The translations under genes were made by a program, and so were the position numbers. From the NCBI RefSeq assembly GCF_009933175.1, contig NZ_MAEJ01000010.1:1-64000 (forward strand): DNA of 64,000 nucleotides, given 5' to 3'. Positions within the stretch are counted from its first letter, which is position 1, and every line of letters begins with the position of its first letter. Below, piece after piece: positions 1 through 64,000 of the stretch. This DNA is from Candidatus Enterococcus huntleyi. Lineage in GTDB: Bacteria; Bacillota; Bacilli; Lactobacillales; Enterococcaceae. The notes under the pieces were generated by a model. The model searched no databases. It was not told where the DNA came from and saw only the letters and a program-made list of their open reading frames with translations.

Positions 1-104
1 TTTCTTTCGGTGGAGCAAGCTCCGGTGAAAGAAAAAGCGTTCGACTTGCATGTATTAGGCACGCCGCCAGCGTTCGTCCTGAGCCAGGATCAAACTCTCA
101 TAAT
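1..104 (-). rRNA. 16S ribosomal RNA, 5' end only (cut by window edge)
   Basis: The complement of this stretch reads GAGTTTGATCCTGGCTCAGG followed by GACGAACGCTGGCGGCG, the universal 5' end of bacterial 16S rRNA. The V1 hairpin that follows (CTTTCACCGGAGCTTGCTCC on the minus strand) is the form I know from the E. casseliflavus/E. gallinarum group. The gene runs leftward out of the window. The 5' boundary is placed by similarity and could be off by a few bases. Confidence 0.97.
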
Positions 105-272
105 AAAAGTTAGAACAATCTTGCGATTGTTAAGCTCAATTTGTTTGCTAGCATATTGCTTGCTTTGTTAAATGTTTGTGACTTGAACGAATCAAGTACA
201 CACTACACATTTGGTTTGTCTTACTTTGTTCAGTTTTCAAAGGTCTACCATTGCTGTTTCAGCAACTTTTAT

Positions 273-301
273 ATCTTATCAGTTAATCAAGTGAATGTCA
301 A
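273..301 (-). promoter_or_regulatory. rRNA operon promoter P2
   Basis: On the minus strand a perfect -35 (TTGACA, 296-301) is separated by 17 bases from a -10 (TAAGAT, 273-278). It points at the 16S gene and lies about 170 bases upstream of its start, the usual place for the promoter-proximal P2 of a Firmicute rrn operon. Confidence 0.8.
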
Positions 302-469
302 CATCTTTTTTATAAAAGTTTTTTTCAACTTCTTTTTCAGAAAGTTGTTTGCTTGTTTCAGCAACTTAATTAGAATAACAGTTTCGTTGTTATCTGTCAA
401 CAACTTTTTTCAATAAATTTTATTGATTTATCAACTGTTTTCTTGCCATCTCTCTCGAGCGACTTTGTT

Positions 470-498
470 ATTCTATCATTATATTTTAGACAAGTCAA
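470..498 (-). promoter_or_regulatory. rRNA operon promoter P1
   Basis: On the minus strand -35 TTGACT (493-498) and -10 TAGAAT (470-475) are separated by 17 bases. It is about 200 bases upstream of P2, giving the tandem promoter layout typical of rrn operons. Confidence 0.75.
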
Positions 499-727
499 CA
501 AAACATTTAAAAACTTTTTTTGTGACATTTAATAAAACAAATAACGACTCGAACAAATACTAATATAGCAATACCTGTAAAAAAAATCAACTAAAAATAA
601 TAAGTTTTTTAAACTTTTCTCAAACACGAATTTTATATAGAATTCCAATGATTTCGCTCGTTTTTTTCTGCATTTTCCTATCTATTCTTTTTATCTATCT
701 ATCGATTGTTCGTTGTCAATTCTATGC

Positions 728-773
728 AAACGGCTCACCCAACCTTAAATGGTCAGATGAGCCGTTTATTTTT
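728..773. terminator. Hairpin with T-run behind the etaS-like gene
   Basis: Perfect 10-bp arms AAACGGCTCA (728-737) and TGAGCCGTTT (758-767) with a 20-base loop. The better T-run is on the plus strand (ATTTTT after the stem); on the minus strand only TTTGC follows. Its position just after the kinase stop codon suggests a terminator, perhaps acting in both directions. Confidence 0.5.
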
Positions 774-786
774 GACTATAGTCACC

Positions 787-2289
787 TTATTTTTTCTTAA
801 TTGGAATAAAAATCCGGAAAATTGTCCCTTGATTTACCGCACTCTCTGCAGCAACTGTTCCTTTATAACTTTCAATAAGCTGCTTCGCTATCGAAAGACC
901 TAAACCATTTCCACCTTTGTTTCTAGCTCTCGCCTTATCCACTCGGTAGAATCGATTAAAGATTTTTTTCAAGTCATCCTCAGAGATTCCTTCGCCAAAG
1001 TCTTGAATGGCGATTTCGAATTCATTCCGCGATGTAGAAATAGAAATGTGCACTTCTTTTCTCAAAGTCGAGTATTTAATCGCATTATCTAAAATAATAA
1101 TGATGATCTGTTCAAAATGATTTCTGAAAATCCCTAATTGGATTTCTTCTGGGATATCATCGTCTAGCGTTAAAACAAAATCAGGATGCAAAATTTTGAA
1201 GTTGTTATAGACCTGATAGACAACTTCTTTCGCATTCGTCACTTCGTTAGCATAATGTATATCGACTTGTTCTGCTCTAGATAGATCAAGCATTTCCTGA
1301 ACTAAGCTTTTCATACGACTAATTTCTTGCATGCTGGCATTCAAAGATTCTTCCAACACTTCAGGATCATCTTTGCCCCATCGGTTAAGCAAGCTCAAAT
1401 GACCTTCAATAATTGCTACTGGTGTTCTCAGTTCGTGAGACACATCTTCGACAAACTGCTCTTGTTGCTCAATATATAGCCGCATACGATCTAGCATTTC
1501 ATTAAATATCTCTGATAAGTCAGCCAATTCGTCATTTGTTTTAATGTCCTTCATATGAATATCAGATTGCGGATCTTTTCTGATGGTATCCATTGTATCT
1601 CTTAATTCCTTTAACGGTTTTAAAAAGTACGAAGACAAGAAGAAGCCTAGCACACTGCTAAGAATTAGAGAAACCACCTCTAAGACGATTAAAGTTAGCA
1701 ACAGTTTATTTTTTATCTCATAAAAAGAAGACAATTCATAGAAGGTTTGAGCATAGCCTATCTTTTCTCTCGTGCCTTTCGAATAAATGACTTCGATTGA
1801 TAGAAAGCCAATTTTACTATCTAAAGTGATAATCGTTGGTGATTTACGTGTTTCTTGAAAAAGTTTTTGTTTTCGATTTTGTGTTTCAAATACTAGTTCT
1901 TTATCGAGATTGTATACATATAAACTCAAGCCTTCTTGGCCTAATTCGGAAATAAACGGATCTATTTGCATTAATGTACCTTCAATAGTCGTCGTTTTCT
2001 CAAATTGTTGTCCATCTGAAAATATTGAATTCGATAAATTTTTATAAGTATCAGTAATCGTCAATTCTTTCTCTGAATTAGCCAATCGTGAAACCACTTC
2101 TGCGGTCGTCTTCTCCAGATTCCCTCGTTCTTTGGCGACAATTAAGTTGACTGATGATTTATAAGTAATAACGGCAAAAATGGTAAAAACCACAAATATA
2201 AAGAAAGAACTAGCCAAGGCCCACTTGATAGTCAAGGAAGGCCCCTTTAGTTCTCTTTTTTCCGCTCTTTTTATTTTGCTTTGTTTCAC
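787..2289 (-). CDS. etaS: Sensor histidine kinase, EtaS/LisK type
   Basis: A 500-residue membrane kinase that senses an envelope or acid stress signal and phosphorylates the response regulator encoded just upstream. A transmembrane helix lies near residues 23-46, an extracytoplasmic sensor to about 190, a second helix near 193-217, then HAMP, the HisKA phosphorylation site (DVSHELRTP, near residue 285) and an HATPase domain with the [12 protein letters not shown] box. The start codon overlaps the regulator stop by 4 bases, so the pair is translationally coupled. The name rests on gene order: in E. faecalis etaRS lies beside gnd, pyk, pfk and dnaE. LisK and CsrS are the related families. Specific signal not visible from sequence. 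Confidence 0.85.
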
Positions 2290-2972
2290 GAGCGCATCAC
2301 ATAACCTGTTCCACGGACAGTTTGAATATAGCTCTCTTCTCCAGGAACATCGGTTTTATTACGCAAGTAACGAATGTACACATCAACAACGTTTGTTTCT
2401 ACCTCTGTCTCATAACCCCAAACTTTGTTAAGTAGAACATCTCTAGCTAATACAACATTGACATTTTCCATCAACGTTAATAGTAGCTCATATTCACGTT
2501 TAGTTAACTCGATTACTTCACTATCTCTTCTCACGACACGATTTTCTTTTTCAATTGTTAAATCGCGGTACGTAATCGTTGTTTGTTTCGCAACATTTTT
2601 GTCGCCTTCAATATCAATTCGACGTAGTAACGCACGCAAACGAGCAAGTAATTCTTCAATCGCAAAAGGTTTCACGATATAGTCATCGGCTCCATGATCC
2701 AAACCAGACACCCGGTCAATAACAGAATCTCTAGCAGTCATCATAATAATCGGCGTATTTTTTACTTGGCGTATACGACGGCAAACCTCCAAGCCATTTA
2801 GCTCTGGCAACATTAAATCTAAAAGAATTGCATCCCATTCACTATTCAGCGCAGCTTCCAGCCCTGTACGTCCATTGTAATGAACTTCTGTATTGTACCC
2901 TTCATGCTTCAACTCTAATTCGACAAAACGGGCCAAGTTCTTTTCATCCTCAATGATTAGAATATTACTCAT
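2286..2972 (-). CDS. etaR: OmpR-family response regulator, EtaR/LisR type
   Basis: A 228-residue cytoplasmic DNA-binding regulator. The receiver domain has the acidic pocket (IEDE, residues 7-10), phospho-acceptor Asp52 (LLDLMLPE) and the KPF lysine; a winged-helix Trans_reg_C domain ending in [11 protein letters not shown] follows. An in-frame ATG 14 codons upstream exists, but [10 protein letters not shown] is the conserved N-terminus of the family and has GAAAGGA upstream, so position 2972 is chosen. It is the first gene of the two-gene operon with the kinase. In E. faecalis the homologous pair affects stress tolerance and virulence; that role is carried over by homology only. Confidence 0.88.
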
Positions 2973-3073
2973 GTATGCTTTATCCTTTCTCTTCCTAAGC
3001 TTTTTCGAAACCACATCATTATAACGGTTATTCCAAAAAAAATCTACTGTGTTTGTATTCCATCGCTTTCATA

Positions 3074-3118
3074 AAATAAAGACTGGGATATAACTGAAAG
3101 AGTTTTGTCCCAGCCTTT
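3074..3118 (-). terminator. Terminator after gnd
   Basis: On the minus strand arms AAAGGCTGGGA and TCCCAGTCTTT (3108-3118 and 3078-3088) form an 11-bp stem with a G-U pair, followed by ATTTTAT. It separates gnd from the response-regulator operon. Confidence 0.75.
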
Positions 3119-3151
3119 CAATTTTACCTACTCAAAATCGTTATTGACTGA

Positions 3152-4570
3152 TTATTCTTCGTTATACCAAGAATAATGGAAGATGCCTTCTTTGTCGACG
3201 CGTTCATACGTATGAGCACCGAAGTAATCACGTTGCGCTTGGATTAAGTTCGCTGGCAATCTTTCTGAACGGTAAGAGTCGAAGTACGCAATGGCAGATG
3301 AGAAAGTCGGTACAGGTACACCAGCTTGAACAGCTAACGCTACTACTTCACGTACTGCTTGTTGGTATTTTCTAGTAATCTCCATGAAATACTCATCTAA
3401 TAATAGATTTTCAATATCTGGTTCTTTTTCATAGGCATCAGTAATTTTTTGTAAGAAGCCTGCACGGATAATACAGCCCGCACGCCAAATCTTAGCAATC
3501 TCGCCAAATGGTAAATCCCATTCGTACTCTTTAGAAGCCACACGTAATTGCGCAAAGCCTTGAGCATAGCTCATGATTTTACTGAAATAAAGAGCTTCAC
3601 GGATTTTTTCGATGAATTCTTCTTTGTCACCGTTGAAAGTAAAAGTTGGTTTTGGTAAAACTTTACTTGCAGCGACACGTTCTTCTTTATAAGCTGAGAT
3701 ATAACGAGCAAAGACTGATTCTGTAATCAATGGTAATGGTACACCTAGATCAAGCGCACTTTGGCTTGTCCATTTACCTGTTCCTTTGTTACCTGCAGCA
3801 TCTAAAATAACATCAACGATTGGTTTACCTGTTCCTTCGTCATCTTTACGTGTTAAAATGTCTGCTGTAATTTCGATTAGGTAGCTATCTAATTCGCCTT
3901 CGTTCCACTCTTTAAAGATGTCTGCCATCTCATCCACTGAAACACCTAATATGTTTTGCATTAAGTCATATGACTCAGCAATTAGCTGCATATCGCCATA
4001 TTCGATTCCGTTGTGAACCATTTTTACATAGTGACCTGCCCCGTTAGGACCAATATATGTAACACATGGCTCACCATCTTCAGCTTTTGCAGAGATTTGC
4101 TCTAAAATAGGGGCCACAAGCTCATAGGCTTCCTTTTGACCACCAGGCATGATAGAAGGACCTTTTAAGGCGCCCTCTTCCCCACCTGAAACACCAGTAC
4201 CAATAAAGTTAATACCAGAGTCAGCTAACATTTCATTTCTACGGATAGTATCTTGGAAGAAGGTATTTCCACCATCAATTAAGATATCACCTTTATCTAA
4301 ATGAGGAAGCAATTCTTGAATCGTCGCATCTGTTGCCGCGCCTGCTTTAACCATTAATAAAATGCGGCGTGGTGTTTCGATAGAAGCTACAAACTCTTCA
4401 ATTGTATAAGTTGCTTTAAAATTCTTCGTTGGGTGCTCATTAACGACTTCTTCTGTTTTTGAACCCGTACGATTAAATAGGGCTACTGAATACCCACGGC
4501 TTTCAATATTTAAAGCTAAGTTTTTTCCCATGACGGCCATACCGACAACGCCAATTTGTTGTTTTGTCAT
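3152..4570 (-). CDS. gnd: 6-phosphogluconate dehydrogenase, decarboxylating
   Basis: A 472-residue cytosolic enzyme of the oxidative pentose phosphate pathway: 6-phosphogluconate + NADP+ gives ribulose 5-phosphate, CO2 and NADPH. The N-terminal Rossmann domain starts [15 protein letters not shown]; the substrate-site motif [19 protein letters not shown] lies near residues 128-146 and the catalytic Lys region is [17 protein letters not shown] near 180-196. Length is that of the dimeric long-chain form. A strong RBS (GGAGGAAATCAA before ATG) supports the start. It is transcribed alone between two terminators, with its own promoter and a weak cre-like site upstream. Confidence 0.97.
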
Positions 4571-4610
4571 TTGATTTCCTCCTGCATCTTTAAAATTCCT
4601 TTATAATCTC

Positions 4611-4672
4611 TCTCATTATATCCTAATAGAAAGAGATTGAAAACAAAAGAGTCTATTTTTAAGCGCTTCAAC
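4611..4672 (-). promoter_or_regulatory. gnd promoter with possible weak cre site
   Basis: On the minus strand the -10 TATAAT is preceded at 17 bases by TTTTCA. About 40 bases further upstream is the core AAGCGCTT (4661-4668), which is the centre of the CcpA cre consensus but with poor outer positions. The promoter is reasonably clear; the cre call is a guess. Confidence 0.5.
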
Positions 4673-4685
4673 GCGATTTTTTTAC

Positions 4686-4723
4686 AAAATAAACCCCAAG
4701 GCTCCATGGTTAGCCTTGGGGTT
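4686..4723. terminator. Terminator after rpmF, may act both ways
   Basis: Twelve-base arms AACCCCAAGGCT (4692-4703) and AGCCTTGGGGTT (4712-4723). On the minus strand the stem is followed by TATTTTG and on the plus strand by TTACATTTTT. It lies 27 bases past the rpmF stop. Confidence 0.8.
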
Positions 4724-4749
4724 TTACATTTTTCTATGCTAAAAATGTA

Positions 4750-4929
4750 CTATGCTTCTTTAGACGCAACGTCTTTCCCATCATAGTAACCGCAGCTTGC
4801 GCATACGTGATGGCTTTTTTTCATTTCACCACAGTTTGGACATTCGTTCAAACCATTAATAGTTAATTTGTAGTGAGTACGACGTTTTGCTTTTTTTGCT
4901 TTTGATGTTTTTCTAGCTGGTACTGCCAT
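4750..4929 (-). CDS. rpmF: 50S ribosomal protein L32
   Basis: A 59-residue protein beginning [20 protein letters not shown], the standard N-terminus of bacterial L32, and carrying two CxxC pairs (CPNCG near 30-34 and CASCG near 43-47) of the zinc-binding form. It is a structural part of the large ribosomal subunit. The RBS AGGAGGTGT lies 9 bases before the ATG. It follows the yceD-type gene by 60 bases, the widely conserved yceD-rpmF arrangement. The Cys4 form suggests zinc-replete expression; a Cys-less paralogue may exist elsewhere. Confidence 0.96.
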
Positions 4930-4989
4930 ATCGTTGTTACACCTCCTTGTAAAAGACTTGTATCACGAGGATACAATTATATTCCAATC

Positions 4990-5544
4990 TTACTCGTTAT
5001 CATCTGCTGAAAATAGCTCAGATAATTTTGCAAGACGAGGATCTACTTCACTGCTGACTGCTTCTTTTCTCTGCACATACTCTTCTTCAGAAATCACTTC
5101 CCAACTCTCTCCCTTAGGAAAGTCTTCGGACTTCATCTCCTCTTCAGTTAATACGCGCATCGGAATCATCAACAACAGGTTGTCTTCGATGGACTGCTTG
5201 AGATCTAGCTGAGCTGTCTCCAACAAAAGAATTTCTTCTTCTGGAATCAGTTCATCGCGACTTTGATACTGCTCTTCGGTCATAAAGACTTCATCGACTT
5301 CAAAATTCATCGGCAAAGCAACTGGTTCAAGTGAACGAGTTGACGGAACAGTGATCGTTGTTTGGATGTTGTAATGAACAAGATAGTCTTTTTTCGTTAC
5401 CGTAATCAGACCCTCTACCTGAACTGGAGCAACATCCAATATTAAATTATCTCTTTTAATTAGATCACTTTTCAAGTCAAGTGTCTCACTAAAATTCAGG
5501 GGCGCCTCTTGGTATTTTCTTAATTCCAATAAAGACCATTTCAT
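4990..5544 (-). CDS. yceD: YceD family protein (DUF177), 23S rRNA accumulation factor
   Basis: A 184-residue acidic protein of the DUF177/YceD family, which in E. coli and plants is needed for normal 23S rRNA accumulation; the molecular action is unknown. The central stretch LDVAPVQVEGLITVTKKDYLVHYNI resembles the conserved beta-rich core (residues about 38-62), although the CxRCL cysteines of some members are absent. The tail is strongly acidic. The start at 5544 (MKWSLLEL) is preferred over an ATG eight codons earlier because AGAGGTGATG lies at the right spacing. Placement just before rpmF is the classical context of this family. Confidence 0.85.
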   Translation of the reverse strand: MKWSLLELRKYQEAPLNFSETLDLKSDLIKRDNLILDVAPVQVEGLITVTKKDYLVHYNIQTTITVPSTRSLEPVALPMNFEVDEVFMTEEQYQSRDELIPEEEILLLETAQLDLKQSIEDNLLLMIPMRVLTEEEMKSEDFPKGESWEVISEEEYVQRKEAVSSEVDPRLAKLSELFSADDNE

Positions 5545-5745
5545 GTTTTCATCACCTCTACACAACAAAAGCTATTATACAGGGCTAAGAAAAGTTTGTC
5601 AATGAAATTTTCTTGACACCTTTTCATAGGCTCCTAGCGCTTTATTCATGTTATTCGATTGATCGATATAAATTATATTCTTTTGAATCAACGACTCACC
5701 TATTCACACCTCGAGGGCGTCCATTTACGTCATCAATCAAAAGAA

Positions 5746-5778
5746 GAAAAAACGAGAGCGGAACCTACGTTCCGCTCT
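5746..5778 (-). terminator. Terminator after pyk
   Basis: Near-perfect stem GAGCGGAAC (5756-5764) / GTTCCGCTC (5769-5777) with a four-base loop; on the minus strand it is followed by TCGTTTTTTC. It closes the pfkA-pyk transcription unit. Confidence 0.8.
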
Positions 5779-5855
5779 ATAGTTATGATTCAAGCAAATA
5801 AATCTATTCACCATTCCTCAATATCGATTTAATTAAATCAGTCGTTCAACTTAGC

Positions 5856-7622
5856 TTAGATAGCTGTTGTTTGACCACGGTAGACAATCCCACGACGAGG
5901 ATCTACTGTGATTAATTCGCCATCAGCGATAGTTGAAGTTGCTTCAGAAGCGCCAACGATTACAGGAATATCTTTAGCAATCCCAACAACAGCTGCGTGA
6001 GAAGTTAAACCACCTTCTTCAACGATAAGTGCTGAAGCTTTTTCGATTGCTGGCATATATTCTTTGTCAGTTGTAGGAACAACTAGAACCATACCGTCTT
6101 TTGCATTTTTCACAGCTTCTGCTGCTGATGATGCAACGACTGCATTAGCAACGACTGTTTCAGAACCCACACCTTGTGCTTCTAAAAGTTTTGAACCAAT
6201 CATTTGAATTTTCATTACGTTAGTTGTACCACGTTCGCCAACTGGAACACCGGCAGTGATTAAGATTAAATCTCCTTCAGAAGCGAAGCCTAATTCAACT
6301 GCTTTGTTAGCTGCTAATTCGAACATTTCGTCAGTTGTTGTTGGTTTTTCAGTAACTGTTGGATAAACACCCCAGTTTAACATTAAACCACGACGAGTAC
6401 GTTCATCAAAAGTAACTGCTAAGATGTCAGCTTCTGGACGGTATTTAGAAATCATTTTTGCAGTGTAACCAGATTCAGTTGCTGCAACGATTGTTTTCAC
6501 GCCTAAGTTTTTAGCTGCACGAGCAACAGATAAACCGATTGTTTCTGTTACGTCAGTTTTATCAAATTGGTTAACTTGGAAAGTACCTAATTCTGATAAA
6601 GCTTGTTCTGATTCTTCATCAATACGAGCCATTGTTGCAACAGATTGAACTGGGTAAGCACCATTTGCAGACTCACCAGAAAGCATAGTAGCATCTGTTC
6701 CATCAAACACAGCATTGGCAACGTCAGAAGCTTCCGCACGTGTTGGACGAGGATTTTGTTGCATTGTTTCTAACATTTGAGTCGCTGTAATAACTGATTT
6801 ACCAGCTAAGTTACATTTTTTGATGATACGTTTTTGAGCTAATGGTACTAACTCAGCAGCGATTTCAACACCCATGTCTCCACGAGCAACCATGATACCA
6901 TCAGAAACTTTGATGATTTCATCAATGTTATCGATTCCTTCTTGTGATTCAATTTTAGAAATGATTTGAACGTGGTTCATATCTTTTTCTTCTAAAATTT
7001 CACGAATATCAAGAACGTCTTGTGCTTTACGAACAAAACTTGCAGCGATAAAGTCGATATCGTTGTCTAAACCGAAACGGATATCATCTGCATCTTTTTC
7101 TGTAATCCCTGGTAAGCTGATTGAAACGCCTGGTGCGTTAACCCCTTTACGAGAGCCTAAGATTCCAGCATTTTGAACTTCAGTAACTAATTCGTTCGTT
7201 GCTTCATCTTTTTCGATGATTCTCATATCGATTAAGCCATCATCAAACAGTACGTGTCCGCCCACGTGAACATCATTGAATAAACCTGGATAAGTGACAG
7301 CAATTTTCTCTTTAGAGCCTTCTAAAGTGTCGTCCATAGAAATACGAACTACATCGCCAATTGAAAATTCAATTTTACCAGTTTCAGTGCCTTGAACAGT
7401 CGTACGAATTTCTGCTCCTTTTGTATCTAACAGGATAGCTACGCCTTGTCCAACTTGTTTTTCAGCTTCACGAACCATTGTCATACGAGACAATTGTTCT
7501 TCATGGTCACCATGTGAGAAGTTAAAACGGAAAACATTTGCTCCAGCTTTGATTAATTCTGCAATCAGTTCAACGCTGTTACTGGCTGGTCCTAATGTAC
7601 TTACGATTTTGGTTTTTTTCAT
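5856..7622 (-). CDS. pyk: Pyruvate kinase with C-terminal PEP-utiliser domain
   Basis: A 588-residue cytosolic glycolytic enzyme: phosphoenolpyruvate + ADP gives pyruvate + ATP. The barrel starts KKTKIVSTLGPAS; the active-site signature IISKIESQEGIDNIDEI (near 218-234) contains the catalytic Lys. After residue about 475 comes an extra domain similar to the phosphohistidine domain of PEP-utilising enzymes, with GGLTSHAAVVG near 548-558, as in Bacillus and other Firmicute enzymes. The gene lies 74 bases after pfkA in the same direction, a conserved glycolytic operon expected to be under CcpA influence. Confidence 0.97.
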   Translation of the reverse strand: MKKTKIVSTLGPASNSVELIAELIKAGANVFRFNFSHGDHEEQLSRMTMVREAEKQVGQGVAILLDTKGAEIRTTVQGTETGKIEFSIGDVVRISMDDTLEGSKEKIAVTYPGLFNDVHVGGHVLFDDGLIDMRIIEKDEATNELVTEVQNAGILGSRKGVNAPGVSISLPGITEKDADDIRFGLDNDIDFIAASFVRKAQDVLDIREILEEKDMNHVQIISKIESQEGIDNIDEIIKVSDGIMVARGDMGVEIAAELVPLAQKRIIKKCNLAGKSVITATQMLETMQQNPRPTRAEASDVANAVFDGTDATMLSGESANGAYPVQSVATMARIDEESEQALSELGTFQVNQFDKTDVTETIGLSVARAAKNLGVKTIVAATESGYTAKMISKYRPEADILAVTFDERTRRGLMLNWGVYPTVTEKPTTTDEMFELAANKAVELGFASEGDLILITAGVPVGERGTTNVMKIQMIGSKLLEAQGVGSETVVANAVVASSAAEAVKNAKDGMVLVVPTTDKEYMPAIEKASALIVEEGGLTSHAAVVGIAKDIPVIVGASEATSTIADGELITVDPRRGIVYRGQTTAI

Positions 7623-7696
7623 TACTAAACGCTCCTACTGTTTTATTTGTTTATTAATAGCCGTTAAGCTTAATAATCATGTGCTAGTTTTGCCTT

Positions 7697-8668
<972 letters not shown>

Positions 8669-8743
8669 TCACCTCATTAATATACTTTTTTTCTAAGTTA
8701 AGCACTTAGATAAAACCTTATTTTAACACTAACCACGTCCTAT

Positions 8744-8772
8744 ATTTTACCATTAAAACGTCGATATGTCTT
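8744..8772 (-). promoter_or_regulatory. pfkA-pyk operon promoter
   Basis: On the minus strand -35 AAGACA (8767-8772) and -10 TAAAAT (8744-8749) with a 17-base spacer, about 85 bases before the pfkA ATG. Confidence 0.65.
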
Positions 8773-8829
8773 GGGAAATAAACAAAAAAATGAAAAATGT
8801 TGAAAACGTGTGGTAAAATTTACCGTAAA

Positions 8830-11800
8830 TTATTTGAAAACCACATTTCCTTCACCTAATATATAGCTTAATTGATTTTTCACCTCTTGGCTATCTTCTA
8901 GCCAATTTTCGGCACTTAACCCAATTTTTTTCCCACTTTGTTCAAAGAAGATAATGATTGGGACACTTCCTCTATTTTTTCTGAAAACTTGCTTCAGTTG
9001 ATTCATCACCTCCGGCTGATCTTTTTCAGCTACGACACGTAAGAAACAAGTGGCTTTACTGATTGCTTGTTCAGCTTCGTCTGCACGTTGAATCGTCTCT
9101 GCTAAGACCTGCAGCTCCTGATTATAATTGCTTTTTTCAACCTTTCCAGAAACCAAAATCACTTGATTCTCTTCTAAAAAAGTCCGACTGCTTCGGTAAG
9201 TTTTTGGAAAAACAGTTAATGAAACTTCGCCACTCACATCATTGCCATCTATAAAAGCCATCTGCTCACCTTTTTTTGTCCGAATCTCACGAATACTTCG
9301 TACGTAGACGAGTAAATTGACTGTTTGTCCTGGCAAAATATCAGAAATTGCCGTAACTTTTTTCGCTAGACGGATACGCTCATAGTTTTCGGTTGGATGA
9401 CCAGAAAGATAGGTGCCTAAATATTTTTCTTCAAACTCTAGCTTCTCCTCAAGTGAATAGTCCGCTATTTCTTCTTCTTTTAGCGACAAAATATCTAGCA
9501 AGCTTTCACTCCCACTACTAAAGACGACATTTTGAATTTTCCCTTCTAATTCTTTCAAAAGTTGACGACGATTAGGTTTCAGCTGATCAAAGGCTCCAAT
9601 CAAAATTAGGGGTTCTAAATAATCAACTTTTAACCATTTTTTATCCAATCTAAGCAAAAATTGATCAAAACTCTTATAGCTCCCCGCTGCTTTTCGCTCC
9701 TCGATAATGGCCTGAATGAAATCTCTGCGGACTCCTTTAATTCCACTAAAACCAAATGCTAACTGATTTTTCGAATGAACCGTAAAACTATAGTTACTTT
9801 GATTAATCGTTGGTGGAACGATGTCTAACTTGTGTTTTCTCGCTTCATTAAGGTACTCTTTCATTTTTGTCGAATGGTGTCTCACAGAATGCAGTAACGC
9901 TCCGTAAAATGGCGCTGGATAATGAACCTTCAAATAAGCCATTTGAAAACCAACAAACGAATAGGCAAACGCGTGAGATCGATTAAAGCCATAGTCGGCA
10001 AAACGTTCGATATAATCATAAATCTCATTGGCTTTTTCTTTCGAGTGACCTTGCGCAACAGAACCTGTAACGAAGTTTCGCCGTTGCTCATCTAGGACTT
10101 CTTTTTTCTTTTTACTAATTGCTCGTCTCAGAATATCGGCTTGTCCTAGACTAAAGCCGGCCATTTTTGAAGCAACTTGCATAATTTGCTCCTGATACAC
10201 GATAATTCCATAAGTGTTTGACAGGATTTCTTTTAAGCTATCATCTGGAAAATTAATTGGTTCTTGGCCTTTTTTACGCCGCACAAAGGTATCGATATTT
10301 TGCATCGGTCCTGGTCTGTAGAGCGCATTGACCGCTGCAATATCTTCAATCGATGTCGGTCCCAGCTTGCGTAACACATTTCTAATCCCAGCTGATTCAA
10401 ATTGAAAGACACCAGAAGTCTCGCCTCTTTGAAAGAGCGCCAATGTCTCAGGATCGTCTAAAGGAATTTTCTTTAACTCGACCTCTTCTTTATACACGCG
10501 CTTGATGGACTTCAGCGCGTGATCAATGATAGACAGGTTCCGTAGGCCTAAGAAATCCATCTTTAGTAAGCCGACTGTTTCCACATCCGTCATCGTATAC
10601 TGCGTCAAAAAGATTCCTTCCGTTCCTTCTTGTAAGGGCACTAGCTCCAATAGATTTTGGTCGCTAATCACAACCCCTGCCGCATGGGTCGAAACGTGGC
10701 GCGGAAGTCCTTCTAGTTGCAGAGCAGTTTTGTAAAGTAACTGATTTTGCTGATTGGCATTCACTAGTTCAACAAAACGTTGAGATTCTTCGTAAGCTTT
10801 TGCTAAGGTCATCTTCAGCGCATTTGGCACCGCCTGTGACCAACGATTGGCTTCACTTTGTGACAGTCCAAAGACTCGAGAGACATCTCGTAAGACCATC
10901 TTAGCTGCCATCGTACCAAACGTCGCAATCTGTGCAACATGGTACTGACCGTATTTTTCTTTGACATAATGGAGCACTTCTTCGCGCCGATTATCAGGAA
11001 TATCCAAATCAAAATCGGGCATTGTATAACGCTCAGGATTCAGAAATCGTTCGAACAATAAATTATATTGCAATGGATCAACGTCGGTAATCGACAAGAC
11101 ATAGGCCACAAGAGAACCCGCACCTGATCCACGCCCCGCACCAGTCACAATCTGACTTTTATGGGCAAAGTCCATGACATCCCAAACGATGAGGAAATAG
11201 TCATCAAAGCCCATTTGATGAATAATACCAAGCTCATAGTCTAACCGTTGGTAATAGTCATCTGTTAGAGATTCAATACGTTGTTCAATCCGCTCCAGAC
11301 ACAATTGTCTCAAGTACAGATGCGGTTCTTGGTCTTCTGGCACCGGATAATGGGGTAGCAATTTTTGATGCAACGGCAAGACGACTTCGCAGGCATCGGC
11401 CATTTTTTCCGCATTCCTAACAGCCACTTCCAGTCCATTTTCCACAAATAATTGTTTAATCTGCACTTCAGTCATTAAATAATCCGGTCCCTCGATGAGC
11501 GCACGCTTGGATTTGCCACTTTCTAATTGCGTACCGGCTTGAATATGCTGCATCACTTCAATGGCAAAAGCCTCCGAAGCTTCTAAATAGCGCACACTGT
11601 GCAGCGCCAGTGGTTTTAGCAAATACTCTGCTTGTAACAGCTCCCACTCTGGATTCTGCTCAATAGAACCTATCGTAACCGCGACATAGACACTCTCCTC
11701 TTGAAAGAGTGAGAGCACTGTTTGTACTCGCTCATCAGTCCCAGGATGCTGTTCTAATGCTAACTCCGCGAACTCATTTGCCTCTGGGAGGACTGCAAAA

Positions 11801-12150
11801 AGGTCTGAAAACAGGTCTTTGTGCTCTTCTAAATAAAGTGTCCCCTCAATCATTCTCTTACTAGATAAGTACATTAATTGTTGGTAGCCTGTGTAATTCT
11901 TTGCGTAAAGTATCACGGCATGCGTCCGTTGTGTGACTGATGATTCATACTCAAGCGATAAACCAAATACGGGTTTAATGCCGGCTTTCTGACAGGCTTG
12001 AAAAAATTCTACCGCACCATGCATCGTGTTCTTATCAGTCACCGCAAGGGTTTTATAGCCTCGTTCTTTTGCCACATCCACATATTGGGCAATTTTCACC
12101 GTACTTTGTAATAAGGAATATGAGGTCACTGTATATAATTGTGGAAACAA
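8830..12150 (-). CDS. dnaE: DNA polymerase III subunit alpha, DnaE type
   Basis: A 1106-residue C-family replicative polymerase, partner of PolC in low-GC Firmicutes. Domains in order: PHP (1-70 and on), palm with GAGRGSGAGSLVAYVLS near 335-350 and the catalytic Asp pair in MPDFDLDIPDNRR near 382-394, thumb and fingers, beta-clamp-binding region, and a C-terminal OB fold near 950-1040 (TVNLLVYVRSIREIRTKKG). The PHP metal site is degenerate: where active forms have HxHSxYS this has YTVTSYSLL, so no PHP exonuclease activity is expected. The start is TTG, with AAAGGAGG about 9 bases upstream. It immediately precedes pfkA, as in E. faecalis. Confidence 0.95.
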   Translation of the reverse strand: MFPQLYTVTSYSLLQSTVKIAQYVDVAKERGYKTLAVTDKNTMHGAVEFFQACQKAGIKPVFGLSLEYESSVTQRTHAVILYAKNYTGYQQLMYLSSKRMIEGTLYLEEHKDLFSDLFAVLPEANEFAELALEQHPGTDERVQTVLSLFQEESVYVAVTIGSIEQNPEWELLQAEYLLKPLALHSVRYLEASEAFAIEVMQHIQAGTQLESGKSKRALIEGPDYLMTEVQIKQLFVENGLEVAVRNAEKMADACEVVLPLHQKLLPHYPVPEDQEPHLYLRQLCLERIEQRIESLTDDYYQRLDYELGIIHQMGFDDYFLIVWDVMDFAHKSQIVTGAGRGSGAGSLVAYVLSITDVDPLQYNLLFERFLNPERYTMPDFDLDIPDNRREEVLHYVKEKYGQYHVAQIATFGTMAAKMVLRDVSRVFGLSQSEANRWSQAVPNALKMTLAKAYEESQRFVELVNANQQNQLLYKTALQLEGLPRHVSTHAAGVVISDQNLLELVPLQEGTEGIFLTQYTMTDVETVGLLKMDFLGLRNLSIIDHALKSIKRVYKEEVELKKIPLDDPETLALFQRGETSGVFQFESAGIRNVLRKLGPTSIEDIAAVNALYRPGPMQNIDTFVRRKKGQEPINFPDDSLKEILSNTYGIIVYQEQIMQVASKMAGFSLGQADILRRAISKKKKEVLDEQRRNFVTGSVAQGHSKEKANEIYDYIERFADYGFNRSHAFAYSFVGFQMAYLKVHYPAPFYGALLHSVRHHSTKMKEYLNEARKHKLDIVPPTINQSNYSFTVHSKNQLAFGFSGIKGVRRDFIQAIIEERKAAGSYKSFDQFLLRLDKKWLKVDYLEPLILIGAFDQLKPNRRQLLKELEGKIQNVVFSSGSESLLDILSLKEEEIADYSLEEKLEFEEKYLGTYLSGHPTENYERIRLAKKVTAISDILPGQTVNLLVYVRSIREIRTKKGEQMAFIDGNDVSGEVSLTVFPKTYRSSRTFLEENQVILVSGKVEKSNYNQELQVLAETIQRADEAEQAISKATCFLRVVAEKDQPEVMNQLKQVFRKNRGSVPIIIFFEQSGKKIGLSAENWLEDSQEVKNQLSYILGEGNVVFK

Positions 12151-12261
12151 ATCCTACCGCCTCCTTTCGCTTGTTTTATTCATTTACTCTTCTATTATTT
12201 CCTCTACTTATCGGTTCAGCTTACCCGTTCAGCTATCGTGAGAAAATCTCACTCACATTTC

Positions 12262-12289
12262 TTTACATTTTCAGAAAATGTGCTACACT
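12262..12289 (+). promoter_or_regulatory. Promoter of the DUF2929 gene
   Basis: -35 TTTACA (12262-12267) and -10 TACACT (12284-12289) with a 16-base spacer and a TG dinucleotide just before the -10. Transcription would start about 20 bases before the RBS. Confidence 0.65.
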
Positions 12290-12314
12290 CATAAGTAGAA
12301 AAGAGGTGTTCTTC

Positions 12315-12500
12315 ATGCGTTATATCGTGACTTTAATCTGGGCTTTTATGTTAGGTCAAGTTGTTAGTTATATCGGTGGGGCTTTAACACATGGCACTTA
12401 TAATTTTGTACTCACAACGGTCATTTCACTTATTGCTGGTCTATTCGTTATTCTTATTGGAATGATTTCTCAGCCAAAAAAAGAAGCTGTACACAAATAA
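12315..12500 (+). CDS. DUF2929 (YjzD-like) small membrane protein
   Basis: A 61-residue protein with two hydrophobic helices, near residues 3-24 and 31-52, joined by a short turn (THGTYN). The N-terminus MRYIVTLIWAFMLGQVVSYI is the pattern of the DUF2929 family, found as small two-helix membrane proteins in Bacilli; no function is established. RBS AAGAGGTG lies 7 bases before ATG, with its own promoter and terminator. A longer frame beginning at 12069 overlaps dnaE on the other strand and starts upstream of the promoter, so it is not used. Confidence 0.85.
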   Translation: MRYIVTLIWAFMLGQVVSYIGGALTHGTYNFVLTTVISLIAGLFVILIGMISQPKKEAVHK

Positions 12501-12518
12501 TAAAATTTTAAATAGGAA

Positions 12519-12553
12519 AACCAGTTACTTTTTATTGTAACTGGTTTTTTTTT
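12519..12553 (+). terminator. Terminator after the DUF2929 gene
   Basis: Perfect 10-bp stem AACCAGTTAC / GTAACTGGTT (12519-12528, 12537-12546) followed by a run of T. It lies between two convergent genes; the minus strand also has A/T sequence after it, so it could serve the MFS gene too. Confidence 0.9.
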
Positions 12554-12565
12554 CTTTTCAACTGT

Positions 12566-13762
12566 TTAAAATTTACTGCTCATCATTTTTCTAAAATTAA
12601 AGGATGATAGAATGATATTTGCTAACACAAAACAGCTCGTCACAAGGAAAACAGAGCTATAGCCCATTGAATGAGCGACTGTAGAGCCGACCATCGGCCC
12701 TAGAACTTGACCAAAGTTACTAAACATTTGATTATAACTATAAATCCGACTGACCCCATGCTCTGGTGTAATCTTTCCTATTAGCGTATTAATTGATGGC
12801 ATCAAAGCACCAGTTGAAAAGCCTAGTATAAATCGTAGAATCCCTAGTTGTAATGGCGTTTTTACAAAAGCCATCGGGATAAAACAGAAAAATGACAAGA
12901 CGAGTCCAGCTAGTAAAACTTTATGATTGCCGATTCGATCGCCTAGTTTCCCTAAAGTTGGTGAAGAAATCACGGCAGAAACCCCGGCTACTGAGACAAT
13001 TAACCCACTAATAAAGAGAATATTACCCGAATCACCACTAAGAGAACGAATATATAAGGTTAAGATTGGACTAATACTGGTGACACCTAATTGAAGGATC
13101 AGTGTCGTAATAAATAGACCAATTAAGATAGAGACGTTGTTCATACTTGAAAAGAGCTCTTTGGTACTGACCATATTCTTTTTTTCCACCGGATGAAAAT
13201 CTTCTTTTACCATAAAAATAGTCAGTAAAGTCGCAATCAATAACACAGCTCCGGTAATAATAAAGACATTTTCCATCCCAAACCATTGGGCTAACGCACC
13301 ACCCATTGATGGGCCAATCAAGTTCCCAGCAATTGCCCCTGTCGAGAGCGTTCCTAGTGCCCAACCACTCTTTTCTTTGGGTGCCTGAGAAGCAATCATC
13401 GCAGTCGCATTCGGTATGTACCCAGATAAAACGCCATTAAAAAAACGCATAATTAACAACCAGTACACATTAGGAACAAAAGCCAATGAACCCATGGTAA
13501 TTGTCATCCCTGCTGCTGCACGAATCATCATAATTTTGCGTCCTTTTCGATCAGCAAGGTTTCCCCAAATGGGTGCAACAATCGCAGCGGCAAAGGCCGT
13601 CACAGAAATAGCTAATCCTGAAAATAATTCCACTTGATCTGCGGGCGTACCTAACTGTTCAACATATACTGGAATAAAAGGCATGACTAAACTAATACTA
13701 GCTCCAGTAAAAAAACAACCCAACCACGCAACCATTAAATTCTTTTTCCATTCTATTTTCAT
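12566..13762 (-). CDS. MFS multidrug efflux transporter
   Basis: A 398-residue inner-membrane protein with 12 predicted helices. It has the MFS motif A between helices 2 and 3 (GNLADRKGRKIMM near 67-79) and a matching partial copy between helices 8 and 9 (GKLGDRIGNHKVLL), plus the antiporter motif C-like stretch ALGTLSTGAIAGNLIGPSMGG near 137-157. These point to a proton-driven drug exporter of the DHA1 family, near EmeA/PmrA/NorA. Substrates cannot be told from sequence. It stands alone, convergent with the DUF2929 gene. Confidence 0.88.
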   Translation of the reverse strand: MKIEWKKNLMVAWLGCFFTGASISLVMPFIPVYVEQLGTPADQVELFSGLAISVTAFAAAIVAPIWGNLADRKGRKIMMIRAAAGMTITMGSLAFVPNVYWLLIMRFFNGVLSGYIPNATAMIASQAPKEKSGWALGTLSTGAIAGNLIGPSMGGALAQWFGMENVFIITGAVLLIATLLTIFMVKEDFHPVEKKNMVSTKELFSSMNNVSILIGLFITTLILQLGVTSISPILTLYIRSLSGDSGNILFISGLIVSVAGVSAVISSPTLGKLGDRIGNHKVLLAGLVLSFFCFIPMAFVKTPLQLGILRFILGFSTGALMPSINTLIGKITPEHGVSRIYSYNQMFSNFGQVLGPMVGSTVAHSMGYSSVFLVTSCFVLANIILSSFNFRKMMSSKF

Positions 13763-13988
13763 AGTTTCATCCCTCTCACCTCTTAACTATACCCTATTTT
13801 TAAAAAGAGTTAAATTCAAAACGGTCAAAGATCAGAAAAATTTTGAAAAATAAAAAAAAAGTGCTTTTTGATTGATTTTTTCGTATATAAGCTGTTTTGG
13901 ATAAGTAAAAATTGAGGCTTTAATCTTCCATTCATATTATAGAAAAATACCTGTGAAGAGCTCTCGTGACAATTCTTTCTTTAATGGT

Positions 13989-14027
13989 AAAAAAACACCT
14001 CCTCATTCATTAAAGAACAAGGAAGTG
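13989..14027 (-). terminator. Terminator after the purine permease gene
   Basis: On the minus strand CACTTCCTTGTTC pairs with GAATGAGGAGGTG (two G-U pairs), then seven T. It lies 25 bases past the permease stop. Confidence 0.8.
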
Positions 14028-14051
14028 CACGTGTATGTGTCTTAATTTTTA

Positions 14052-15488
14052 TTACAGTCTTGCTAAAATAATGAAGTTAATAATAAATAGAATATTAACA
14101 ATCCAAATCACTGGTGAAACTTCTTTAATTTTACCTTTAGAAACTTTTACTACTGCGTAGAATAAGAAACCTGCGGCAATCCCGTAAGAAATGCTGTAGC
14201 AAAGACCCATGAAGATTGAAGCAAAGAAAGCTGGAACGGCTTCTTCTAAGTCAGTCCACTCGATATCTTTGAATGATGATAACATCATGACACCGACAAG
14301 AATCAAGGCAGGAGCTGTTGCTTGGGCAGGAACTACCGCGATAAGTGGAGAGAATAAACTACTTAAAGCAAACAATGCTGCTACGACAACAGAAGTCAAA
14401 CCTGTACGTCCACCTGCACCGATACCGGCTGCAGATTCTACATAAGTAGTCGTGTTAGAAGTCCCAACAATCGCACCAACTGAAGTTGCAATGGCATCTG
14501 CGAATAACGCTTTATCCATTTTTGTTGTGAAACCTTTGCTGTCTTCTAAAGCAAGCTCATCTTCTTTAGAGAAGATTCCTGTCCGACGTCCTGTACCGAT
14601 AAATGTTCCGATTGTATCGAAAGTATCTGATAAACTAAAGGCAATAATTGTCATAAGGACTTGTGGAATTTTAGACGAATCACTGAATAATGATTGCATG
14701 CCGTCTGGTCCAAAAGCAGCACCGAAAGTCGTGCCTAATTCTTTAATTGAGCTACCTAGAGAATTTTCTTGCCACTGAATCGCGCCCAAATCAACGACAC
14801 CCATTAAGATACCGATAATTGTTGTAGCGACAATCCCGATTAAGATCGCGCCACGGACGTTCATCACGACTAAGACAGTCATTAATACTAAACCGATAAC
14901 CGCTAGAATGATTGGTGCATTATCAAAGTTAGCTAAAGCTGGGACAATCCCACTGTTGGTTGTTACATTGACTGCTTTGTCACCATCAACGATTGAATTT
15001 GTAATAGATGCTTGATCAGCTGAGAATGAAAGTAAACCAGCATTTTTAATTCCGACATAAGCAACGAAAATCCCAATCCCGCCACCGATCGCATGTTGCA
15101 AGCTTTCTGGAATGGCTTTGATAATCATTTTACGTACTTTTGTGACCGTAATTAAAATATTAATTAGTCCACAAATGAATACCATTGCTAGGGCCTGTTG
15201 CCAAGTATAGCCAAGAACCGTCACTACCGTGAAAGTGAAGAAGGCGTTCAATCCCATACCTGGTGCTTGTGCATAAGGTACGTTGGCGAATAATCCCATT
15301 ACTAAGGTACCGATAACAGAAGCAATAATTGTTGCTAAGAACACTGCTTGAAATGGCATTCCTGAAGCTGATAAAATAGACGGATTAACGAATAAGATAT
15401 AACTCATCGCGAAGAAGGTTGTGACCCCCGCCATTACTTCGGTTGAAACTTTAGTGCCATTTTCTTTCAATTTGAAAAAATTTTCCAT
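14052..15488 (-). CDS. NCS2 family purine permease (AzgA/PbuG type)
   Basis: A 478-residue membrane protein with many hydrophobic helices, of the AzgA branch of nucleobase:cation symporter 2, which imports adenine, guanine or hypoxanthine. Typical features are the N-terminal TKVSTEVMAGVTTFFAMSYILFVNP (residues about 10-34), GMGLNAFFTF near 85-94 and the TTTYVESAAGIGAGGRTGLTS block near 340-360. The frame continues 38 codons upstream, but the promoter (15582-15610) lies inside that extension, so the ATG at 15488 with GAGGAG upstream is chosen. PbuG/PbuO homology suggests hypoxanthine/guanine; no purine riboswitch was recognised in the leader. Confidence 0.9.
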   Translation of the reverse strand: MENFFKLKENGTKVSTEVMAGVTTFFAMSYILFVNPSILSASGMPFQAVFLATIIASVIGTLVMGLFANVPYAQAPGMGLNAFFTFTVVTVLGYTWQQALAMVFICGLINILITVTKVRKMIIKAIPESLQHAIGGGIGIFVAYVGIKNAGLLSFSADQASITNSIVDGDKAVNVTTNSGIVPALANFDNAPIILAVIGLVLMTVLVVMNVRGAILIGIVATTIIGILMGVVDLGAIQWQENSLGSSIKELGTTFGAAFGPDGMQSLFSDSSKIPQVLMTIIAFSLSDTFDTIGTFIGTGRRTGIFSKEDELALEDSKGFTTKMDKALFADAIATSVGAIVGTSNTTTYVESAAGIGAGGRTGLTSVVVAALFALSSLFSPLIAVVPAQATAPALILVGVMMLSSFKDIEWTDLEEAVPAFFASIFMGLCYSISYGIAAGFLFYAVVKVSKGKIKEVSPVIWIVNILFIINFIILARL

Positions 15489-15581
15489 GAAAATTTTCCA
15501 CTCCTCAATTTTTTTTGATGGAAGAACGAAGGGTAAAAATAAAATAAGTGCAAATTTCGTTATTCCATCGGACAAGTACAA

Positions 15582-15610
15582 ATTATAGTAGGTATTTTTC
15601 ATAAATTCAA
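15582..15610 (-). promoter_or_regulatory. Promoter of the purine permease gene
   Basis: On the minus strand -35 TTGAAT (15605-15610), 17-base spacer, perfect -10 TATAAT (15582-15587). It fixes the transcription start near 15575 and hence the downstream start codon. An imperfect inverted repeat (GGAATAACGAA with TTCGTTCTTCC) lies in the leader. Confidence 0.8.
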
Positions 15611-15735
15611 CGTTTTCTTAAACAAAAATAGATTATTTTCTTCTAATGTTCGTGTTTTAAGGGTATCCACTTTATTCATCCCTTCCATTTTTATGAAAAC
15701 AAATGAAAGAAAGAGACCTTTTTGGGCACATAAAC

Positions 15736-15763
15736 TTGCCAAATTAGCCAAATATGCTAGACT
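15736..15763 (+). promoter_or_regulatory. Promoter of the Cof-type phosphatase gene
   Basis: TTGCCA (15736-15741), 16-base spacer ending in TGC, then TAGACT (15758-15763): an extended -10 promoter about 46 bases before the ATG. Confidence 0.6.
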
Positions 15764-15809
15764 TAAACAACACTCTTTGATAGTAGTTATAAATTAAAGG
15801 AGGACAACT

Positions 15810-16616
15810 ATGAATCAAAAATTAATCGCCATCGATTTGGATGGTACAACACTAAATAATGACTCACTAATTTCAACAAAAACAGCAGCCACCTTAAAAA
15901 AAGCGATGGACGCTGGACATTACGTCAGCATCGCCACTGGTAGACCCTATCGTATGAGTCACCATCTGTATAAAGAACTGAACTTAAAAACACCGATGGT
16001 TAACTTCAACGGCGCTCTCGTCCATTTGCCTGAAAAACAATGGGCTGGCGAACGTGAAACCCTGATTAAACGGGAAATTGCTTTCGATATCCTTTCTCAG
16101 AAAGAAGCGTTGAATTTAGACTTTATTGCCGCTGAAAATAAAGAAACATTCTTCATTGACAGCTTAGATTTTTATGACGAAAAATTATTCGCATCAATGG
16201 CAACAAATAGTAACCTACTCTCAGCAACAAATATGACCACTGATCCAGCATCTCTACTCGTGCGGACGCAAAAACAATATGCCCAACAAGTTTCTGATTC
16301 ATTGATGAACCAATACGGCGAATTTGTCGATGTGCGGACTTGGGGTGGCCCGACAGCAATTTTAGAAATCGTTGCTAAAGGCATCCAAAAAGCCAAAGGT
16401 GTGCATGAGATTGCCAACTACCTGAATATTTCTCAAGAAAATGTTCTGGCTTTTGGGGATGAACACAACGATTTGGAGCTCCTTGACTACGCAGGTTGGG
16501 GTGTTGCCATGTCAAATGGGACAGATGAGTTAAAAAAAGTGGCTAATGATGTCACAGAAAAAAGTAATCAAGAAGATGGTTTAGCCGATTACTTAGAGAA
16601 ATACCTGTCTTTATAA
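15810..16616 (+). CDS. HAD-superfamily Cof-type sugar phosphatase
   Basis: A 268-residue soluble hydrolase of the Cof/YidA group (HAD subclass IIB), which removes phosphate from sugar phosphates or small phosphoesters. Motif I is AIDLDGTTLNND (residues 7-18) with both catalytic aspartates; motif II is the Thr of SIATGRPYRM near 45-48; the Lys of motif III lies in GIQKAKGV; motif IV is GDEHNDLELLD near 216-226. A C2B cap lies between. RBS AAAGGAGG is 6 bases before the ATG. Monocistronic, followed by a strong terminator. Substrate unknown. Confidence 0.9.
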   Translation: MNQKLIAIDLDGTTLNNDSLISTKTAATLKKAMDAGHYVSIATGRPYRMSHHLYKELNLKTPMVNFNGALVHLPEKQWAGERETLIKREIAFDILSQKEALNLDFIAAENKETFFIDSLDFYDEKLFASMATNSNLLSATNMTTDPASLLVRTQKQYAQQVSDSLMNQYGEFVDVRTWGGPTAILEIVAKGIQKAKGVHEIANYLNISQENVLAFGDEHNDLELLDYAGWGVAMSNGTDELKKVANDVTEKSNQEDGLADYLEKYLSL

Positions 16617-16654
16617 TAAAGTGATTGACTCACTAATGTTTACGCAATGCTAGC

Positions 16655-16681
16655 AAGCCTCGACAATGTCGAGGCTTTTTT
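16655..16681 (+). terminator. Terminator after the Cof-type phosphatase gene
   Basis: Perfect 10-bp stem AAGCCTCGAC / GTCGAGGCTT (16655-16664, 16668-16677), 3-base loop, then a T-run. Confidence 0.92.
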
Positions 16682-16699
16682 GTACCTATTAAATAGATG

Positions 16700-16870
16700 A
16701 GCTATTTAATGACTACAAACTAGCTTATTTCTTCCACTTGTGGTTAGACGACATCTTTTGAGCTAAAAAGTGACGCGAAAACGATAAATTTATCGAAAAA
16801 ATCCACTAGACAATGAATTTGCCAGTTCCGTTCACCAAGTTTCACAGTAGCGGAATGTTATGCGTAGGCC
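16700..16870. repeat. Hairpin repeat unit 1 (degenerate)
   Basis: Most diverged copy. The left flank and left arm can be aligned with units 2 and 3 (ATTTCTTCCACTTG against ATTTCCCCACTAG), and the centre carries TCCACTAGACAATGAATT, matching ACTTACTAGGCAATGAGTT of unit 2 and CCCACTAAACAGTGGATT of unit 3. The right arm (GCGAATAGACACTAGTGGG in unit 2) is not recognisable here, so this copy cannot form the closing stem. Boundaries are approximate. Confidence 0.55.
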
Positions 16871-16929
16871 GATAAAAAGAAAATGTCTGTTGATTCCCCT
16901 CTTTTCATATTATCCTCTATCTTTTATAG

Positions 16930-17107
16930 ATTGCAATCCGAGCCTTTATTGGGTTGTAAATGTCTGAATTTCCCCACTAGTCTTCATTCGCACACTTTTG
17001 AAGGTGGCAAGCATGGGTATTTATGGGCAAAACTTACTAGGCAATGAGTTCTTGCCATTTTTCGCGTTTCAAAATACCCGAAATCTGTGCGAATAGACAC
17101 TAGTGGG
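16930..17107. repeat. Hairpin repeat unit 2
   Basis: Inverted repeat arms CCCACTAGT + ATTCGCACA at 16973-16994 and TGTGCGAAT + ACTAGTGGG at 17086-17107. The arms match over 18 of 22 positions, with mismatches only in the 4-base joint between the two blocks. They enclose about 90 bases. About 40 bases to the left (GTAAATGTCTGAATT) are shared with unit 3. Transcribed from either strand it would form a long double-branched hairpin. Confidence 0.85.
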
Positions 17108-17218
17108 ATTTCAAAAGATTACTTGAGAAATAGGACCGAATCTAGTCTCTACTTTAGACAGTTTTCATAAAAATAATCGATAGAACCCTTTATTGATAGG
17201 ATTCTCTAACTCTGAAAA

Positions 17219-17408
17219 ATTTCAATTCTGACCTTAAGTAAGCTGTAAATATCAGAATTCTCCTCACTAGTCTTCATTCGCACACTTTTTACAGTGAAAA
17301 GTGCTCGGAAAAAGATGTTTTTAAAAGAAAAACCCACTAAACAGTGGATTCTTGGCATTTGACGCGCTATAAAAAGACGCGAAATCTGTGCGAATAGGCA
17401 CTAGTGGG
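17219..17408. repeat. Hairpin repeat unit 3
   Basis: Left arm CACTAGTCTTCATTCGCACA (17265-17284) is identical to unit 2, and the right arm from CGAAATCTGTGCGAATAG to ACTAGTGGG is nearly so, while the interior has diverged and contains an extra small hairpin (CCACT aaac AGTGG, 17334-17347). Conserved arms with variable interior suggest selection on the stem or a mobile-element origin. Confidence 0.85.
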
Positions 17409-17560
17409 AAAAATTACCAATGATTCGAATTAGCAAGTAAATCAGGGTGGTGAACAAGTAGGATTGCAATATGGAACACCTTTCCAGACAAATACAAAAT
17501 ACTAAAAAAGCTAGTCTAAGAGACTGCCAAGCACGTAAGATAGTTAGACTTTCTTTCAAA

Positions 17561-17596
17561 AACAAAAATGACTGCCGAATTTGGCAGTCATTTTTG
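17561..17596. terminator. Terminator after asnB, bidirectional
   Basis: Perfect arms AAAAATGACTGCC (17564-17576) and GGCAGTCATTTTT (17583-17595), with T-runs on both strands. It lies 9 bases past the asnB stop. Confidence 0.9.
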
Positions 17597-17604
17597 TCTT
17601 TGAA

Positions 17605-19500
17605 TTACACGATATCGTAAACAATTTCTTCAGTTGTTGGAATCTTTTCATCGATGAAAAAGACTTTGTACCAAGTTAGGAAGCTAAAGATTGTCCAAAT
17701 TTTTCTTTGGACTTCTTTTTTCCCTTCTCGATGATCATTTAGTAATTGCATAATCTTCGCTTGATCAAAGAATTCTTTGGCGAAGTCTGCTTCAAATAAA
17801 TCACGAACTTGTTGATAGCCATGGTCTTCTTTTAGCCAAACTTTGATTGGCACTGGGAAACCAAGCTTCACGCGGTTTGACCATTCTTCTGGCAAATGGC
17901 GATTCGCTGCTTGGCGGAAGATATCTTTTGTATTATTTTGATTTAATAAATATTTACTTGGAATTTGTTGTGCTAATTTCATCAATTCAATATCTAGCAG
18001 TGGCACGCGTAATTCTAAAGAGCTGGCCATTGATAATTTGTCTGCCTTCAGCAAGATATCTTTTGGCATCCATTGATGTACATCAACATACTGCATTTTA
18101 TTGACTTCATCTTTAATGTTGTCTGTTTTGGCAAAATGTGGCGCCATAATCTCAGCGACAGACGGTCCTTTTGCATAGTCAGGTTGTAAGAAATCTGTCG
18201 ATTCACTTTCCTCAAAAACTTTCGCATGGCCAATAAAGTACTCTTTAGCAGGCGCTAATGATTCATACAAATGAATTCTACCGTGGAAGTTTTTCATCTT
18301 GCCGATTTTCCGACCTAAGCTATAACGAGTGCCTTTCGGTAATTTCTTCAAACCTTGAGCAAGTACACGAATCACTTTTGAGTTGGTATGGAATCCATAA
18401 GATTGATAGCCAGCAAACAATTCATCGGCTCCTTCACCTGATTGAACCACACGGACACTTTGAGCTGCCAAGTTAGCTAAGAAATACAACGGAACACAAG
18501 ATGGATTAGAATCTGGCTCGTCTAAATGGTACTGAATCAAAGGAAAAGCTTTGAATGACATATCACCATCAATCACGGCTGCCGTGTTATCGAGCTTTAA
18601 TAGCTTAGTTAATTTGCGTGCTTCAATCGCTTCGTTATAAGTTTTATCGTCAAATCCGATAGAGAACGAGTGATCAGGCTTCAACACTGAAGCAACATAA
18701 CTAGAATCCACCCCACTCGATAGGAATGAACCGACTTCAACGTCACTAATCTTATGGGCAGCAATCGATCCTTGAACTGCTTCATCAATCGCTTGAATCC
18801 ATTCTTCTTTGGTTTTCGATTCTTTTTGTTCAAAGTTGGCATCCCAGTATTCTTTAATCGTCATTTTACCATCTTTATATAGGAAGTAATGTCCCTCTTG
18901 CAGACGATGGACGCCTTTAAAGAACGTCTCTCCATTCAATGGTGAATATTGGAAAGTCATATAAGGTTTTAAGGCTGCTTTATTTAATTGTTTGTCAAAA
19001 TCAGGATGCGCTAAGAAGCTCTTAATCTCTGAACCAAACATAAACGTGCCATTCATTTCCGCATAATAAAATGGTTTGATACCGAAAAAGTCGCGCGCAC
19101 CAAAGAGTTCTTGTTTTTCATTATCCCAAATCACAAAGGCAAACATACCGCGAACTTTTTGTAGCAAATCAGTGCCCCACTCTTCATAGCCGTGTAGCAA
19201 TACTTCAGTATCAGCCTGAGTAGTAAAAACGTGCCCCGCTTGAATGAGTTCTTCACGCAATGGCTGATAATTATAAATTTCTCCATTAAAAATAATGATT
19301 TTTGAGCGATCTTCATTATAGATAGGTTGTGTTCCACCTTCTAAATCAATGATACTTAGGCGACGAAAGCCTAAGGCAACCTGTTTATCTACATAGCTAC
19401 CTGAACTATTTGGTCCACGATGGACGATGCGATCCATCATATCAGTCACTATTTCTTCTTTACGATCCTTGGTATTTACAAAACCTACGATTCCACACAT
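17605..19500 (-). CDS. asnB: Asparagine synthase, glutamine-hydrolysing
   Basis: A 631-residue cytosolic enzyme: aspartate + glutamine + ATP gives asparagine + glutamate + AMP + PPi. The N-terminal class II glutaminase domain begins MCGIVGF with the nucleophile Cys2, and RGPNSSGS, IIFNGEIYNY and GARDFFGIKPFYY follow. The synthetase domain from about 230 has the PP-loop SSGVDSSYVASVL near 258-270 (Ser for the usual first Gly) and SGEGADELFAGY near 357-368. N-terminal processing at Met1 fixes the start. It is transcribed alone. Length and motifs match the Bacillus AsnB group; some members instead amidate peptidoglycan precursors (AsnH/LtsA type), which cannot be excluded. Confidence 0.92.
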   Translation of the reverse strand: MCGIVGFVNTKDRKEEIVTDMMDRIVHRGPNSSGSYVDKQVALGFRRLSIIDLEGGTQPIYNEDRSKIIIFNGEIYNYQPLREELIQAGHVFTTQADTEVLLHGYEEWGTDLLQKVRGMFAFVIWDNEKQELFGARDFFGIKPFYYAEMNGTFMFGSEIKSFLAHPDFDKQLNKAALKPYMTFQYSPLNGETFFKGVHRLQEGHYFLYKDGKMTIKEYWDANFEQKESKTKEEWIQAIDEAVQGSIAAHKISDVEVGSFLSSGVDSSYVASVLKPDHSFSIGFDDKTYNEAIEARKLTKLLKLDNTAAVIDGDMSFKAFPLIQYHLDEPDSNPSCVPLYFLANLAAQSVRVVQSGEGADELFAGYQSYGFHTNSKVIRVLAQGLKKLPKGTRYSLGRKIGKMKNFHGRIHLYESLAPAKEYFIGHAKVFEESESTDFLQPDYAKGPSVAEIMAPHFAKTDNIKDEVNKMQYVDVHQWMPKDILLKADKLSMASSLELRVPLLDIELMKLAQQIPSKYLLNQNNTKDIFRQAANRHLPEEWSNRVKLGFPVPIKVWLKEDHGYQQVRDLFEADFAKEFFDQAKIMQLLNDHREGKKEVQRKIWTIFSFLTWYKVFFIDEKIPTTEEIVYDIV

Positions 19501-19903
19501 TACTTCTGTTCACTTCCTATTCTCTTTTCCAATATTTCCACAAAATGAGGCAATATATATAATTAATTTTGTCAAAAAAGCTCACGCATACGCAAGTTTC
19601 TTTCCTGTTTACTTCATAAACTAAATCCTCTTACTAAAGTACCACCTTTCACTTAAATTTTCTACCATTCTCAGACTTTTTTTAGGTAAATAAAAAACTT
19701 TCCAGTCTTCACTGGAAAGTTTTTCGGTCTATAGTAAGGAAAAATCTAAAAATTATTTAGTCTCGCTCATTTTTTATGGACAGGACAGAAAAGAAATAGA
19801 AAAGCATCCTGTTGATGTGCGTACGACTAAACTAATTTTTTCTTCTTATATAGTGACTCATTTTTTAGTTAGTGTCTAGCTATGATACCTATCGTTAGAA
19901 GTG
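19501..19903. other. Intergenic region between asnB and the TetR gene
   Basis: Contains the asnB leader, with a TTGACA hexamer facing asnB but no well-spaced -10, a terminator at 19692-19724, and about 180 bases of A+T-rich sequence behind the TetR gene without open frames or obvious structure. No T-box motif was found before asnB. Confidence 0.7.
19692..19724. terminator. Terminator between the TetR gene and asnB
   Basis: Perfect stem AAAAACTTTCCAGT (19693-19706) / ACTGGAAAGTTTTT (19711-19724) with a CTTC loop on the plus strand. On the minus strand it ends in a T-run, so it most likely ends the TetR transcript 180 bases after its stop. Confidence 0.85.
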
Positions 19904-20464
19904 CTATTTAGCAGCTTCTCTCATTTCAACAATATTATTGACTGTCCGTTTAATTAAAGAAACAATCTGTTCTTGCGTTGGGTTGATACTTCCTGAAGAA
20001 GATAACGAAGCGAGTCCCGTTACAACCACCCAAGTTCCTGTATGCAACATTTCGATTTGTTCCTGTGTAAGATTTGCATATTGCGGATCATTTTCAATTA
20101 AGGAAGAGAAATAATTGAAAGAAAAGTCGTGCATTTTTTTGCCGCCACCCTCTTCATCAACGAAAAGCGCCAAATAAAGATTGTGATCTTTTTTTGCAAA
20201 ATCGATATAATTTAAACCTAAATCTATGACTTTATCACCGGTCCGTTGTACTGGAAAAATCTCATCTTTGAGTTCTAAAAAGATCATATCTAACAGTTCG
20301 TTTTTCAGATCCTCCATATTTTTAAATTCTAAGTAGATAGGCTGAGTAGAAATACCCATTCTTTTGGCAATATTTCTAGCTGTAAATCCGGCAAATCCCT
20401 CAGTAGAAACAACATCATAAGCAGCTTTCAATATTTGTTCTTTCGTATAGATTTTCCGACGCAT
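19904..20464 (-). CDS. TetR/AcrR family transcriptional regulator
   Basis: A 186-residue repressor-like protein. The N-terminal helix-turn-helix (TKEQILKAAYDVVSTEGFAG, residues 7-26, then FTARNIAKRMGISTQPIYLEFKNMEDL) is typical TetR, with an all-helical ligand domain after it. The effector is unknown. Its promoter and start are overlapped by a 29-base palindrome (20483-20511), which is likely its own operator. The divergent neighbour is the ThrE-type exporter pair; regulation of that pair is possible but not shown. RBS AGAGGAGAA before the ATG. Confidence 0.85.
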   Translation of the reverse strand: MRRKIYTKEQILKAAYDVVSTEGFAGFTARNIAKRMGISTQPIYLEFKNMEDLKNELLDMIFLELKDEIFPVQRTGDKVIDLGLNYIDFAKKDHNLYLALFVDEEGGGKKMHDFSFNYFSSLIENDPQYANLTQEQIEMLHTGTWVVVTGLASLSSSGSINPTQEQIVSLIKRTVNNIVEMREAAK

Positions 20465-20482
20465 GCGGATTCTCCTCTCTTT

Positions 20483-20511
20483 CGAAAAATAATAATCATT
20501 ATTCTTTTTCG
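20483..20511. promoter_or_regulatory. Palindromic operator candidate upstream of the TetR gene
   Basis: A 29-base palindrome with arms CGAAAAA and TTTTTCG and an inner AATAAT / ATTATT pair around a central C, broken by one mismatched base pair. It sits at the predicted transcription start of the tetR gene, directly after the -10 at 20519-20524. The inner AATAATCATTATT also resembles a Fur box, so a Fur site is an alternative. Confidence 0.6.
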
Positions 20512-20518
20512 TTTTTTT

Positions 20519-20548
20519 ATTCTAACTGAATCCTTGCCTGTTTTGCAA
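20519..20548 (-). promoter_or_regulatory. Promoter of the TetR gene
   Basis: On the minus strand TTGCAA (20543-20548), 18-base spacer, TAGAAT (20519-20524). Confidence 0.65.
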
Positions 20549-20658
20549 ACGAAATACACTTTTTGTTATTTTTTATTTCTCGGAATAAATTAGTTGGCTC
20601 CTGATTAATTCACATGCTACACTACGTCTATATCGCTTAGCAAAGGAGATGCACTTTT

Positions 20659-21414
20659 TTGAGTTCGACTACCCACCAAGAATTAGTTTTAGATACCTGC
20701 TTACTCGCTGGAAAAATCATGACGGAAGCAGGCTCAGAAGTCTATCGTGTTGAAGATACGATGAATCGGATTGCCGCAAATGCTGGTGAAGCAGACAGCG
20801 TTAGCTATGTCACGGCTACTGGGATTTTTGTTGGCTTACGTTCTAGCCACTCGAGTCAACTCGAAAATATCACTGAACGTTCGATTAACTTAGAGAAGGT
20901 TGCTGCCGTCAATAACCTGTCTCGCAAATTTGCTAGTCAGGAAATTTCTCTGGCAGAGCTCTATCATCGACTTTTACACATAGAGGATGAAGCACCTGAA
21001 TTCTCACTGATGCTACAAATTTTGGCAGCCGGCATCGTCAGCTGCACACTCATGTACATTTTTGGCGGTACTTGGCTAGATTTTCTTCCTACCTTTATAG
21101 TAGGCAGTCTAGGTTATCTAGTCTCTATCTTCTCCAAGAAATGGCTGGAAGTGCGCTTTCTGAATGATTTTCTGGCCGCTTTTGTGATTGGTATATCGGC
21201 CTTCTTGTTTGTCCATTTTCGTTTGGCCCATAGTATGGATAATATTATTATTGGTGCGGTGATGCCACTTGTGCCTGGGGTGGCTATCACCAATGCCTTC
21301 AGAGATATTTTAGCTGGTCACCTAATTAGCGGGATGGCTCGAGCCACTGAAGCCCTCTTCATAGCTAGTGGGATTGGCGTGGGCATCGCACTTGTTTTCA
21401 AACTATTTATCTAA
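20659..21414 (+). CDS. Threonine/serine exporter ThrE, N-terminal part (DUF1212)
   Basis: A 251-residue membrane protein of the ThrE/YjjP family. The N-terminal cytosolic segment (residues 1-110) has the conserved LAGKIMTEAGSEVYRVEDTMNRI motif, followed by about five hydrophobic helices including PLVPGVAITNAFRDI, typical of the family. In Corynebacterium ThrE one polypeptide exports threonine and serine; in many Firmicutes it is split in two, as here. The start is TTG with AAAGGAG 10 bases upstream; the ATG at 20649 is out of frame. The next gene follows after 11 bases. Substrate assignment is by family only. Confidence 0.82.
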   Translation: MSSTTHQELVLDTCLLAGKIMTEAGSEVYRVEDTMNRIAANAGEADSVSYVTATGIFVGLRSSHSSQLENITERSINLEKVAAVNNLSRKFASQEISLAELYHRLLHIEDEAPEFSLMLQILAAGIVSCTLMYIFGGTWLDFLPTFIVGSLGYLVSIFSKKWLEVRFLNDFLAAFVIGISAFLFVHFRLAHSMDNIIIGAVMPLVPGVAITNAFRDILAGHLISGMARATEALFIASGIGVGIALVFKLFI

Positions 21415-21425
21415 GGAGGTCTCGC

Positions 21426-21875
21426 ATGACACTTATTTTGCATATTGTATTTAGCTTTTTTAGCACGGTTGCCTTCGGTATTCTAACAAATATTCCTCGT
21501 CGAGCCCTCCTATTATGTGGCTTAACAGGAACTGCTGGTTGGCTGGCCTTTTATCTGAGCCAACCATTGGGTGCGGGGGTTGGTTTAGCCAATTTTCTAG
21601 GTGCACTGACCGTTGGCCTTATGAGTCTCTTCTTTTCACGCATGAAAAAAATGCCGATGATTATTTTTAATATTCCCAGCCTCGTTCCTTTAGTGCCTGG
21701 TGGGCCCGCCTATAAAGCCATTCGCGAATTCGTACTGGGTAATGTGCAAGCTGGTACTGAAAATAGTTGGCTCGTGATTGTTACAGCCGGTTCTATTGCT
21801 GGCGGCTTTGTGATTATTAGTCTACTAGAAAATTTATATAGTAAATGGTTGCGACGGCATGCAACCACCAAATAA
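21426..21875 (+). CDS. Threonine/serine exporter ThrE, C-terminal part (DUF3815)
   Basis: A 149-residue membrane protein with four or five helices that supplies the second half of the split ThrE exporter. The motif IFNIPSLVPLVPGGPAYKAIREF (residues about 80-102) is the family hallmark, echoing PLVPGVAITNAFRDI in the partner. RBS GGAGGT sits 6 bases before the ATG and only 11 bases separate it from the first half, so the two are probably co-translated and assemble together. Confidence 0.82.
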   Translation: MTLILHIVFSFFSTVAFGILTNIPRRALLLCGLTGTAGWLAFYLSQPLGAGVGLANFLGALTVGLMSLFFSRMKKMPMIIFNIPSLVPLVPGGPAYKAIREFVLGNVQAGTENSWLVIVTAGSIAGGFVIISLLENLYSKWLRRHATTK

Positions 21876-22013
21876 CCATCTACACTTATTACGTCATTCA
21901 CAGATTAGATAAGCCTTTTGTCCCCACAAAGAAGTTTCATATATCCATAAAAAGGAGCAACTTTGATTATCCAGCTAAGATGATCAAAGCCGCCCCTTTT
22001 TTAGGCTCTCGAA

Positions 22014-23366
22014 TTATTCTAGACCCACTAATGTTCCATATATTAAGAATAAATTGAGTAACGTTAAAGCAACCGCAACAATCCAAGCAATAATTTTAAC
22101 CCAGGTTGGATTTGCAAATTTCCCCATCAATTTTTTATCACTCGTGTAAATCGTTAAAGGGATGATTGATATAGGTAAAGCAATGCTGAGAAAAACTTGT
22201 GTATAGAGCAGTAAATCCTCCACTGCCGTCTCACTACCGCCATATAGAATAACGCAGATAATGACCGGGACAATCGCCAACAAACGAGTCACCACTCGGC
22301 GCATCCACAAAGGCATTTTCAAATGAATAAAGCCTTCCATCACAATTTGACCCGATAAAGTCCCTGTAATTGTTGAATTTTGACCAGAGGCAAGTAAAGC
22401 AATCGCGAACAAAATACTCAACACTGGACTAGCAATTTTACCAACAATGTCGGGATTCTTCAACGCTTCAAACAAATCAACAAATTTCCCCAAATCACTA
22501 GACGTCCCATAGAACAGCGCCCCACCTAAAACTAAGAGCAAACAATTGACGATAAAAGCCACTGTCAACTGAATATTCGAATCCCACGTTGTAAACCGAA
22601 TGGCCTTCGCGACTTCCTTCTCATCCCTCCGATCAAGCTTGCGGGCTTGGGCAATCGATGAATGCAAATACAAATTGTGCGGCATAACCGTTGCCCCCAC
22701 AATCCCTAACGCCAAGAAAAGCATCGATTTATCTGAGGTAATCTGTGGATCAGGAATAAATCCCTGCAACACTTCGCCAATATTTGGAGTAGCCAACGCG
22801 ACTTCATAAGCAAAGACGAAGAAAATAATAGAAATCAAGACAGCAACAATTGCTTCAATTTTACGAAAACCTAATTTGGTCAATAATAATAGAAGCAAAA
22901 CATCAAAGGTTGTAATCAAAACGCCGACTAATAAAGGAATGCCAAACAAGAGCTGTAAGGCCACCGCCCCTCCTATAACTTCGGCAATATCGGTGGCCAT
23001 GATCGCAAGCTCCGTAATGACCCACAAGACAACCCCGGTTTTTTTACTAGTATGTTCACGCGTTGCTTGGGCCAAATCTCGACCCGTCACAATTCCTAGC
23101 TTAGCTGCCATACTTTGTAGAAGCATCGCAATCAGACTAGACAACAAAATAACACTAAGTAGCGCATATTTGTATTCCGCTCCTCCAGCGATCGAAGTAA
23201 TCCAATTCCCTGGATCCATGTATCCTACGGCCACCAGCGCTCCGGGACCGCTGTATGCCATCAGCGTCCGAGCAAAGCTAGCATTTTTTGGAACCTCGAC
23301 GGTATTATTAATTTCTTCTAGGCTGGGCCCATTCGCGTAGGCCATTAATTTTTTCTCTTCTTTCAT
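22014..23366 (-). CDS. mntH: Nramp-type manganese/divalent metal transporter MntH
   Basis: A 450-residue proton-coupled importer for Mn2+ (and Fe2+) in the cytoplasmic membrane, with 11 or 12 predicted helices. The metal-site motif of helix 1 is MDPGNWITS near 56-64, and helix 6 has [13 protein letters not shown] near 222-234, as expected for Nramp. An ATG five codons upstream lacks an RBS, whereas the chosen one has GAGGATTGG. The leader contains a DtxR/MntR-like operator just after the -10, implying repression by manganese. Convergent with the exporter pair to its left. Confidence 0.93.
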
Positions 23367-23390
23367 TTTTCCAATCCTCATTTCTAAAGG

Positions 23391-23428
23391 AAACGGTTAG
23401 GTTAATTATTTTTTTAGGCTAACCGAAA
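23391..23428 (-). promoter_or_regulatory. MntR/EfaR-type operator(s) before mntH
   Basis: An imperfect palindrome TTTAGGCTAACCGAAA (23413-23428) matches the TTT-GG-TA-CC-AAA layout of DtxR-family manganese boxes; GGTTAGGTTAATT just beside it (from 23396) looks like a second, weaker half. The site lies between the predicted transcription start and the RBS, where a bound repressor would block mntH. Confidence 0.6.
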
Positions 23429-23440
23429 TATTCTAAAGAC

Positions 23441-23469
23441 AGTATAGTCCTAAAATGACGTTCTGTAAA
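23441..23469 (-). promoter_or_regulatory. mntH promoter
   Basis: On the minus strand TTTACA (23464-23469), 17-base spacer, TATACT (23441-23446). Confidence 0.75.
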
Positions 23470-23691
23470 ATTTTTTTCCTTAAAAATTCATAAATACGAC
23501 TAAAGTTTGATGAGTATTTCTTAGAAATAGCCTATACTCTTCATATAGAGAAATGTACGAACAGCTATAATTGCTAATGTGACAGCTATCTTACAAAATT
23601 GTTCCTAGACGAACAAGCCATTCCGTGGCAAAATGAGTATAATGAAAATAAAAAAATTAAATGTATCGAACTAGACAAAGGAGATGAAGAA

Positions 23692-24288
23692 ATGAGTATC
23701 GCTGCTTCTCGAAAAATAATAAATATCATATCTATTATTGGGATAGGTATTTCAATTGCTTTAACGATTTATTTTATTAATTTAGGCGTCTTTAAGGATA
23801 TCAATGCGCTACGAGGATTAGTGGGCGACTCAGTCATCTTAGGTCCGATTGTTTTTGTTTTAATCCAAGTATTGCAAGTTGTGATTCCAATTATCCCCGG
23901 TGGTATTAGTAGTGCTGCTGGTGTGTTAATCTTTGGTCCCATGGCTGGCTTTATCTATAACTATATTGGCATCTGTATTGGTTCGATCATCATCTTCTTG
24001 CTTGGTCGTCGCTTCGGTAAGCCATTTATTCTTAGCATGATTAGTGAAAAAACTTATAATAAATACATCGGTTGGTTAGATAATCAAAATCGTTTTGAAA
24101 AGTTATTCGCTTTAGCTATCTTCCTTCCAGTTGCCCCAGATGATGCGCTTTGTTTGATGGCAGGATTAACAAATATATCTGTTAAAAAATATGCGTTAAT
24201 TATTCTTTTAGCAAAACCTGCTTCTATTTTCTTATACAGTCTGGCCTTAATTTATGGTGGAACGTTCTTAGCAGGATTTCTAGGTTAA
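23692..24288 (+). CDS. TVP38/TMEM64 family (VTT domain) membrane protein
   Basis: A 198-residue membrane protein with about five or six helices. The VTT/DedA-like core is visible: IPIIPGGISSAAGVLIFGPMAG (residues about 62-83) and FALAIFLPVAPDDALCLMAGLT-like sequence near 140-160, the Pro- and Gly-rich re-entrant loops of this superfamily. Related DedA/VTT proteins move or scramble lipids or lipid carriers; the exact role in Firmicutes is unsettled. The start is set at the ATG with AAAGGAG 8 bases upstream; the frame continues 31 codons further upstream without support. Single gene with its own terminator, divergent from mntH. Confidence 0.85.
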   Translation: MSIAASRKIINIISIIGIGISIALTIYFINLGVFKDINALRGLVGDSVILGPIVFVLIQVLQVVIPIIPGGISSAAGVLIFGPMAGFIYNYIGICIGSIIIFLLGRRFGKPFILSMISEKTYNKYIGWLDNQNRFEKLFALAIFLPVAPDDALCLMAGLTNISVKKYALIILLAKPASIFLYSLALIYGGTFLAGFLG

Positions 24289-24302
24289 CTCTGAATGAAC
24301 TT

Positions 24303-24345
24303 ATCTGAAACAAAGCCCACAAGCTTTTGTTTCAGATTTTTTTTT
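24303..24345 (+). terminator. Terminator after the TVP38 gene
   Basis: Stem ATCTGAAACAAAGC / GCTTTTGTTTCAGAT (one bulge) followed by a run of T. Confidence 0.88.
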
Positions 24346-24424
24346 GCCAAATATAAAAATGAATATAGCTTTAAACGATATTTTTTCAATAAAATACGCT
24401 AAAATGAACTTGTAGGTGATAAAA

Positions 24425-26221
24425 ATGAATTATTTAAAAAATAGCTTAATTAATACACGTGACTTCTTGAAAAGTACCCAAGCGTATTTTCGTGATGTTT
24501 TATTGATGCACGGCTTTATTTTGTTTATTGCCCTGCCTCTTTTGGGGAGCAGTACGCGTTTTATTCTGAGAAAAGGGGCAATTGATTACCTTTCATACGA
24601 TAATTTAAGCAGTATCTTGACCCAGCATCCAGGTGTCCTTGTTGCCTTATTTTTCGTGTTACTCTCTGTCCTAATCCTGGTCTTCTTCGAATTTACTTTC
24701 TTACTCCTAAGTGTTTATTTTATCAAGAAAAAACAACCAGTGAGTCTGCAGCAACTCCTACGAATGACCCTCTTACAGATGAAAAAAATTCGCCCAATAA
24801 CCGTCCTATTCTTCCTATTTTATTTTCTACTAATTCTGCCAATTGGTGGGTTAAGTTTTAATTCAGATTTACTCTCAAAAATTAAAATTCCTGCCTTTAT
24901 TATGGATTTCATCTTCCAAAACCGAGTGATTGTCATCGCCGGCTTTGCCATTGGCTACCTACTGTTAATCTATCTAGGTATTCGGGTCATCTTTGCTTTA
25001 CCGGAAATGATTTTACGAGATAGAAGATTTAGGGAATCAATTAAAGAAAGTTGGCGTGTGACACGACGACGATTTTTAGCGATTATTGGTCAATTTGTCT
25101 TTATCGGCGGTATTATTGTCTTACTGACCTCTGCCGTCTTTGTGATAGTGATTGTCGCTCAAGGACTATTTGAAGTTTATTTGCCAGAATATGCCCTACC
25201 AAGCGCTGTCTTTGCCATGACTTTATTGCAAGCCGCGCTACTCCTAAATATTATCTTATCCACCGTCGGAATTTTCTATATTATTGTAGATTTCATGGAT
25301 GATGAAGGCTTTTTACCTGCCATCCCTGAATGGTTCTATTTGGAACCCGTTCGCAGTAAAAAGCATTCGACTATCAAGATAGGATTCGTGCTAGCTTTAA
25401 CAATCTTTTTTGGCATTGGTGTCGGCTTATACAATACCGTCTACTTAACCAATGCTGCCAACACTCGACCCGTTACCATCTCTCATCGTGGGGTCAGTGA
25501 TAAAAATGGGGTTCAAAACACTCTGACCGCCTTACAAAAAACAGTTAAGCTAGCCCCTGACTATGTCGAAATGGATGTCCAAGAGACCAAAGACCATCAG
25601 TTTGTGGTGTACCATGATCCCAATTTGAAGGCTCTCGCAGGTATCAACAAGGCCCCACAAGAGCTGACTTTGAAAGAATTACAAGAAATTCAACTGACCG
25701 AAAATGGCACAAAAGATTTCATCAGCTCTTTTGATGACTATTTAGCAGAAGCCAATCGCTTGAATCAAAAATTACTGATAGAAATCAAAACCAGTCCTTT
25801 AGATAGCCCTCAGCTAGTCGAGAACTTTATTGAAAAATATCAAGAAGATATACTCACGCATCATCACATGCTCCAAAGCTTAACTTACCAAACCGTAACA
25901 GATCTAAAAACAGCTGTGCCGGACTTTACGGTTGGCTATATCCTACCCTTCAACATTGTCGGTCCACCGGTCACACCAGCCGATTTTTTAACTATGGAAT
26001 ATAGCACCATTAATCGTAACTTTATTGACTCTGCACATGCTGATGGGAAAAAAGTCTATGTGTGGACGGTGAATGAAGAAGATGACATGAGCCGTATGAT
26101 GTTCTACGGTGCCGATGGGATGGTAACCGACCAAATGGATTTACTTACCACCACCAGTCGCTCCTCAGAAGATATAACCTACTCAGATAAATTGTTAAAC
26201 TTTGTATTAGGCGTCGGATAA
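24425..26221 (+). CDS. Membrane-anchored glycerophosphodiester phosphodiesterase
   Basis: A 598-residue protein with two parts. Residues 1 to about 340 hold eight or so hydrophobic helices (the GPDPase membrane domain); residues 350-590 form a GDPD TIM barrel with SHRGVSDKNGVQNT (catalytic His and Arg), VEMDVQETKDHQFVVYHDP (Glu, Asp and second His) and LLIEIK. It hydrolyses glycerophosphodiesters to glycerol 3-phosphate and an alcohol; in Gram-positives such membrane forms may act on lipid or teichoic-acid derived glycerophosphodiesters. The ATG at 24425 with AGGTGAT upstream is preferred to the GTG three codons before, which overlaps that RBS. Confidence 0.92.
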   Translation: MNYLKNSLINTRDFLKSTQAYFRDVLLMHGFILFIALPLLGSSTRFILRKGAIDYLSYDNLSSILTQHPGVLVALFFVLLSVLILVFFEFTFLLLSVYFIKKKQPVSLQQLLRMTLLQMKKIRPITVLFFLFYFLLILPIGGLSFNSDLLSKIKIPAFIMDFIFQNRVIVIAGFAIGYLLLIYLGIRVIFALPEMILRDRRFRESIKESWRVTRRRFLAIIGQFVFIGGIIVLLTSAVFVIVIVAQGLFEVYLPEYALPSAVFAMTLLQAALLLNIILSTVGIFYIIVDFMDDEGFLPAIPEWFYLEPVRSKKHSTIKIGFVLALTIFFGIGVGLYNTVYLTNAANTRPVTISHRGVSDKNGVQNTLTALQKTVKLAPDYVEMDVQETKDHQFVVYHDPNLKALAGINKAPQELTLKELQEIQLTENGTKDFISSFDDYLAEANRLNQKLLIEIKTSPLDSPQLVENFIEKYQEDILTHHHMLQSLTYQTVTDLKTAVPDFTVGYILPFNIVGPPVTPADFLTMEYSTINRNFIDSAHADGKKVYVWTVNEEDDMSRMMFYGADGMVTDQMDLLTTTSRSSEDITYSDKLLNFVLGVG

Positions 26222-26290
26222 GGCATTAGCAAACTTCGGAGCTATGGGCACTGGACTCAATATCCAGCGCGTTTTTGCCTATCTCTTACT

Positions 26291-26344
26291 AAAAAAAACA
26301 CCAAGCAAGGCTCAATGAGGCGCCTAATGCTTGGTGTATTTTTT
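26291..26344. terminator. Bidirectional terminator after the GDPD gene
   Basis: Arms ACACCAAGCA (26298-26307) and TGCTTGGTGT (26328-26337) with T-rich tracts on both sides (eight A before the stem, ATTTTTT after it). Confidence 0.85.
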
Positions 26345-26508
26345 AATTGTTGATTTACTTATTGGGTTACTTGTGGCGTTCACTGGTTACCTTTCAATCC
26401 CTTCATTTATATGACAAATTTGTTGTCAAAACGTAAGCCCAACGTTCGTGATTCTTCGCCTCTCTTCCTTTAAGATAAAGAAAGAGTAAGTATAAGGAGG
26501 GAAATGAC

Positions 26509-26583
26509 ATGGTAGTTATTCAAACAGTTCTATTTTTTATACTAGCCATTGGCTTACTTGTGGGCCTAAAAGACACAAATTAA
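26509..26583 (+). CDS. Tiny hydrophobic peptide (24 residues)
   Basis: A strong RBS (AAGGAGG, 8 bases from the ATG) precedes a 24-codon frame starting MVVIQTVLFFILAIGLLVGL: a single predicted membrane helix with a short charged tail (KDTN). I do not recognise a family; length and shape resemble small membrane peptides and type I holin-like toxins. It precedes a second small gene by about 150 bases. No matching antisense RNA is obvious, though a bidirectional terminator lies to the left. Confidence 0.5.
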   Translation: MVVIQTVLFFILAIGLLVGLKDTN

Positions 26584-26735
26584 ATTTGACGAAAGCAATA
26601 CCATGAAAAGAAAAAGTGAATATTTTCAGAAAACTACGAATACTGGAGTCACTTTCTTTGCCAGGTCCTAGCCCACGTGCTATAGTAATCAACGGAGAAG
26701 CGATTCTATCAAAGAAAATAAAGGAGGGATAAAAG

Positions 26736-26885
26736 ATGACTTTCACACAAACAAATATGGCTTATCGAGTTGCTTTTGACACTGTCGAAAACAAATTCAT
26801 GGCAATTGATGCCAATGATGAAGCAAAGGTTGCGTATGGCGTAACTATTGAAGAAGCGATTAAAGAATTGAAGAAAAACATTTAA
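26736..26885 (+). CDS. Small hypothetical protein (49 residues)
   Basis: RBS AAAGGAGGG lies 7 bases before the ATG, and a terminator follows. The product is soluble and charged. The pattern YRVAFDTVENKFMAID (residues 10-25) followed by VTIEEAIKELKKN (36-48) is like one beta hairpin and the following helix of a HicB-type fold, but it is too short for HicB and no HicA lies nearby. The function is unknown. A further 8-codon frame with AAGGAG (from 26902) lies just after it. Confidence 0.6.
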   Translation: MTFTQTNMAYRVAFDTVENKFMAIDANDEAKVAYGVTIEEAIKELKKNI

Positions 26886-26930
26886 GGAGCGAACCCATAA
26901 AATGAATGATTCCAGTTCGAATAATCAGTA

Positions 26931-26968
26931 AAAGACGTCTGTAGATTCCACTACACGACGTCTTTTTT
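26931..26968 (+). terminator. Terminator after the 49-residue gene
   Basis: Stem AAAGACGTC / GACGTCTTT (26931-26939, 26957-26965) then six T. Confidence 0.88.
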
Positions 26969-26990
26969 GTATGCTCAAAATTGGCTAAGT

Positions 26991-27035
26991 AAAAAGTGCT
27001 AAAAAGCTCAATGTGACAAGCCTCTTAGCACCTTT
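26991..27035 (-). terminator. Terminator after fucO (end of the rha operon)
   Basis: On the minus strand AAGGTGCTAA pairs with TTAGCACTTT (one G-U pair), then TTTACTT. It lies about 75 bases past the fucO stop. Confidence 0.75.
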
Positions 27036-27107
27036 ATTGAATTCTATTAGCATGCTTTTAGAATAAGTCTAAACTTACGCAAGGACCTATCCTAAGCACT
27101 AAATTTC

Positions 27108-28259
27108 TTACATCAAGCTTTGGTATAAAGCAATGATTTCTTCCACAGAAGCCTCTCTCGGATTCCCTGGTGTACATACGTCATTAAATGCATCCTGAGC
27201 GATTTGAGGAATATCTTCCGCTTTAACGCCTAATTCTGAGATAGTTGCTGGGATGCCAACATCTTTACTCAATTGATCGATTGCTTCACATGCCGCATCA
27301 CGAACTGCTTCAATGCTTAATGTTTCGGCTCCTTCTAAGCCTAAGACAATTGCAATTTCACGATACTTTTCATCAGTAAAATCTTTATTAAATTTCATAA
27401 CTGTCGGTAAAAGTGATGCACAAGCTACACCATGAGGAATGTTATACCAAGCAGACAACGGATGTGCCATACCGTGCACAAGACCCAAGCCCACATTTGA
27501 AAAGCCCATACCAGCAATATATTGCCCTAAAGCCATTTCTTCACGACCGGCTTGATCGCCTTCCACTGAAGCTCTCAACGAACGACCAATAATCTCAATC
27601 GCTTTTATGTGTAACATGTCGCTCATTTCCCAAGCACCTTTTGTAATAAATCCTTCGATTGCATGTGTCATGGCATCCATACCTGTTGCAGCTGCTAAAG
27701 CTTTAGGCATTCCCATCATCATATCACTATCAACAAAGGCAACAATCGGAATATCATGAGGATCCACACAGACGAATTTACGATGATTTTCTTCATCAGT
27801 AATAACATAATTAATAGTTACCTCAGCAGCAGTTCCAGAAGTTGTAGGAACAGCGAAAATCGGCAAGCTAGGATTTTTCGTGTCTGCCACGCCTTCTAAG
27901 CTACGCACATCAGCAAATTCAGGATTAGTCACGATAATCCCAATTGCTTTTGCTGTATCGATAGGTGATCCCCCACCAATAGCAACGATACAGTCAGCAG
28001 CTGCTGCTTTAACTGCAGCTACACCATCAGTTACATTTTTGATTGTTGGATTTGGGACAATACCATCATACGTATCGTAAGAAATACCCGATTCATCCAA
28101 TAATGCTGTTACTTTAGTCGCCACGTCAAACTTAATTAAATCCTTGTCAGTAATGACTAAGACTTTCTTAAATCCACGTTTCTTCACTTCACCTGCAATT
28201 TCTGTGATAGCTCCTTTACCAAAATACGATGTTTCATTTAAGACCATTCTGTTTACCAT
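27108..28259 (-). CDS. fucO: Lactaldehyde reductase (1,2-propanediol oxidoreductase)
   Basis: A 383-residue iron-dependent group III alcohol dehydrogenase that reduces L-lactaldehyde, formed by the rhamnulose-phosphate aldolase, to 1,2-propanediol with NADH, restoring redox balance in anaerobic rhamnose use. The nucleotide motif is IGGGSPIDTAKAIG near 95-108; the metal ligands fall in TGMDAMTHAIEG and LVHGMAHPLSAWYNIPHGVA (near 192-203 and 258-277). Sequence closely follows E. coli FucO along its whole length. RBS AAGGAGG is 10 bases before the ATG. Last gene of the rhaBADM-fucO cluster, after a 186-base gap containing a hairpin. Confidence 0.93.
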   Translation of the reverse strand: MVNRMVLNETSYFGKGAITEIAGEVKKRGFKKVLVITDKDLIKFDVATKVTALLDESGISYDTYDGIVPNPTIKNVTDGVAAVKAAAADCIVAIGGGSPIDTAKAIGIIVTNPEFADVRSLEGVADTKNPSLPIFAVPTTSGTAAEVTINYVITDEENHRKFVCVDPHDIPIVAFVDSDMMMGMPKALAAATGMDAMTHAIEGFITKGAWEMSDMLHIKAIEIIGRSLRASVEGDQAGREEMALGQYIAGMGFSNVGLGLVHGMAHPLSAWYNIPHGVACASLLPTVMKFNKDFTDEKYREIAIVLGLEGAETLSIEAVRDAACEAIDQLSKDVGIPATISELGVKAEDIPQIAQDAFNDVCTPGNPREASVEEIIALYQSLM

Positions 28260-28381
28260 TCTGTCTTTTCCTCCTTATGTGTATGTGTGTGTTTTCACAA
28301 ATGTCGTGGCGATTAAACAGCGAAAGCTCTCACTCAGCAGTAATTCTGACTGAATGAGAAATTCAGCTGTTTTGGATAGTG

Positions 28382-28416
28382 CCCAACTAGCTAGATTCTT
28401 TGTCTATCTAGCTGGA
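28382..28416. other. Hairpin in the rhaM-fucO gap
   Basis: AGCTAGAT (minus strand) pairs with ATCTAGCT around a 9-base loop. No T-run follows, so it is more likely an mRNA processing or stability element than a terminator. The 186-base gap contains no gene. Confidence 0.4.
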
Positions 28417-28445
28417 CACCCTCACAAACATTTGTTAATGCTCTT

Positions 28446-28757
28446 TTATAATTCAAAAACAGGTAATAAATCGGTTGCTACGGGAGAATTATCAGGATTT
28501 GTTTCCATGATATCCGCCATGTAGTCCCACCATTTCTGATTGATGGCTGTTTGCGCAGTCAAAGACCAGCGCTCCTCATCCTGAATCTCAAGATAACCAA
28601 ATAGTGTACTTGTCTCAGGGTCAAGGAAAATCGCGTAACTTAAGGCGCCATATTCCTTTAACATCTGTTCCATTTCAGGCCATAATTCATCATGACGTCT
28701 TTTATATTCCTCATGCTTGTCAGGATAGACCTTCATTTTCACTGCTTTTTTTATCAT
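28446..28757 (-). CDS. rhaM: L-rhamnose mutarotase
   Basis: A 103-residue enzyme interconverting alpha and beta L-rhamnose so that the isomerase receives its preferred anomer. Family features are KAVKMKVYPDKHEEYKRRHDELWPEM (residues 3-29, with the catalytic His near 22), the GYLEIQDEERW stretch near 54-64 and NQKWWDYMADIM near 73-84. It starts 13 bases after the aldolase gene with GGAG at 10 bases, so it belongs to the same operon. Confidence 0.94.
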   Translation of the reverse strand: MIKKAVKMKVYPDKHEEYKRRHDELWPEMEQMLKEYGALSYAIFLDPETSTLFGYLEIQDEERWSLTAQTAINQKWWDYMADIMETNPDNSPVATDLLPVFEL

Positions 28758-28770
28758 CCGGCTTAGGCTC

Positions 28771-29598
28771 CTATCTTGCTTCTAGATAGCCAGCTTTAGG
28801 TTCTACACCAAATGCATCTGCCAGTGCCCATAGATTTTCATCAGAAATTGTTTGTTTTACGCCGCCTTGTGCGCAAACATAAGTGTAAACTTCTGCTGCT
28901 TTTTCAGCAGTTTCAATTAGACCAAACACTTCATCCATGTCTTTTCCTGCCCCATAAATACCATGTTGTGGCCATAAAACTAAGCGAGATTCTTTCATTT
29001 TAGCAGCTGTTGCTTCCCCAATTTCATTTGTTCCAGGAACCAACCACGGAATGATAGATACGCCATCTGGGAAGACAACTAAACATTCAGTACACATTTG
29101 CCATAAAGTCCGAGTAAATTCTTTTTCAGATAATTCATGAGTAAAACTCATAGCTAATAAATGGCTAGCATGATTATGCATCACGATGCGGTTCTCAGGA
29201 TCTGCTTCTAGACGCGCAATATGACTCATAAAGTGGCTAGGCAATTCACTTGTTGGTACAGCACCAAACTCTAAGCCCCATAATAATTCAACAGCTTTCC
29301 CATCTTGACTGACACGTACGACACCTAAATTTTCTGATGGTGCATCACAAACATTTTTAAAGTATTTACCAGAGCCGGTAACGATAAAGTATTTGCCAGC
29401 TAATTTACTGCCATCAAAAATCATAGGAATGGTTCTGATAACTTTTTCTGGGTCAAGGAAAGGCGTAATTTCTTCTTCTTTTAATAGGTAAGAAATGTTT
29501 CCACCATTACGTTCATCCCAACCTAAACGGTAAAGATTTGCTGTTGTTTTCACCATTTCTTGTACAAAAGGTGCGTTTAAAATATCTAATTTTTTCAT
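28771..29598 (-). CDS. rhaD: Rhamnulose-1-phosphate aldolase
   Basis: A 275-residue zinc-dependent class II aldolase: L-rhamnulose 1-phosphate gives DHAP and L-lactaldehyde. Zinc ligands are in [12 protein letters not shown] (near 140-151) and the C-terminal His in [10 protein letters not shown] (near 209-218); GSGKYFKNV near 75-83 binds the phosphate. Length equals the E. coli enzyme (274). It lies between rhaA and rhaM, and its lactaldehyde product is the substrate of the nearby FucO. Confidence 0.95.
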
Positions 29599-29647
29599 TA
29601 TATGCTCACTCTCTCCTTCATTCTCTGTGTTTCGCTATTGCTTACTA

Positions 29648-30931
29648 TTATGAAAAACGGCAGCTTTCTTTTTCTGTTGCAAGGCTACGTTGACTTAAAA
29701 CATTTTTTTCATATTCTTTAACTTGTGGTAACCAATCTAGACCAACTGGTACACCTTTTGACTCACAGTAGTAATTCCAAACATCGCCAAATGGGAAATC
29801 TTTCAATTCTTCCACCATAGCAAGACGTGTTGTGAAATCTCCTGATAACTCGATTTCTTTTAAAGAATCAATCGGTTCAAGCATCGCTTTCATCAATGCT
29901 TTTTGAGTATTACGTGTACCGATAACCCAAGCAGCTACACGGTTAATTGTCGCATCAAAGAAGTCTAAGCCGATATTTGTAATTGGTAATAAGTCATTAC
30001 GAACTAATTCTCTACCAATCTCTTGAAGTTCATCATCCATGATAACTACGTGGTCACTATCCCAACGAACTGGACGGCTCACATGCAGTAAAATTCCTTC
30101 GCTGAATAGAGAAAGTGAAGACAATTTATTAGAAATAACTTCAGTTGGATGGAAGTGTCCAGCATCTAAACAAACTAATTTCTTACGTGTTAAACCATAA
30201 CCCATGTAAAACTCGTGAGAACCTACTGTATAGGCTTCTGCACCTAGTCCAAATAGCTTACTTTCGACAGCATCTAATGTATATCTTTCATCCAAGTCTT
30301 CAGCAAAAACTTCATCTAATGCTTCCATTAATCTCTTACGAGGTGCTAAGCGGTCAATTGGATTGTCTTTAAAGCCATCTGGTACCCAAAAGTTGTTTAC
30401 GCAGACTTGGCCTAATTCTTTACCAAAGTACTCGGCTATTTTTCTTGAACGTTTACCATGTTCAATCCAGAAATCACGAACTTCTTTATCTGCTGAAGCA
30501 AGTGTAAAACCATCTTTATACATTGGGTGTGAGAAGAAAGTTGGATTAAAGTCTAAACCTAACTTTTGCTCTTTTGCCCAAGAAACCCATTTTTCAAAAT
30601 GTTTTGGTTCAATTTCATTCAAATCAACAGATTCATCTGTATCAAGATAAATCGCATGTAAATTTAATTTATGGTTCCCCGGAATCATTGCATAAGCTTT
30701 TTCTAGATCACTTCTTAATTCATCTGGTGTGCGAGCAGCTCCTGGATAATTTCCGGTTACTGAAATACCACCAGATAATTCAGCATCACTCAAGAATCCT
30801 TTCACATCATCGCCTTGCCAAACGTGCATTGAGATTTTAATCTCATCCATTTTTTTCATTACTGCATCTGTATCTACGCCAAGTGTCGCATATTTCTTTT
30901 TGGCTTCTTCATATCTTTGTTTGATTGTCAT
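29648..30931 (-). CDS. rhaA: L-rhamnose isomerase
   Basis: A 427-residue metal-dependent TIM-barrel isomerase: L-rhamnose to L-rhamnulose. Motifs of the family are ISMHVWQGDDVKGF (residues about 33-46), NFWVPDGFKD near 190-199 and CLDAGHFHPTEVISNKLSS near 263-281 with metal ligands. The ATG begins directly after the rhaB stop codon (no gap), with its RBS inside the end of rhaB, implying coupled translation. Confidence 0.96.
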   Translation of the reverse strand: MTIKQRYEEAKKKYATLGVDTDAVMKKMDEIKISMHVWQGDDVKGFLSDAELSGGISVTGNYPGAARTPDELRSDLEKAYAMIPGNHKLNLHAIYLDTDESVDLNEIEPKHFEKWVSWAKEQKLGLDFNPTFFSHPMYKDGFTLASADKEVRDFWIEHGKRSRKIAEYFGKELGQVCVNNFWVPDGFKDNPIDRLAPRKRLMEALDEVFAEDLDERYTLDAVESKLFGLGAEAYTVGSHEFYMGYGLTRKKLVCLDAGHFHPTEVISNKLSSLSLFSEGILLHVSRPVRWDSDHVVIMDDELQEIGRELVRNDLLPITNIGLDFFDATINRVAAWVIGTRNTQKALMKAMLEPIDSLKEIELSGDFTTRLAMVEELKDFPFGDVWNYYCESKGVPVGLDWLPQVKEYEKNVLSQRSLATEKESCRFS

Positions 30932-32398
30932 TTAGTTTGTCGCTCCTTTTAAAAATTTTTTATACTTTTCTATAATGGTTCGATCGAATGCTTCTGGTTG
31001 ATGAATAGAAAGGTCGAAAGATTGCTTGATAGCCTTTCTTGCTTCCTTAACATTTGCAAAAACACCCGTCGTAATCATTTGCACTAAAATATTACCAATC
31101 GCTGTCGCCTCACCTGGCCCCGCCTCAATAGTTACCCCTGTGACGTTAGCTGTTAGCTGATTTAAGAAGCGATTGTTTGAGCCTCCACCGACAATATGAA
31201 GCTTATCAATTTTGGCATTTTCGCCCATTAATTGTTCGGTTTTTTCAAGCTCTACTGCATAACACAACGCAAGATTATCATAGATACAACGGGCAATCTC
31301 ACCTGCTGTTTTTGGAACCTTTTGCTGTGTTCTCTCACAATATTGTTGAAGAGCTTCAATCATATTGTCTGGATTGAGGAAACACTCCTCATTCACATCG
31401 ATAAACTGTTGGAACGCTGGTGTAGCAGCTGCCATATCCGCCAATTCTGCATAGCTGTAGCGGTATTCTTGCTGGCGGGCTACTTCTTGAATTAACCACA
31501 TACCCATGATATTTTTGAGGAAGCGAATCGTCTTATACGCGCCCCATTCATTTGTATAATTAGCTGAAAAAGCGTCTTTTGAGCCGTTAAACACTGGCGT
31601 TTCAATACCCAATAAGGACCAAGTTCCACTACTGATATAGGCCCAATCGTCTCCTTCACCTGGTGTACCAATGACCGCAGATGCTGTATCGTGTGTCGCT
31701 ACCGTTATAAACGTCGCTTCTGGCAAATCGAAGTTTGGAAATTTCTCTCTCTGTAGCTCGCCTAGTAAAGTACCTGCATCAGTCAACGGCGCCAACTGCT
31801 CTGCCGTTATCCCAACTACTGCTAGTAATTCTTCATCCCACGTCTGAGTGTGTGGATTAAGTAGTTGCATAGTTGAAGCATTCGTCTTTTCTGTGACGGC
31901 TTTTCCTGTAAATACATATCCTAGATAATCTGGAATAAGTAACAGCTTATCTGCTGCAGCTAATGTTTCGTTATTTTCGACAAACAATTGGAAAATCGTA
32001 TTAAACGGTTGAATTTGGATCCCCGTTTTCTCATATAATTTGTCCAATGAATAGGTTGTAGAAAATTGCTTCACGGCTTGTTCCGTTCGGCTGTCTCGGT
32101 AGGAAATAGGTTCTTCTATCAATTCTCCTGCTTGATCTAGCAAACAATAATCAACCGCCCAGGTATCAATTCCGACGTAGCAATTCGTTACCCCTGACTT
32201 TTTTAATTTCTCTAAGCCTAGTAAGATTTCATTGGTTAACTGACGAATTTCCCAACGATCATGGCCATCTTTCAGGTGAAAACCATTTTTAAAGCGATGA
32301 ATCTCTTCTAAAGTCACTTGGCCATTCGGCTGACGCTCACTTTTCATTAAGCGCCCACTAGAAGCACCAATATCTACTGCAATATAGGTTTCTGTCAT
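30932..32398 (-). CDS. rhaB: Rhamnulokinase
   Basis: A 488-residue FGGY-family sugar kinase: L-rhamnulose + ATP gives L-rhamnulose 1-phosphate. The phosphate-1 loop is DIGASSGRLM near the N-terminus, with THDTASAVIGTPG near 238 and HIVGGGSNNRFLNQL near 395-409. The ATG at 32398 with AGAGGATGGG upstream is preferred to an ATG 16 codons before. First gene of the rhaBADM-fucO group; its 5' region has no strong -35/-10 pair, as expected for an activator-dependent promoter. Confidence 0.95.
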   Translation of the reverse strand: MTETYIAVDIGASSGRLMKSERQPNGQVTLEEIHRFKNGFHLKDGHDRWEIRQLTNEILLGLEKLKKSGVTNCYVGIDTWAVDYCLLDQAGELIEEPISYRDSRTEQAVKQFSTTYSLDKLYEKTGIQIQPFNTIFQLFVENNETLAAADKLLLIPDYLGYVFTGKAVTEKTNASTMQLLNPHTQTWDEELLAVVGITAEQLAPLTDAGTLLGELQREKFPNFDLPEATFITVATHDTASAVIGTPGEGDDWAYISSGTWSLLGIETPVFNGSKDAFSANYTNEWGAYKTIRFLKNIMGMWLIQEVARQQEYRYSYAELADMAAATPAFQQFIDVNEECFLNPDNMIEALQQYCERTQQKVPKTAGEIARCIYDNLALCYAVELEKTEQLMGENAKIDKLHIVGGGSNNRFLNQLTANVTGVTIEAGPGEATAIGNILVQMITTGVFANVKEARKAIKQSFDLSIHQPEAFDRTIIEKYKKFLKGATN

Positions 32399-32735
32399 CT
32401 TCCCATCCTCTATTTCACTTTTTTGATATAAATGAAGCGATACCATTTTTAGTAAAAAATCGCTCGTTACAATTGCTTATACAGTAATAATAGTCGCATT
32501 TTGGTTTGATTACATCACACATTTTTGATATATAATTGCACTATATTGGTATTTCCTTTCAGCTAGCTATCTGACTCACTCGATTCAGCGCCATTTGGGC
32601 AGTTATTTAGCCAACAAAACATTGCTCCTACCTTACTCCATAAAAAAAAGACAGTTCAAACCTAGACATTATTTGAGGAATCAAATAGGCTAGTTTCCTG
32701 TCTTTTCTTATAAAATTTACACTTTCTAACAATGA
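32399..32735. other. Intergenic region before rhaB
   Basis: Contains the rhaB control region, A+T-rich with two GCGATTTTTTAC / GCGATACCATTTT-like stretches and no strong promoter match, and at its left-strand exit the terminator of the epimerase gene (32641-32707). No gene seen. Confidence 0.6.
32641..32707 (-). terminator. Terminator after the TIM-barrel epimerase gene
   Basis: On the minus strand AAAAGACAG pairs with CTGTCTTTT and the arms continue with several interrupted pairs (ATTTG / CAAAT in the apex), then a T-run. It separates the epimerase from rhaB. Confidence 0.8.
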
Positions 32736-33572
32736 TTATAGAGAAGCAATATACTGCTTAGCTTGCGCGATCTTTTCGTCCTTGGTTTCTTCCAAGACAA
32801 TATTGATCAATGGTTTGTTCTGATTGATGACTTCAAGCATTCCTTTGACGTCCATCAAGCCCTCACCTACCGCTGTCGGCACCACTTTTCCATCTTCTAT
32901 CACAAAATCTTTCAAATGAATCGCCACAATTTTTTCACCAAACAGCGTAAATGCTTGTTGCAAAATACTCACTTGATCGGCGTAGTTTTCTGCTGTAATT
33001 AGATTCGTCGCATCTAAGATAACTCCTAAATATTCAGAATCTATCCGTTGAACGACTTCATTCATTTTCTCTACTGAATAGACCGGATGATTTAAACCCG
33101 GTTCAATGCCGACCATCATTCCGACTTTTTCGCCATAGGCCACCAAACGCTGAATCGATGTGACCGCCTGCTCAAAAGCTTCTGACGTAAAGTTTTTTTC
33201 GGTATAAACAATCTCCTCTAAAACATTGCCTGTTTCTGAGGCAACCATTGAGGCACCGAAATATTTCGCATATTTTAAGTAGCTCTCGAATTTTTGCAAG
33301 ACCTCTTCCCGTACTTCTTCGTTAGGATGGATCATGTTGATGTAGCAACTCAAAATAGCAATTTGGACCTCTTCTTGCATAAAACTATTTTTTATATAGG
33401 TACCAAAACCTGGTGACAGATGTTCTTTGCCGCTAGGTATTTCAGGAAAAGACATCGCCAATGCTAATTGAACATTATGAATGCCAACTTTTCGTATTTT
33501 TGCAGGTAAATCCATTCTATTGTGTGATTGAAGACCAGATAAATCATGACCTCTAACTGTTAAATTATACAC
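32736..33572 (-). CDS. Sugar phosphate isomerase/epimerase (AP endonuclease 2-like TIM barrel)
   Basis: A 278-residue TIM-barrel protein of the xylose-isomerase-like family. Expected metal ligands are visible: Glu in MVGIEPGLN (near 153-161), Asp in GVILDATNLI (near 183-192), His in AIHLKDF (near 217-223) and Glu in NIVLEET near 261. The start is GTG, with AGGAG 9 bases upstream. It lies between the rha operon and the TRAP genes. Family members interconvert keto-sugars or uronate derivatives; a role in processing the unsaturated uronate released by the GH105 enzyme is an attractive but unproven inference. Confidence 0.75.
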   Translation of the reverse strand: MYNLTVRGHDLSGLQSHNRMDLPAKIRKVGIHNVQLALAMSFPEIPSGKEHLSPGFGTYIKNSFMQEEVQIAILSCYINMIHPNEEVREEVLQKFESYLKYAKYFGASMVASETGNVLEEIVYTEKNFTSEAFEQAVTSIQRLVAYGEKVGMMVGIEPGLNHPVYSVEKMNEVVQRIDSEYLGVILDATNLITAENYADQVSILQQAFTLFGEKIVAIHLKDFVIEDGKVVPTAVGEGLMDVKGMLEVINQNKPLINIVLEETKDEKIAQAKQYIASL

Positions 33573-33621
33573 TTGGATAGCTCCTTTTTTCTTAGTATGT
33601 CTGTATTATAAACAGGAAACA

Positions 33622-33653
33622 GGCTGCTGACAATCCTTAGATTATCGGCAGCC
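33622..33653. other. Hairpin after dctM-like gene
   Basis: GGCTGC / GGCAGCC arms with further pairing (AATC / GATT) inside. T-runs are weak on both strands, so this may be a leaky terminator between the TRAP genes and the epimerase. Confidence 0.45.
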
Positions 33654-33787
33654 TTCCTGCGTTCATTTGTATGAACTTACTACAAAATCTCCTCCTTTTA
33701 TCTATAAAAAGCTGCCTTGTCTAGTTAATTTGTACACTTTCATAAAAATTGGGGTGATTATGAAAAGTGACGTCTATCTATATCTGA

Positions 33788-35083
33788 TTAAGAAGCGAGA
33801 TTTGGCAGCCACATAACAACTTGTGGGAAGTACGTAATTAATAATAGAACAGCTAGGATAGCTATATAGAATGGCACCAGGGGCTTCAACATTTTCTCTG
33901 CCTTGACCCCACCGACACTGGCACCAACGTATAACCCGGAACCAACAGGTGGTGTAATTGAACCCACACATAAATTCATAATAGCGAACAAGCCGAAGTG
34001 GACTGGATCAACACCGACACTTGTGACAACTGGTAAGAAGATTGGCGTAAAGATCATAATAGCTGGTCCAACATCCATGAACATACCAACGATTAATAAC
34101 ACGATGTTAACAAGTAACAAGATAATAATACGGTTATCTGTCAGACCTAAGATTGCCGCACTGATTGCTTGCGGAATCCCTGTAAAGGCCATCGCAAATG
34201 ACATCATAGAAGATGTTGCTAACAAGAAAGCAATCGTTCCGGTTGTTAATACCGCATCACGTAACATTTTAGGAATGTCTTTAACTGTTACTGTTTTGTA
34301 GAAAAACATAGCAATTAATAGTGAGTAAGCTACAGCAATCGCTGATGCTTCAATGGCTGTAAACAAGCCAGATAGAATACCACCAATAATGATGACAATC
34401 AACATAACACTTGGCAAAGCTTCTTTTAAAACAGTTCCTACTGAACCTAATTCTGAACGACTAATTGTTTTATATTTATGCTTTTTAGCATGTAAGAATG
34501 CCACAATCATGATACTTAATGCCCATAATGCACCAACTAAATAACCACCTAAGAATAAAGATGAAATTGAAGCACCACTTGCAACCAACGAATACATGAT
34601 AAACGCTGTACTTGGAGGAATAACCATTCCTGTTGGTGCAGAAGCAATGTTAGCAGCTGTCGCAAATTTACGATCATAGCCAGCTTTAACCTGTTGAGGA
34701 ATCAATACGCCACCAATCGCAGTCGATGCTGCAATAGCTGAACTAGACATTGAACCAAACAATGCATTACCTAGAATATTCGTATGTGCTAAACCACCCG
34801 GCACACGACCAACAAACAACATAGCAAAATTAACGAGTTTCTCCGCTATCCCACCACCATTCATTATAATCCCCGAGAGGACAAAGAACGGAATGGCAAC
34901 TAAAGAAAAACTATTTAAACTGGACACCATTTTCTGAGCCGAAGTAAAGACGGCAATATCAAATGGAACAACTAACAACAATGTTGCGATTGAGGAAACT
35001 GCGACACTAATCGCAATTGGCATCCCTAAAATCAACAATATAGCAAAAACAATGAATAAAATCAGACCTGCTTGTAACGCCAT
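33788..35083 (-). CDS. TRAP transporter large membrane subunit (DctM)
   Basis: A 431-residue protein with about 12 hydrophobic helices, the ion-coupled channel subunit of a tripartite ATP-independent periplasmic-type transporter. Typical are FVLSGIIMNGGGIAEKLVNFA near 65-85, GNALFGSMSSSAIAASTAIGGVLIP near 105-130 and the C-terminal NLCVGSITPPVGSGLYVGASV near 375-395. TRAP systems import carboxylate-bearing substrates using a sodium gradient; uronates and rhamnogalacturonides are known examples. It starts 2 bases after the dctQ-like gene. Confidence 0.93.
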   Translation of the reverse strand: MALQAGLILFIVFAILLILGMPIAISVAVSSIATLLLVVPFDIAVFTSAQKMVSSLNSFSLVAIPFFVLSGIIMNGGGIAEKLVNFAMLFVGRVPGGLAHTNILGNALFGSMSSSAIAASTAIGGVLIPQQVKAGYDRKFATAANIASAPTGMVIPPSTAFIMYSLVASGASISSLFLGGYLVGALWALSIMIVAFLHAKKHKYKTISRSELGSVGTVLKEALPSVMLIVIIIGGILSGLFTAIEASAIAVAYSLLIAMFFYKTVTVKDIPKMLRDAVLTTGTIAFLLATSSMMSFAMAFTGIPQAISAAILGLTDNRIIILLLVNIVLLIVGMFMDVGPAIMIFTPIFLPVVTSVGVDPVHFGLFAIMNLCVGSITPPVGSGLYVGASVGGVKAEKMLKPLVPFYIAILAVLLLITYFPQVVMWLPNLAS

Positions 35084-35085
35084 AA

Positions 35086-35571
35086 TTACCCCTCCTGTTG
35101 ACTTTCTTCTTTGACTGGTTGCTCAAATAAATTCAGCAAACTGTAGATAAACATAATCACTCCTGATACTGGTACTGCTAAGTACACATAGCCCATTGAA
35201 AGAGACAGAGACGGCGAAATTTGCCCCATTGTTACAGTGACTGCTTTCCAACCACCGAAAATCATGATAACTGCCGCAAAGACTAAAAATAAAATTTGGA
35301 TAATAATTTCCAACAAACGTTTGTTTTTACCACTAAGATTATCGCTTAACATTGTTACGGCTAAATGACTTCTCTTACCTACAACATAAGCCGATGCCAA
35401 CATAGATAACCAAACTAACCCAAAACGAACCAGTTCTTCAGTGATTGTATTAGGACTATTCAATACCGTTCGAGTAAATACTTGATAAAGAACGGTTAGA
35501 ATCATTACTGCTAAAAGAACGGAACCAAAAATTTCTAATACTTTATCTAAAGTATTTCTAATTGCTTTCAT
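35086..35571 (-). CDS. TRAP transporter small membrane subunit (DctQ)
   Basis: A 161-residue protein with four helices. The DctQ signature is seen in NTITEELVRFGLVWLSMLASAYVVGKRSHLAVTM (about residues 39-72). It pairs with the large subunit to form the membrane complex. RBS GGAGGAG 6 bases before the ATG; 11 bases follow the binding-protein gene and 2 precede dctM, so the three are one operon. Confidence 0.92.
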   Translation of the reverse strand: MKAIRNTLDKVLEIFGSVLLAVMILTVLYQVFTRTVLNSPNTITEELVRFGLVWLSMLASAYVVGKRSHLAVTMLSDNLSGKNKRLLEIIIQILFLVFAAVIMIFGGWKAVTVTMGQISPSLSLSMGYVYLAVPVSGVIMFIYSLLNLFEQPVKEESQQEG

Positions 35572-35582
35572 GCTAACTCCTC

Positions 35583-36605
35583 CTACTTCATTTCATCCGC
35601 TACAGCTCGAATTTGTTCATAAAGTTCTTTGTAATCTGCATCTTTTTTGAACTGATCATGTAAAGGCTGTACTGCTTTTTGGAAAGGTGCGTTGTCCACG
35701 TCATTGTACTCCACACCGTACTCTTCAGTTGCAACTGCTTTCTCTTCTTCGACTGCTTGTTTGAATACTGCTTTTTCAAACTCTGTCGATTCTTTTGCTG
35801 CTTCAAGAACTGCTTCATATTGTTCATCAGAAAGACGCTCTTTCACACTATCGTTCATAATCACAATATCCGGTACACGAGTATGCTCATCGTAAGAATA
35901 ATATTTAGCCACGCCACCATGTCCTGCTGTATGAAGAACAAATTCGTTGTTTTCTGCCCCATTAATTAATTTAGATTGTAATGAAGTATAAACTTCTGAA
36001 CTTCCCATAGGAACTGGTGAGCCACCAAGTAATTCAACCATTTTAATAGCCGTTTCACTCTGCATTACACGAATTTTCTTCCCTTTCAAATCATCCGGTG
36101 TCTTCACTGGACCATCTGTCATGTAAAAGCTACGTTGACCAGAGTCATAATAAGTTACACCAATAAAGCCAAGTTCTTCTGTCGAACGATAAATCCCATC
36201 CATAATGTCTTTATCTTCCATTACTTTAAAGAAGTGTTCTTCGTTATCAAAGATATAAGGGACTGAGAAAATAGAATAGTCTTTAGAAAAACTTTCTAAT
36301 GCTGAACCACTTACCTTGGTGAAATCTATCCCACCTGTTTGTGTCAACTCAATCAATTCTGTTTCTCCACCCAACTGACCATCAGGGAAATACTCAATTT
36401 TAACATCGCCATCTGTTTTTTCCTCAACTAGTCTGCCGAATTCATTCATTGAATCGATAACCGGTTGACTATTACTGGAATACGCATAACGCAGAATAAC
36501 CTGATCATTTGAATCCGCTTTCGCACTACCGCTACCGCAACCACTCAATAAAGTCAGTCCAGCTAGCGAAAACATCAATCCAGAAATAACATGTCGTTTC
36601 TTCAT
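35583..36605 (-). CDS. TRAP transporter substrate-binding lipoprotein (DctP)
   Basis: A 340-residue lipoprotein. The signal peptide MKKRHVISGLMFSLAGLTLL is followed by the lipobox LLSGC, so Cys about 23 anchors it to the outer face of the membrane. The fold is the DctP family; the Arg that salt-bridges the substrate carboxylate is probably in KKIRVMQSETAIKM near 155-165, and AENNEFVLH is the usual central motif. The ATG at 36605 with GGAGGAAGAAG is chosen over an upstream frame of 20 codons that lacks a signal. Substrate most likely a uronate or uronate-containing disaccharide given the GH105 neighbour. Confidence 0.92.
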   Translation of the reverse strand: MKKRHVISGLMFSLAGLTLLSGCGSGSAKADSNDQVILRYAYSSNSQPVIDSMNEFGRLVEEKTDGDVKIEYFPDGQLGGETELIELTQTGGIDFTKVSGSALESFSKDYSIFSVPYIFDNEEHFFKVMEDKDIMDGIYRSTEELGFIGVTYYDSGQRSFYMTDGPVKTPDDLKGKKIRVMQSETAIKMVELLGGSPVPMGSSEVYTSLQSKLINGAENNEFVLHTAGHGGVAKYYSYDEHTRVPDIVIMNDSVKERLSDEQYEAVLEAAKESTEFEKAVFKQAVEEEKAVATEEYGVEYNDVDNAPFQKAVQPLHDQFKKDADYKELYEQIRAVADEMK

Positions 36606-36713
36606 TCTTCTTCCTCCTAATTCTCCATGCTCCACTATGTGAGCCATTTTCCACTCCCAGAACACAGATTATAAATAACTATTGTTTTCTAAAATTTAAG
36701 CACGAACTCTGGT

Positions 36714-36751
36714 CACTACTATCTATTCATTTATAAATCATAGTGACCTGT
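36714..36751. other. Hairpin between GH105 and TRAP genes
   Basis: GGTCACTA and TAGTGACC form an 8-bp stem with a loop of about 22 bases and no T-run. It lies in the 168-base gap between the hydrolase stop and the binding-protein start and may tune read-through or mRNA stability. Confidence 0.45.
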
Positions 36752-36773
36752 AGTCCACACTTTAGTTATTCTC

Positions 36774-37880
36774 TTAACAATAAGAAACCAATAATTCTGT
36801 TAAGCACAGAATCGTTAATGATTGTCCGTATGGCATAGCTGTCATACCGATATTCTTATAAAAGTCTAAATCATCGCCCATACCTGTTCCGATTGAAACA
36901 TGTTGTACTTCACCTTTATCATCAATCTCTTCTAACAAACCAGCCATCGCTTTGTAAGCAACTTCTTCATACTCACTGCTGATATATTTTTTGTGAACAG
37001 CTTTCAATATGCCGTAAGCAAAGCCAGCAGTTGCTGAAGATTCTAAATATGAACTCGAATCATTTAACAATGTATGCCACAAACCTGACTCATGCTGATA
37101 TTTCGCTAGAGAAGCAACCTGTGCATTCAACGTGCTGATCAAGAAATCTCTCAGTCCATCGCCTTTAGGTAATTCTAAAATTTCAATAATTTCTGGAATC
37201 GCGATTGTAATCCAGCAGTTTCCACGTGCCCATAAAGCTTCAGCGTAGTTATGGTTTCCTTCAAATGTCCACCCGTGATACCACAAGCCTGTTTTCTTAT
37301 CCATCAAATATTTGATATGGATCATGAATTGATGTTTCGCCTCTTCCAGATACTCCGGACGATTCAACAATTTACCAATCTTAGCTAACGGTAAAACCGT
37401 CATCATCAATGTGTCATCCCACAGCTGATTTGTATTGGCTGGTCCATAAGTCGCATGCTGCAAGCCATTTTCATTCGTTCTAGGCATATCGTGCATTACC
37501 CATTCAGCCCATTGCTCTAAATAAGGTATGTATTTTGAATCTCTTGTATCTTCATAAAGATAAGCCATCGTTAACAATGGAGCCATTGTGTTAACATTTT
37601 TCGGCGGCGCGCCTTCTTTCATGCGGCCATCAAACCAATCATTGACAACTTTTAAAGCTTTCTCATTCTTAGTAATTTGGAAATTTTTATAAATGCCATA
37701 CAAACCAACACCTTGTGGCCAATTCCAAATCGTCCAGCTTTTATCGTCAACTTTTAGTCCATCAAAATCTAAAAGAAACTCTCCGCTGTTATCTTTGATA
37801 GTTGTTAAATTTTCAATCATTAAATCAATTTTTGCTTCTACGGTTTCTTTTGGTACAAATAATTCTTGTTTTATAATCAT
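36774..37880 (-). CDS. GH105 unsaturated rhamnogalacturonyl hydrolase (YteR/RhiN type)
   Basis: A 368-residue alpha6/alpha6-barrel enzyme that hydrolyses the delta-4,5-unsaturated galacturonyl-rhamnose disaccharide made by rhamnogalacturonan lyases, giving rhamnose and a 4-deoxy-keto uronate. No signal peptide, so it acts in the cytosol after import. Key motifs: IWNWPQGVGLYGIY (near 50-63), NQLWDDTLMM with the catalytic Asp (near 132-141) and GLWYHGWTFEGNHNYAEALWARGNCW (near 180-206). The ATG at 37880 is preferred to a TTG seven codons upstream since AAGGGGA lies 11 bases before it. First gene of the hydrolase-TRAP group. Confidence 0.9.
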   Translation of the reverse strand: MIIKQELFVPKETVEAKIDLMIENLTTIKDNSGEFLLDFDGLKVDDKSWTIWNWPQGVGLYGIYKNFQITKNEKALKVVNDWFDGRMKEGAPPKNVNTMAPLLTMAYLYEDTRDSKYIPYLEQWAEWVMHDMPRTNENGLQHATYGPANTNQLWDDTLMMTVLPLAKIGKLLNRPEYLEEAKHQFMIHIKYLMDKKTGLWYHGWTFEGNHNYAEALWARGNCWITIAIPEIIEILELPKGDGLRDFLISTLNAQVASLAKYQHESGLWHTLLNDSSSYLESSATAGFAYGILKAVHKKYISSEYEEVAYKAMAGLLEEIDDKGEVQHVSIGTGMGDDLDFYKNIGMTAMPYGQSLTILCLTELLVSYC

Positions 37881-37912
37881 GGTATAATTAGTCCCCTTCA
37901 AGTTTTTTTCTC

Positions 37913-37959
37913 TGAAAACATTTCTGCAAAGCGCTTTCAGTTCCTGAACATGTTTTCAG
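37913..37959. promoter_or_regulatory. cre (CcpA) site nested in inverted repeats
   Basis: The cre TGCAAAGCGCTTTCA (37925-37939; complement TGAAAGCGCTTTGCA) fits the CcpA consensus. It is bracketed by perfect 10-base inverted repeats CTGAAAACAT (37913-37922) and ATGTTTTCAG (37950-37959), candidates for the operator of the divergent AraC regulator. The site is just upstream of the hydrolase gene on the minus strand, suggesting glucose repression plus specific induction. Confidence 0.75.
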
Positions 37960-38093
37960 TTTAACAAGTTATCAAAAATGAATATATAGCAAAAATTGCC
38001 TAATTACTGCCAAAAATTGCACATAAAGCCTTTTCATTTGTTTTTTGTTGTATAATAAAACACAGGAAAAAGAAAAAACAGGAGGAATTTTTA

Positions 38094-38984
38094 ATGAATG
38101 AGCCCCCATTGATCAATACTTCACTAGTGAACACGATGCTATCAAATGACTATGAACTCTTCCATGTCAAGGATCTGGTAGTTCAAGAGAAAACGCTCTA
38201 TCATTATCATGACTTTTATGAAATTCATTGCACATTATCCGGCACAGCCAACTTCTACTTGGATGGAAAACAGTACTTATTGAAACCTGGCTCTGTTATT
38301 TTTATCCATAGTTTAGATTTACATCGCATCGTCAAGCAAGATTCTGAAGTATATGAACGTGTCTATATGTTTATTACGCCTAACTTTTTACGTAATCATT
38401 CTAGCAAATATACCAATTTAGAGCGCTGCTTTCATGCAACTGGGACTACGAAAAGTAAAATCGTTCAAACTACCCCTGAACAGCTTACCTACTACCTCTC
38501 TTCACTTGAAGAGCCGATTAATAAAAAAACCTATGGTATGGACTTGAAATATACTCAGAAATTTATCGACTTTTTAGTTTACTTAAATAAATTAGTTATG
38601 AGTGAAGAAAACGACGTTCAACCCAAAGAGGTCTTGGAAAATAGTATGATCGAAGAGTTGATGGTGTATGTTTCGGAGAACTTAGAAGCTTCATTGACAC
38701 TTGAAGACGTCGCAAAGAAGTTTTTTGTCAGCAAATATTACATTGCCCGCATGTTTAAAAAGACGACTGGTTTTACCTTTCACAGTTATGTTTTAAAAAA
38801 GCGGCTACTCTATGCAAAGCAGCTATTAGTGACCTATAAGAATTCCAATGAAATCTATCTTCAATGTGGATTCAAGTCCTATTCTCATTTCCTAAAAAGC
38901 TTCAAGAAAGAATTTGGACTTACCCCGAAAGAGTATTTAAAGAAACACCAAAATCAAGAAATCATCTTTTTCGATCACCATTAA
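38094..38984 (+). CDS. AraC family transcriptional regulator with cupin sensor
   Basis: A 296-residue activator. The N-terminal half is a cupin-type sugar-binding domain (HYHDFYEIHCTLSGTANFYLDGKQYLLKPGSVIFIHSLDLH, about residues 36-76); the C-terminal half has two helix-turn-helix units (LEDVAKKFFVSKYYIARMFKKTTG and YLQCGFKSYSHFLKSFKKEFGLTPKEYL). RBS AGGAGGAATT before the ATG. It is divergent from the GH105-TRAP operon, with the inverted repeats and cre between them, and is the obvious candidate activator of that operon and perhaps of the rha genes. Confidence 0.9.
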   Translation: MNEPPLINTSLVNTMLSNDYELFHVKDLVVQEKTLYHYHDFYEIHCTLSGTANFYLDGKQYLLKPGSVIFIHSLDLHRIVKQDSEVYERVYMFITPNFLRNHSSKYTNLERCFHATGTTKSKIVQTTPEQLTYYLSSLEEPINKKTYGMDLKYTQKFIDFLVYLNKLVMSEENDVQPKEVLENSMIEELMVYVSENLEASLTLEDVAKKFFVSKYYIARMFKKTTGFTFHSYVLKKRLLYAKQLLVTYKNSNEIYLQCGFKSYSHFLKSFKKEFGLTPKEYLKKHQNQEIIFFDHH

Positions 38985-39086
38985 TTAGTCTCACAAAAAT
39001 GATTTTAAAAATCTTTTATTTTTCGCGAAAAGGTAAGCGATTGCATATATTGAGAATACTCCTTCCTTGCCTCATCAAAGATAGAA

Positions 39087-39123
39087 CCAAAAAACGGAGA
39101 ATCCCGCAGGACTCTCCGTTTTT
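39087..39123. terminator. Bidirectional terminator between the AraC gene and pgi
   Basis: Arms AAAAAACGGAGA and TCTCCGTTTTTTT with a 12-base loop; T-runs on both strands serve the convergent genes. Confidence 0.9.
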
Positions 39124-39177
39124 TTATACATATACTCGACTTATCGAGCTAGATTTTCTTTAGTAATGAACGACTGA

Positions 39178-40524
39178 TTATAGACGTGCGTTCAATTCTT
39201 TGGCTAAATCTTCAAAGCCTGGTTTGCCTAAAAGGGCAAACATATTTTTCTTGTAAGCTTCCACACCTGGTTGGTCAAATGGATTTACGCCATTTAAGTA
39301 GCCAGAGATACCCACAGCGATTTCGAAGAAGTACATAGTGTACCCTAATGTGTAAGCATCCATTGCTGGAATTTTAACTAATAAGTTTGGTACATCACCA
39401 TCTGTATGTGCAAGTAAAGTTCCTTCGAAAGCTTTTGTATTAACGAAGTCAACTTCTTTTCCTTGCAAGTAGCCTAAGCCATCTAGGTCTGCTTCTTGTG
39501 TTGGAATTGCCACAGATTTGCGAGGGTTTTCAACTTTAACGACTGTCTCAAAAATGTTACGACGACCTTCTTGGATATATTGTCCTAGAGAGTGTAAATC
39601 AGTTGAGAAGTTCGCGCTTGAAGGGTAAATCCCTTTTTGGTCTTTTCCTTCTGACTCACCGAATAATTGTTTCCACCATTCAGAAAAATATTGCATTCCT
39701 GGTTCGTAGTTAATCAATAATTCAGTTACTTTGCCTTTACGGTATAAAATGTTACGCATCGCTGCATATTGATACGCTTCATTTTCTGATAATTTATCAC
39801 TTGAGTAAGCATCGCTCGCATCTGCAGCACCTTGCATTAAGGCATCTACATCCGCACCACTTGCTGCAATCGGTAGTAAACCAACTGCTGTCAATACAGA
39901 AAAACGTCCGCCGACATCATCAGGAATCACAAATGTTTCCCATTTTTCAGCATCTGCTTCAACTTTTACCGCCCCTTTGGCTTTATCAGTTGTTGCGTAG
40001 ATACGTTTGTTTGCTTCTTCTTGACCATATTTTTTCACAAGTAATTCTTTGAAAACACGGAAAGCAATTGCTGGTTCAGTAGTAGTACCAGATTTTGAAA
40101 TGACATTCACTGAGAAATCACGTTCACCAATCACTTCGATTAAATCTGCTAAATACGTTGAGCTGATAGAATTTCCAGCGTAGAAGATTTGTGGTGCTTT
40201 ACGATCTGCTTTATCTAACATGTTAAAGAAGCTGTGATTTAAGAAATCAATCGCCGCACGGGCACCTAGATAAGAGCCACCGATACCGATAACGACTAAT
40301 ACTTCAGAGTCAGATTGAATTTTTTCCGCTGCTTTTTTAATGCGAGCAAATTCTTCCTTATCATATGCTTTTGGTAGATCAATCCAGCCACGAAAATCGC
40401 TTCCCGCTCCTGTTCCTTCGCGCAAAGTATTATGAGCAGCAGTTACTGCACTTTGCATATAGTCCAATTCATGGGCATTAACAAATGGCGCTACTTTTGA
40501 ATAATCAAATTGAATGTGTGACAT
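39178..40524 (-). CDS. pgi: Glucose-6-phosphate isomerase
   Basis: A 448-residue glycolytic enzyme: glucose 6-phosphate to fructose 6-phosphate. The SIS-domain motifs [19 protein letters not shown] near 140-158 and the signature [16 protein letters not shown] near 205-220 are present, with the catalytic Glu region [18 protein letters not shown] near 279-296 and the conserved GQYIQEGRR. Length fits the short Bacilli form. It has its own promoter and is terminated jointly with the AraC gene. Confidence 0.97.
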
Positions 40525-40566
40525 GTTTTTTTAGTCCTCCTTGAAAGTAAACTTCATACATATATT

Positions 40567-40595
40567 ACTTTACGTTTTTTTCGCATTTATTTCAA
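40567..40595 (-). promoter_or_regulatory. pgi promoter
   Basis: On the minus strand TTGAAA (40590-40595), 17-base spacer, TAAAGT (40567-40572), about 40 bases before the pgi ATG. Confidence 0.55.
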
Positions 40596-40651
40596 GTAAA
40601 TAAGTAAAGCGTCTTACTTTTTTCTCATAAATTAAAGTTCTAGCTACGAAT

Positions 40652-42031
<1,380 letters not shown>

Positions 42032-42130
42032 TTATTGTATCGCACTTTTTCCATCTTCGCATCATCTATGCATGAATTTTTTCTGAATTTTTCCACAATT
42101 TATGCTAGACTCTTGATTGAGGTGAAAAAA

Positions 42131-43405
42131 ATGACGACAAAATATGATGTAATCGTTGTTGGTGCAGGAACCAGTGGCATGATGGCCGCTATTTCAGCCG
42201 CTGAAAATGGCGCAAACGTTTTATTAATAGAAAAGAACAAAAAAGCCGGAAAAAAACTATTGATGACCGGCGGTGGACGTTGTAATGTGACGAACAATCG
42301 CCCAGTGGAAGATTTAATCGCACATATCCCAGGCAACGGGAAATTTCTATACAGTGCCTTCTCTCAGTGGACAAATTTCGATATCATGAACTTTTTTGAA
42401 AGTAACGGGGTTCACTTAAAAGAAGAGGATCATGGGCGAATGTTTCCAATCACCAATAAATCAAAAACAATTATCGAGACACTTCTTCAACGGTTAACAG
42501 ATTTCGGCGTAACTCTGCATTTTGGTTCAAAAGTTGAAAAGTTAATTCATAAAGACGGTCAAATCTATGGTTTGCGCACAGAATTAGAAGAATTTCGGGC
42601 GCCTTGTGTCATTCTGACAACTGGTGGTCGGACCTATCCTTCCACCGGTGCCACTGGTGATGGCTACAAAATTGCTAAGAAAGTGGGTCACACTATCACG
42701 CGGCTCTATGCGACTGAATCACCTATGATTTCAGATGAAACATTTATTGAAAAGAGAACTTTACAAGGCCTTTCCTTAGATGACATTTCTTTACAAGTCC
42801 TGAATCAAAAAGGAAAAGTTGTCACTGAGCACATTATGGACCTCCTTTTTACCCACTTTGGTGTTTCAGGACCAGCAGCTTTACGGTGCTCTAGCTTCGT
42901 CAATCAAGAATTGGAAGAAACAAACGGTCAACCCGTTACGCTTCGCCTAGACTGTTTCCCAGAAATTTCAGCCCAAGAATTAACCAAACAAGCGAGCGCA
43001 CTGTTAAAAGACTCTAAAAAGTCTCTTGCCAACGCATTGAAAGGCTTCTTACCTGAACGGTTATTAGACTTCTACCTTGAAAAGTGTCACCTACACGAAT
43101 TAAGTGCGCCACAGGTCACAGACGCCCAACTAGAAGAATTTATTCATCTATGTAAAAGTTTTGAGTTTACCATTTCTAAAACTTTCCCAATCGAAAAATC
43201 ATTTGTAACTGGCGGGGGCATTTCATTAAAGGAAATCCAACCGAAAACGATGGAAAGTAAGTTAGTTCAAGGATTATTTTTTGCAGGAGAACTGTTAGAT
43301 ATTAACGGTTATACCGGCGGTTTCAACATTACTGCAGCTTTCGTAACCGGACATGTTGCTGGCCAACACGCCGCGGAAGTTGCTGCCTACACTTACCTAG
43401 AGTAG
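42131..43405 (+). CDS. BaiN/YhiN (HI0933) family flavoprotein
   Basis: A 424-residue FAD-dependent protein of the HI0933 family, sometimes annotated as NAD(P)/FAD-dependent oxidoreductase. The FAD motif VVGAGTSGMMAAISAAENGANVLLIEK starts at residue 7, followed by the family motif KAGKKLLMTGGGRCNVTN (near 37-54) and a C-terminal GGISLKEIQPKTMESKLVQGLFFAGELLDINGYTGGFN. Only BaiN from gut clostridia has an assigned reaction (bile-acid intermediates), which is not implied here. The ATG with GAGGTG just upstream is used; the frame extends 32 codons more without an RBS. Confidence 0.87.
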   Translation: MTTKYDVIVVGAGTSGMMAAISAAENGANVLLIEKNKKAGKKLLMTGGGRCNVTNNRPVEDLIAHIPGNGKFLYSAFSQWTNFDIMNFFESNGVHLKEEDHGRMFPITNKSKTIIETLLQRLTDFGVTLHFGSKVEKLIHKDGQIYGLRTELEEFRAPCVILTTGGRTYPSTGATGDGYKIAKKVGHTITRLYATESPMISDETFIEKRTLQGLSLDDISLQVLNQKGKVVTEHIMDLLFTHFGVSGPAALRCSSFVNQELEETNGQPVTLRLDCFPEISAQELTKQASALLKDSKKSLANALKGFLPERLLDFYLEKCHLHELSAPQVTDAQLEEFIHLCKSFEFTISKTFPIEKSFVTGGGISLKEIQPKTMESKLVQGLFFAGELLDINGYTGGFNITAAFVTGHVAGQHAAEVAAYTYLE

Positions 43406-43424
43406 CCTACCCTAACGAACAAAT

Positions 43425-43485
43425 AAGCCCGCAGCATTGTGGAAAGACTTTTAAAAGCTTCCCACAATGCTGCGGGCTATTATTC
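43425..43485. terminator. Long bidirectional hairpin between flavoprotein gene and ybaK
   Basis: Very stable arms: AGCCCGCAGCATTGTGG pairs perfectly with CCACAATGCTGCGGGCT, with additional AAAG/CTTT pairs inside. T-tracts are weak (ATTATT), but the location between two convergent genes supports termination. Confidence 0.75.
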
Positions 43486-43574
43486 TGAAGTAACCTATCT
43501 AGCTACCCTATTTTCTTCCTATTCTTCATTCCGTTCATTTCTAATATCACCGACTCAATGATTAGCACCAGTTA

Positions 43575-44066
43575 TTACAACAATTGTAAATCTGTAAAGA
43601 CTGCTTTAGTCAATTGCTGGATGCCGCTAGCGGCTAATTCCATCTGCAATCCTCGTTTTCCTGCGGAAATAATGATGGTTTCAAATGATTGCGCCGAAGC
43701 ATCGATAAACGTCGGAAATAATTTTTTCATGCCGATGGGCGAACAGCCACCTCGAATGTAACCAGTGGTAGCCTCCAAATCCTTCAAATGTAACATTTCA
43801 ACTTTCTTATTACCACTGACCTTAGCCAGCTTTTTTAAATCAAGTTCTTGATTCCCTGGAATAACCGCTACGATTGGTCCGGTTTTGTTGCCTGTTGCGA
43901 CTAATGTTTTAAATATCTGACTTTTATCTTGGTGTAACTGTTCAGCAACATCACTTGCCCCTACATGCTCTTCAGACCATGCGTATTCATGCTCTATATA
44001 AGGAATCTTTTTTTGCTCGACTAAACGAATTGCATTGGTTTTTGTAGGCGTCTTTTTCTTTGCCAT
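43575..44066 (-). CDS. ybaK: YbaK-type Cys-tRNA(Pro)/tRNA(Cys) deacylase
   Basis: A 163-residue trans-editing enzyme that removes cysteine mistakenly attached to tRNA(Pro). The YbaK core is seen: QIFKTLVATGNKTGPIVAVIPGNQELDLKKLAKVSGNKKVEML (near 50-92), and GYIRGGCSPIGMKK (near 102-115) carries the conserved GGxSPxG signature. The start ATG at 44066 is supported by GAGGTG 6 bases upstream; a GTG three codons before overlaps this RBS. Confidence 0.93.
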   Translation of the reverse strand: MAKKKTPTKTNAIRLVEQKKIPYIEHEYAWSEEHVGASDVAEQLHQDKSQIFKTLVATGNKTGPIVAVIPGNQELDLKKLAKVSGNKKVEMLHLKDLEATTGYIRGGCSPIGMKKLFPTFIDASAQSFETIIISAGKRGLQMELAASGIQQLTKAVFTDLQLL

Positions 44067-44196
44067 CCTCTTCACCTCAGACTTAGTCTACCAAAATTAG
44101 CTAAACATGCAACTAAAAAATAGCCAACCTTATCATTTGGTTGATTGACAAACTAGGCGTACACTTAGTTTATAAAACTACGAGGAGGACACAGAA

Positions 44197-45237
44197 ATGA
44201 AAACAAGAATTTCTAGAGGTAAATTTGAAAAAATGCAACAACTTTCAAACGATCAAGGAGTCATCGCCGCTTTAGCTATTGATCAACGAGGCTCTATGAA
44301 AAAAATGATGGAAGCTGCTGTCGGGCCTGAAAAGTTTACAATGGACCATGTGTACGAATTCAAAGAACTCGTGTCACAAGAATTGACTAAATATGTTAGT
44401 GCCATCTTATTGGATGAAGAATATGGCTTCAAAGGGATTGCTGCGAAAAATCCTCAAGCTGGCTTGATTATGTCGTACGAAAAAACCGGCTATGATGTCT
44501 CCACACCAGGCCGCTTACCTGAATTATTGCCCAATGAATCGTTAGACCGTTTACTAGAAAAAGGCGCCGACGCAGCCAAAGTATTGGTCTATTACAATCC
44601 TGACGATCCACAAGAAATATTGGACGTTAAACACGCGTTTCTTGAACGCTTAGGAACGGAAGCTTTAGCAGCCGACATTCCCGTCTTTGTCGAACCGATC
44701 GTCTACGACAACGAAATCTCAGATGACCATTCTCCTGAGTTCGCGAAGATAAAACCTAAAAAAGTTATTGATACGATTAAAGAATTCACCAAAGATAAAT
44801 ACCATATTGATATCTTAAAAGTCGAAGTCCCTGTCCTCTTTAACCTAGTAGAAGGCTATACTGCTGAAGGCATTTCTCCTGTCTATACACAAGCCGAAGC
44901 CGCTGCCTACTTCAAAGAAGCCAGTGACGCAGCCACTCGCCCATTCATTTATTTAAGCGCTGGTGTTCCTGCAGAAATTTTCCGCGAAGAACTCATCTTT
45001 GCCGGCAAACACGGCGCTACTTACTCAGGTATTCTAGGCGGTCGTGCCACTTGGCGTGATGGTGTTGAAATCTACGGAAAACAAGGTAAAGAGGCTCTAA
45101 TCAATTGGTTAGATACCCAAGGCAAAGAAAATGTGGACGAACTAAATCAAATCCTCGCCGACTATGCAAAACCTTGGTACGAAATCTATGGTGGCCTAGA
45201 TAATATCGAAGTGTTTGATATTGATGTAATGAACTAA
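44197..45237 (+). CDS. lacD: Tagatose-1,6-bisphosphate aldolase, LacD type
   Basis: A 346-residue class I aldolase: tagatose 1,6-bisphosphate to DHAP and glyceraldehyde 3-phosphate. AALAIDQRGSMKKMM (near 25-39) and the Schiff-base Lys in DILKVEVPVLFN (near 207-218) are diagnostic, as is FIYLSAGVPAEIFREEL near 250-266. It is about 20 residues longer than typical LacD and stands alone, not in a lac operon, so it may serve another ketose bisphosphate (for instance in tagatose or sulfo-sugar breakdown). RBS GAGGAGG 10 bases before the ATG; TTGACA at 44148-44153 overlaps an AACTA-N10-TAGTT dyad that may be an operator. Confidence 0.82.
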   Translation: MKTRISRGKFEKMQQLSNDQGVIAALAIDQRGSMKKMMEAAVGPEKFTMDHVYEFKELVSQELTKYVSAILLDEEYGFKGIAAKNPQAGLIMSYEKTGYDVSTPGRLPELLPNESLDRLLEKGADAAKVLVYYNPDDPQEILDVKHAFLERLGTEALAADIPVFVEPIVYDNEISDDHSPEFAKIKPKKVIDTIKEFTKDKYHIDILKVEVPVLFNLVEGYTAEGISPVYTQAEAAAYFKEASDAATRPFIYLSAGVPAEIFREELIFAGKHGATYSGILGGRATWRDGVEIYGKQGKEALINWLDTQGKENVDELNQILADYAKPWYEIYGGLDNIEVFDIDVMN

Positions 45238-45243
45238 ACAATC

Positions 45244-45281
45244 AAAAAAACTTCTTCCGGTGTGCTGGAAGAAGTTTTTTT
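45244..45281. terminator. Terminator after the lacD-like gene
   Basis: Stem AAAAAAACTTCTTCC / GGAAGAAGTTTTTTT with an 8-base loop; T-runs on both strands. Confidence 0.92.
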
Positions 45282-45396
45282 GAAGTTTTTATAAAACTAT
45301 TGATGCCACCTATATCTATTGACGAAATGCCAGAATCGAATGCTGTCTGTTAGTTATTAAACATTTCCTACTATTATATAAGTATTTTTCAACTCC

Positions 45397-46569
45397 CTAT
45401 TTTGTAATTTTATAGAAGAAAACTTTTAAATAATTTCCTTCTTCAAATTCAGGAATCGTTTTGAAATCTGCTGGCAGCTGATATTCGTTGACTTTTTTAA
45501 AGCGGACTTGCTTGTTCTTCAGACTTTCTTCGATCATCTTCTGGAATTTTTCTCTTGAAACATTTGCTGCATTAGTAGAAGCCACTAGCAACCCTTCTGC
45601 ACTGAGGATATCGACGCTGTCTTCCACCAAATCCCCATAGTTTTTGGCAACACTGAAGACCTTCTTCTTATTTCTTGCAAAGCTTGGTGGGTCCAACACA
45701 ATCACATCAAAATGCAGATCTTTTCTAGCTGCATATTTAAAATACTCAAAGACATCCATTACGACAATTTTATTTTCTTCTAATCCTAAGCCATTGACTT
45801 CAAATTGTTCCCTAGTCTTTGGCAAACTGCGCTTGGCTAAATCAACGCTTGTAGTCTGACTTGCACCGCCCATCTTAGCTGCGACCGAGAAGGCCCCTGT
45901 ATAGCTGAACATGTTCAAAAGGCTTTTTCCTGCAACCAATCCCATAGATAATGCTTCGCGAACTTCCTTTTGATCTAAGAAAATCCCCGTCATTAATCCT
46001 TCATTTAAATAGGTAGCATAAGTAATATTGTTTTCTTTTACCAACAAAGGTTCTGGTGCTTCTTTTCCGTACAACCATTGGCTTTCAGGTAATTTCCCAT
46101 CAGAAAATCGAATCTTTTCGTAGGCCCCCACAACTTCTGGAAAAACCTGCTTAAAGGCTGCAACAATCTCCTCTTTATTTTGGAAAAGCGTCTGATTATA
46201 CCAGGAAAAAACCGCGTAGGACTCATATAAATCAATAATTAATCCTCCTAGACCATCACCTTCTCCATTGAAAATGCGAAAAGCTGTCGTCGTCTCATCT
46301 AAGAAATAACGTTCACGAGCTTTCTTAGCTGTCGTGAAAAGTTTTGCAAAAAAAGCTAGCTGTATGGGTTCATCTTTGTTACTTAAGACCCAACCTATTC
46401 CTTTATTCTGTTCTCCTAGATAGCCCTTTGCGAGAAATCGTCCCGCTTCATTTACAAATGAAACCCATTGTTTCGTAGGTTTTACTTCCCTCACTAAATC
46501 CTCTTTTTGCAAAAGTGGATAACCTCGGCGCAGTTTTTTCTCGGCCTGTTTTGTTACTCTAATTTCCAT
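45397..46569 (-). CDS. Class I SAM-dependent rRNA methyltransferase, RlmI-like
   Basis: A 390-residue RNA m5C methyltransferase. A PUA RNA-binding domain fills residues about 1-75 (WVSFVNEAGRFLAKGYLG), and a Rossmann methyltransferase follows with NMFSYTGAFSVAAKMGG (SAM site, near 217-233), VMDVFEYF and the catalytic DPPSFARNKK motif (near 293-302). In E. coli RlmI methylates C1962 of 23S rRNA; the Firmicute homologue is presumed, not shown, to hit the same or a nearby base. It is a single gene, convergent with lacD. Confidence 0.88.
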   Translation of the reverse strand: MEIRVTKQAEKKLRRGYPLLQKEDLVREVKPTKQWVSFVNEAGRFLAKGYLGEQNKGIGWVLSNKDEPIQLAFFAKLFTTAKKARERYFLDETTTAFRIFNGEGDGLGGLIIDLYESYAVFSWYNQTLFQNKEEIVAAFKQVFPEVVGAYEKIRFSDGKLPESQWLYGKEAPEPLLVKENNITYATYLNEGLMTGIFLDQKEVREALSMGLVAGKSLLNMFSYTGAFSVAAKMGGASQTTSVDLAKRSLPKTREQFEVNGLGLEENKIVVMDVFEYFKYAARKDLHFDVIVLDPPSFARNKKKVFSVAKNYGDLVEDSVDILSAEGLLVASTNAANVSREKFQKMIEESLKNKQVRFKKVNEYQLPADFKTIPEFEEGNYLKVFFYKITK

Positions 46570-46728
46570 ATGCTCACCTGCTCTTATAATCTATTTGTTT
46601 AGTATAGCAAAAAAAGGACTGACTGTCTGAAGCAATCTTGAGAAAGCACTGGAAAATAAATTCTGAAAGAGCAGACCTAAAGAAATACTTAAAGTGGAGC
46701 TCAAAGTATGTGTGACGCTTGATTTCAA

Positions 46729-46757
46729 TTGACACCAAAGCCTGTTGCGAGTAAAAT
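46729..46757 (+). promoter_or_regulatory. ltaS promoter
   Basis: Perfect -35 TTGACA (46729-46734), 17-base spacer, -10 TAAAAT (46752-46757). Transcription would start near 46764, which rules out the ATG at 46745 and supports the TTG start at 46823. Confidence 0.82.
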
Positions 46758-46822
46758 GTAAAGAAGTTATGGCAATCATTGACGTGTTTTCAGTGTGCCT
46801 TGAACGGAAAGGAAGGTTAAAA

Positions 46823-48970
46823 TTGAAAAAATTAAAAACTCCCGCCTTTTTAAATACGCGGCTTGGCTTTTTTTCATTAGCAGCCTTATTATTTTGGTTA
46901 AAAAATCTATTTGCTTATCATTTTGACTTTAATTTGGGTATAGAAAACTCATTCCAGTATTTTATTTTACTAATAAATCCGATTGCAACGACCCTCTTCT
47001 TGCTAGGAATTGCCTTGTATATAAGGAGAACAAAACCTTCTTACATAACAATGATGGTGATTTATTTCTTAATGACAGTCTTGCTATTCTCAAATGTGAC
47101 CTACTATCGTGAATTCACCGATTTCATTACTGTGAATACGATGCTGGGTGCTGGGAAAGTAGCCAGTGGCTTAGGTGAAAGTGCTCTTCGCCTGTTACGT
47201 CCTTATGATATCGTGTATTTCTTAGATATCATTGTGATGGCCGTATTACTGATCTTCAAGAAAATCAAGATGGACACACGTCCTGTAAGAATTCCTATGG
47301 CAGTCGCTATTTCAGCCTTTGCCTTGATGATTTTCTCAGGAAACTTAACCCTTGCTGAAGCGTCTCGTCCCGAATTACTGACGCGGACCTTTTCACGTGA
47401 TTACATTGTAAAATATCTGGGCATCAACGCGTTTACCGTCTATGACGGAGTAACTACCTATAAGACGACGCAAGTGCGTGCGCAAGCCAGTGCCAATGAT
47501 ATGAAAACAGCTGAAGAATATGTCAAAAATCATTACGCTGCACCAAATGATGAAATGTTTGGCATCGCCAAAGGAAAAAATGTCATTTATATCCATTTGG
47601 AAAGCTTCCAACAATTCTTGTTAGATTATAAGTTAACAGATGAGAGTGGCGTTGAGCATGAAGTGACACCTTTCTTAAACAACCTGTACCATAGTAATAG
47701 CACATTTGCCTTTGACAACTTTTTCCATCAAGTCTCAGCCGGTAAAACAAGTGATGCTGAAACTTTAATGGAGAACTCATTGTTTGGCTTAAATCAAGGC
47801 TCACTATTTACTCAATTAGGCGATAAGAACACATTTGAAGCAGCTCCAGCAATTCTCGATCAAACGCAAGGCTATTCAAGTGCTGTCTTTCACGGAAATG
47901 CCGGAAACTTTTGGAACCGAAATGAAACATACAAACATCTAGGATATGAAAATTTCTTTGACGCCTCTTATTACGATGTCAATGATGAAAATTCATTCCA
48001 GTATGGCTTGCATGACAAACCATTCTTCCAACAATCCGTACAATACTTGGAACATTTACAACAACCTTTTTACTCAAAATTTATTACTGTTTCTAATCAC
48101 TACCCTTATTCACAATTTACCAATGATGAAGGTGGTTTCCCACTAGCAACTACCTCAGACGAAACAATCAATGGCTACTTTGCTACAGCGAACTATCTTG
48201 ATAAAGCAGTCGAAGAATTCTTTAATTATTTAAAGGCCTCTGGCTTATATGAGAACTCTGTTGTTGTGCTTTACGGCGACCATTATGGAGTTTCTGAATC
48301 TCGGAATAAAAACTTAGCTGAGTTGATTGGCAAAGATAGTGAATCTTGGACTGATTTTGACAATGCTCAAATGCAACGTGTCCCTTATATGATTCACGTT
48401 CCTGGTCAAGAAAATGGTGGTATTAATCATACCTATGGTGGCCAAGTCGATGCATTACCAACGCTACTCCATTTATTAGGTGTAGATACGAGCAACTATA
48501 TTCAGTTAGGACAGGACTTGTTCTCGAAAGATCATGACCAGCTAGTCGCTTTCAGAAATGGCGATTTTGTTACACCTAACTACACTTACCGTGGTGGTAC
48601 AGTCTATGAAAATAAAACAGGTGAAGCAATTCCGACTCTCTCTAACTCGTTAACAGAGCAAGTTGAGACTTGGAAAGATGAAGTCGATAATCAATTAAGT
48701 ATTTCCGATCAAATCAACAATGGTGACCTCCTTCGTTTCTACACGGAAAGTGGTTTAACCGCAGTGGATCCAACTGATTATGACTACAAAGATTCGCTTG
48801 ATCGTCTACTTGATAAAGAACACACGCTAGGCAAGAAATCAACGAGTGTTTACAGTCAAAATAATAATCAATCAACTGTTGATCTGTATCAGACTGAAAC
48901 CTACAAACAGTACAACGGAGACACTACTGTCTCTGATGCACAAACTGAAAATGCTGAGACAAACAAATAG
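46823..48970 (+). CDS. ltaS: Lipoteichoic acid synthase (LtaS-type sulfatase)
   Basis: A 715-residue membrane enzyme that polymerises glycerol phosphate from phosphatidylglycerol onto the glycolipid anchor of LTA. Five N-terminal helices lie in residues 10-215; an extracellular sulfatase domain follows with the nucleophile Thr in GKTSDAETLMENSLFG (near 300), NHYPYSQF and YGDHYGVSESRNK metal-site motifs. A low-complexity Ser/Asn/Thr-rich tail follows residue about 640. The start is TTG with GGAAAGGAAGG upstream; MKKLKTPAFLNTRLGFFS is the usual enterococcal N-terminus. Signal-peptidase cleavage after the last helix is known for S. aureus LtaS. Confidence 0.93.
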   Translation: MKKLKTPAFLNTRLGFFSLAALLFWLKNLFAYHFDFNLGIENSFQYFILLINPIATTLFLLGIALYIRRTKPSYITMMVIYFLMTVLLFSNVTYYREFTDFITVNTMLGAGKVASGLGESALRLLRPYDIVYFLDIIVMAVLLIFKKIKMDTRPVRIPMAVAISAFALMIFSGNLTLAEASRPELLTRTFSRDYIVKYLGINAFTVYDGVTTYKTTQVRAQASANDMKTAEEYVKNHYAAPNDEMFGIAKGKNVIYIHLESFQQFLLDYKLTDESGVEHEVTPFLNNLYHSNSTFAFDNFFHQVSAGKTSDAETLMENSLFGLNQGSLFTQLGDKNTFEAAPAILDQTQGYSSAVFHGNAGNFWNRNETYKHLGYENFFDASYYDVNDENSFQYGLHDKPFFQQSVQYLEHLQQPFYSKFITVSNHYPYSQFTNDEGGFPLATTSDETINGYFATANYLDKAVEEFFNYLKASGLYENSVVVLYGDHYGVSESRNKNLAELIGKDSESWTDFDNAQMQRVPYMIHVPGQENGGINHTYGGQVDALPTLLHLLGVDTSNYIQLGQDLFSKDHDQLVAFRNGDFVTPNYTYRGGTVYENKTGEAIPTLSNSLTEQVETWKDEVDNQLSISDQINNGDLLRFYTESGLTAVDPTDYDYKDSLDRLLDKEHTLGKKSTSVYSQNNNQSTVDLYQTETYKQYNGDTTVSDAQTENAETNK

Positions 48971-49014
48971 CATACAAAAAGGACGAACGCTTTGGTGTTC
49001 GTCCTTTTTGTATG
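48971..49014 (+). terminator. Terminator after ltaS
   Basis: CATACAAAAAGGACGAAC pairs with GTTCGTCCTTTTTGTATG, an 18-bp stem with a T-run within the 3' arm. Confidence 0.9.
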
Positions 49015-49158
49015 CACAGTTAAATTCGCGATTTCCTCTAGGAAAATCATAAAAATCAGTGATTTACCAAGTATACAAGCTCATCTTTCACTTTTTTTAT
49101 TGCAGTTCTTCATACTTTATTCATAATCATTGCCTATACTGATAGTGAGGTGAACAGC

Positions 49159-49908
49159 ATGAAGACACTCTACTATGCCCTAGCAAGTATCCGCTACCAC
49201 AAAAAGTTATCTCTCATCTATGGTTTATTTTTTGGCCTCTTCTTGTTTTTATTTACTTTTTTACTCAATTTAAAGGAGACAGTTCTTCTTTTACATAGTC
49301 AAGTATCCACTCGAATGGCGCTGATGGAGGCTCAAGTTAAAGAAGCCCCTCCTTCAATGCCTTTAGACAATCAGCAAGTCACACAAGTCACTCAGCTCTA
49401 TCAAATGGTGCTCTATGGCTGCATCGGTGTTTTTCTCTTAATCACGCTTGTCATGCTGTCTTTCTTCTTTCGCTACAAGAAAAAAGAGCTCCTTCAATGG
49501 CGAATAGTTGGCTTACGCTATCGTGAAATTCTTCGATTATTAATCGTCGAATCTATGTTGCCAGCAGTCGCTGTAGCATTCCTTGTCACGACAAGTTTGT
49601 TTGTTTTTCAGAACACCTATGAAACTCTTTTACAAACAGCCAATCTACAAATCTTAAATAGCTTGAATTTAGATCACTACCCAGCGGTTAATCTGGCCAC
49701 CGATAGTCAAGCCTTCATCATCGGTCTCCCCTTTGACCAAGTCAGTTTGTTTCAAGTTGATTTTACCAATCATTTTTGGTCTTCCGCTGTTTTTGTAACC
49801 GCGCTAAAAGTTTGTGGTGTGATGATTCTTTCCATTAGTTTTTTAGTTAGCTGTGTGAGTCTCTCTCTAATCAAGCATTGGACAAAAAAAGGACGGTGGA
49901 CCGTATGA
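49159..49908 (+). CDS. FtsX-like ABC permease
   Basis: A 249-residue membrane protein with four predicted helices: one near residue 20-40, then an outward loop, two near 90-115 and 135-155 (with the cytosolic FRYKKKELLQWRIVGLRYREI segment between them), and one near 215-240. This is the FtsX/MacB half-permease layout, and the KKELLQWRIVGLRYREILRLLIVES stretch matches the coupling-helix region of the family. The ATG with GAGGTG 6 bases before is used. Its last 4 bases overlap the start of the next gene, a degenerate ABC ATPase, so the two are made together. Function unknown. Confidence 0.75.
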   Translation: MKTLYYALASIRYHKKLSLIYGLFFGLFLFLFTFLLNLKETVLLLHSQVSTRMALMEAQVKEAPPSMPLDNQQVTQVTQLYQMVLYGCIGVFLLITLVMLSFFFRYKKKELLQWRIVGLRYREILRLLIVESMLPAVAVAFLVTTSLFVFQNTYETLLQTANLQILNSLNLDHYPAVNLATDSQAFIIGLPFDQVSLFQVDFTNHFWSSAVFVTALKVCGVMILSISFLVSCVSLSLIKHWTKKGRWTV

Positions 49909-50432
49909 GCTTTCAAAAATTAGTAAGTTTTTTTGAAGAAACGCATATAACAGCCATATTAGAAGCCTCAGAGCGTTTAGATGAAGAGGTCGCCTACTTT
50001 ATCGAGTATAGTTTTCAAACGGTAAATTCGCCATTTGGACTCCTTCATCGCGAATGGCTTCCCGTCCCTTATTTATCAATTATCGATAATCTACTGCTAG
50101 GTACTTCTTTGAAAAAAAAGGAAGCAAAACCTGCCGTCTTAGAGACTCTCGCCGCAGTCAATTTAGAAGAGCAGATACTAACCAAATCGCTTACGGAACT
50201 CTCTAGTTTTGAAGAAATAAAACTACAACTAGTGCATTATTTATTACTAGAAAAACGAGCAATTCTTATTGGGGACATCTTTACCTATCTGTCTGTCCAA
50301 CAAATTCAAGAATTACTGCCACTCTTACGCCACCTAGCCAAACATTCACACCTAGCAATTGTGATCTTGACGGCCGATACATCAATCGCCCACAGCCCTT
50401 ACATGGATAAATTAATTTGTCCTTTAGATTGA
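49905..50432 (+). CDS. ABC ATPase homologue lacking Walker A
   Basis: A 175-residue protein shorter than a standard ABC ATPase (about 220). Aligned by eye with the FtsE/MacB class it keeps the overall order: ITAILEASERLDEEVAYFI stands where IAILGxSGxGKSTL should be (residues about 14-32), VPYLSIIDNLLLG where the Q-loop/D-loop helix is, LTELSSFEEIKLQLVHYLLLEKRAILIGD in place of the LSGGQ signature and Walker B, and LAIVILTADTSIA in place of the His switch. Gly-Lys-Ser/Thr, the signature glycines, the catalytic Glu and the His are all gone, so ATP hydrolysis is unlikely. It overlaps the permease gene by ATGA. Confidence 0.7.
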   Translation: MSFQKLVSFFEETHITAILEASERLDEEVAYFIEYSFQTVNSPFGLLHREWLPVPYLSIIDNLLLGTSLKKKEAKPAVLETLAAVNLEEQILTKSLTELSSFEEIKLQLVHYLLLEKRAILIGDIFTYLSVQQIQELLPLLRHLAKHSHLAIVILTADTSIAHSPYMDKLICPLD

Positions 50433-50441
50433 ACCAACAGC

Positions 50442-50494
50442 AAACGCTCTTTGGAGGATAGTACTACATCCTTTAAAGAGCGTTTTGTTTTTTT
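50442..50494 (+). terminator. Terminator after the ABC-like pair
   Basis: AAACGCTCTTT and AAAGAGCGTTT arms extended by GGAT/ATCC, then TGTTTTTTT. Confidence 0.9.
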
Positions 50495-50636
50495 ATCCAT
50501 TCTACTCTCCTACCTTTTTCTAGCCTTAATCTAGTTGTATTAGGTTTCTTCATCTTTTTCAAAACAACGCTTGCACATAACATCCGTTATCCTTTATCCT
50601 ATTATTAATAGTAAAACTTTTAATTTTACTGGAAAA

Positions 50637-50681
50637 ATGCCTCATTTATTAAAAAAAGTGCTTATCTTTTCTAATATTTAG
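50637..50681 (+). CDS. Possible 14-residue peptide upstream of rgg
   Basis: A frame coding MPHLLKKVLIFSNI, basic then hydrophobic, lying between a possible promoter and a palindromic terminator just upstream of an Rgg-family gene. Rgg regulators are commonly paired with tiny secreted pheromones, and this is the only candidate seen. The RBS (TGGAAAAA) is poor and the peptide is shorter than known SHPs, so it is only a lead. Confidence 0.2.
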   Translation: MPHLLKKVLIFSNI

Positions 50682-50703
50682 CAGAAAATAATGATTTAGA
50701 AGA

Positions 50704-50729
50704 GAAAGGAAACTATAGTTTCCTTTTTT
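50704..50729 (+). terminator. Palindromic terminator before rgg
   Basis: AAAGGAAACT and AGTTTCCTTT form a 10-bp stem around TA, followed by TTT. It would end a short transcript from about 50600 and insulate rgg. Confidence 0.75.
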
Positions 50730-50787
50730 ACCCACATTACAGATAAAATACTCAAAGAATAACTGAACTTTCGAAAGGTTGAACAAT

Positions 50788-51678
50788 ATGCAAAATTTTG
50801 GCCCAGTGTACGGCAAATTAAGAGAGCAAAAAGGCTTCTCAATCCGTGAATCAGCCACAGGTACTATCTCCCCTCAATTTTTGAGAAAATTTGAAAAGGG
50901 AACCAGCGACATTCGTCTATCCAATTTTATTCAACTCTTATATAAATCAAACATTTCCATTGTCGAATTCGTCAATGAATTTGAGGACGAATCCATCGAT
51001 TACTTAATTGACGATTTGGAAGACAGACTAGACCAAATATTTACGACGAATAACCTAATGCAGATTAAAGACTTACATAAACAGTACAAAGAATTAAAAG
51101 AGCAATCCGATGACCGTAAATATGAACATCTCTATCAACTGATTACCTATCATTACCAGCGCATTTCAGGTATCCCCACTGATAGAGAAAAAATGTTTGA
51201 AGAAGGCACCAATTATTTGCGTAATGTCTATCAGTGGGGCCGCTATGAATTTTTCTTAGCAAGCTACATGGTGATGCCTTTTTCCGATGAAGAGCTCTAC
51301 TCAATCACCGCTCAAATTATTCGTCGGCAGCATAAACATGACGCCAATAAGCGCCACCTACTAGATTTTTGGCTCCAAGTAGTCAATGAATTCATCAGAC
51401 GTGAAAACACGAAAGCCGCTGAACACTTTTTGGATCTCTATTTCCAGCAAATCAGTAGTGGCCGCTTAATCAAATATATGACCTACGATACGTTCGCTAA
51501 TTTTCTAAAAGGCACGATCCTAGTCAGCAAAGACGACCCTTCTGGCGTGACTATTTGTAAACAGATCATTGATTTTTATCATGACGTACTAGACAATACA
51601 TCTTACGCAAATATGCTCCATAAACACTTACTGAGACACATCGAAGACTCTAATCTTGAGCTAGATGAACATCTCTAA
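50788..51678 (+). CDS. Rgg/GadR/MutR family transcriptional regulator
   Basis: A 296-residue regulator of the RRNPP superfamily. An N-terminal HTH (GPVYGKLREQKGFSIRESA, then ISPQFLRKFEKGTSDIRLSNFIQLL, residues 4-50) is followed by a long all-helical, TPR-like domain that in Rgg proteins binds a peptide pheromone. The C-terminal half has no other domain. The ATG at 50788 with AAAGG upstream is preferred to a TTG three codons earlier. Targets are unknown; the neighbouring ABC-like pair upstream and the gap in front are possible ones. A short peptide frame lies at 50637. Confidence 0.8.
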   Translation: MQNFGPVYGKLREQKGFSIRESATGTISPQFLRKFEKGTSDIRLSNFIQLLYKSNISIVEFVNEFEDESIDYLIDDLEDRLDQIFTTNNLMQIKDLHKQYKELKEQSDDRKYEHLYQLITYHYQRISGIPTDREKMFEEGTNYLRNVYQWGRYEFFLASYMVMPFSDEELYSITAQIIRRQHKHDANKRHLLDFWLQVVNEFIRRENTKAAEHFLDLYFQQISSGRLIKYMTYDTFANFLKGTILVSKDDPSGVTICKQIIDFYHDVLDNTSYANMLHKHLLRHIEDSNLELDEHL

Positions 51679-51682
51679 CACA

Positions 51683-51757
51683 AAACCCGTGGCCCCTAAT
51701 TTTAGCTATCGATCAACGATTCTATAGCTAAATCAAGCACCACGGGTTTATTTTTTT
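51683..51757 (+). terminator. Terminator after rgg
   Basis: AAACCCGTGG / CCACGGGTTT outer stem and TTTAGCTAT / ATAGCTAAA inner stem, followed by ATTTTTTT. Confidence 0.9.
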
Positions 51758-51846
51758 AGATGATCCGACTACAGCTAAGCCGCACACACTGACATTTACT
51801 ATTTACTTGTCTTTAAGCGGATAAGCCTTCCTTTATTTTGACGCGC

Positions 51847-53268
51847 CTACGCTTCATCCTCTAATTCTACATCAGGAAAACTAATCATGAAGACCGTCCC
51901 TTTTCCTAGCTCACTCTCTACCGCTAATTTTCCTTTATGCAAACGAACTAGCTGCTGAACGATAGGCAGCCCCAAACCAGATTCACCATATTTTGTATTT
52001 TTTCTTGATGGATCCACTTTATAATAGCGATCCCAAATACTTCTTTGCTGCTCCTCGCTCATACCAATACCAGTATCTGCTATTTTAACAATCGTCTCTA
52101 AATAGCCTTTCTCGATACTCACGCGAATCTCGCCGTCTTGTGTAAATTGAATGGCATTTTGCAAAATATTGACCATGATTTGCACAAATCGGTCATAATC
52201 GGCATAGACTTCAATCGATTCTGTGGTTTCTAGAATCAACTGATCATTAGCTGCCTCAGCCTTTTTCTCCAGCTGAGTCAAGAGGTTTGCCAAAGTTTCT
52301 GTCCCATCAAATTTTTTGATCACCATGCTAATTTGATTGGTCCGAATTTTTTCATAATCAAGATTTTCATTCACCAGTCGAATCAAACGTTCTGTCTCAT
52401 TTTTCATTAAGCGAACAGCATTCTCTTTTTGACTCTCAGGAATCGCATTGTACTCCAAGCCCTCTAACAATCCATTAATCGTCGTCAACGGCGTCCTCAT
52501 CTCGTGAGATGCATCTGCCATAAACTGTCTTCGTCTTTCCTCTTGTTGCTCAATTTCTTCCTGCGACGCCTTCAACGAACTGGCCATCTTATTGAAATCC
52601 TCTGCCAAATCGTCAAACTCATCCTTGTCATGAACTGGTAAGACGATATCAAAATTACCATTCGTGATTTCCTTCGTTGCTGCACGCATCCGTGTAATTC
52701 GTTTGACCTGGAAGGCTGCAAATACATAACTAACAATCAGCGCAATAATACTAGAAATGATGAACCCTTTAAACAAATTATACGTAAATGCCCGAACGCT
52801 ATCCTCGATATTTTTCGCTGGCTGACTCAAAATAAGCACACCAAAAAATTCACCTTGCGAATTAACCGGAACCATCATATAGGAAGTCGACTGATCTTCT
52901 CCATAAATATTCTTTTTGTCCGTCACTTTCTTGCGCTCACCACGAGCAAAGGATTGCCATTGCTCGTCAGAAATCTTGACTACAGGTTTTTTCTCTTTAT
53001 CTAAAGGGTAAATCACCCGATTATCCTTATCGATAAATAGAAAGTTAACCGATTGTTGGCTAAGAACCGTTTCTGTGTAATTTAAAGCTAATTCAAATGT
53101 ATTATTTTCAGCTAACTTCTGCACAGACTCCGCATAATCCGATAGTTGCTTATAGTTATTATCTTCAATTGTTTGTTTCGTTAACTGCGTAAAAGACACC
53201 CCAACAATCAGCAGTATCAGTGCAATAACGCCCCAGAACGCGAGCAATTGTTGATAAAGATATCTCAT
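51847..53268 (-). CDS. Sensor histidine kinase (HAMP, HisKA, HATPase)
   Basis: A 473-residue membrane kinase. One helix near residues 8-28, an extracytoplasmic sensor to about 165, a second helix near 168-190, HAMP (VKRITRMRAATKEITNGNFDIVLPVHDKDEF near 192-222), the phosphorylation site FMADASHEMRTPLTTINGL near 249-267, and ATPase boxes with GESGLGLPIVQQL near 430-442. The start codon overlaps the regulator stop by 1 base. Closest by eye are the YclK/ResE-like kinases; the signal is unknown. Operon partner of the SdpI-like protein and the response regulator. Confidence 0.87.
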   Translation of the reverse strand: MRYLYQQLLAFWGVIALILLIVGVSFTQLTKQTIEDNNYKQLSDYAESVQKLAENNTFELALNYTETVLSQQSVNFLFIDKDNRVIYPLDKEKKPVVKISDEQWQSFARGERKKVTDKKNIYGEDQSTSYMMVPVNSQGEFFGVLILSQPAKNIEDSVRAFTYNLFKGFIISSIIALIVSYVFAAFQVKRITRMRAATKEITNGNFDIVLPVHDKDEFDDLAEDFNKMASSLKASQEEIEQQEERRRQFMADASHEMRTPLTTINGLLEGLEYNAIPESQKENAVRLMKNETERLIRLVNENLDYEKIRTNQISMVIKKFDGTETLANLLTQLEKKAEAANDQLILETTESIEVYADYDRFVQIMVNILQNAIQFTQDGEIRVSIEKGYLETIVKIADTGIGMSEEQQRSIWDRYYKVDPSRKNTKYGESGLGLPIVQQLVRLHKGKLAVESELGKGTVFMISFPDVELEDEA

Positions 53269-53990
53269 TAGGCCACACCCGAATCATCAAATTTATAACC
53301 AATACCCCAGACTGTTTGAATGATTTGTGGCCCTACTTTTTCAATTTTTTGACGTAATTTTTTGATATGCGCATCGACTGTCCGCTCATCGCCAAAATAC
53401 TGATAATCCCAGACTAACTCTAGTAACTGCTCACGAGAAAATACTTGGCGTGGTTTTTTTGCCAACGTATACAGTAAATCAAATTCTTTTGGCGTTAACC
53501 CATCAATCGGTTTTCCAGCTAAATAAGCTTCACGTGTTTTTGTATTCATCCGAAAATGTGCAGTCTGAACATCAAATGTTTGATCATCATTCACTGGATG
53601 GGTCGCTCCAGTTGTTTCAGCAAGCTCGCTGCGTCTATGTAACGCCTTCATACGTGCAATCAAAGTCAATGGACTAAACGGTTTAGTCACGTAGTCATCC
53701 GCGCCCATTTCTAGACCAATTACTTGATCACTCTCTGAATCGCGGGCAGTCAACATAATAATCGGTACCGTACTAGATACTTTTCGAATCTCACGTCCGA
53801 CTAGCATGCCGTCCATACTTGGTAAATTCAGATCCAAGGTCACCATATCCCATTTGCCTGGTTCTGCTAAGAAAGCCTCTAATCCTTCTTTCCCATCATA
53901 TTTGAACGTGGCTTCCCAACCTTCGTTTAAAAAGAACATTTGCATCATCTCTGAAACAGATTCATTGTCTTCAATCATTAAGATATTCAT
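53268..53990 (-). CDS. OmpR-family response regulator
   Basis: A 240-residue regulator with receiver (IEDN, Asp53 in TLDLNLP, ARDSESDQVIGLEMGADDYVTKPF) and winged-helix output domain (GLTPKEFDLLYTLAKKPRQVFSREQLLELVWDY, then IQTVWGIGYKF). It starts 2 bases after the SdpI-like gene and is coupled to the kinase, so the order is SdpI-like, regulator, kinase. By eye it is nearest to YclJ-type regulators. Targets are unknown; control of its own operon is likely by analogy. Confidence 0.88.
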   Translation of the reverse strand: MNILMIEDNESVSEMMQMFFLNEGWEATFKYDGKEGLEAFLAEPGKWDMVTLDLNLPSMDGMLVGREIRKVSSTVPIIMLTARDSESDQVIGLEMGADDYVTKPFSPLTLIARMKALHRRSELAETTGATHPVNDDQTFDVQTAHFRMNTKTREAYLAGKPIDGLTPKEFDLLYTLAKKPRQVFSREQLLELVWDYQYFGDERTVDAHIKKLRQKIEKVGPQIIQTVWGIGYKFDDSGVA

Positions 53991-53992
53991 TT

Positions 53993-54328
53993 TTATTCAC
54001 TCTCCTGTACAAATTCTTTATCAAATTTCTCTAATTTTTTTTCAGTTAGTATAAAAATCGGCATAATTGGGAAGACTAACACAAGCATTTCAACAAGAAA
54101 AAAATTCGTATGCCCTGTCGTCTTTAAGACCCAGCCAATCAGCGCCATTAGTCCGCCAAAAAGAAGGAAATTCCAGCTGCTAACCTTTTGCGCATAGCGA
54201 AAATGTGCGTCACTCTTTTCAGCCAATGGCGAATGATAACCAAACAAACGCGCCTCACGTTTTGCCGGGATAAATTTCATTAGAAGTCCTAAAATAATTA
54301 AGAAACTTCCTACATATAAAAAGATCAT
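53993..54328 (-). CDS. SdpI/YhfL family membrane protein
   Basis: A 111-residue protein with three predicted helices (about residues 2-20, 50-70 and 77-97). The segment LFGYHSPLAEKSDAHFRYAQKVSSWNFLLFGG (about 28-59) is the SdpI/YhfL signature. In Bacillus, SdpI protects against the toxin SdpC and also acts as signal transducer by sequestering the repressor SdpR. Here it heads an operon with a two-component system instead, which is compatible with a sensor-immunity role but not shown. A terminal acidic tail is present. RBS is weak (GGGGAGAGAAGA before ATG). Confidence 0.75.
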   Translation of the reverse strand: MIFLYVGSFLIILGLLMKFIPAKREARLFGYHSPLAEKSDAHFRYAQKVSSWNFLLFGGLMALIGWVLKTTGHTNFFLVEMLVLVFPIMPIFILTEKKLEKFDKEFVQESE

Positions 54329-54530
54329 TCTTCTCTCCCCTACCTTCTTCTAATAGTATACTCTAAAAGAACCGCAACACCAATTATCTTCAACATTTCT
54401 TCATGAAAGCTTTTGGTTTTGGTCAATTTTTGATATGATAAATAGGCAACGAACGAAAAGAACAGTCATCAAATCACAGATACCCATTTATAGAAGACGA
54501 ACAAACTATTTTATACAAGGAGCTTTTATT

Positions 54531-55304
54531 ATGTCAAACTACCGCGCTGTCGCTTTTTTCGATTTAGATGGAACCTTGCTCGATGCTCAGTCAAATGTTA
54601 CTACTGAAGTGGCCTCTGCCATGAGTCAACTCAAAAAAAATCAAGTACTCCCTGTTATCGCAACTGGCCGAACAGAGATTGAAATATTGAAAATTAAGCA
54701 ACAAACGGGGATTACTTCCAATATTGTTATGAATGGTTCGTTCATTCGTGTCGATGGTGAACCCGTCTATTCTAGTTATTTTACCGAAGAAGAATGCCAA
54801 CGTATGTATGATTTGACCACAGAACAAGGCCATCTTTTATCCTATTATAATGAAGAACATATCTGGTGCACGGGGCACAATCAAACATTAGTAGATGCCT
54901 ATAACTTCATTCATTCAGAAGTTCCACCAATTCAACCACTTGGCTTCAAAGAACAACCAGTAAAAATGCTGCTAGTGCTCAGTCAGTCCGGTGATGAAGT
55001 CTACCATGAGGCGTTTCCTGAAATGACCTTCTATCGAAATGGTCCCTATTCAATTGATATTGTAAAAAAAGGAATCTCAAAAGGAACCGGCGTCTCAACA
55101 CTAATGGATGTCATGAATCTAACGGGTATCCCTACCTATGGCTTTGGCGACGGCCCTAACGACTTCGCTTTATTAGAAGCTTGCGATCATAAGATTGCGA
55201 TGGGTAATGCCGTACCTGAACTAAAAGAAATTTCGACTTTTGTCTCTAAGAAAAATACGGAAGGCGGCATTGTTCACGCCCTCAAACATTTCGACCTACT
55301 CTAA
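54531..55304 (+). CDS. HAD-superfamily Cof-type phosphatase
   Basis: A 257-residue soluble phosphatase of the Cof group (HAD IIB). Motif I FFDLDGTLLDAQ (residues 9-20), motif II Thr in VIATGRTE near 45, the Lys of GISKGTGVSTLM near 188 and motif IV GDGPNDFALLE near 209-219 are intact. It differs from the other Cof-type protein in this window in the cap sequence, so a distinct substrate is likely. The ATG at 54531 has AAGGAG 9 bases before; the frame extends 32 codons upstream without support. Monocistronic. Confidence 0.9.
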   Translation: MSNYRAVAFFDLDGTLLDAQSNVTTEVASAMSQLKKNQVLPVIATGRTEIEILKIKQQTGITSNIVMNGSFIRVDGEPVYSSYFTEEECQRMYDLTTEQGHLLSYYNEEHIWCTGHNQTLVDAYNFIHSEVPPIQPLGFKEQPVKMLLVLSQSGDEVYHEAFPEMTFYRNGPYSIDIVKKGISKGTGVSTLMDVMNLTGIPTYGFGDGPNDFALLEACDHKIAMGNAVPELKEISTFVSKKNTEGGIVHALKHFDLL

Positions 55305-55398
55305 TTTATTCTGACAATATAACGTTCAGATTTCATTAATCACTTTCAATATAAATCAATCATACACAAAATATAAGCAACCAGACTATCTATATCAC

Positions 55399-55427
55399 AG
55401 ACTACTCATTTGGGTAGTCTTTTTTTA
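55399..55427 (+). terminator. Terminator after the second Cof-type gene
   Basis: AGACTAC / GTAGTCT stem followed by TTTTTT. Confidence 0.8.
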
Positions 55428-55600
55428 TTAAGAAATACTCAAGCTAGTTGATTCTTTAGAAATAATGGCATAGAATAAATAAGTCGTTTTTTATATACAA
55501 TAAAAAAATAGTCAGATGACCGCTATGCTCAATCAGGGCTGTCATAACGTAAAACAACCAAAATTTCATAACTAATTGATATAAAGGAGTTGCCCCACTT

Positions 55601-55768
55601 ATGGGATTTTCAATCATCTTGCTGATTCTTTTTCTGCTCAGCTTCGCAAGTACAGTCTATGGTGCTATGAAAAAAAATAAATCGCTGCTACTAGGAAGTT
55701 TCATCATGCTATTAGCGCTCTTCACGATTATTCTCTACTTTGTCTGTGCCATGCCAGAAACACTCTAG
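55601..55768 (+). CDS. Small two-helix membrane protein (55 residues)
   Basis: RBS AAAGGAG lies 11 bases before the ATG. Two hydrophobic helices (about residues 4-22 and 29-50) are joined by a basic hairpin (GAMKKNKS), with a short cytosol- or outside-facing tail. No known domain is recognised. A strong terminator follows. Small two-helix proteins of this kind are common in Enterococcus; the function is unknown. Left of it, at about 55513-55545, a weak hairpin (ATGAC/GTCAT) may be leader structure. Confidence 0.6.
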   Translation: MGFSIILLILFLLSFASTVYGAMKKNKSLLLGSFIMLLALFTIILYFVCAMPETL

Positions 55769-55855
55769 CTCACCTAAATACACGAAATTAGCAAAAATAA
55801 TCAGTAATAACAGCTAGTAACGCTGCCCTTTTCTAGCTTACTTAACCCAAAAACA

Positions 55856-55905
55856 AAAGAGTCTGAGGTCCTCGTCAAAGCTTGACGTAAACCTCAGACT
55901 CTTTC
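55856..55905. terminator. Bidirectional terminator between small protein and AraC-GyrI gene
   Basis: Perfect 14-bp arms AAAGAGTCTGAGGT / ACCTCAGACTCTTT enclose a second small hairpin (CGTCAA/TTGACG). Lies between convergent genes. Confidence 0.9.
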
Positions 55906-55921
55906 TATTTGTTAACTCACT

Positions 55922-56785
55922 TTAAACACTTTTTTTCACGGCAATCCAGACTTCACTATAAACCTCTTCTTGCTTCTCAGAATACTCCGTAAACGAAATC
56001 TCTGGTGCCTCCACTAATTCATAGCCTGACGAAGGCAGCCATTCAGAAAAGATCCGCGCCATGGTCTCCTGCAATGTTTGAGGAAACAAGCCCTTATTAG
56101 GAAAAATCGCCCAGGTATGTGCTGGCACCGTCAACTGCTCTAAATCTGTATATGGATTTTCCTGTGTTGAAAGAAAGCCAATCATGTGTGTCAGTTCACC
56201 GGTTTCTTCCATCCTTGTTTCATCAAAATTATACGACACGTTGACGACTTGATTCGGGTACAAATCGCCCACCTCATGCATCTCAGCTCTTTGCTCTGGC
56301 GTGATAGATTGTGCTAACTCAATAATTGACTGATTGACCCCTTCAAATTGAATAGGCACTTTTTTGGCAACCCCAATAATGTTAAATTGTTCTTTGTTTT
56401 CTAGTTTTAGTTCCATAGAAATTCCTCCCTTAACGTTGATATAAAAGGTGAGTTTGGGAAATGTCTTTTGAAAATTTAGCTTCTTAATTTCTGAAGGTAG
56501 ATACCCACTCCACTCACGAAACGCGCGCGAAAAGCCATCGAGTGATTGATAGCCATACTTAAAAGCCACTTCCGTCACTGGCATCCCCTGTAATAAATCG
56601 ACATTTGCTAAAGAAAGTTTTCGATTCTTAACATATTCAGCAATCGAGACCCCCGCAATAAAAGAAAATGTTCGCTTCAAATGATAATCCGAAATTCCCA
56701 TCTTCAGCGAAAGATCCTTCAAAGACAACTCCTCAAGCAAGTGCTCCTCGAGATAATCAACTAATTGATTTAAATTTTTCAGCAT
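55922..56785 (-). CDS. AraC family regulator with GyrI-like effector domain
   Basis: A 287-residue regulator. Residues 1-100 form the AraC double helix-turn-helix (LSLKDLSLKMGISDYHLKRTFSFIAGVSIAEYV and VTEVAFKYGYQSLDGFSRAFREWSGYLPSEIKK); residues about 120-287 form a GyrI-like / SOUL-type small-molecule-binding domain, the same plan as Rob and BltR-related regulators. These proteins sense xenobiotics and activate efflux or detoxification genes. The ATG at 56785 is favoured because GAGGAGG lies 7 bases before it, while the ATG two codons upstream is too close. Monocistronic; target genes not obvious. Confidence 0.85.
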   Translation of the reverse strand: MLKNLNQLVDYLEEHLLEELSLKDLSLKMGISDYHLKRTFSFIAGVSIAEYVKNRKLSLANVDLLQGMPVTEVAFKYGYQSLDGFSRAFREWSGYLPSEIKKLNFQKTFPKLTFYINVKGGISMELKLENKEQFNIIGVAKKVPIQFEGVNQSIIELAQSITPEQRAEMHEVGDLYPNQVVNVSYNFDETRMEETGELTHMIGFLSTQENPYTDLEQLTVPAHTWAIFPNKGLFPQTLQETMARIFSEWLPSSGYELVEAPEISFTEYSEKQEEVYSEVWIAVKKSV

Positions 56786-57108
56786 GCACATTCCTCCTCC
56801 TCACAAAAACTATCATACAAGGAACTAAACTCAGATACTCGACTATTCTTAGACAACAATTGTCGTATCGATTTACCTTCCAGATGGATACAATTAAGAA
56901 CAGCCACCACTTCCATGGATACTCTGCAACTAGCCATCATTCACTATTCTAATCCCTATACTGGAAAATAAACAAGTAACTTTATCAGTCTAACCCTTGA
57001 AAAGCTTAGTCAACACTTAAGTCAAATAATAAACTTTTTGAAAAAAAGAAAAGTATTTTCGTTTCATTTCATTATAAAACCCGCCTCCACTATCAAGAAA
57101 GATACCTA
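56786..57108. other. Intergenic region before the AraC-GyrI gene
   Basis: Holds the promoter region of the leftward AraC-type gene, with a short palindrome ACAACAATTGT-like at about 56853 that might be an operator, and A+T-rich sequence behind the oxidoreductase gene. No terminator clear enough to call and no gene found. Confidence 0.5.
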
Positions 57109-58032
57109 TTAAATAAATTCTAATAAAATTCTGCCGTGAGAGCTACTATTTACTGATTCATGTTGTGCCTTATAAACCTCAGAATAATGATAGATACTCT
57201 GAATTTGGGCTTTCAATTTCCCACTTTTCAATAACGCCAATATCTCTTTATACTCATTTGGCATGATGGAACCATTTGCAAAAGAAAAGTGTTGTCCCCT
57301 TTCTTCAATTGGAAAATCGGATGTTGAAAGTGAAAGTAATTCAAACTTATCATAAACTGCTGCAATCAATTCAATTAATCTATTACTACCAACGGTATCA
57401 ATAATTTTGTTAGGTTGTGATGCATTGCGCAAATCACTCATTAATTGTGATGAAGTATAATCAATCACTTCATCAGCACCGAGACCGTGAACAAATTCAA
57501 TATTCCCGCTTGAAGCTAGTCCGATAATACTTGCTCCTAAAAGTCGAAGCATTTGAACTAAATATGTCCCTACCCCTCCTGAAGCACCCGTGACCAAGAC
57601 TCTATCGCCATGCACGATTTTTAAATGTTTTATGGCCATCCAAGCTGCATCGGCACCTCCGATAATTGTCCCTGCTTCTTGTAATGAGAGACCTTTGGGA
57701 ACTTTTATTACAGCTGGGGGAATATTAGAAATACTTATCTCTTGGGCAGCTCCAGTAGGCGTTACACCTATTACCGATTGACCAATTAATGATTTTTTTC
57801 GCAAATATCCAGTTTCTACCACTTTTCCAGCAAATGCATATCCAATTGTCATAGGTAGCTTGACTGGACGTAATCTCTTTAATTTACCTTCTTCAGTCAA
57901 AATATCATAAGGTAATACGGGCACATAATGTGTCTGGATCTTTAAAGATTGTGGCAACATGATGGAAGTAGTCTTGTCTACAATTTTTAATGCATCGATA
58001 CCGTCGTAGTTAATTTGTTGAATAGCTTTCAT
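57109..58032 (-). CDS. Zinc-free MDR-family quinone oxidoreductase-like protein
   Basis: A 307-residue medium-chain dehydrogenase/reductase. N-terminal GroES-like domain (TIGYAFAGKVVETG near 62-75), then a Rossmann domain with VLVTGASGGVGTYLVQMLRLLGASIIGLASS near 145-175. No zinc-site Cys cluster is seen, so it fits the NADPH:quinone reductase/crotonyl-type branch, active on enones or quinones. A GTG three codons upstream is the alternative start. The sequence is A+T-richer than the window average. Divergent from the PlcR-like regulator, which probably controls it. Confidence 0.8.
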   Translation of the reverse strand: MKAIQQINYDGIDALKIVDKTTSIMLPQSLKIQTHYVPVLPYDILTEEGKLKRLRPVKLPMTIGYAFAGKVVETGYLRKKSLIGQSVIGVTPTGAAQEISISNIPPAVIKVPKGLSLQEAGTIIGGADAAWMAIKHLKIVHGDRVLVTGASGGVGTYLVQMLRLLGASIIGLASSGNIEFVHGLGADEVIDYTSSQLMSDLRNASQPNKIIDTVGSNRLIELIAAVYDKFELLSLSTSDFPIEERGQHFSFANGSIMPNEYKEILALLKSGKLKAQIQSIYHYSEVYKAQHESVNSSSHGRILLEFI

Positions 58033-58180
58033 TGTAATCACTCACTCCTTTTTTATCATTCTATTTTGTTCAAAGACAAAAATATAATAAGCGTTCTTAT
58101 TTTTTTTAATTTGAATGAGCATTATTTTGAGAGTATAATACAGTCTATTGAATTTGTATTTATTTTGGGAGGTAGTTGCA

Positions 58181-59011
58181 ATGGATAAACAGACTTTTGG
58201 CATTACATTGAAAAAAATTAGAAAAAGTAAAAATATCTCCCAAAAAGCATTAAGTGAAGGTTTATGTTCACAGCCAATGCTTTCATCAATTGAAAATGGT
58301 AAGTATATTCCTAACAGCAAATTATTGATTGGCCTTTGTCAAAAATTAGGAATTCAGGCGGATACATTAGTACTACAAGATCATTATAAAATAAGCAGTT
58401 CTTTTGAATTTAGTAAACACGCTGAAGATTTGTGTGATCAACATAAATACCAAGAATTAAAAGATTTTCTAACAAGTGATAATGTTTTACAATCGATTGA
58501 TACCTCCAGTGAATACCAAGCATACTATTACTATTTAGGCTGTAGTGAGTACCATCTTGATCCTACGTTAACTGCAAGTGAAAGCGACTTTCAGTTAGTA
58601 CTAGCCGAAAATCAATCAAATGGCGTGCCCAATACTTTATCTAGATTAGCACTAGGAGGGTTAGGGTTAGTTTACGCTCGAAAGCAGCAAACAGCTCTTA
58701 GTAAAAAATTTTCTGATTTGAGTTTAGAGCAAATTTCTAATACACTTTACGAAGAAAATTTAAATATTCTATTCTATTTAAAAGCCTACGGTGATTTTCT
58801 AAATGGTCGTTTTTCATCAGCTGCCACAACAATTGACGAAGGTATTTCATTCATTACTCAGCATCAATCAATTTACATGCTGGCTAATTTATATTTTTTA
58901 TTAGCTACAGTCACCGATAAATCTATCTCCGAAGAGGGATTAGCAGAAGCCAGACACCGAAGTAATATTTTTGAGGAATTATACCACGAGAAAATTTTTA
59001 AAAATATATAA
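58181..59011 (+). CDS. XRE-family regulator with TPR domain (Rgg/PlcR-like)
   Basis: A 276-residue regulator: N-terminal XRE helix-turn-helix (LKKIRKSKNISQKALSEGLCSQPMLSSIENGKYIPNSKLLIGLC, residues 8-51) followed by tandem helical repeats (PlcR/Rgg-like) through the C-terminus. Such regulators bind a small peptide or metabolite. RBS GGGAGGTAG lies before the ATG at 58181; the frame continues 11 codons upstream. It is divergent from the oxidoreductase and is followed 70 bases later by an SRPBCC gene; all three are A+T-rich, suggesting a transferred mini-cluster. No partner peptide frame was found nearby. Confidence 0.78.
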   Translation: MDKQTFGITLKKIRKSKNISQKALSEGLCSQPMLSSIENGKYIPNSKLLIGLCQKLGIQADTLVLQDHYKISSSFEFSKHAEDLCDQHKYQELKDFLTSDNVLQSIDTSSEYQAYYYYLGCSEYHLDPTLTASESDFQLVLAENQSNGVPNTLSRLALGGLGLVYARKQQTALSKKFSDLSLEQISNTLYEENLNILFYLKAYGDFLNGRFSSAATTIDEGISFITQHQSIYMLANLYFLLATVTDKSISEEGLAEARHRSNIFEELYHEKIFKNI

Positions 59012-59081
59012 GAATTCTTATTATCCCAGAAAGTAAATATTGTCTACCATAGGATTATCAAATGAAAGAAGGATGATCTAA

Positions 59082-59498
59082 ATGATGACAAAAATGTTTA
59101 CTAATGTACTAACTAGTGAGGCTCCTGTTACAAAGTACGAAAAGTTTCTAAAGAATCCAATGAATTTATTAAAATGGGATCCAGAAATTATCAATATCGT
59201 ATCAAATACTGGAGGTTATTCAATTGAAAGGAACAAAAATGCACTCAATAAATCTGAATTGCTCACACTTTTAGAAGAAGATTCGGCTATTGTTTACAAA
59301 GTGGCTGGAGATCGTATCTCTTATAAAGTGATGTTCGCACTTGTGACAAGCAATCAGGAAACGGAAATCCGACAAACTCTTTATCTAGATGATGATAATT
59401 CTCTACATTTGCCATTTGTATTGTTAAAACCAATTGCCAAACATGCTTTTTTAGAAAACTTAATTAGAATGGGTGCAATTGTTGAGAATGCTATTTAA
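59082..59498 (+). CDS. SRPBCC-like (START/polyketide cyclase fold) small protein
   Basis: A 138-residue protein whose pattern fits a START/SRPBCC fold: N-terminal MFTNVLTSEAPVTKYEKFLKNPMNLLKWDPEI (the usual VFxxLtdpenLpkWdP pattern), a beta-rich middle and a C-terminal helix LKPIAKHAFLENLIRMGAIVENA. These domains bind hydrophobic small molecules; no catalytic residues can be named. The ATG has GAAGGATGATC upstream, and a second ATG follows immediately. It lies 70 bases after the XRE-type regulator, probably in one operon. Confidence 0.5.
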   Translation: MMTKMFTNVLTSEAPVTKYEKFLKNPMNLLKWDPEIINIVSNTGGYSIERNKNALNKSELLTLLEEDSAIVYKVAGDRISYKVMFALVTSNQETEIRQTLYLDDDNSLHLPFVLLKPIAKHAFLENLIRMGAIVENAI

Positions 59499-59896
59499 TT
59501 TTTTTTATAACTCTTAAAATACTAGCCAGACTAATCCATCTGCAATAAGGCCTAAATGAATCAAAGTTATTTAGTTTTCAGTTCCATTAAATTCATTTTT
59601 AGAGTCGCATCTAAATAAATACAAAGTTTATAATGAAACATGAGACTGATAAAAAACTACTTTTATGCCGTAGTTTCTTATCAGTCTCACTTTGTATTCT
59701 GAAAAAATCTTATAACCATGACTTAAAAATCAAATAACTAACAATAATTTCACTCAATTTAATCTACAATTATTTGCTAGTACTACTCTCATTCATCAAC
59801 AAGGACTTCGGCAGCCAACCTTTAGATAAACTTAGGGAAATCATTAATAAAAGACAATAATTTCCGTGTAGACTATCTAATATGGAGGGAATTCAT
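59499..59896. other. Intergenic region before the 31-residue peptide gene
   Basis: Contains a hairpin with GAGACTGATAA / TTATCAGTCTC arms plus inner GTAG/CTAC pairing (59641-59695), likely the terminator of the SRPBCC operon, then about 200 bases leading to the peptide gene with an A+T-rich 5' region. Confidence 0.6.
59641..59695 (+). terminator. Terminator after the SRPBCC gene
   Basis: Long stem with arms GAGACTGATAA and TTATCAGTCTC and further inner pairs (AAAACTAC / GTAGTTT); followed by ACTTTGT, so the T-run is weak. Confidence 0.6.
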
Positions 59897-59992
59897 ATGA
59901 AAAGAATCGAATTAAAATCTTATCAAATTTGGCGACTACTCTTTGTTTTCCTCATGCTATTTTGGGGAACTGTTTTATCTTTCTTACTGTAG
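59897..59992 (+). CDS. 31-residue hydrophobic peptide, candidate type I toxin
   Basis: A strong RBS (GGAGGG, 8 bases before) starts a 31-codon frame: a basic N-terminus (MKRIELKSYQIWR) followed by one hydrophobic helix (LLFVFLMLFWGTVLSFLL). This is the plan of Fst/TxpA/holin-like type I toxins, though the sequence itself is not one I recognise. A short leftward RNA (60002-60080) with a terminator facing this gene begins 88 bases past the stop, so its 3' half would overlap the peptide mRNA. The peptide has no known family in my recall. Confidence 0.5.
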   Translation: MKRIELKSYQIWRLLFVFLMLFWGTVLSFLL

Positions 59993-60001
59993 AAAAAAAG
60001 A

Positions 60002-60080
60002 CAAAAAAACACCTTGCGTGGTCACAAGGTGCGGTATGTAAATTGTAGTGCCCATAGGAGTATCGTTCCTCATACCGTTA
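60002..60080 (-). ncRNA. Candidate antisense RNA (antitoxin-like)
   Basis: On the minus strand an extended -10 promoter (TGC then TACACT, 60086-60094) starts a short RNA of about 80 bases. It would contain one hairpin with CGGTATG / CATACCG arms (60032-60077) and end in a rho-independent terminator with CACCTTG / CAAGGTG arms and seven T (60003-60031). It converges on the peptide gene at 59897-59992. The -35 hexamer is poor. Confidence 0.5.
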
Positions 60081-60085
60081 ACCAC

Positions 60086-60094
60086 AGTGTAGCA
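60086..60094 (-). promoter_or_regulatory. Extended -10 of the antisense RNA
   Basis: On the minus strand TGC directly before TACACT; no consensus -35. Confidence 0.5.
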
Positions 60095-60290
60095 TATGAA
60101 GATTGGACTAGACACTAGAACGCACTTTTTTTTAGAACAACTTCATTTACTTTAATCGAATACTAATCTGTAGCGTGCAGAGTCCCAGATCAATCAATCC
60201 TTTTCACATCTGCGACGCTTTCACTACACATATTTTACTATTTGTGTTACAATAATTTAGCAACAATTATGAAGTAACCCCCTTATATAC

Positions 60291-60654
60291 GGGGACGTTA
60301 CGGATTCGACAGGCATAGTTGAGCTTGAATTGCGCTTCGTAGGTTACGTCTACGCTAAAACGTTACAGTTAAATATAACTGCTAAAAACAATAATAACAC
60401 TTACGCTTTAGCTGCCTAAAAACAGTTAGCGTAGATCCTCTCGGTATCGCCCATGTGCTCGAGTAAGGGTCTCAAACTTAAGTGGGATACGCTAAATTTT
60501 TCCGTCTGTAAAATTTAGAAGAGCTCATCAGACTAGCGATGTTTGACGCCTGTCATGCGGCAGACAACCGAGCGAAACTTTAATAGTATGACTATGAGCG
60601 TAGAAGTTGAAGTGGCAATATGTTTGGACGCGGGTTCGACTCCCGCCGTCTCCA
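60291..60654 (+). ncRNA. ssrA: Transfer-messenger RNA (tmRNA)
   Basis: Rescues ribosomes stalled on broken mRNAs and tags the unfinished protein for proteolysis. The 5' end GGGGACGTTACGGATTCGAC and 3' end GGTTCGACTCCCGCCGTCTCC are the standard tRNA-like ends, with acceptor and T-arm pairing. The resume frame begins GCT at 60381 and encodes AKNNNNTYALAA then TAA at 60417-60419. The tag ends in ALAA, the ClpXP degron. Last encoded base is the discriminator A at 60654, so the terminal CCA is added after transcription. A terminator follows at 60661-60718. Confidence 0.97.
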
Positions 60655-60660
60655 TTGAGA

Positions 60661-60718
60661 GTTTGAAGTCGTTTGAAATCACTGGTTACAGTGGTTTGAG
60701 ATGGCTTCTTTTTTTTTC
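60661..60718 (+). terminator. Terminator after ssrA
   Basis: A long interrupted stem with ATCACTG / CAGTGGT at the apex and GAAGTC / GGCTTC at the base, followed by nine T. Confidence 0.85.
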
Positions 60719-60897
60719 GAAAATACAGTGACTGAAAGGACAATGAATACGCTATAAACGTTGTTATATTAACGTTTCTGATAGTTTTTCTGATTTTTAT
60801 CATTTTAAAAAAACAGAAATGGAAGGTAAAATTATATGATTTCGACATTTCTTAGTATCCAAAAGTTTACACTGATTTGCACTACTTTGAAGAGAAA

Positions 60898-60940
60898 TTT
60901 AAGCCACTTTGGTAGCCACCTGTTAAGCCACTTTTAATTC
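60898..60940. repeat. Repeated GCCAC boxes downstream of ssrA
   Basis: Three boxes in 43 bases: TTTAAGCCACTTT, GGTAGCCACC and GTTAAGCCACTTTTAA. tmRNA 3' ends are well-known integration sites for phages and islands, and short direct repeats of this size are what integrases use as arm sites. No integrase gene or att duplicate was found in the window, so this is only a possible relic. Confidence 0.35.
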
Positions 60941-61197
60941 CCCAAAATATACATTCTATTTATACAATACTAATACAAAATCTTGTAAGATCAACTCTGA
61001 TTGAGCACACTTTGGTATATCCAAAAGAGCTCTTTTTCTATTCACACTCATTCTCTTTTTTCAAACTATGACAACAGCCATAGATACAAATCACTCAAAC
61101 AGTTGACGTAGCTTCTTTACCTACGTATACTTCAAGCTGAACAATCGAATTCATTTTAATCAAATCATTACGCACTGCACATTAGGAGGGATTTCCA

Positions 61198-61536
61198 TTG
61201 ACTATCATCACAGACTACATCAAATCAGCGCCTGCTGAACAACAAGAATATCTAGAAATTATCTATCAAATCGCCAAAGAGACGTTACCTGACGCAACAG
61301 AAAAAATGAGCTACGGGATGCCCACCTTTCATCAAGGAGAAAATATCGTGCATTTTGCTGGCATGAAAAAACATCTCGGCTTTTACCCTACTCCGTCTGC
61401 CATCTCAGCTTTTTCAGAGGCCCTTTCGCCTTATAAGACGAGTAAAGGCGCGGTACAGTTTCCTTACACAAAACCATTGCCTCGCACCTTAATCCAAGAA
61501 ATGATTGCCTTCAGAAAAAATGAGTTACACTTATAA
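61198..61536 (+). CDS. DUF1801 (YdhG-like) protein
   Basis: A 112-residue soluble protein of the DUF1801/YdhG family, which adopts a small alpha/beta fold and has no established function. Typical is the KMSYGMPTFHQGENIVHFAGMKKHLGFYPTPSAI stretch (near 37-70), followed by KGAVQFPYTKPLP (near 83-95). The start is TTG with AGGAGGG 7 bases before it. Single gene, terminated at 61579-61622. Confidence 0.85.
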   Translation: MTIITDYIKSAPAEQQEYLEIIYQIAKETLPDATEKMSYGMPTFHQGENIVHFAGMKKHLGFYPTPSAISAFSEALSPYKTSKGAVQFPYTKPLPRTLIQEMIAFRKNELHL

Positions 61537-61578
61537 CATTGACTCGACAGTAGTATAGGACTGCTTTAACTAGTAGTA

Positions 61579-61622
61579 AGACTTCACAAACGGCGTACCT
61601 GTCTTTTGTGGAGTCTTTTATT
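61579..61622 (+). terminator. Terminator after the DUF1801 gene
   Basis: AAGACTTCACAA pairs with TTGTGGAGTCTT (one G-U), followed by TTATT. Confidence 0.8.
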
Positions 61623-61873
61623 CTCTCTTTCCTCATCGCCTTTTTCTCTGTTCATTTTACATGACTTTTCTGCAATTTCTTCTTATTTACTTCACACACT
61701 CTTAGGATTTTCTTTAGCCTTTTTTACAGTTGATTTAAGTTTCATCCGTTAAGCTATACCTACATTAGATAAGAAATTATTCACTCTGATAAATCGGTAT
61801 TCGATTATTATCGGAAGAGTAATTATCTAACGTATTTAGGTGGGAGTGGCTCATTCGCTGTCTCTCACTCTTT

Positions 61874-61967
61874 CGTGAATGAACGTGGTGTTATCACTCT
61901 TTATTGAGAACTAACGACGGTTTATTCTCAGCTGTTTGAGGTGTAGGTTCGAATCCTACCATTCACG
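61874..61967 (+). other. tRNA-like element without anticodon arm
   Basis: Acceptor strands CGTGAATG (61874-61881) and CATTCACG (61960-61967) pair over 8 bp. Directly inside the 3' strand is a canonical T-arm: GTAGG, loop TTCGAAT, CCTAC (61943-61959), keeping all invariant bases. The 61 bases between contain only GTG/CAC and GAGAA / TTCTC pairings with a 14-base apex and no 5+7+5 anticodon arm, no canonical D-loop GG, and no CCA. It is not a working tRNA as far as I can see; it could be a tRNA relic or a tRNA-mimicking RNA domain. Confidence 0.6.
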
Positions 61968-61988
61968 TTGTGGCTCATCAATACCTCT

Positions 61989-62054
61989 ACTTTATGACTA
62001 AGATTTTTGTGACCGTTAATCTATCACTATTACTTTATGACTAAGAATTTGTGA
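61989..62054. repeat. Direct repeats within the structured-RNA candidate
   Basis: ACTTTATGACTAAGATTTTTGTGAC and ACTTTATGACTAAGAATTTGTGAC, 42 bases apart (one indel and one change), followed by a third partial copy (AACTAAGAATCC at 62065). Confidence 0.8.
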
Positions 62055-62071
62055 CTGCGGATCTAACTAAG

Positions 62072-62130
62072 AATCCTCGTAAGAAATACTTCTCGCAACT
62101 GGTGAGTGGTCTTTCTTACGAGGATTTTTA
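62072..62130 (+). terminator. Strong terminator ending the structured-RNA candidate
   Basis: Perfect 15-bp arms AATCCTCGTAAGAAA (62072-62086) and TTTCTTACGAGGATT (62112-62126), then TTTA. No gene lies immediately upstream, which is why a noncoding transcript is proposed. Confidence 0.9.
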
Positions 62131-62237
62131 TCTGTTGATACTCCTGTCTATGCCTATCTGCCTCGTTTATTCAGCGATAAGTTCACGACTCCGTTTCTGC
62201 TTGCTTTAAAAAAATAAAATTTTTAGGGTTTGTTCGC

Positions 62238-62266
62238 TTTACAAATCGAACAAACGTTCGTATAAT
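62238..62266 (+). promoter_or_regulatory. SOS promoter with LexA box
   Basis: -35 TTTACA (62238-62243), 17-base spacer, perfect -10 TATAAT (62261-62266). The spacer contains CGAACAAACGTTCG (62247-62260), a textbook Gram-positive LexA/DinR box (CGAAC-N4-GTTCG). LexA binding there would block RNA polymerase, so the downstream genes should be DNA-damage inducible. Confidence 0.92.
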
Positions 62267-62285
62267 TTCATTGAGGTGATTTGAT

Positions 62286-63671
62286 ATGTATAACACAGAT
62301 CTGCTTTTCGATTATTCAAAAGAACCGAGCAGAGATATTCTGTGCATTGATTGTAGAAGTTTCTATGCCTCTGTGGAGTGTGCTGCACGTAATTTAGATC
62401 CACTAACTGCCAAACTCGTCGTGATGTCTTATCCCAGTGACAGTCCAACTGAACGCGGAAGTGGTTTAATTTTAGCTTCTTCCCCTATGGCAAAAAAAGC
62501 CTATAATATCACGAATGTCAGTCGTGCTCGTGATCTCCCTTATCCTTATCCTAGTGACTTAGTGATTGCTGCCCCTCGTATGAAGCTCTACATGCAAAAG
62601 AATCGAGACATCAACAATATTTACAAAAGCTATACCGATGAAGAAAATCATCATGTCTACTCAGTTGACGAATCTTTTCTAGACATTACGAACTCACTTC
62701 AACTTTTTGGCTGTCAGACGGCTTATGAGTTAGCTAAAAAAATCCAAATTGATGTGTATAAAAAAACTGGAATTTACACATCCATTGGAATTGGCGACAA
62801 TCCTTTACTAGCAAAGTTAGCCTTAGATAATGAAGCCAAGCATACAAAAAGAATGAAGGCTGAATGGCGCTACGAAGATGTGCCGAAAAAACTTTGGAAA
62901 ATCCAAAAATTGACTGATTTTTGGGGAATTGGTCACCGTACAGCCAAGTCACTCAATCGTATGGGGATACGCACGATTGATGAGTTAGCTCATACAAACT
63001 ATTACGATTTAAAAGAAAAATTTGGCGTGCTAGGCGCTCAACTCTATGCCCATGCTTGGGGGATTGACCGCAGCTTTTTAGGCAAGAAAATCAAGTCCAA
63101 AGAACAATCAATTGGTAACTCTCAGGTCTTACACAAAGACTATACAAGAAAAAATGAAATTGAATTGGTTATTAAAGAAATGGCGGATCAAGTGGCGACA
63201 CGGTTACGCCGCATTCATGCGCAAACACAAGCTATTTCCCTCTGGATAGGCTTTTCTTTAGGCTATGTTGATGCCTCCGGCAAGAGCGGTTTTCATCATC
63301 AAATGAAAATTCCGCCCACTGCGAGTAGTAAACAATTAGCCGATAACCTACTACTTATTTTTCGACGCTATTATAAAAATCAAGATGTCCGAAACATTTC
63401 TGTCGGTTGTTCGAAGCTCATTTTTACAGATAGCATTCAACTCGATTTATTTTCTGAACCTGAAGAACAAGTCAAACAGATTACAACAGATCGAGCGGTA
63501 GATACTATTCGACGTCGTTACGGTTTTAAAAGTTTAATTCATGCCAATAGTTTGCTGGACGGTGGGCGAGCAATTGCTAGAAGTAGTTTGGTCGGTGGAC
63601 ATGCGGGCGGAATGGCTGGAATAGAAGGTGAAGACAGTGACAAGAAATCGAACGAAAAAAGAATTTTCTGA
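62286..63671 (+). CDS. Y-family DNA polymerase (UmuC/UvrX type)
   Basis: A 461-residue error-prone translesion polymerase. Palm motifs: IDCRSFYASVE with metal-binding Asp22 (residues 21-31) and YSVDESFLD with Asp128-Glu129; fingers SSPMAKKAYNI, then the helix-hairpin-helix LTDFWGIGHRTAKSLNRMGIRTIDELA near 213-239, and a little-finger domain to about 400. It is of the ImpB/UvrX type common on Firmicute plasmids, prophages and chromosomes. GAGGTG lies 9 bases before the ATG. SOS control is explicit (LexA box). It overlaps the next gene by 35 bases, as in typical uvrX-yolD pairs. Confidence 0.93.
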   Translation: MYNTDLLFDYSKEPSRDILCIDCRSFYASVECAARNLDPLTAKLVVMSYPSDSPTERGSGLILASSPMAKKAYNITNVSRARDLPYPYPSDLVIAAPRMKLYMQKNRDINNIYKSYTDEENHHVYSVDESFLDITNSLQLFGCQTAYELAKKIQIDVYKKTGIYTSIGIGDNPLLAKLALDNEAKHTKRMKAEWRYEDVPKKLWKIQKLTDFWGIGHRTAKSLNRMGIRTIDELAHTNYYDLKEKFGVLGAQLYAHAWGIDRSFLGKKIKSKEQSIGNSQVLHKDYTRKNEIELVIKEMADQVATRLRRIHAQTQAISLWIGFSLGYVDASGKSGFHHQMKIPPTASSKQLADNLLLIFRRYYKNQDVRNISVGCSKLIFTDSIQLDLFSEPEEQVKQITTDRAVDTIRRRYGFKSLIHANSLLDGGRAIARSSLVGGHAGGMAGIEGEDSDKKSNEKRIF

Positions 63672-64000
63672 GTACAATGACTATCACGACCGTGGCTTTT
63701 TAAAATGGGTCACAGCTTTCGCGTTAGATGAGCTAGCTTCAAGTATTGAGAAGAATCACGCAGAGGCAACAAAAAACATCCCTCTACTCCCACGAATGAG
63801 TTTAGAGGAAATTAATGATGTGCTGACCCTAGCATTTTTAAAAACAAAAGCAGTCAGTATCCAATTAAACAAACGAGATGAATTTGGGCGCCCACTTGAG
63901 TCTATCGAAGGATTTTTTTCAGGGCAGTTTCAAGAAGAAAGCCTACTCATCGATGAAACAGCCATTTTTTGGGAAGATATTCGTCATATTCAATTAATAG
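63637..64000 (+). CDS. YolD-like protein, partial (runs past the window edge)
   Basis: A GTG-started frame, with AGAAGGTG 7 bases before, that overlaps the end of the polymerase gene. The visible 121 codons begin MTRNRTKKEF and contain YNDYHDRGFLKWVTAFALDEL (residues about 13-33), the YolD-family DRGxxKWxxAFxLxEL signature. YolD-like proteins accompany Y-family polymerases in Firmicutes and are thought to play a UmuD-like accessory role; that role is inferred. It continues beyond position 64000. Confidence 0.8.
   Translation, partial: MTRNRTKKEFSEYNDYHDRGFLKWVTAFALDELASSIEKNHAEATKNIPLLPRMSLEEINDVLTLAFLKTKAVSIQLNKRDEFGRPLESIEGFFSGQFQEESLLIDETAIFWEDIRHIQLI

Follow-up and report, generated by a model that had tools for sequence, protein, structure and literature searches.

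A conserved tRNA-like RNA element of Enterococcaceae with no anticodon and a likely RNase Z-type 3' end

Introduction

YrlA and Y RNAs are noncoding tRNA mimics. In the 'tRNA punctuation' of mitochondria, genuine tRNAs are located 5' of mRNAs. Dicistronic tRNA-mRNA transcripts are found in plants (PMC8166872). In the case of B. cereus, the pseudo-tRNA tRNAOther acts outside translation and is linked to cell-wall genes (PMC3399842).

The window analysed here is a stretch of 64,000 nucleotides from Candidatus Enterococcus huntleyi (the source genome), and it contains a tRNA-like element that belongs to a conserved family. The family resembles tRNA (RF00005) and the CCA-less tRNA genes of the source genome in the 7-bp acceptor, the UUCGANU T-loop, the GG of the D-loop, the AGGU-like stretch before the T-arm and the D73-Y74-H75 pattern. 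It differs from tRNA in the 3-bp D-arm, the variable arm of 20-90 nt in place of the anticodon arm, and the nearly invariant acceptor end. As in tmRNA (RF00023), a tRNA-like domain has a long stem instead of an anticodon arm and the body is non-decoding, whereas the family has no mRNA-like tag part and is far shorter, and the genome has its own tmRNA. The family shares with YrlA and Y RNAs the character of a noncoding tRNA mimic, but the gene of their partner Ro60 is absent from these genomes. As in the dicistronic and mitochondrial systems, a tRNA-like unit is located 5' of an mRNA and would be separable by tRNA 3' processing; those systems use genuine tRNAs, whereas the enterococcal family is a dedicated non-decoding element. 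Like tRNAOther, the family is read as acting outside translation. However, tRNAOther retains a Trp anticodon and is charged poorly (PMC3399842), and the enterococcal family is anticodon-less, widespread and found at multiple loci.

Most Enterococcaceae species sampled, E. faecalis included, carry the family. With it, one can ask in a natural system to what extent a tRNA body works outside translation, which features RNase Z and other tRNA enzymes recognise in vivo, and whether small membrane proteins are linked to tRNA processing.

Location and surrounding features

The element is located in a gene-free stretch between a DUF1801-like ORF (61198-61536) and a Y-family polymerase ORF (62286-63671), both named from their translations. 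The whole gene-free stretch folds better than shuffles (z -5.0). According to ARAGORN and Rfam searches, a tmRNA (RF00023, 60291-60657; 60291-60654 by ARAGORN) is the sole match in the window, and the element is unmatched. The tmRNA gene is located 1.2 kb upstream of the element.

The features of the locus are listed in Table 1. The first-pass annotation had described an extended 5' hairpin, a terminator, long and short direct repeats, and an 8-bp acceptor with a T-arm, and all of them are present. The hairpins and the terminator fold far better than shuffles. The short 9-nt repeat GTGGCTCAT is found at 61846 and 61970, flanking the tRNA-like core. The acceptor GUGAAUG/CAUUCAC has 7 bp, and 8 bp only if C61874-G61967 is counted. 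No conservation of the flanking hairpins, repeats and terminator was found in relatives, the 9-nt repeats are not kept in other family copies, and the 335 bases 5' of the element gave no match in the only other genome of the genus. The terminator would close a transcript of about 365 nt (about 61766 to 62132) with no substantial gene inside.

The two 20-nt repeats may be what remains of the start of a short ORF (MTKIFVTVNLSLLLYD) with no ribosome-binding site. They resemble a duplicated short-ORF start (MTKIFVTVNLS...), akin to the MKKIFVTGATLSA-type peptide located 3' of the element in other Enterococcus.

Table 1. Features in and around the tRNA-like element of the window
Feature	Position	Strand	Evidence and remarks
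T-rich hexamers TTCACA, TTAGGA, TTTAGC, TTACAG, TTTAAG, ~11-bp spacing	61691-61739	+	sequence
-10-like TATACC	61755-61760	+	sequence; predicted transcription start near 61766-61768
5' extended hairpin	about 61765-61830	+	MFE -18.8, z -3.75; specific to source genome among those searched
Second 5' hairpin	61839-61869	+	MFE -14.6, z -3.8; specific to source genome among those searched
tRNA-like element, conserved family member	61875-61966	+	covariance models 91-92 bits, E about 1e-19 in its genome (covariance-model E-values are rough); discriminator-like base 61967
Acceptor 5' strand GUGAAUG, pairs with 61960-61966	61875-61881	+	95.1% of cells paired, 73 copies
D-arm-like hairpin AAC-GUGGU-GUU, invariant GG	61882-61892	+	97.2% of cells paired; double changes in 2/3 pairs
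Long arm, anticodon position	61897-61940	+	closing CUC 61897-61899 with GAG 61938-61940; independent single-sequence folds
Long arm inner stems	61906-61929	+	GAGAA side 61906-61910 with UUCUC side 61925-61929; AAC 61913-61915 with GUU 61920-61922
T-arm GUAGG-UUCGAAU-CCUAC	61943-61959	+	99.5% of cells paired; double changes in 3/5 pairs
Acceptor 3' strand CAUUCAC, then G73 U74 U75	61960-61969	+	predicted RNase Z cut after 61967 (N73-N75 rule)
Two 20-nt direct repeats TACTTTATGACTAAGAWTTT, 95% identical	61988-62050 (starts 61988, 62031)	+	sequence
Intrinsic terminator	62068-62130	+	MFE -35.3, z -9.5; detected as terminator

Fold and covariation

The fold of the family (73 distinct copies) is a tRNA cloverleaf composed of a 7-bp acceptor, a 3-bp D-like arm, a long arm and a T-arm. 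The acceptor end is near-invariant (GUGG/CCAC), the D-like arm is AAC-NNGGU-GUU with an invariant GG, and the T-arm loop is UUCGANU. The arm at the anticodon position is long and variable, and is closed by CUC/GAG. Acceptor pairs 5 and 6 are non-standard in 5 and 19 of the 73 copies, respectively. The window copy shows its own compensatory change in the acceptor, from G4-C69 to A-U.

Two alignments were used. Alignment A2 was made with MAFFT from 23 copies and was not fitted to the structure, and alignment A4 consists of 74 model-aligned copies (73 distinct). In A4, 94.9% of the cells are paired and double changes are observed in 19 of the 26 pairs. The number of double-change cells is 153, against 32.0 +/- 4.7 for shuffled alignments and at most 35 for slid structures; the fitting of A4 to the model favours this structure. 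The unfitted A2 agrees, with nine pairs showing double changes against 1.8. A lack of compensatory base changes in the stems of homologues had been set beforehand as a refuting outcome; such changes are present, and they favour the structure.

The initial models R1 and R2, in which the small hairpins are separate, were replaced by the nested cloverleaf (model R3), because R3 gave the higher score for 15 of the 18 held-out copies and the closing stem of the long arm is 100% paired in A2. The same stem is 95.3% paired in A4, where all three pairs covary. Some dacA-linked copies and a few others show a slightly better score with R1 than with R3.

When the middle arm is folded by itself from single sequences, most copies form one long hairpin arm, and the z values of the middle arm in long-armed copies are -4.3 (L113), -5.8 (L149) and -4.8 (L151). 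The middle region is 20-90 nt in length, and because it keeps no loop sequence and no conserved triplet, the family has no anticodon. An anticodon arm with a 7-nt loop and a conserved triplet is absent across the family copies. The first-pass annotation regarded an anticodon arm as impossible. This is right for the standard arm of 5 bp and 7 nt, but an arm does form at this position, by pairing of 61897-61899 with 61938-61940 and an inner hairpin. In the 62-nt copy L150, the middle arm is shrunk to a 4-bp stem and a 7-nt loop, which is nearly an anticodon arm.

Range of the family

All family counts treat related sequences as separate and, because the sequences are related, overstate independence. 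By blastn against 99 related genomes, almost only 61871-61972 was matched, in 20 of the genomes with 73-94% identity and at up to four places within one genome. A pattern scan of named genomes gave 29 loci in Enterococcus, Vagococcus and one Lactobacillales bin. The covariance model matched 68 of 106 Enterococcaceae genomes, or about 62 after removal of six genomes of one genus with 34-36-bit matches, which were left uncounted because the one match inspected (L116) is a true tRNA-Leu. Among 398 genomes of the order Lactobacillales, the family is found in three families only, and the carriers are Enterococcaceae, Vagococcus-type genomes and one further genus. No occurrence elsewhere, and none outside Lactobacillales, was found in a class-wide sample of 301 genomes. 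Two patterns gave no match in viral contigs. Phage records gave two matches to the element, one of which is an unverified assembly contig.

The source genome has a second, divergent copy (L030) located 5' of a short membrane ORF. The E. faecalis copy (L032) is located 97 nt 5' of a lipoprotein-like gene adjoining nhaC and is unannotated in the record examined; the locus is situated between EF0636 and EF0637 (naming according to PMC6856193).

ARAGORN detected no tRNA at the window element or among the other copies tested. Using the Rfam tRNA model RF00005 at loose thresholds, 61875-61967 scores 26.8 bits, below the 29-bit cut-off, and no family of Rfam 15 matches the element at gathering score. 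The family escapes standard annotation, being absent from Rfam and not scorable as a tRNA. The E. faecalis sRNA and structured-RNA literature does not mention the family in the main texts covered. The element appears to be an undescribed RNA family, in the sense that it is absent from Rfam 15 and from the part of the literature searched.

Promoter and downstream genes

A -10 box is located 5-8 nt upstream of base 1 of the element at 23 loci (about a third; 3.9 expected), and base 1 itself is therefore probably the transcription start there. The leader is about 10-35 nt at other loci and about 110 nt in the window. With leader lengths spanning 0 to about 110 nt overall, no common 5'-processing step is evident. 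No promoter at the window element passes a strict sigma-70 scan. The T-rich hexamers of the window are possibly a putative site for an OmpR/PhoB-type regulator, which is proposed because 11-bp repeats are expected for such regulators; when the upstream regions of the family members are taken together, a period of 11 bp scores best. Comparison with pstS for Pho boxes is suggestive only, and the promoter motif is a candidate.

An RBS-preceded ORF of up to 100 aa with a membrane segment follows 28 of 75 copies, against 17 of 336 control points. At 35 of 77 loci, including the window, a terminator occurs before any RBS-preceded ORF (stand-alone form). The downstream short membrane proteins differ in sequence between loci, and nine representatives gave no Pfam or NCBIfam family above cut-off. 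Since the neighbours change, it is the RNA that is conserved as a unit.

Just 3' of the element, proteins of 27-54 aa with a single membrane segment are encoded (L002, L016, L025, L051, L105, L107 and others); they belong to several unrelated families and have no Pfam or NCBIfam match above cut-off. The arrangement of the element, a short membrane protein and a dacA-like carboxypeptidase gene is observed in several enterococcal genera (L016, L017, L019, L102, L112, L015). In L102 and L112, the element begins 7-10 nt past the upstream stop codon.

3' end of the element

RNase Z cuts after the discriminator and contacts the acceptor and the T-arm, and its activity is suppressed by CC after the discriminator (PMC7479834). 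In the B. subtilis RNase Z co-structure, the D-arm and the anticodon loop are dispensable (PMC7479834). Streptococcal tRNAs, all of which are CCA-less, need RNase Z (PMC8549757).

In 75 distinct copies, N73 (the discriminator) is G, U or A and never C, N74 is a pyrimidine in every copy (64 U and 11 C), and N75 is never G. The positions after N75 look free. The 29 distinct tRNA genes of the source genome show the same limits at N73 and N75, and their N74 is U in 26 and C in 3. An encoded CCA is absent from 26 of the 29. The family copies have the acceptor and the T-arm, no CC after the discriminator and a 3' flank of the CCA-less type, all of which are traits of RNase Z substrates. Judged from these sequences, the family RNAs are likely substrates of RNase Z, because their 3' flank follows the rule of the CCA-less tRNA genes of the genome.

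Proposed function and alternatives

We propose with moderate confidence that 61875-61967 encodes a non-decoding RNA of about 93 nt with the shape of a tRNA, which uses the tRNA 3'-end pathway and acts as a small RNA and/or a processed leader. The predicted primary transcript runs from about 61766 to 62132. RNase Z would cut it after 61967, the 3' end could receive CCA, and the tRNA-like body would be set free as a stable small RNA. At other loci, where an mRNA for a short membrane protein follows, this cleavage would detach the tRNA-like leader from that mRNA. The RNA is probably a tRNA mimic that binds one common protein partner, as suggested by the near-invariant acceptor end (GUGG/CCAC) and the conserved elbow. 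A tRNA mimic was among the earlier suggestions, and it is supported by the conservation and covariation of the family and by its tRNA-type elbow, acceptor and 3' flank. The weakest step is that the RNA would do so within a regulatory circuit connected with the cell envelope. A more specific scheme, which we find doubtful, is that the element serves bacteria as a dedicated punctuation mark and regulator: RNase Z cleavage would couple release of the tRNA mimic to expression of the unrelated short membrane proteins, and tRNA-processing capacity would in this way control an envelope response.

The element may instead be a cis-acting leader only, whose fold caps and stabilises the downstream short-membrane-protein mRNA, or gates its translation, the released RNA being functionless. 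We give this a limited but real chance. The short membrane-protein ORFs that follow 28 of the 75 copies, the prediction of base 1 as the first transcribed base at many loci, and the dacA locus, which keeps the element, the small membrane ORF and dacA in several genera, are consistent with a leader. However, the stand-alone form, to which the window belongs, and the conservation of the RNA but not of the downstream proteins argue against it. It is quite unlikely that the element is a decoy or sink, itself unprocessed, which tunes tRNA metabolism through a tRNA-binding protein (a tRNA-modifying enzyme, RNase Z or P, or a synthetase). A conserved elbow, a near-invariant acceptor end and a middle arm free to vary would suit such a role, and a decoy for tRNA-processing enzymes, as the first-pass annotation had it, is close to the preferred reading. 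A pure decoy, however, would not need the rule at positions 73-75, which matches that of processed tRNA genes.

The cloverleaf topology, together with the short arm and 7-nt loop of L150, would agree with an unusual tRNA that still decodes in spite of an aberrant anticodon arm. This is very improbable in view of the middle arm of 20-90 nt with a varying loop sequence and no conserved triplet, the rejection of the tested copies by ARAGORN, and the variable discriminator. Decay of a tRNA, or an attachment-site relic of an integrated element, would accord with the nearby tmRNA gene, the tRNA-like 3' half and the 9-nt flanking repeats. Both ideas had been raised for this locus, and their likelihood is now extremely small: the strong covariation already contradicts them, as compensatory changes preserve the stems of copies from many genera, no integrase context was seen, the viral contigs searched lack the family, the 9-nt repeats are unconserved, and the dacA-linked locus is common to several genera. 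We attach equally little probability to a conserved leader peptide (ATG AAC GTG GTG ...) in place of an RNA. NTG is often present at acceptor positions 5-7 and opens short frames of the MNVVL type; however, there is no ribosome-binding site, the start codon is lost (GCG/ACG) in several copies, and base pairs are kept whereas length and frame are not. The least probable of all is the earlier proposal of a Y RNA-like (YrlA) partner of the Ro60 protein. YrlA RNAs likewise mimic tRNA, but the proposal is already contradicted by the TROVE/Ro60 domain count of 0 in 106 Enterococcaceae genomes; moreover, RtcB is absent from the source genome and no Rfam Y-RNA matched at E<=10.

Additional observations

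At 62246-62266 of the window, a LexA/DinR-type SOS box CGAACAAACGTTCG and a -10 TATAAT are located directly 5' of the UvrX-like Y-family polymerase and another ORF. Plasmids of E. faecalis and a phage carry a stretch similar to this region. A Vagococcus teuberi plasmid carries a copy of the type that adjoins an sbcD-like gene on Vagococcus chromosomes (L031, L010, L011, L008). In Vagococcus acidifermentans (L013), CRISPR-array-like repeats are located about 300-800 bases 3' of the element.
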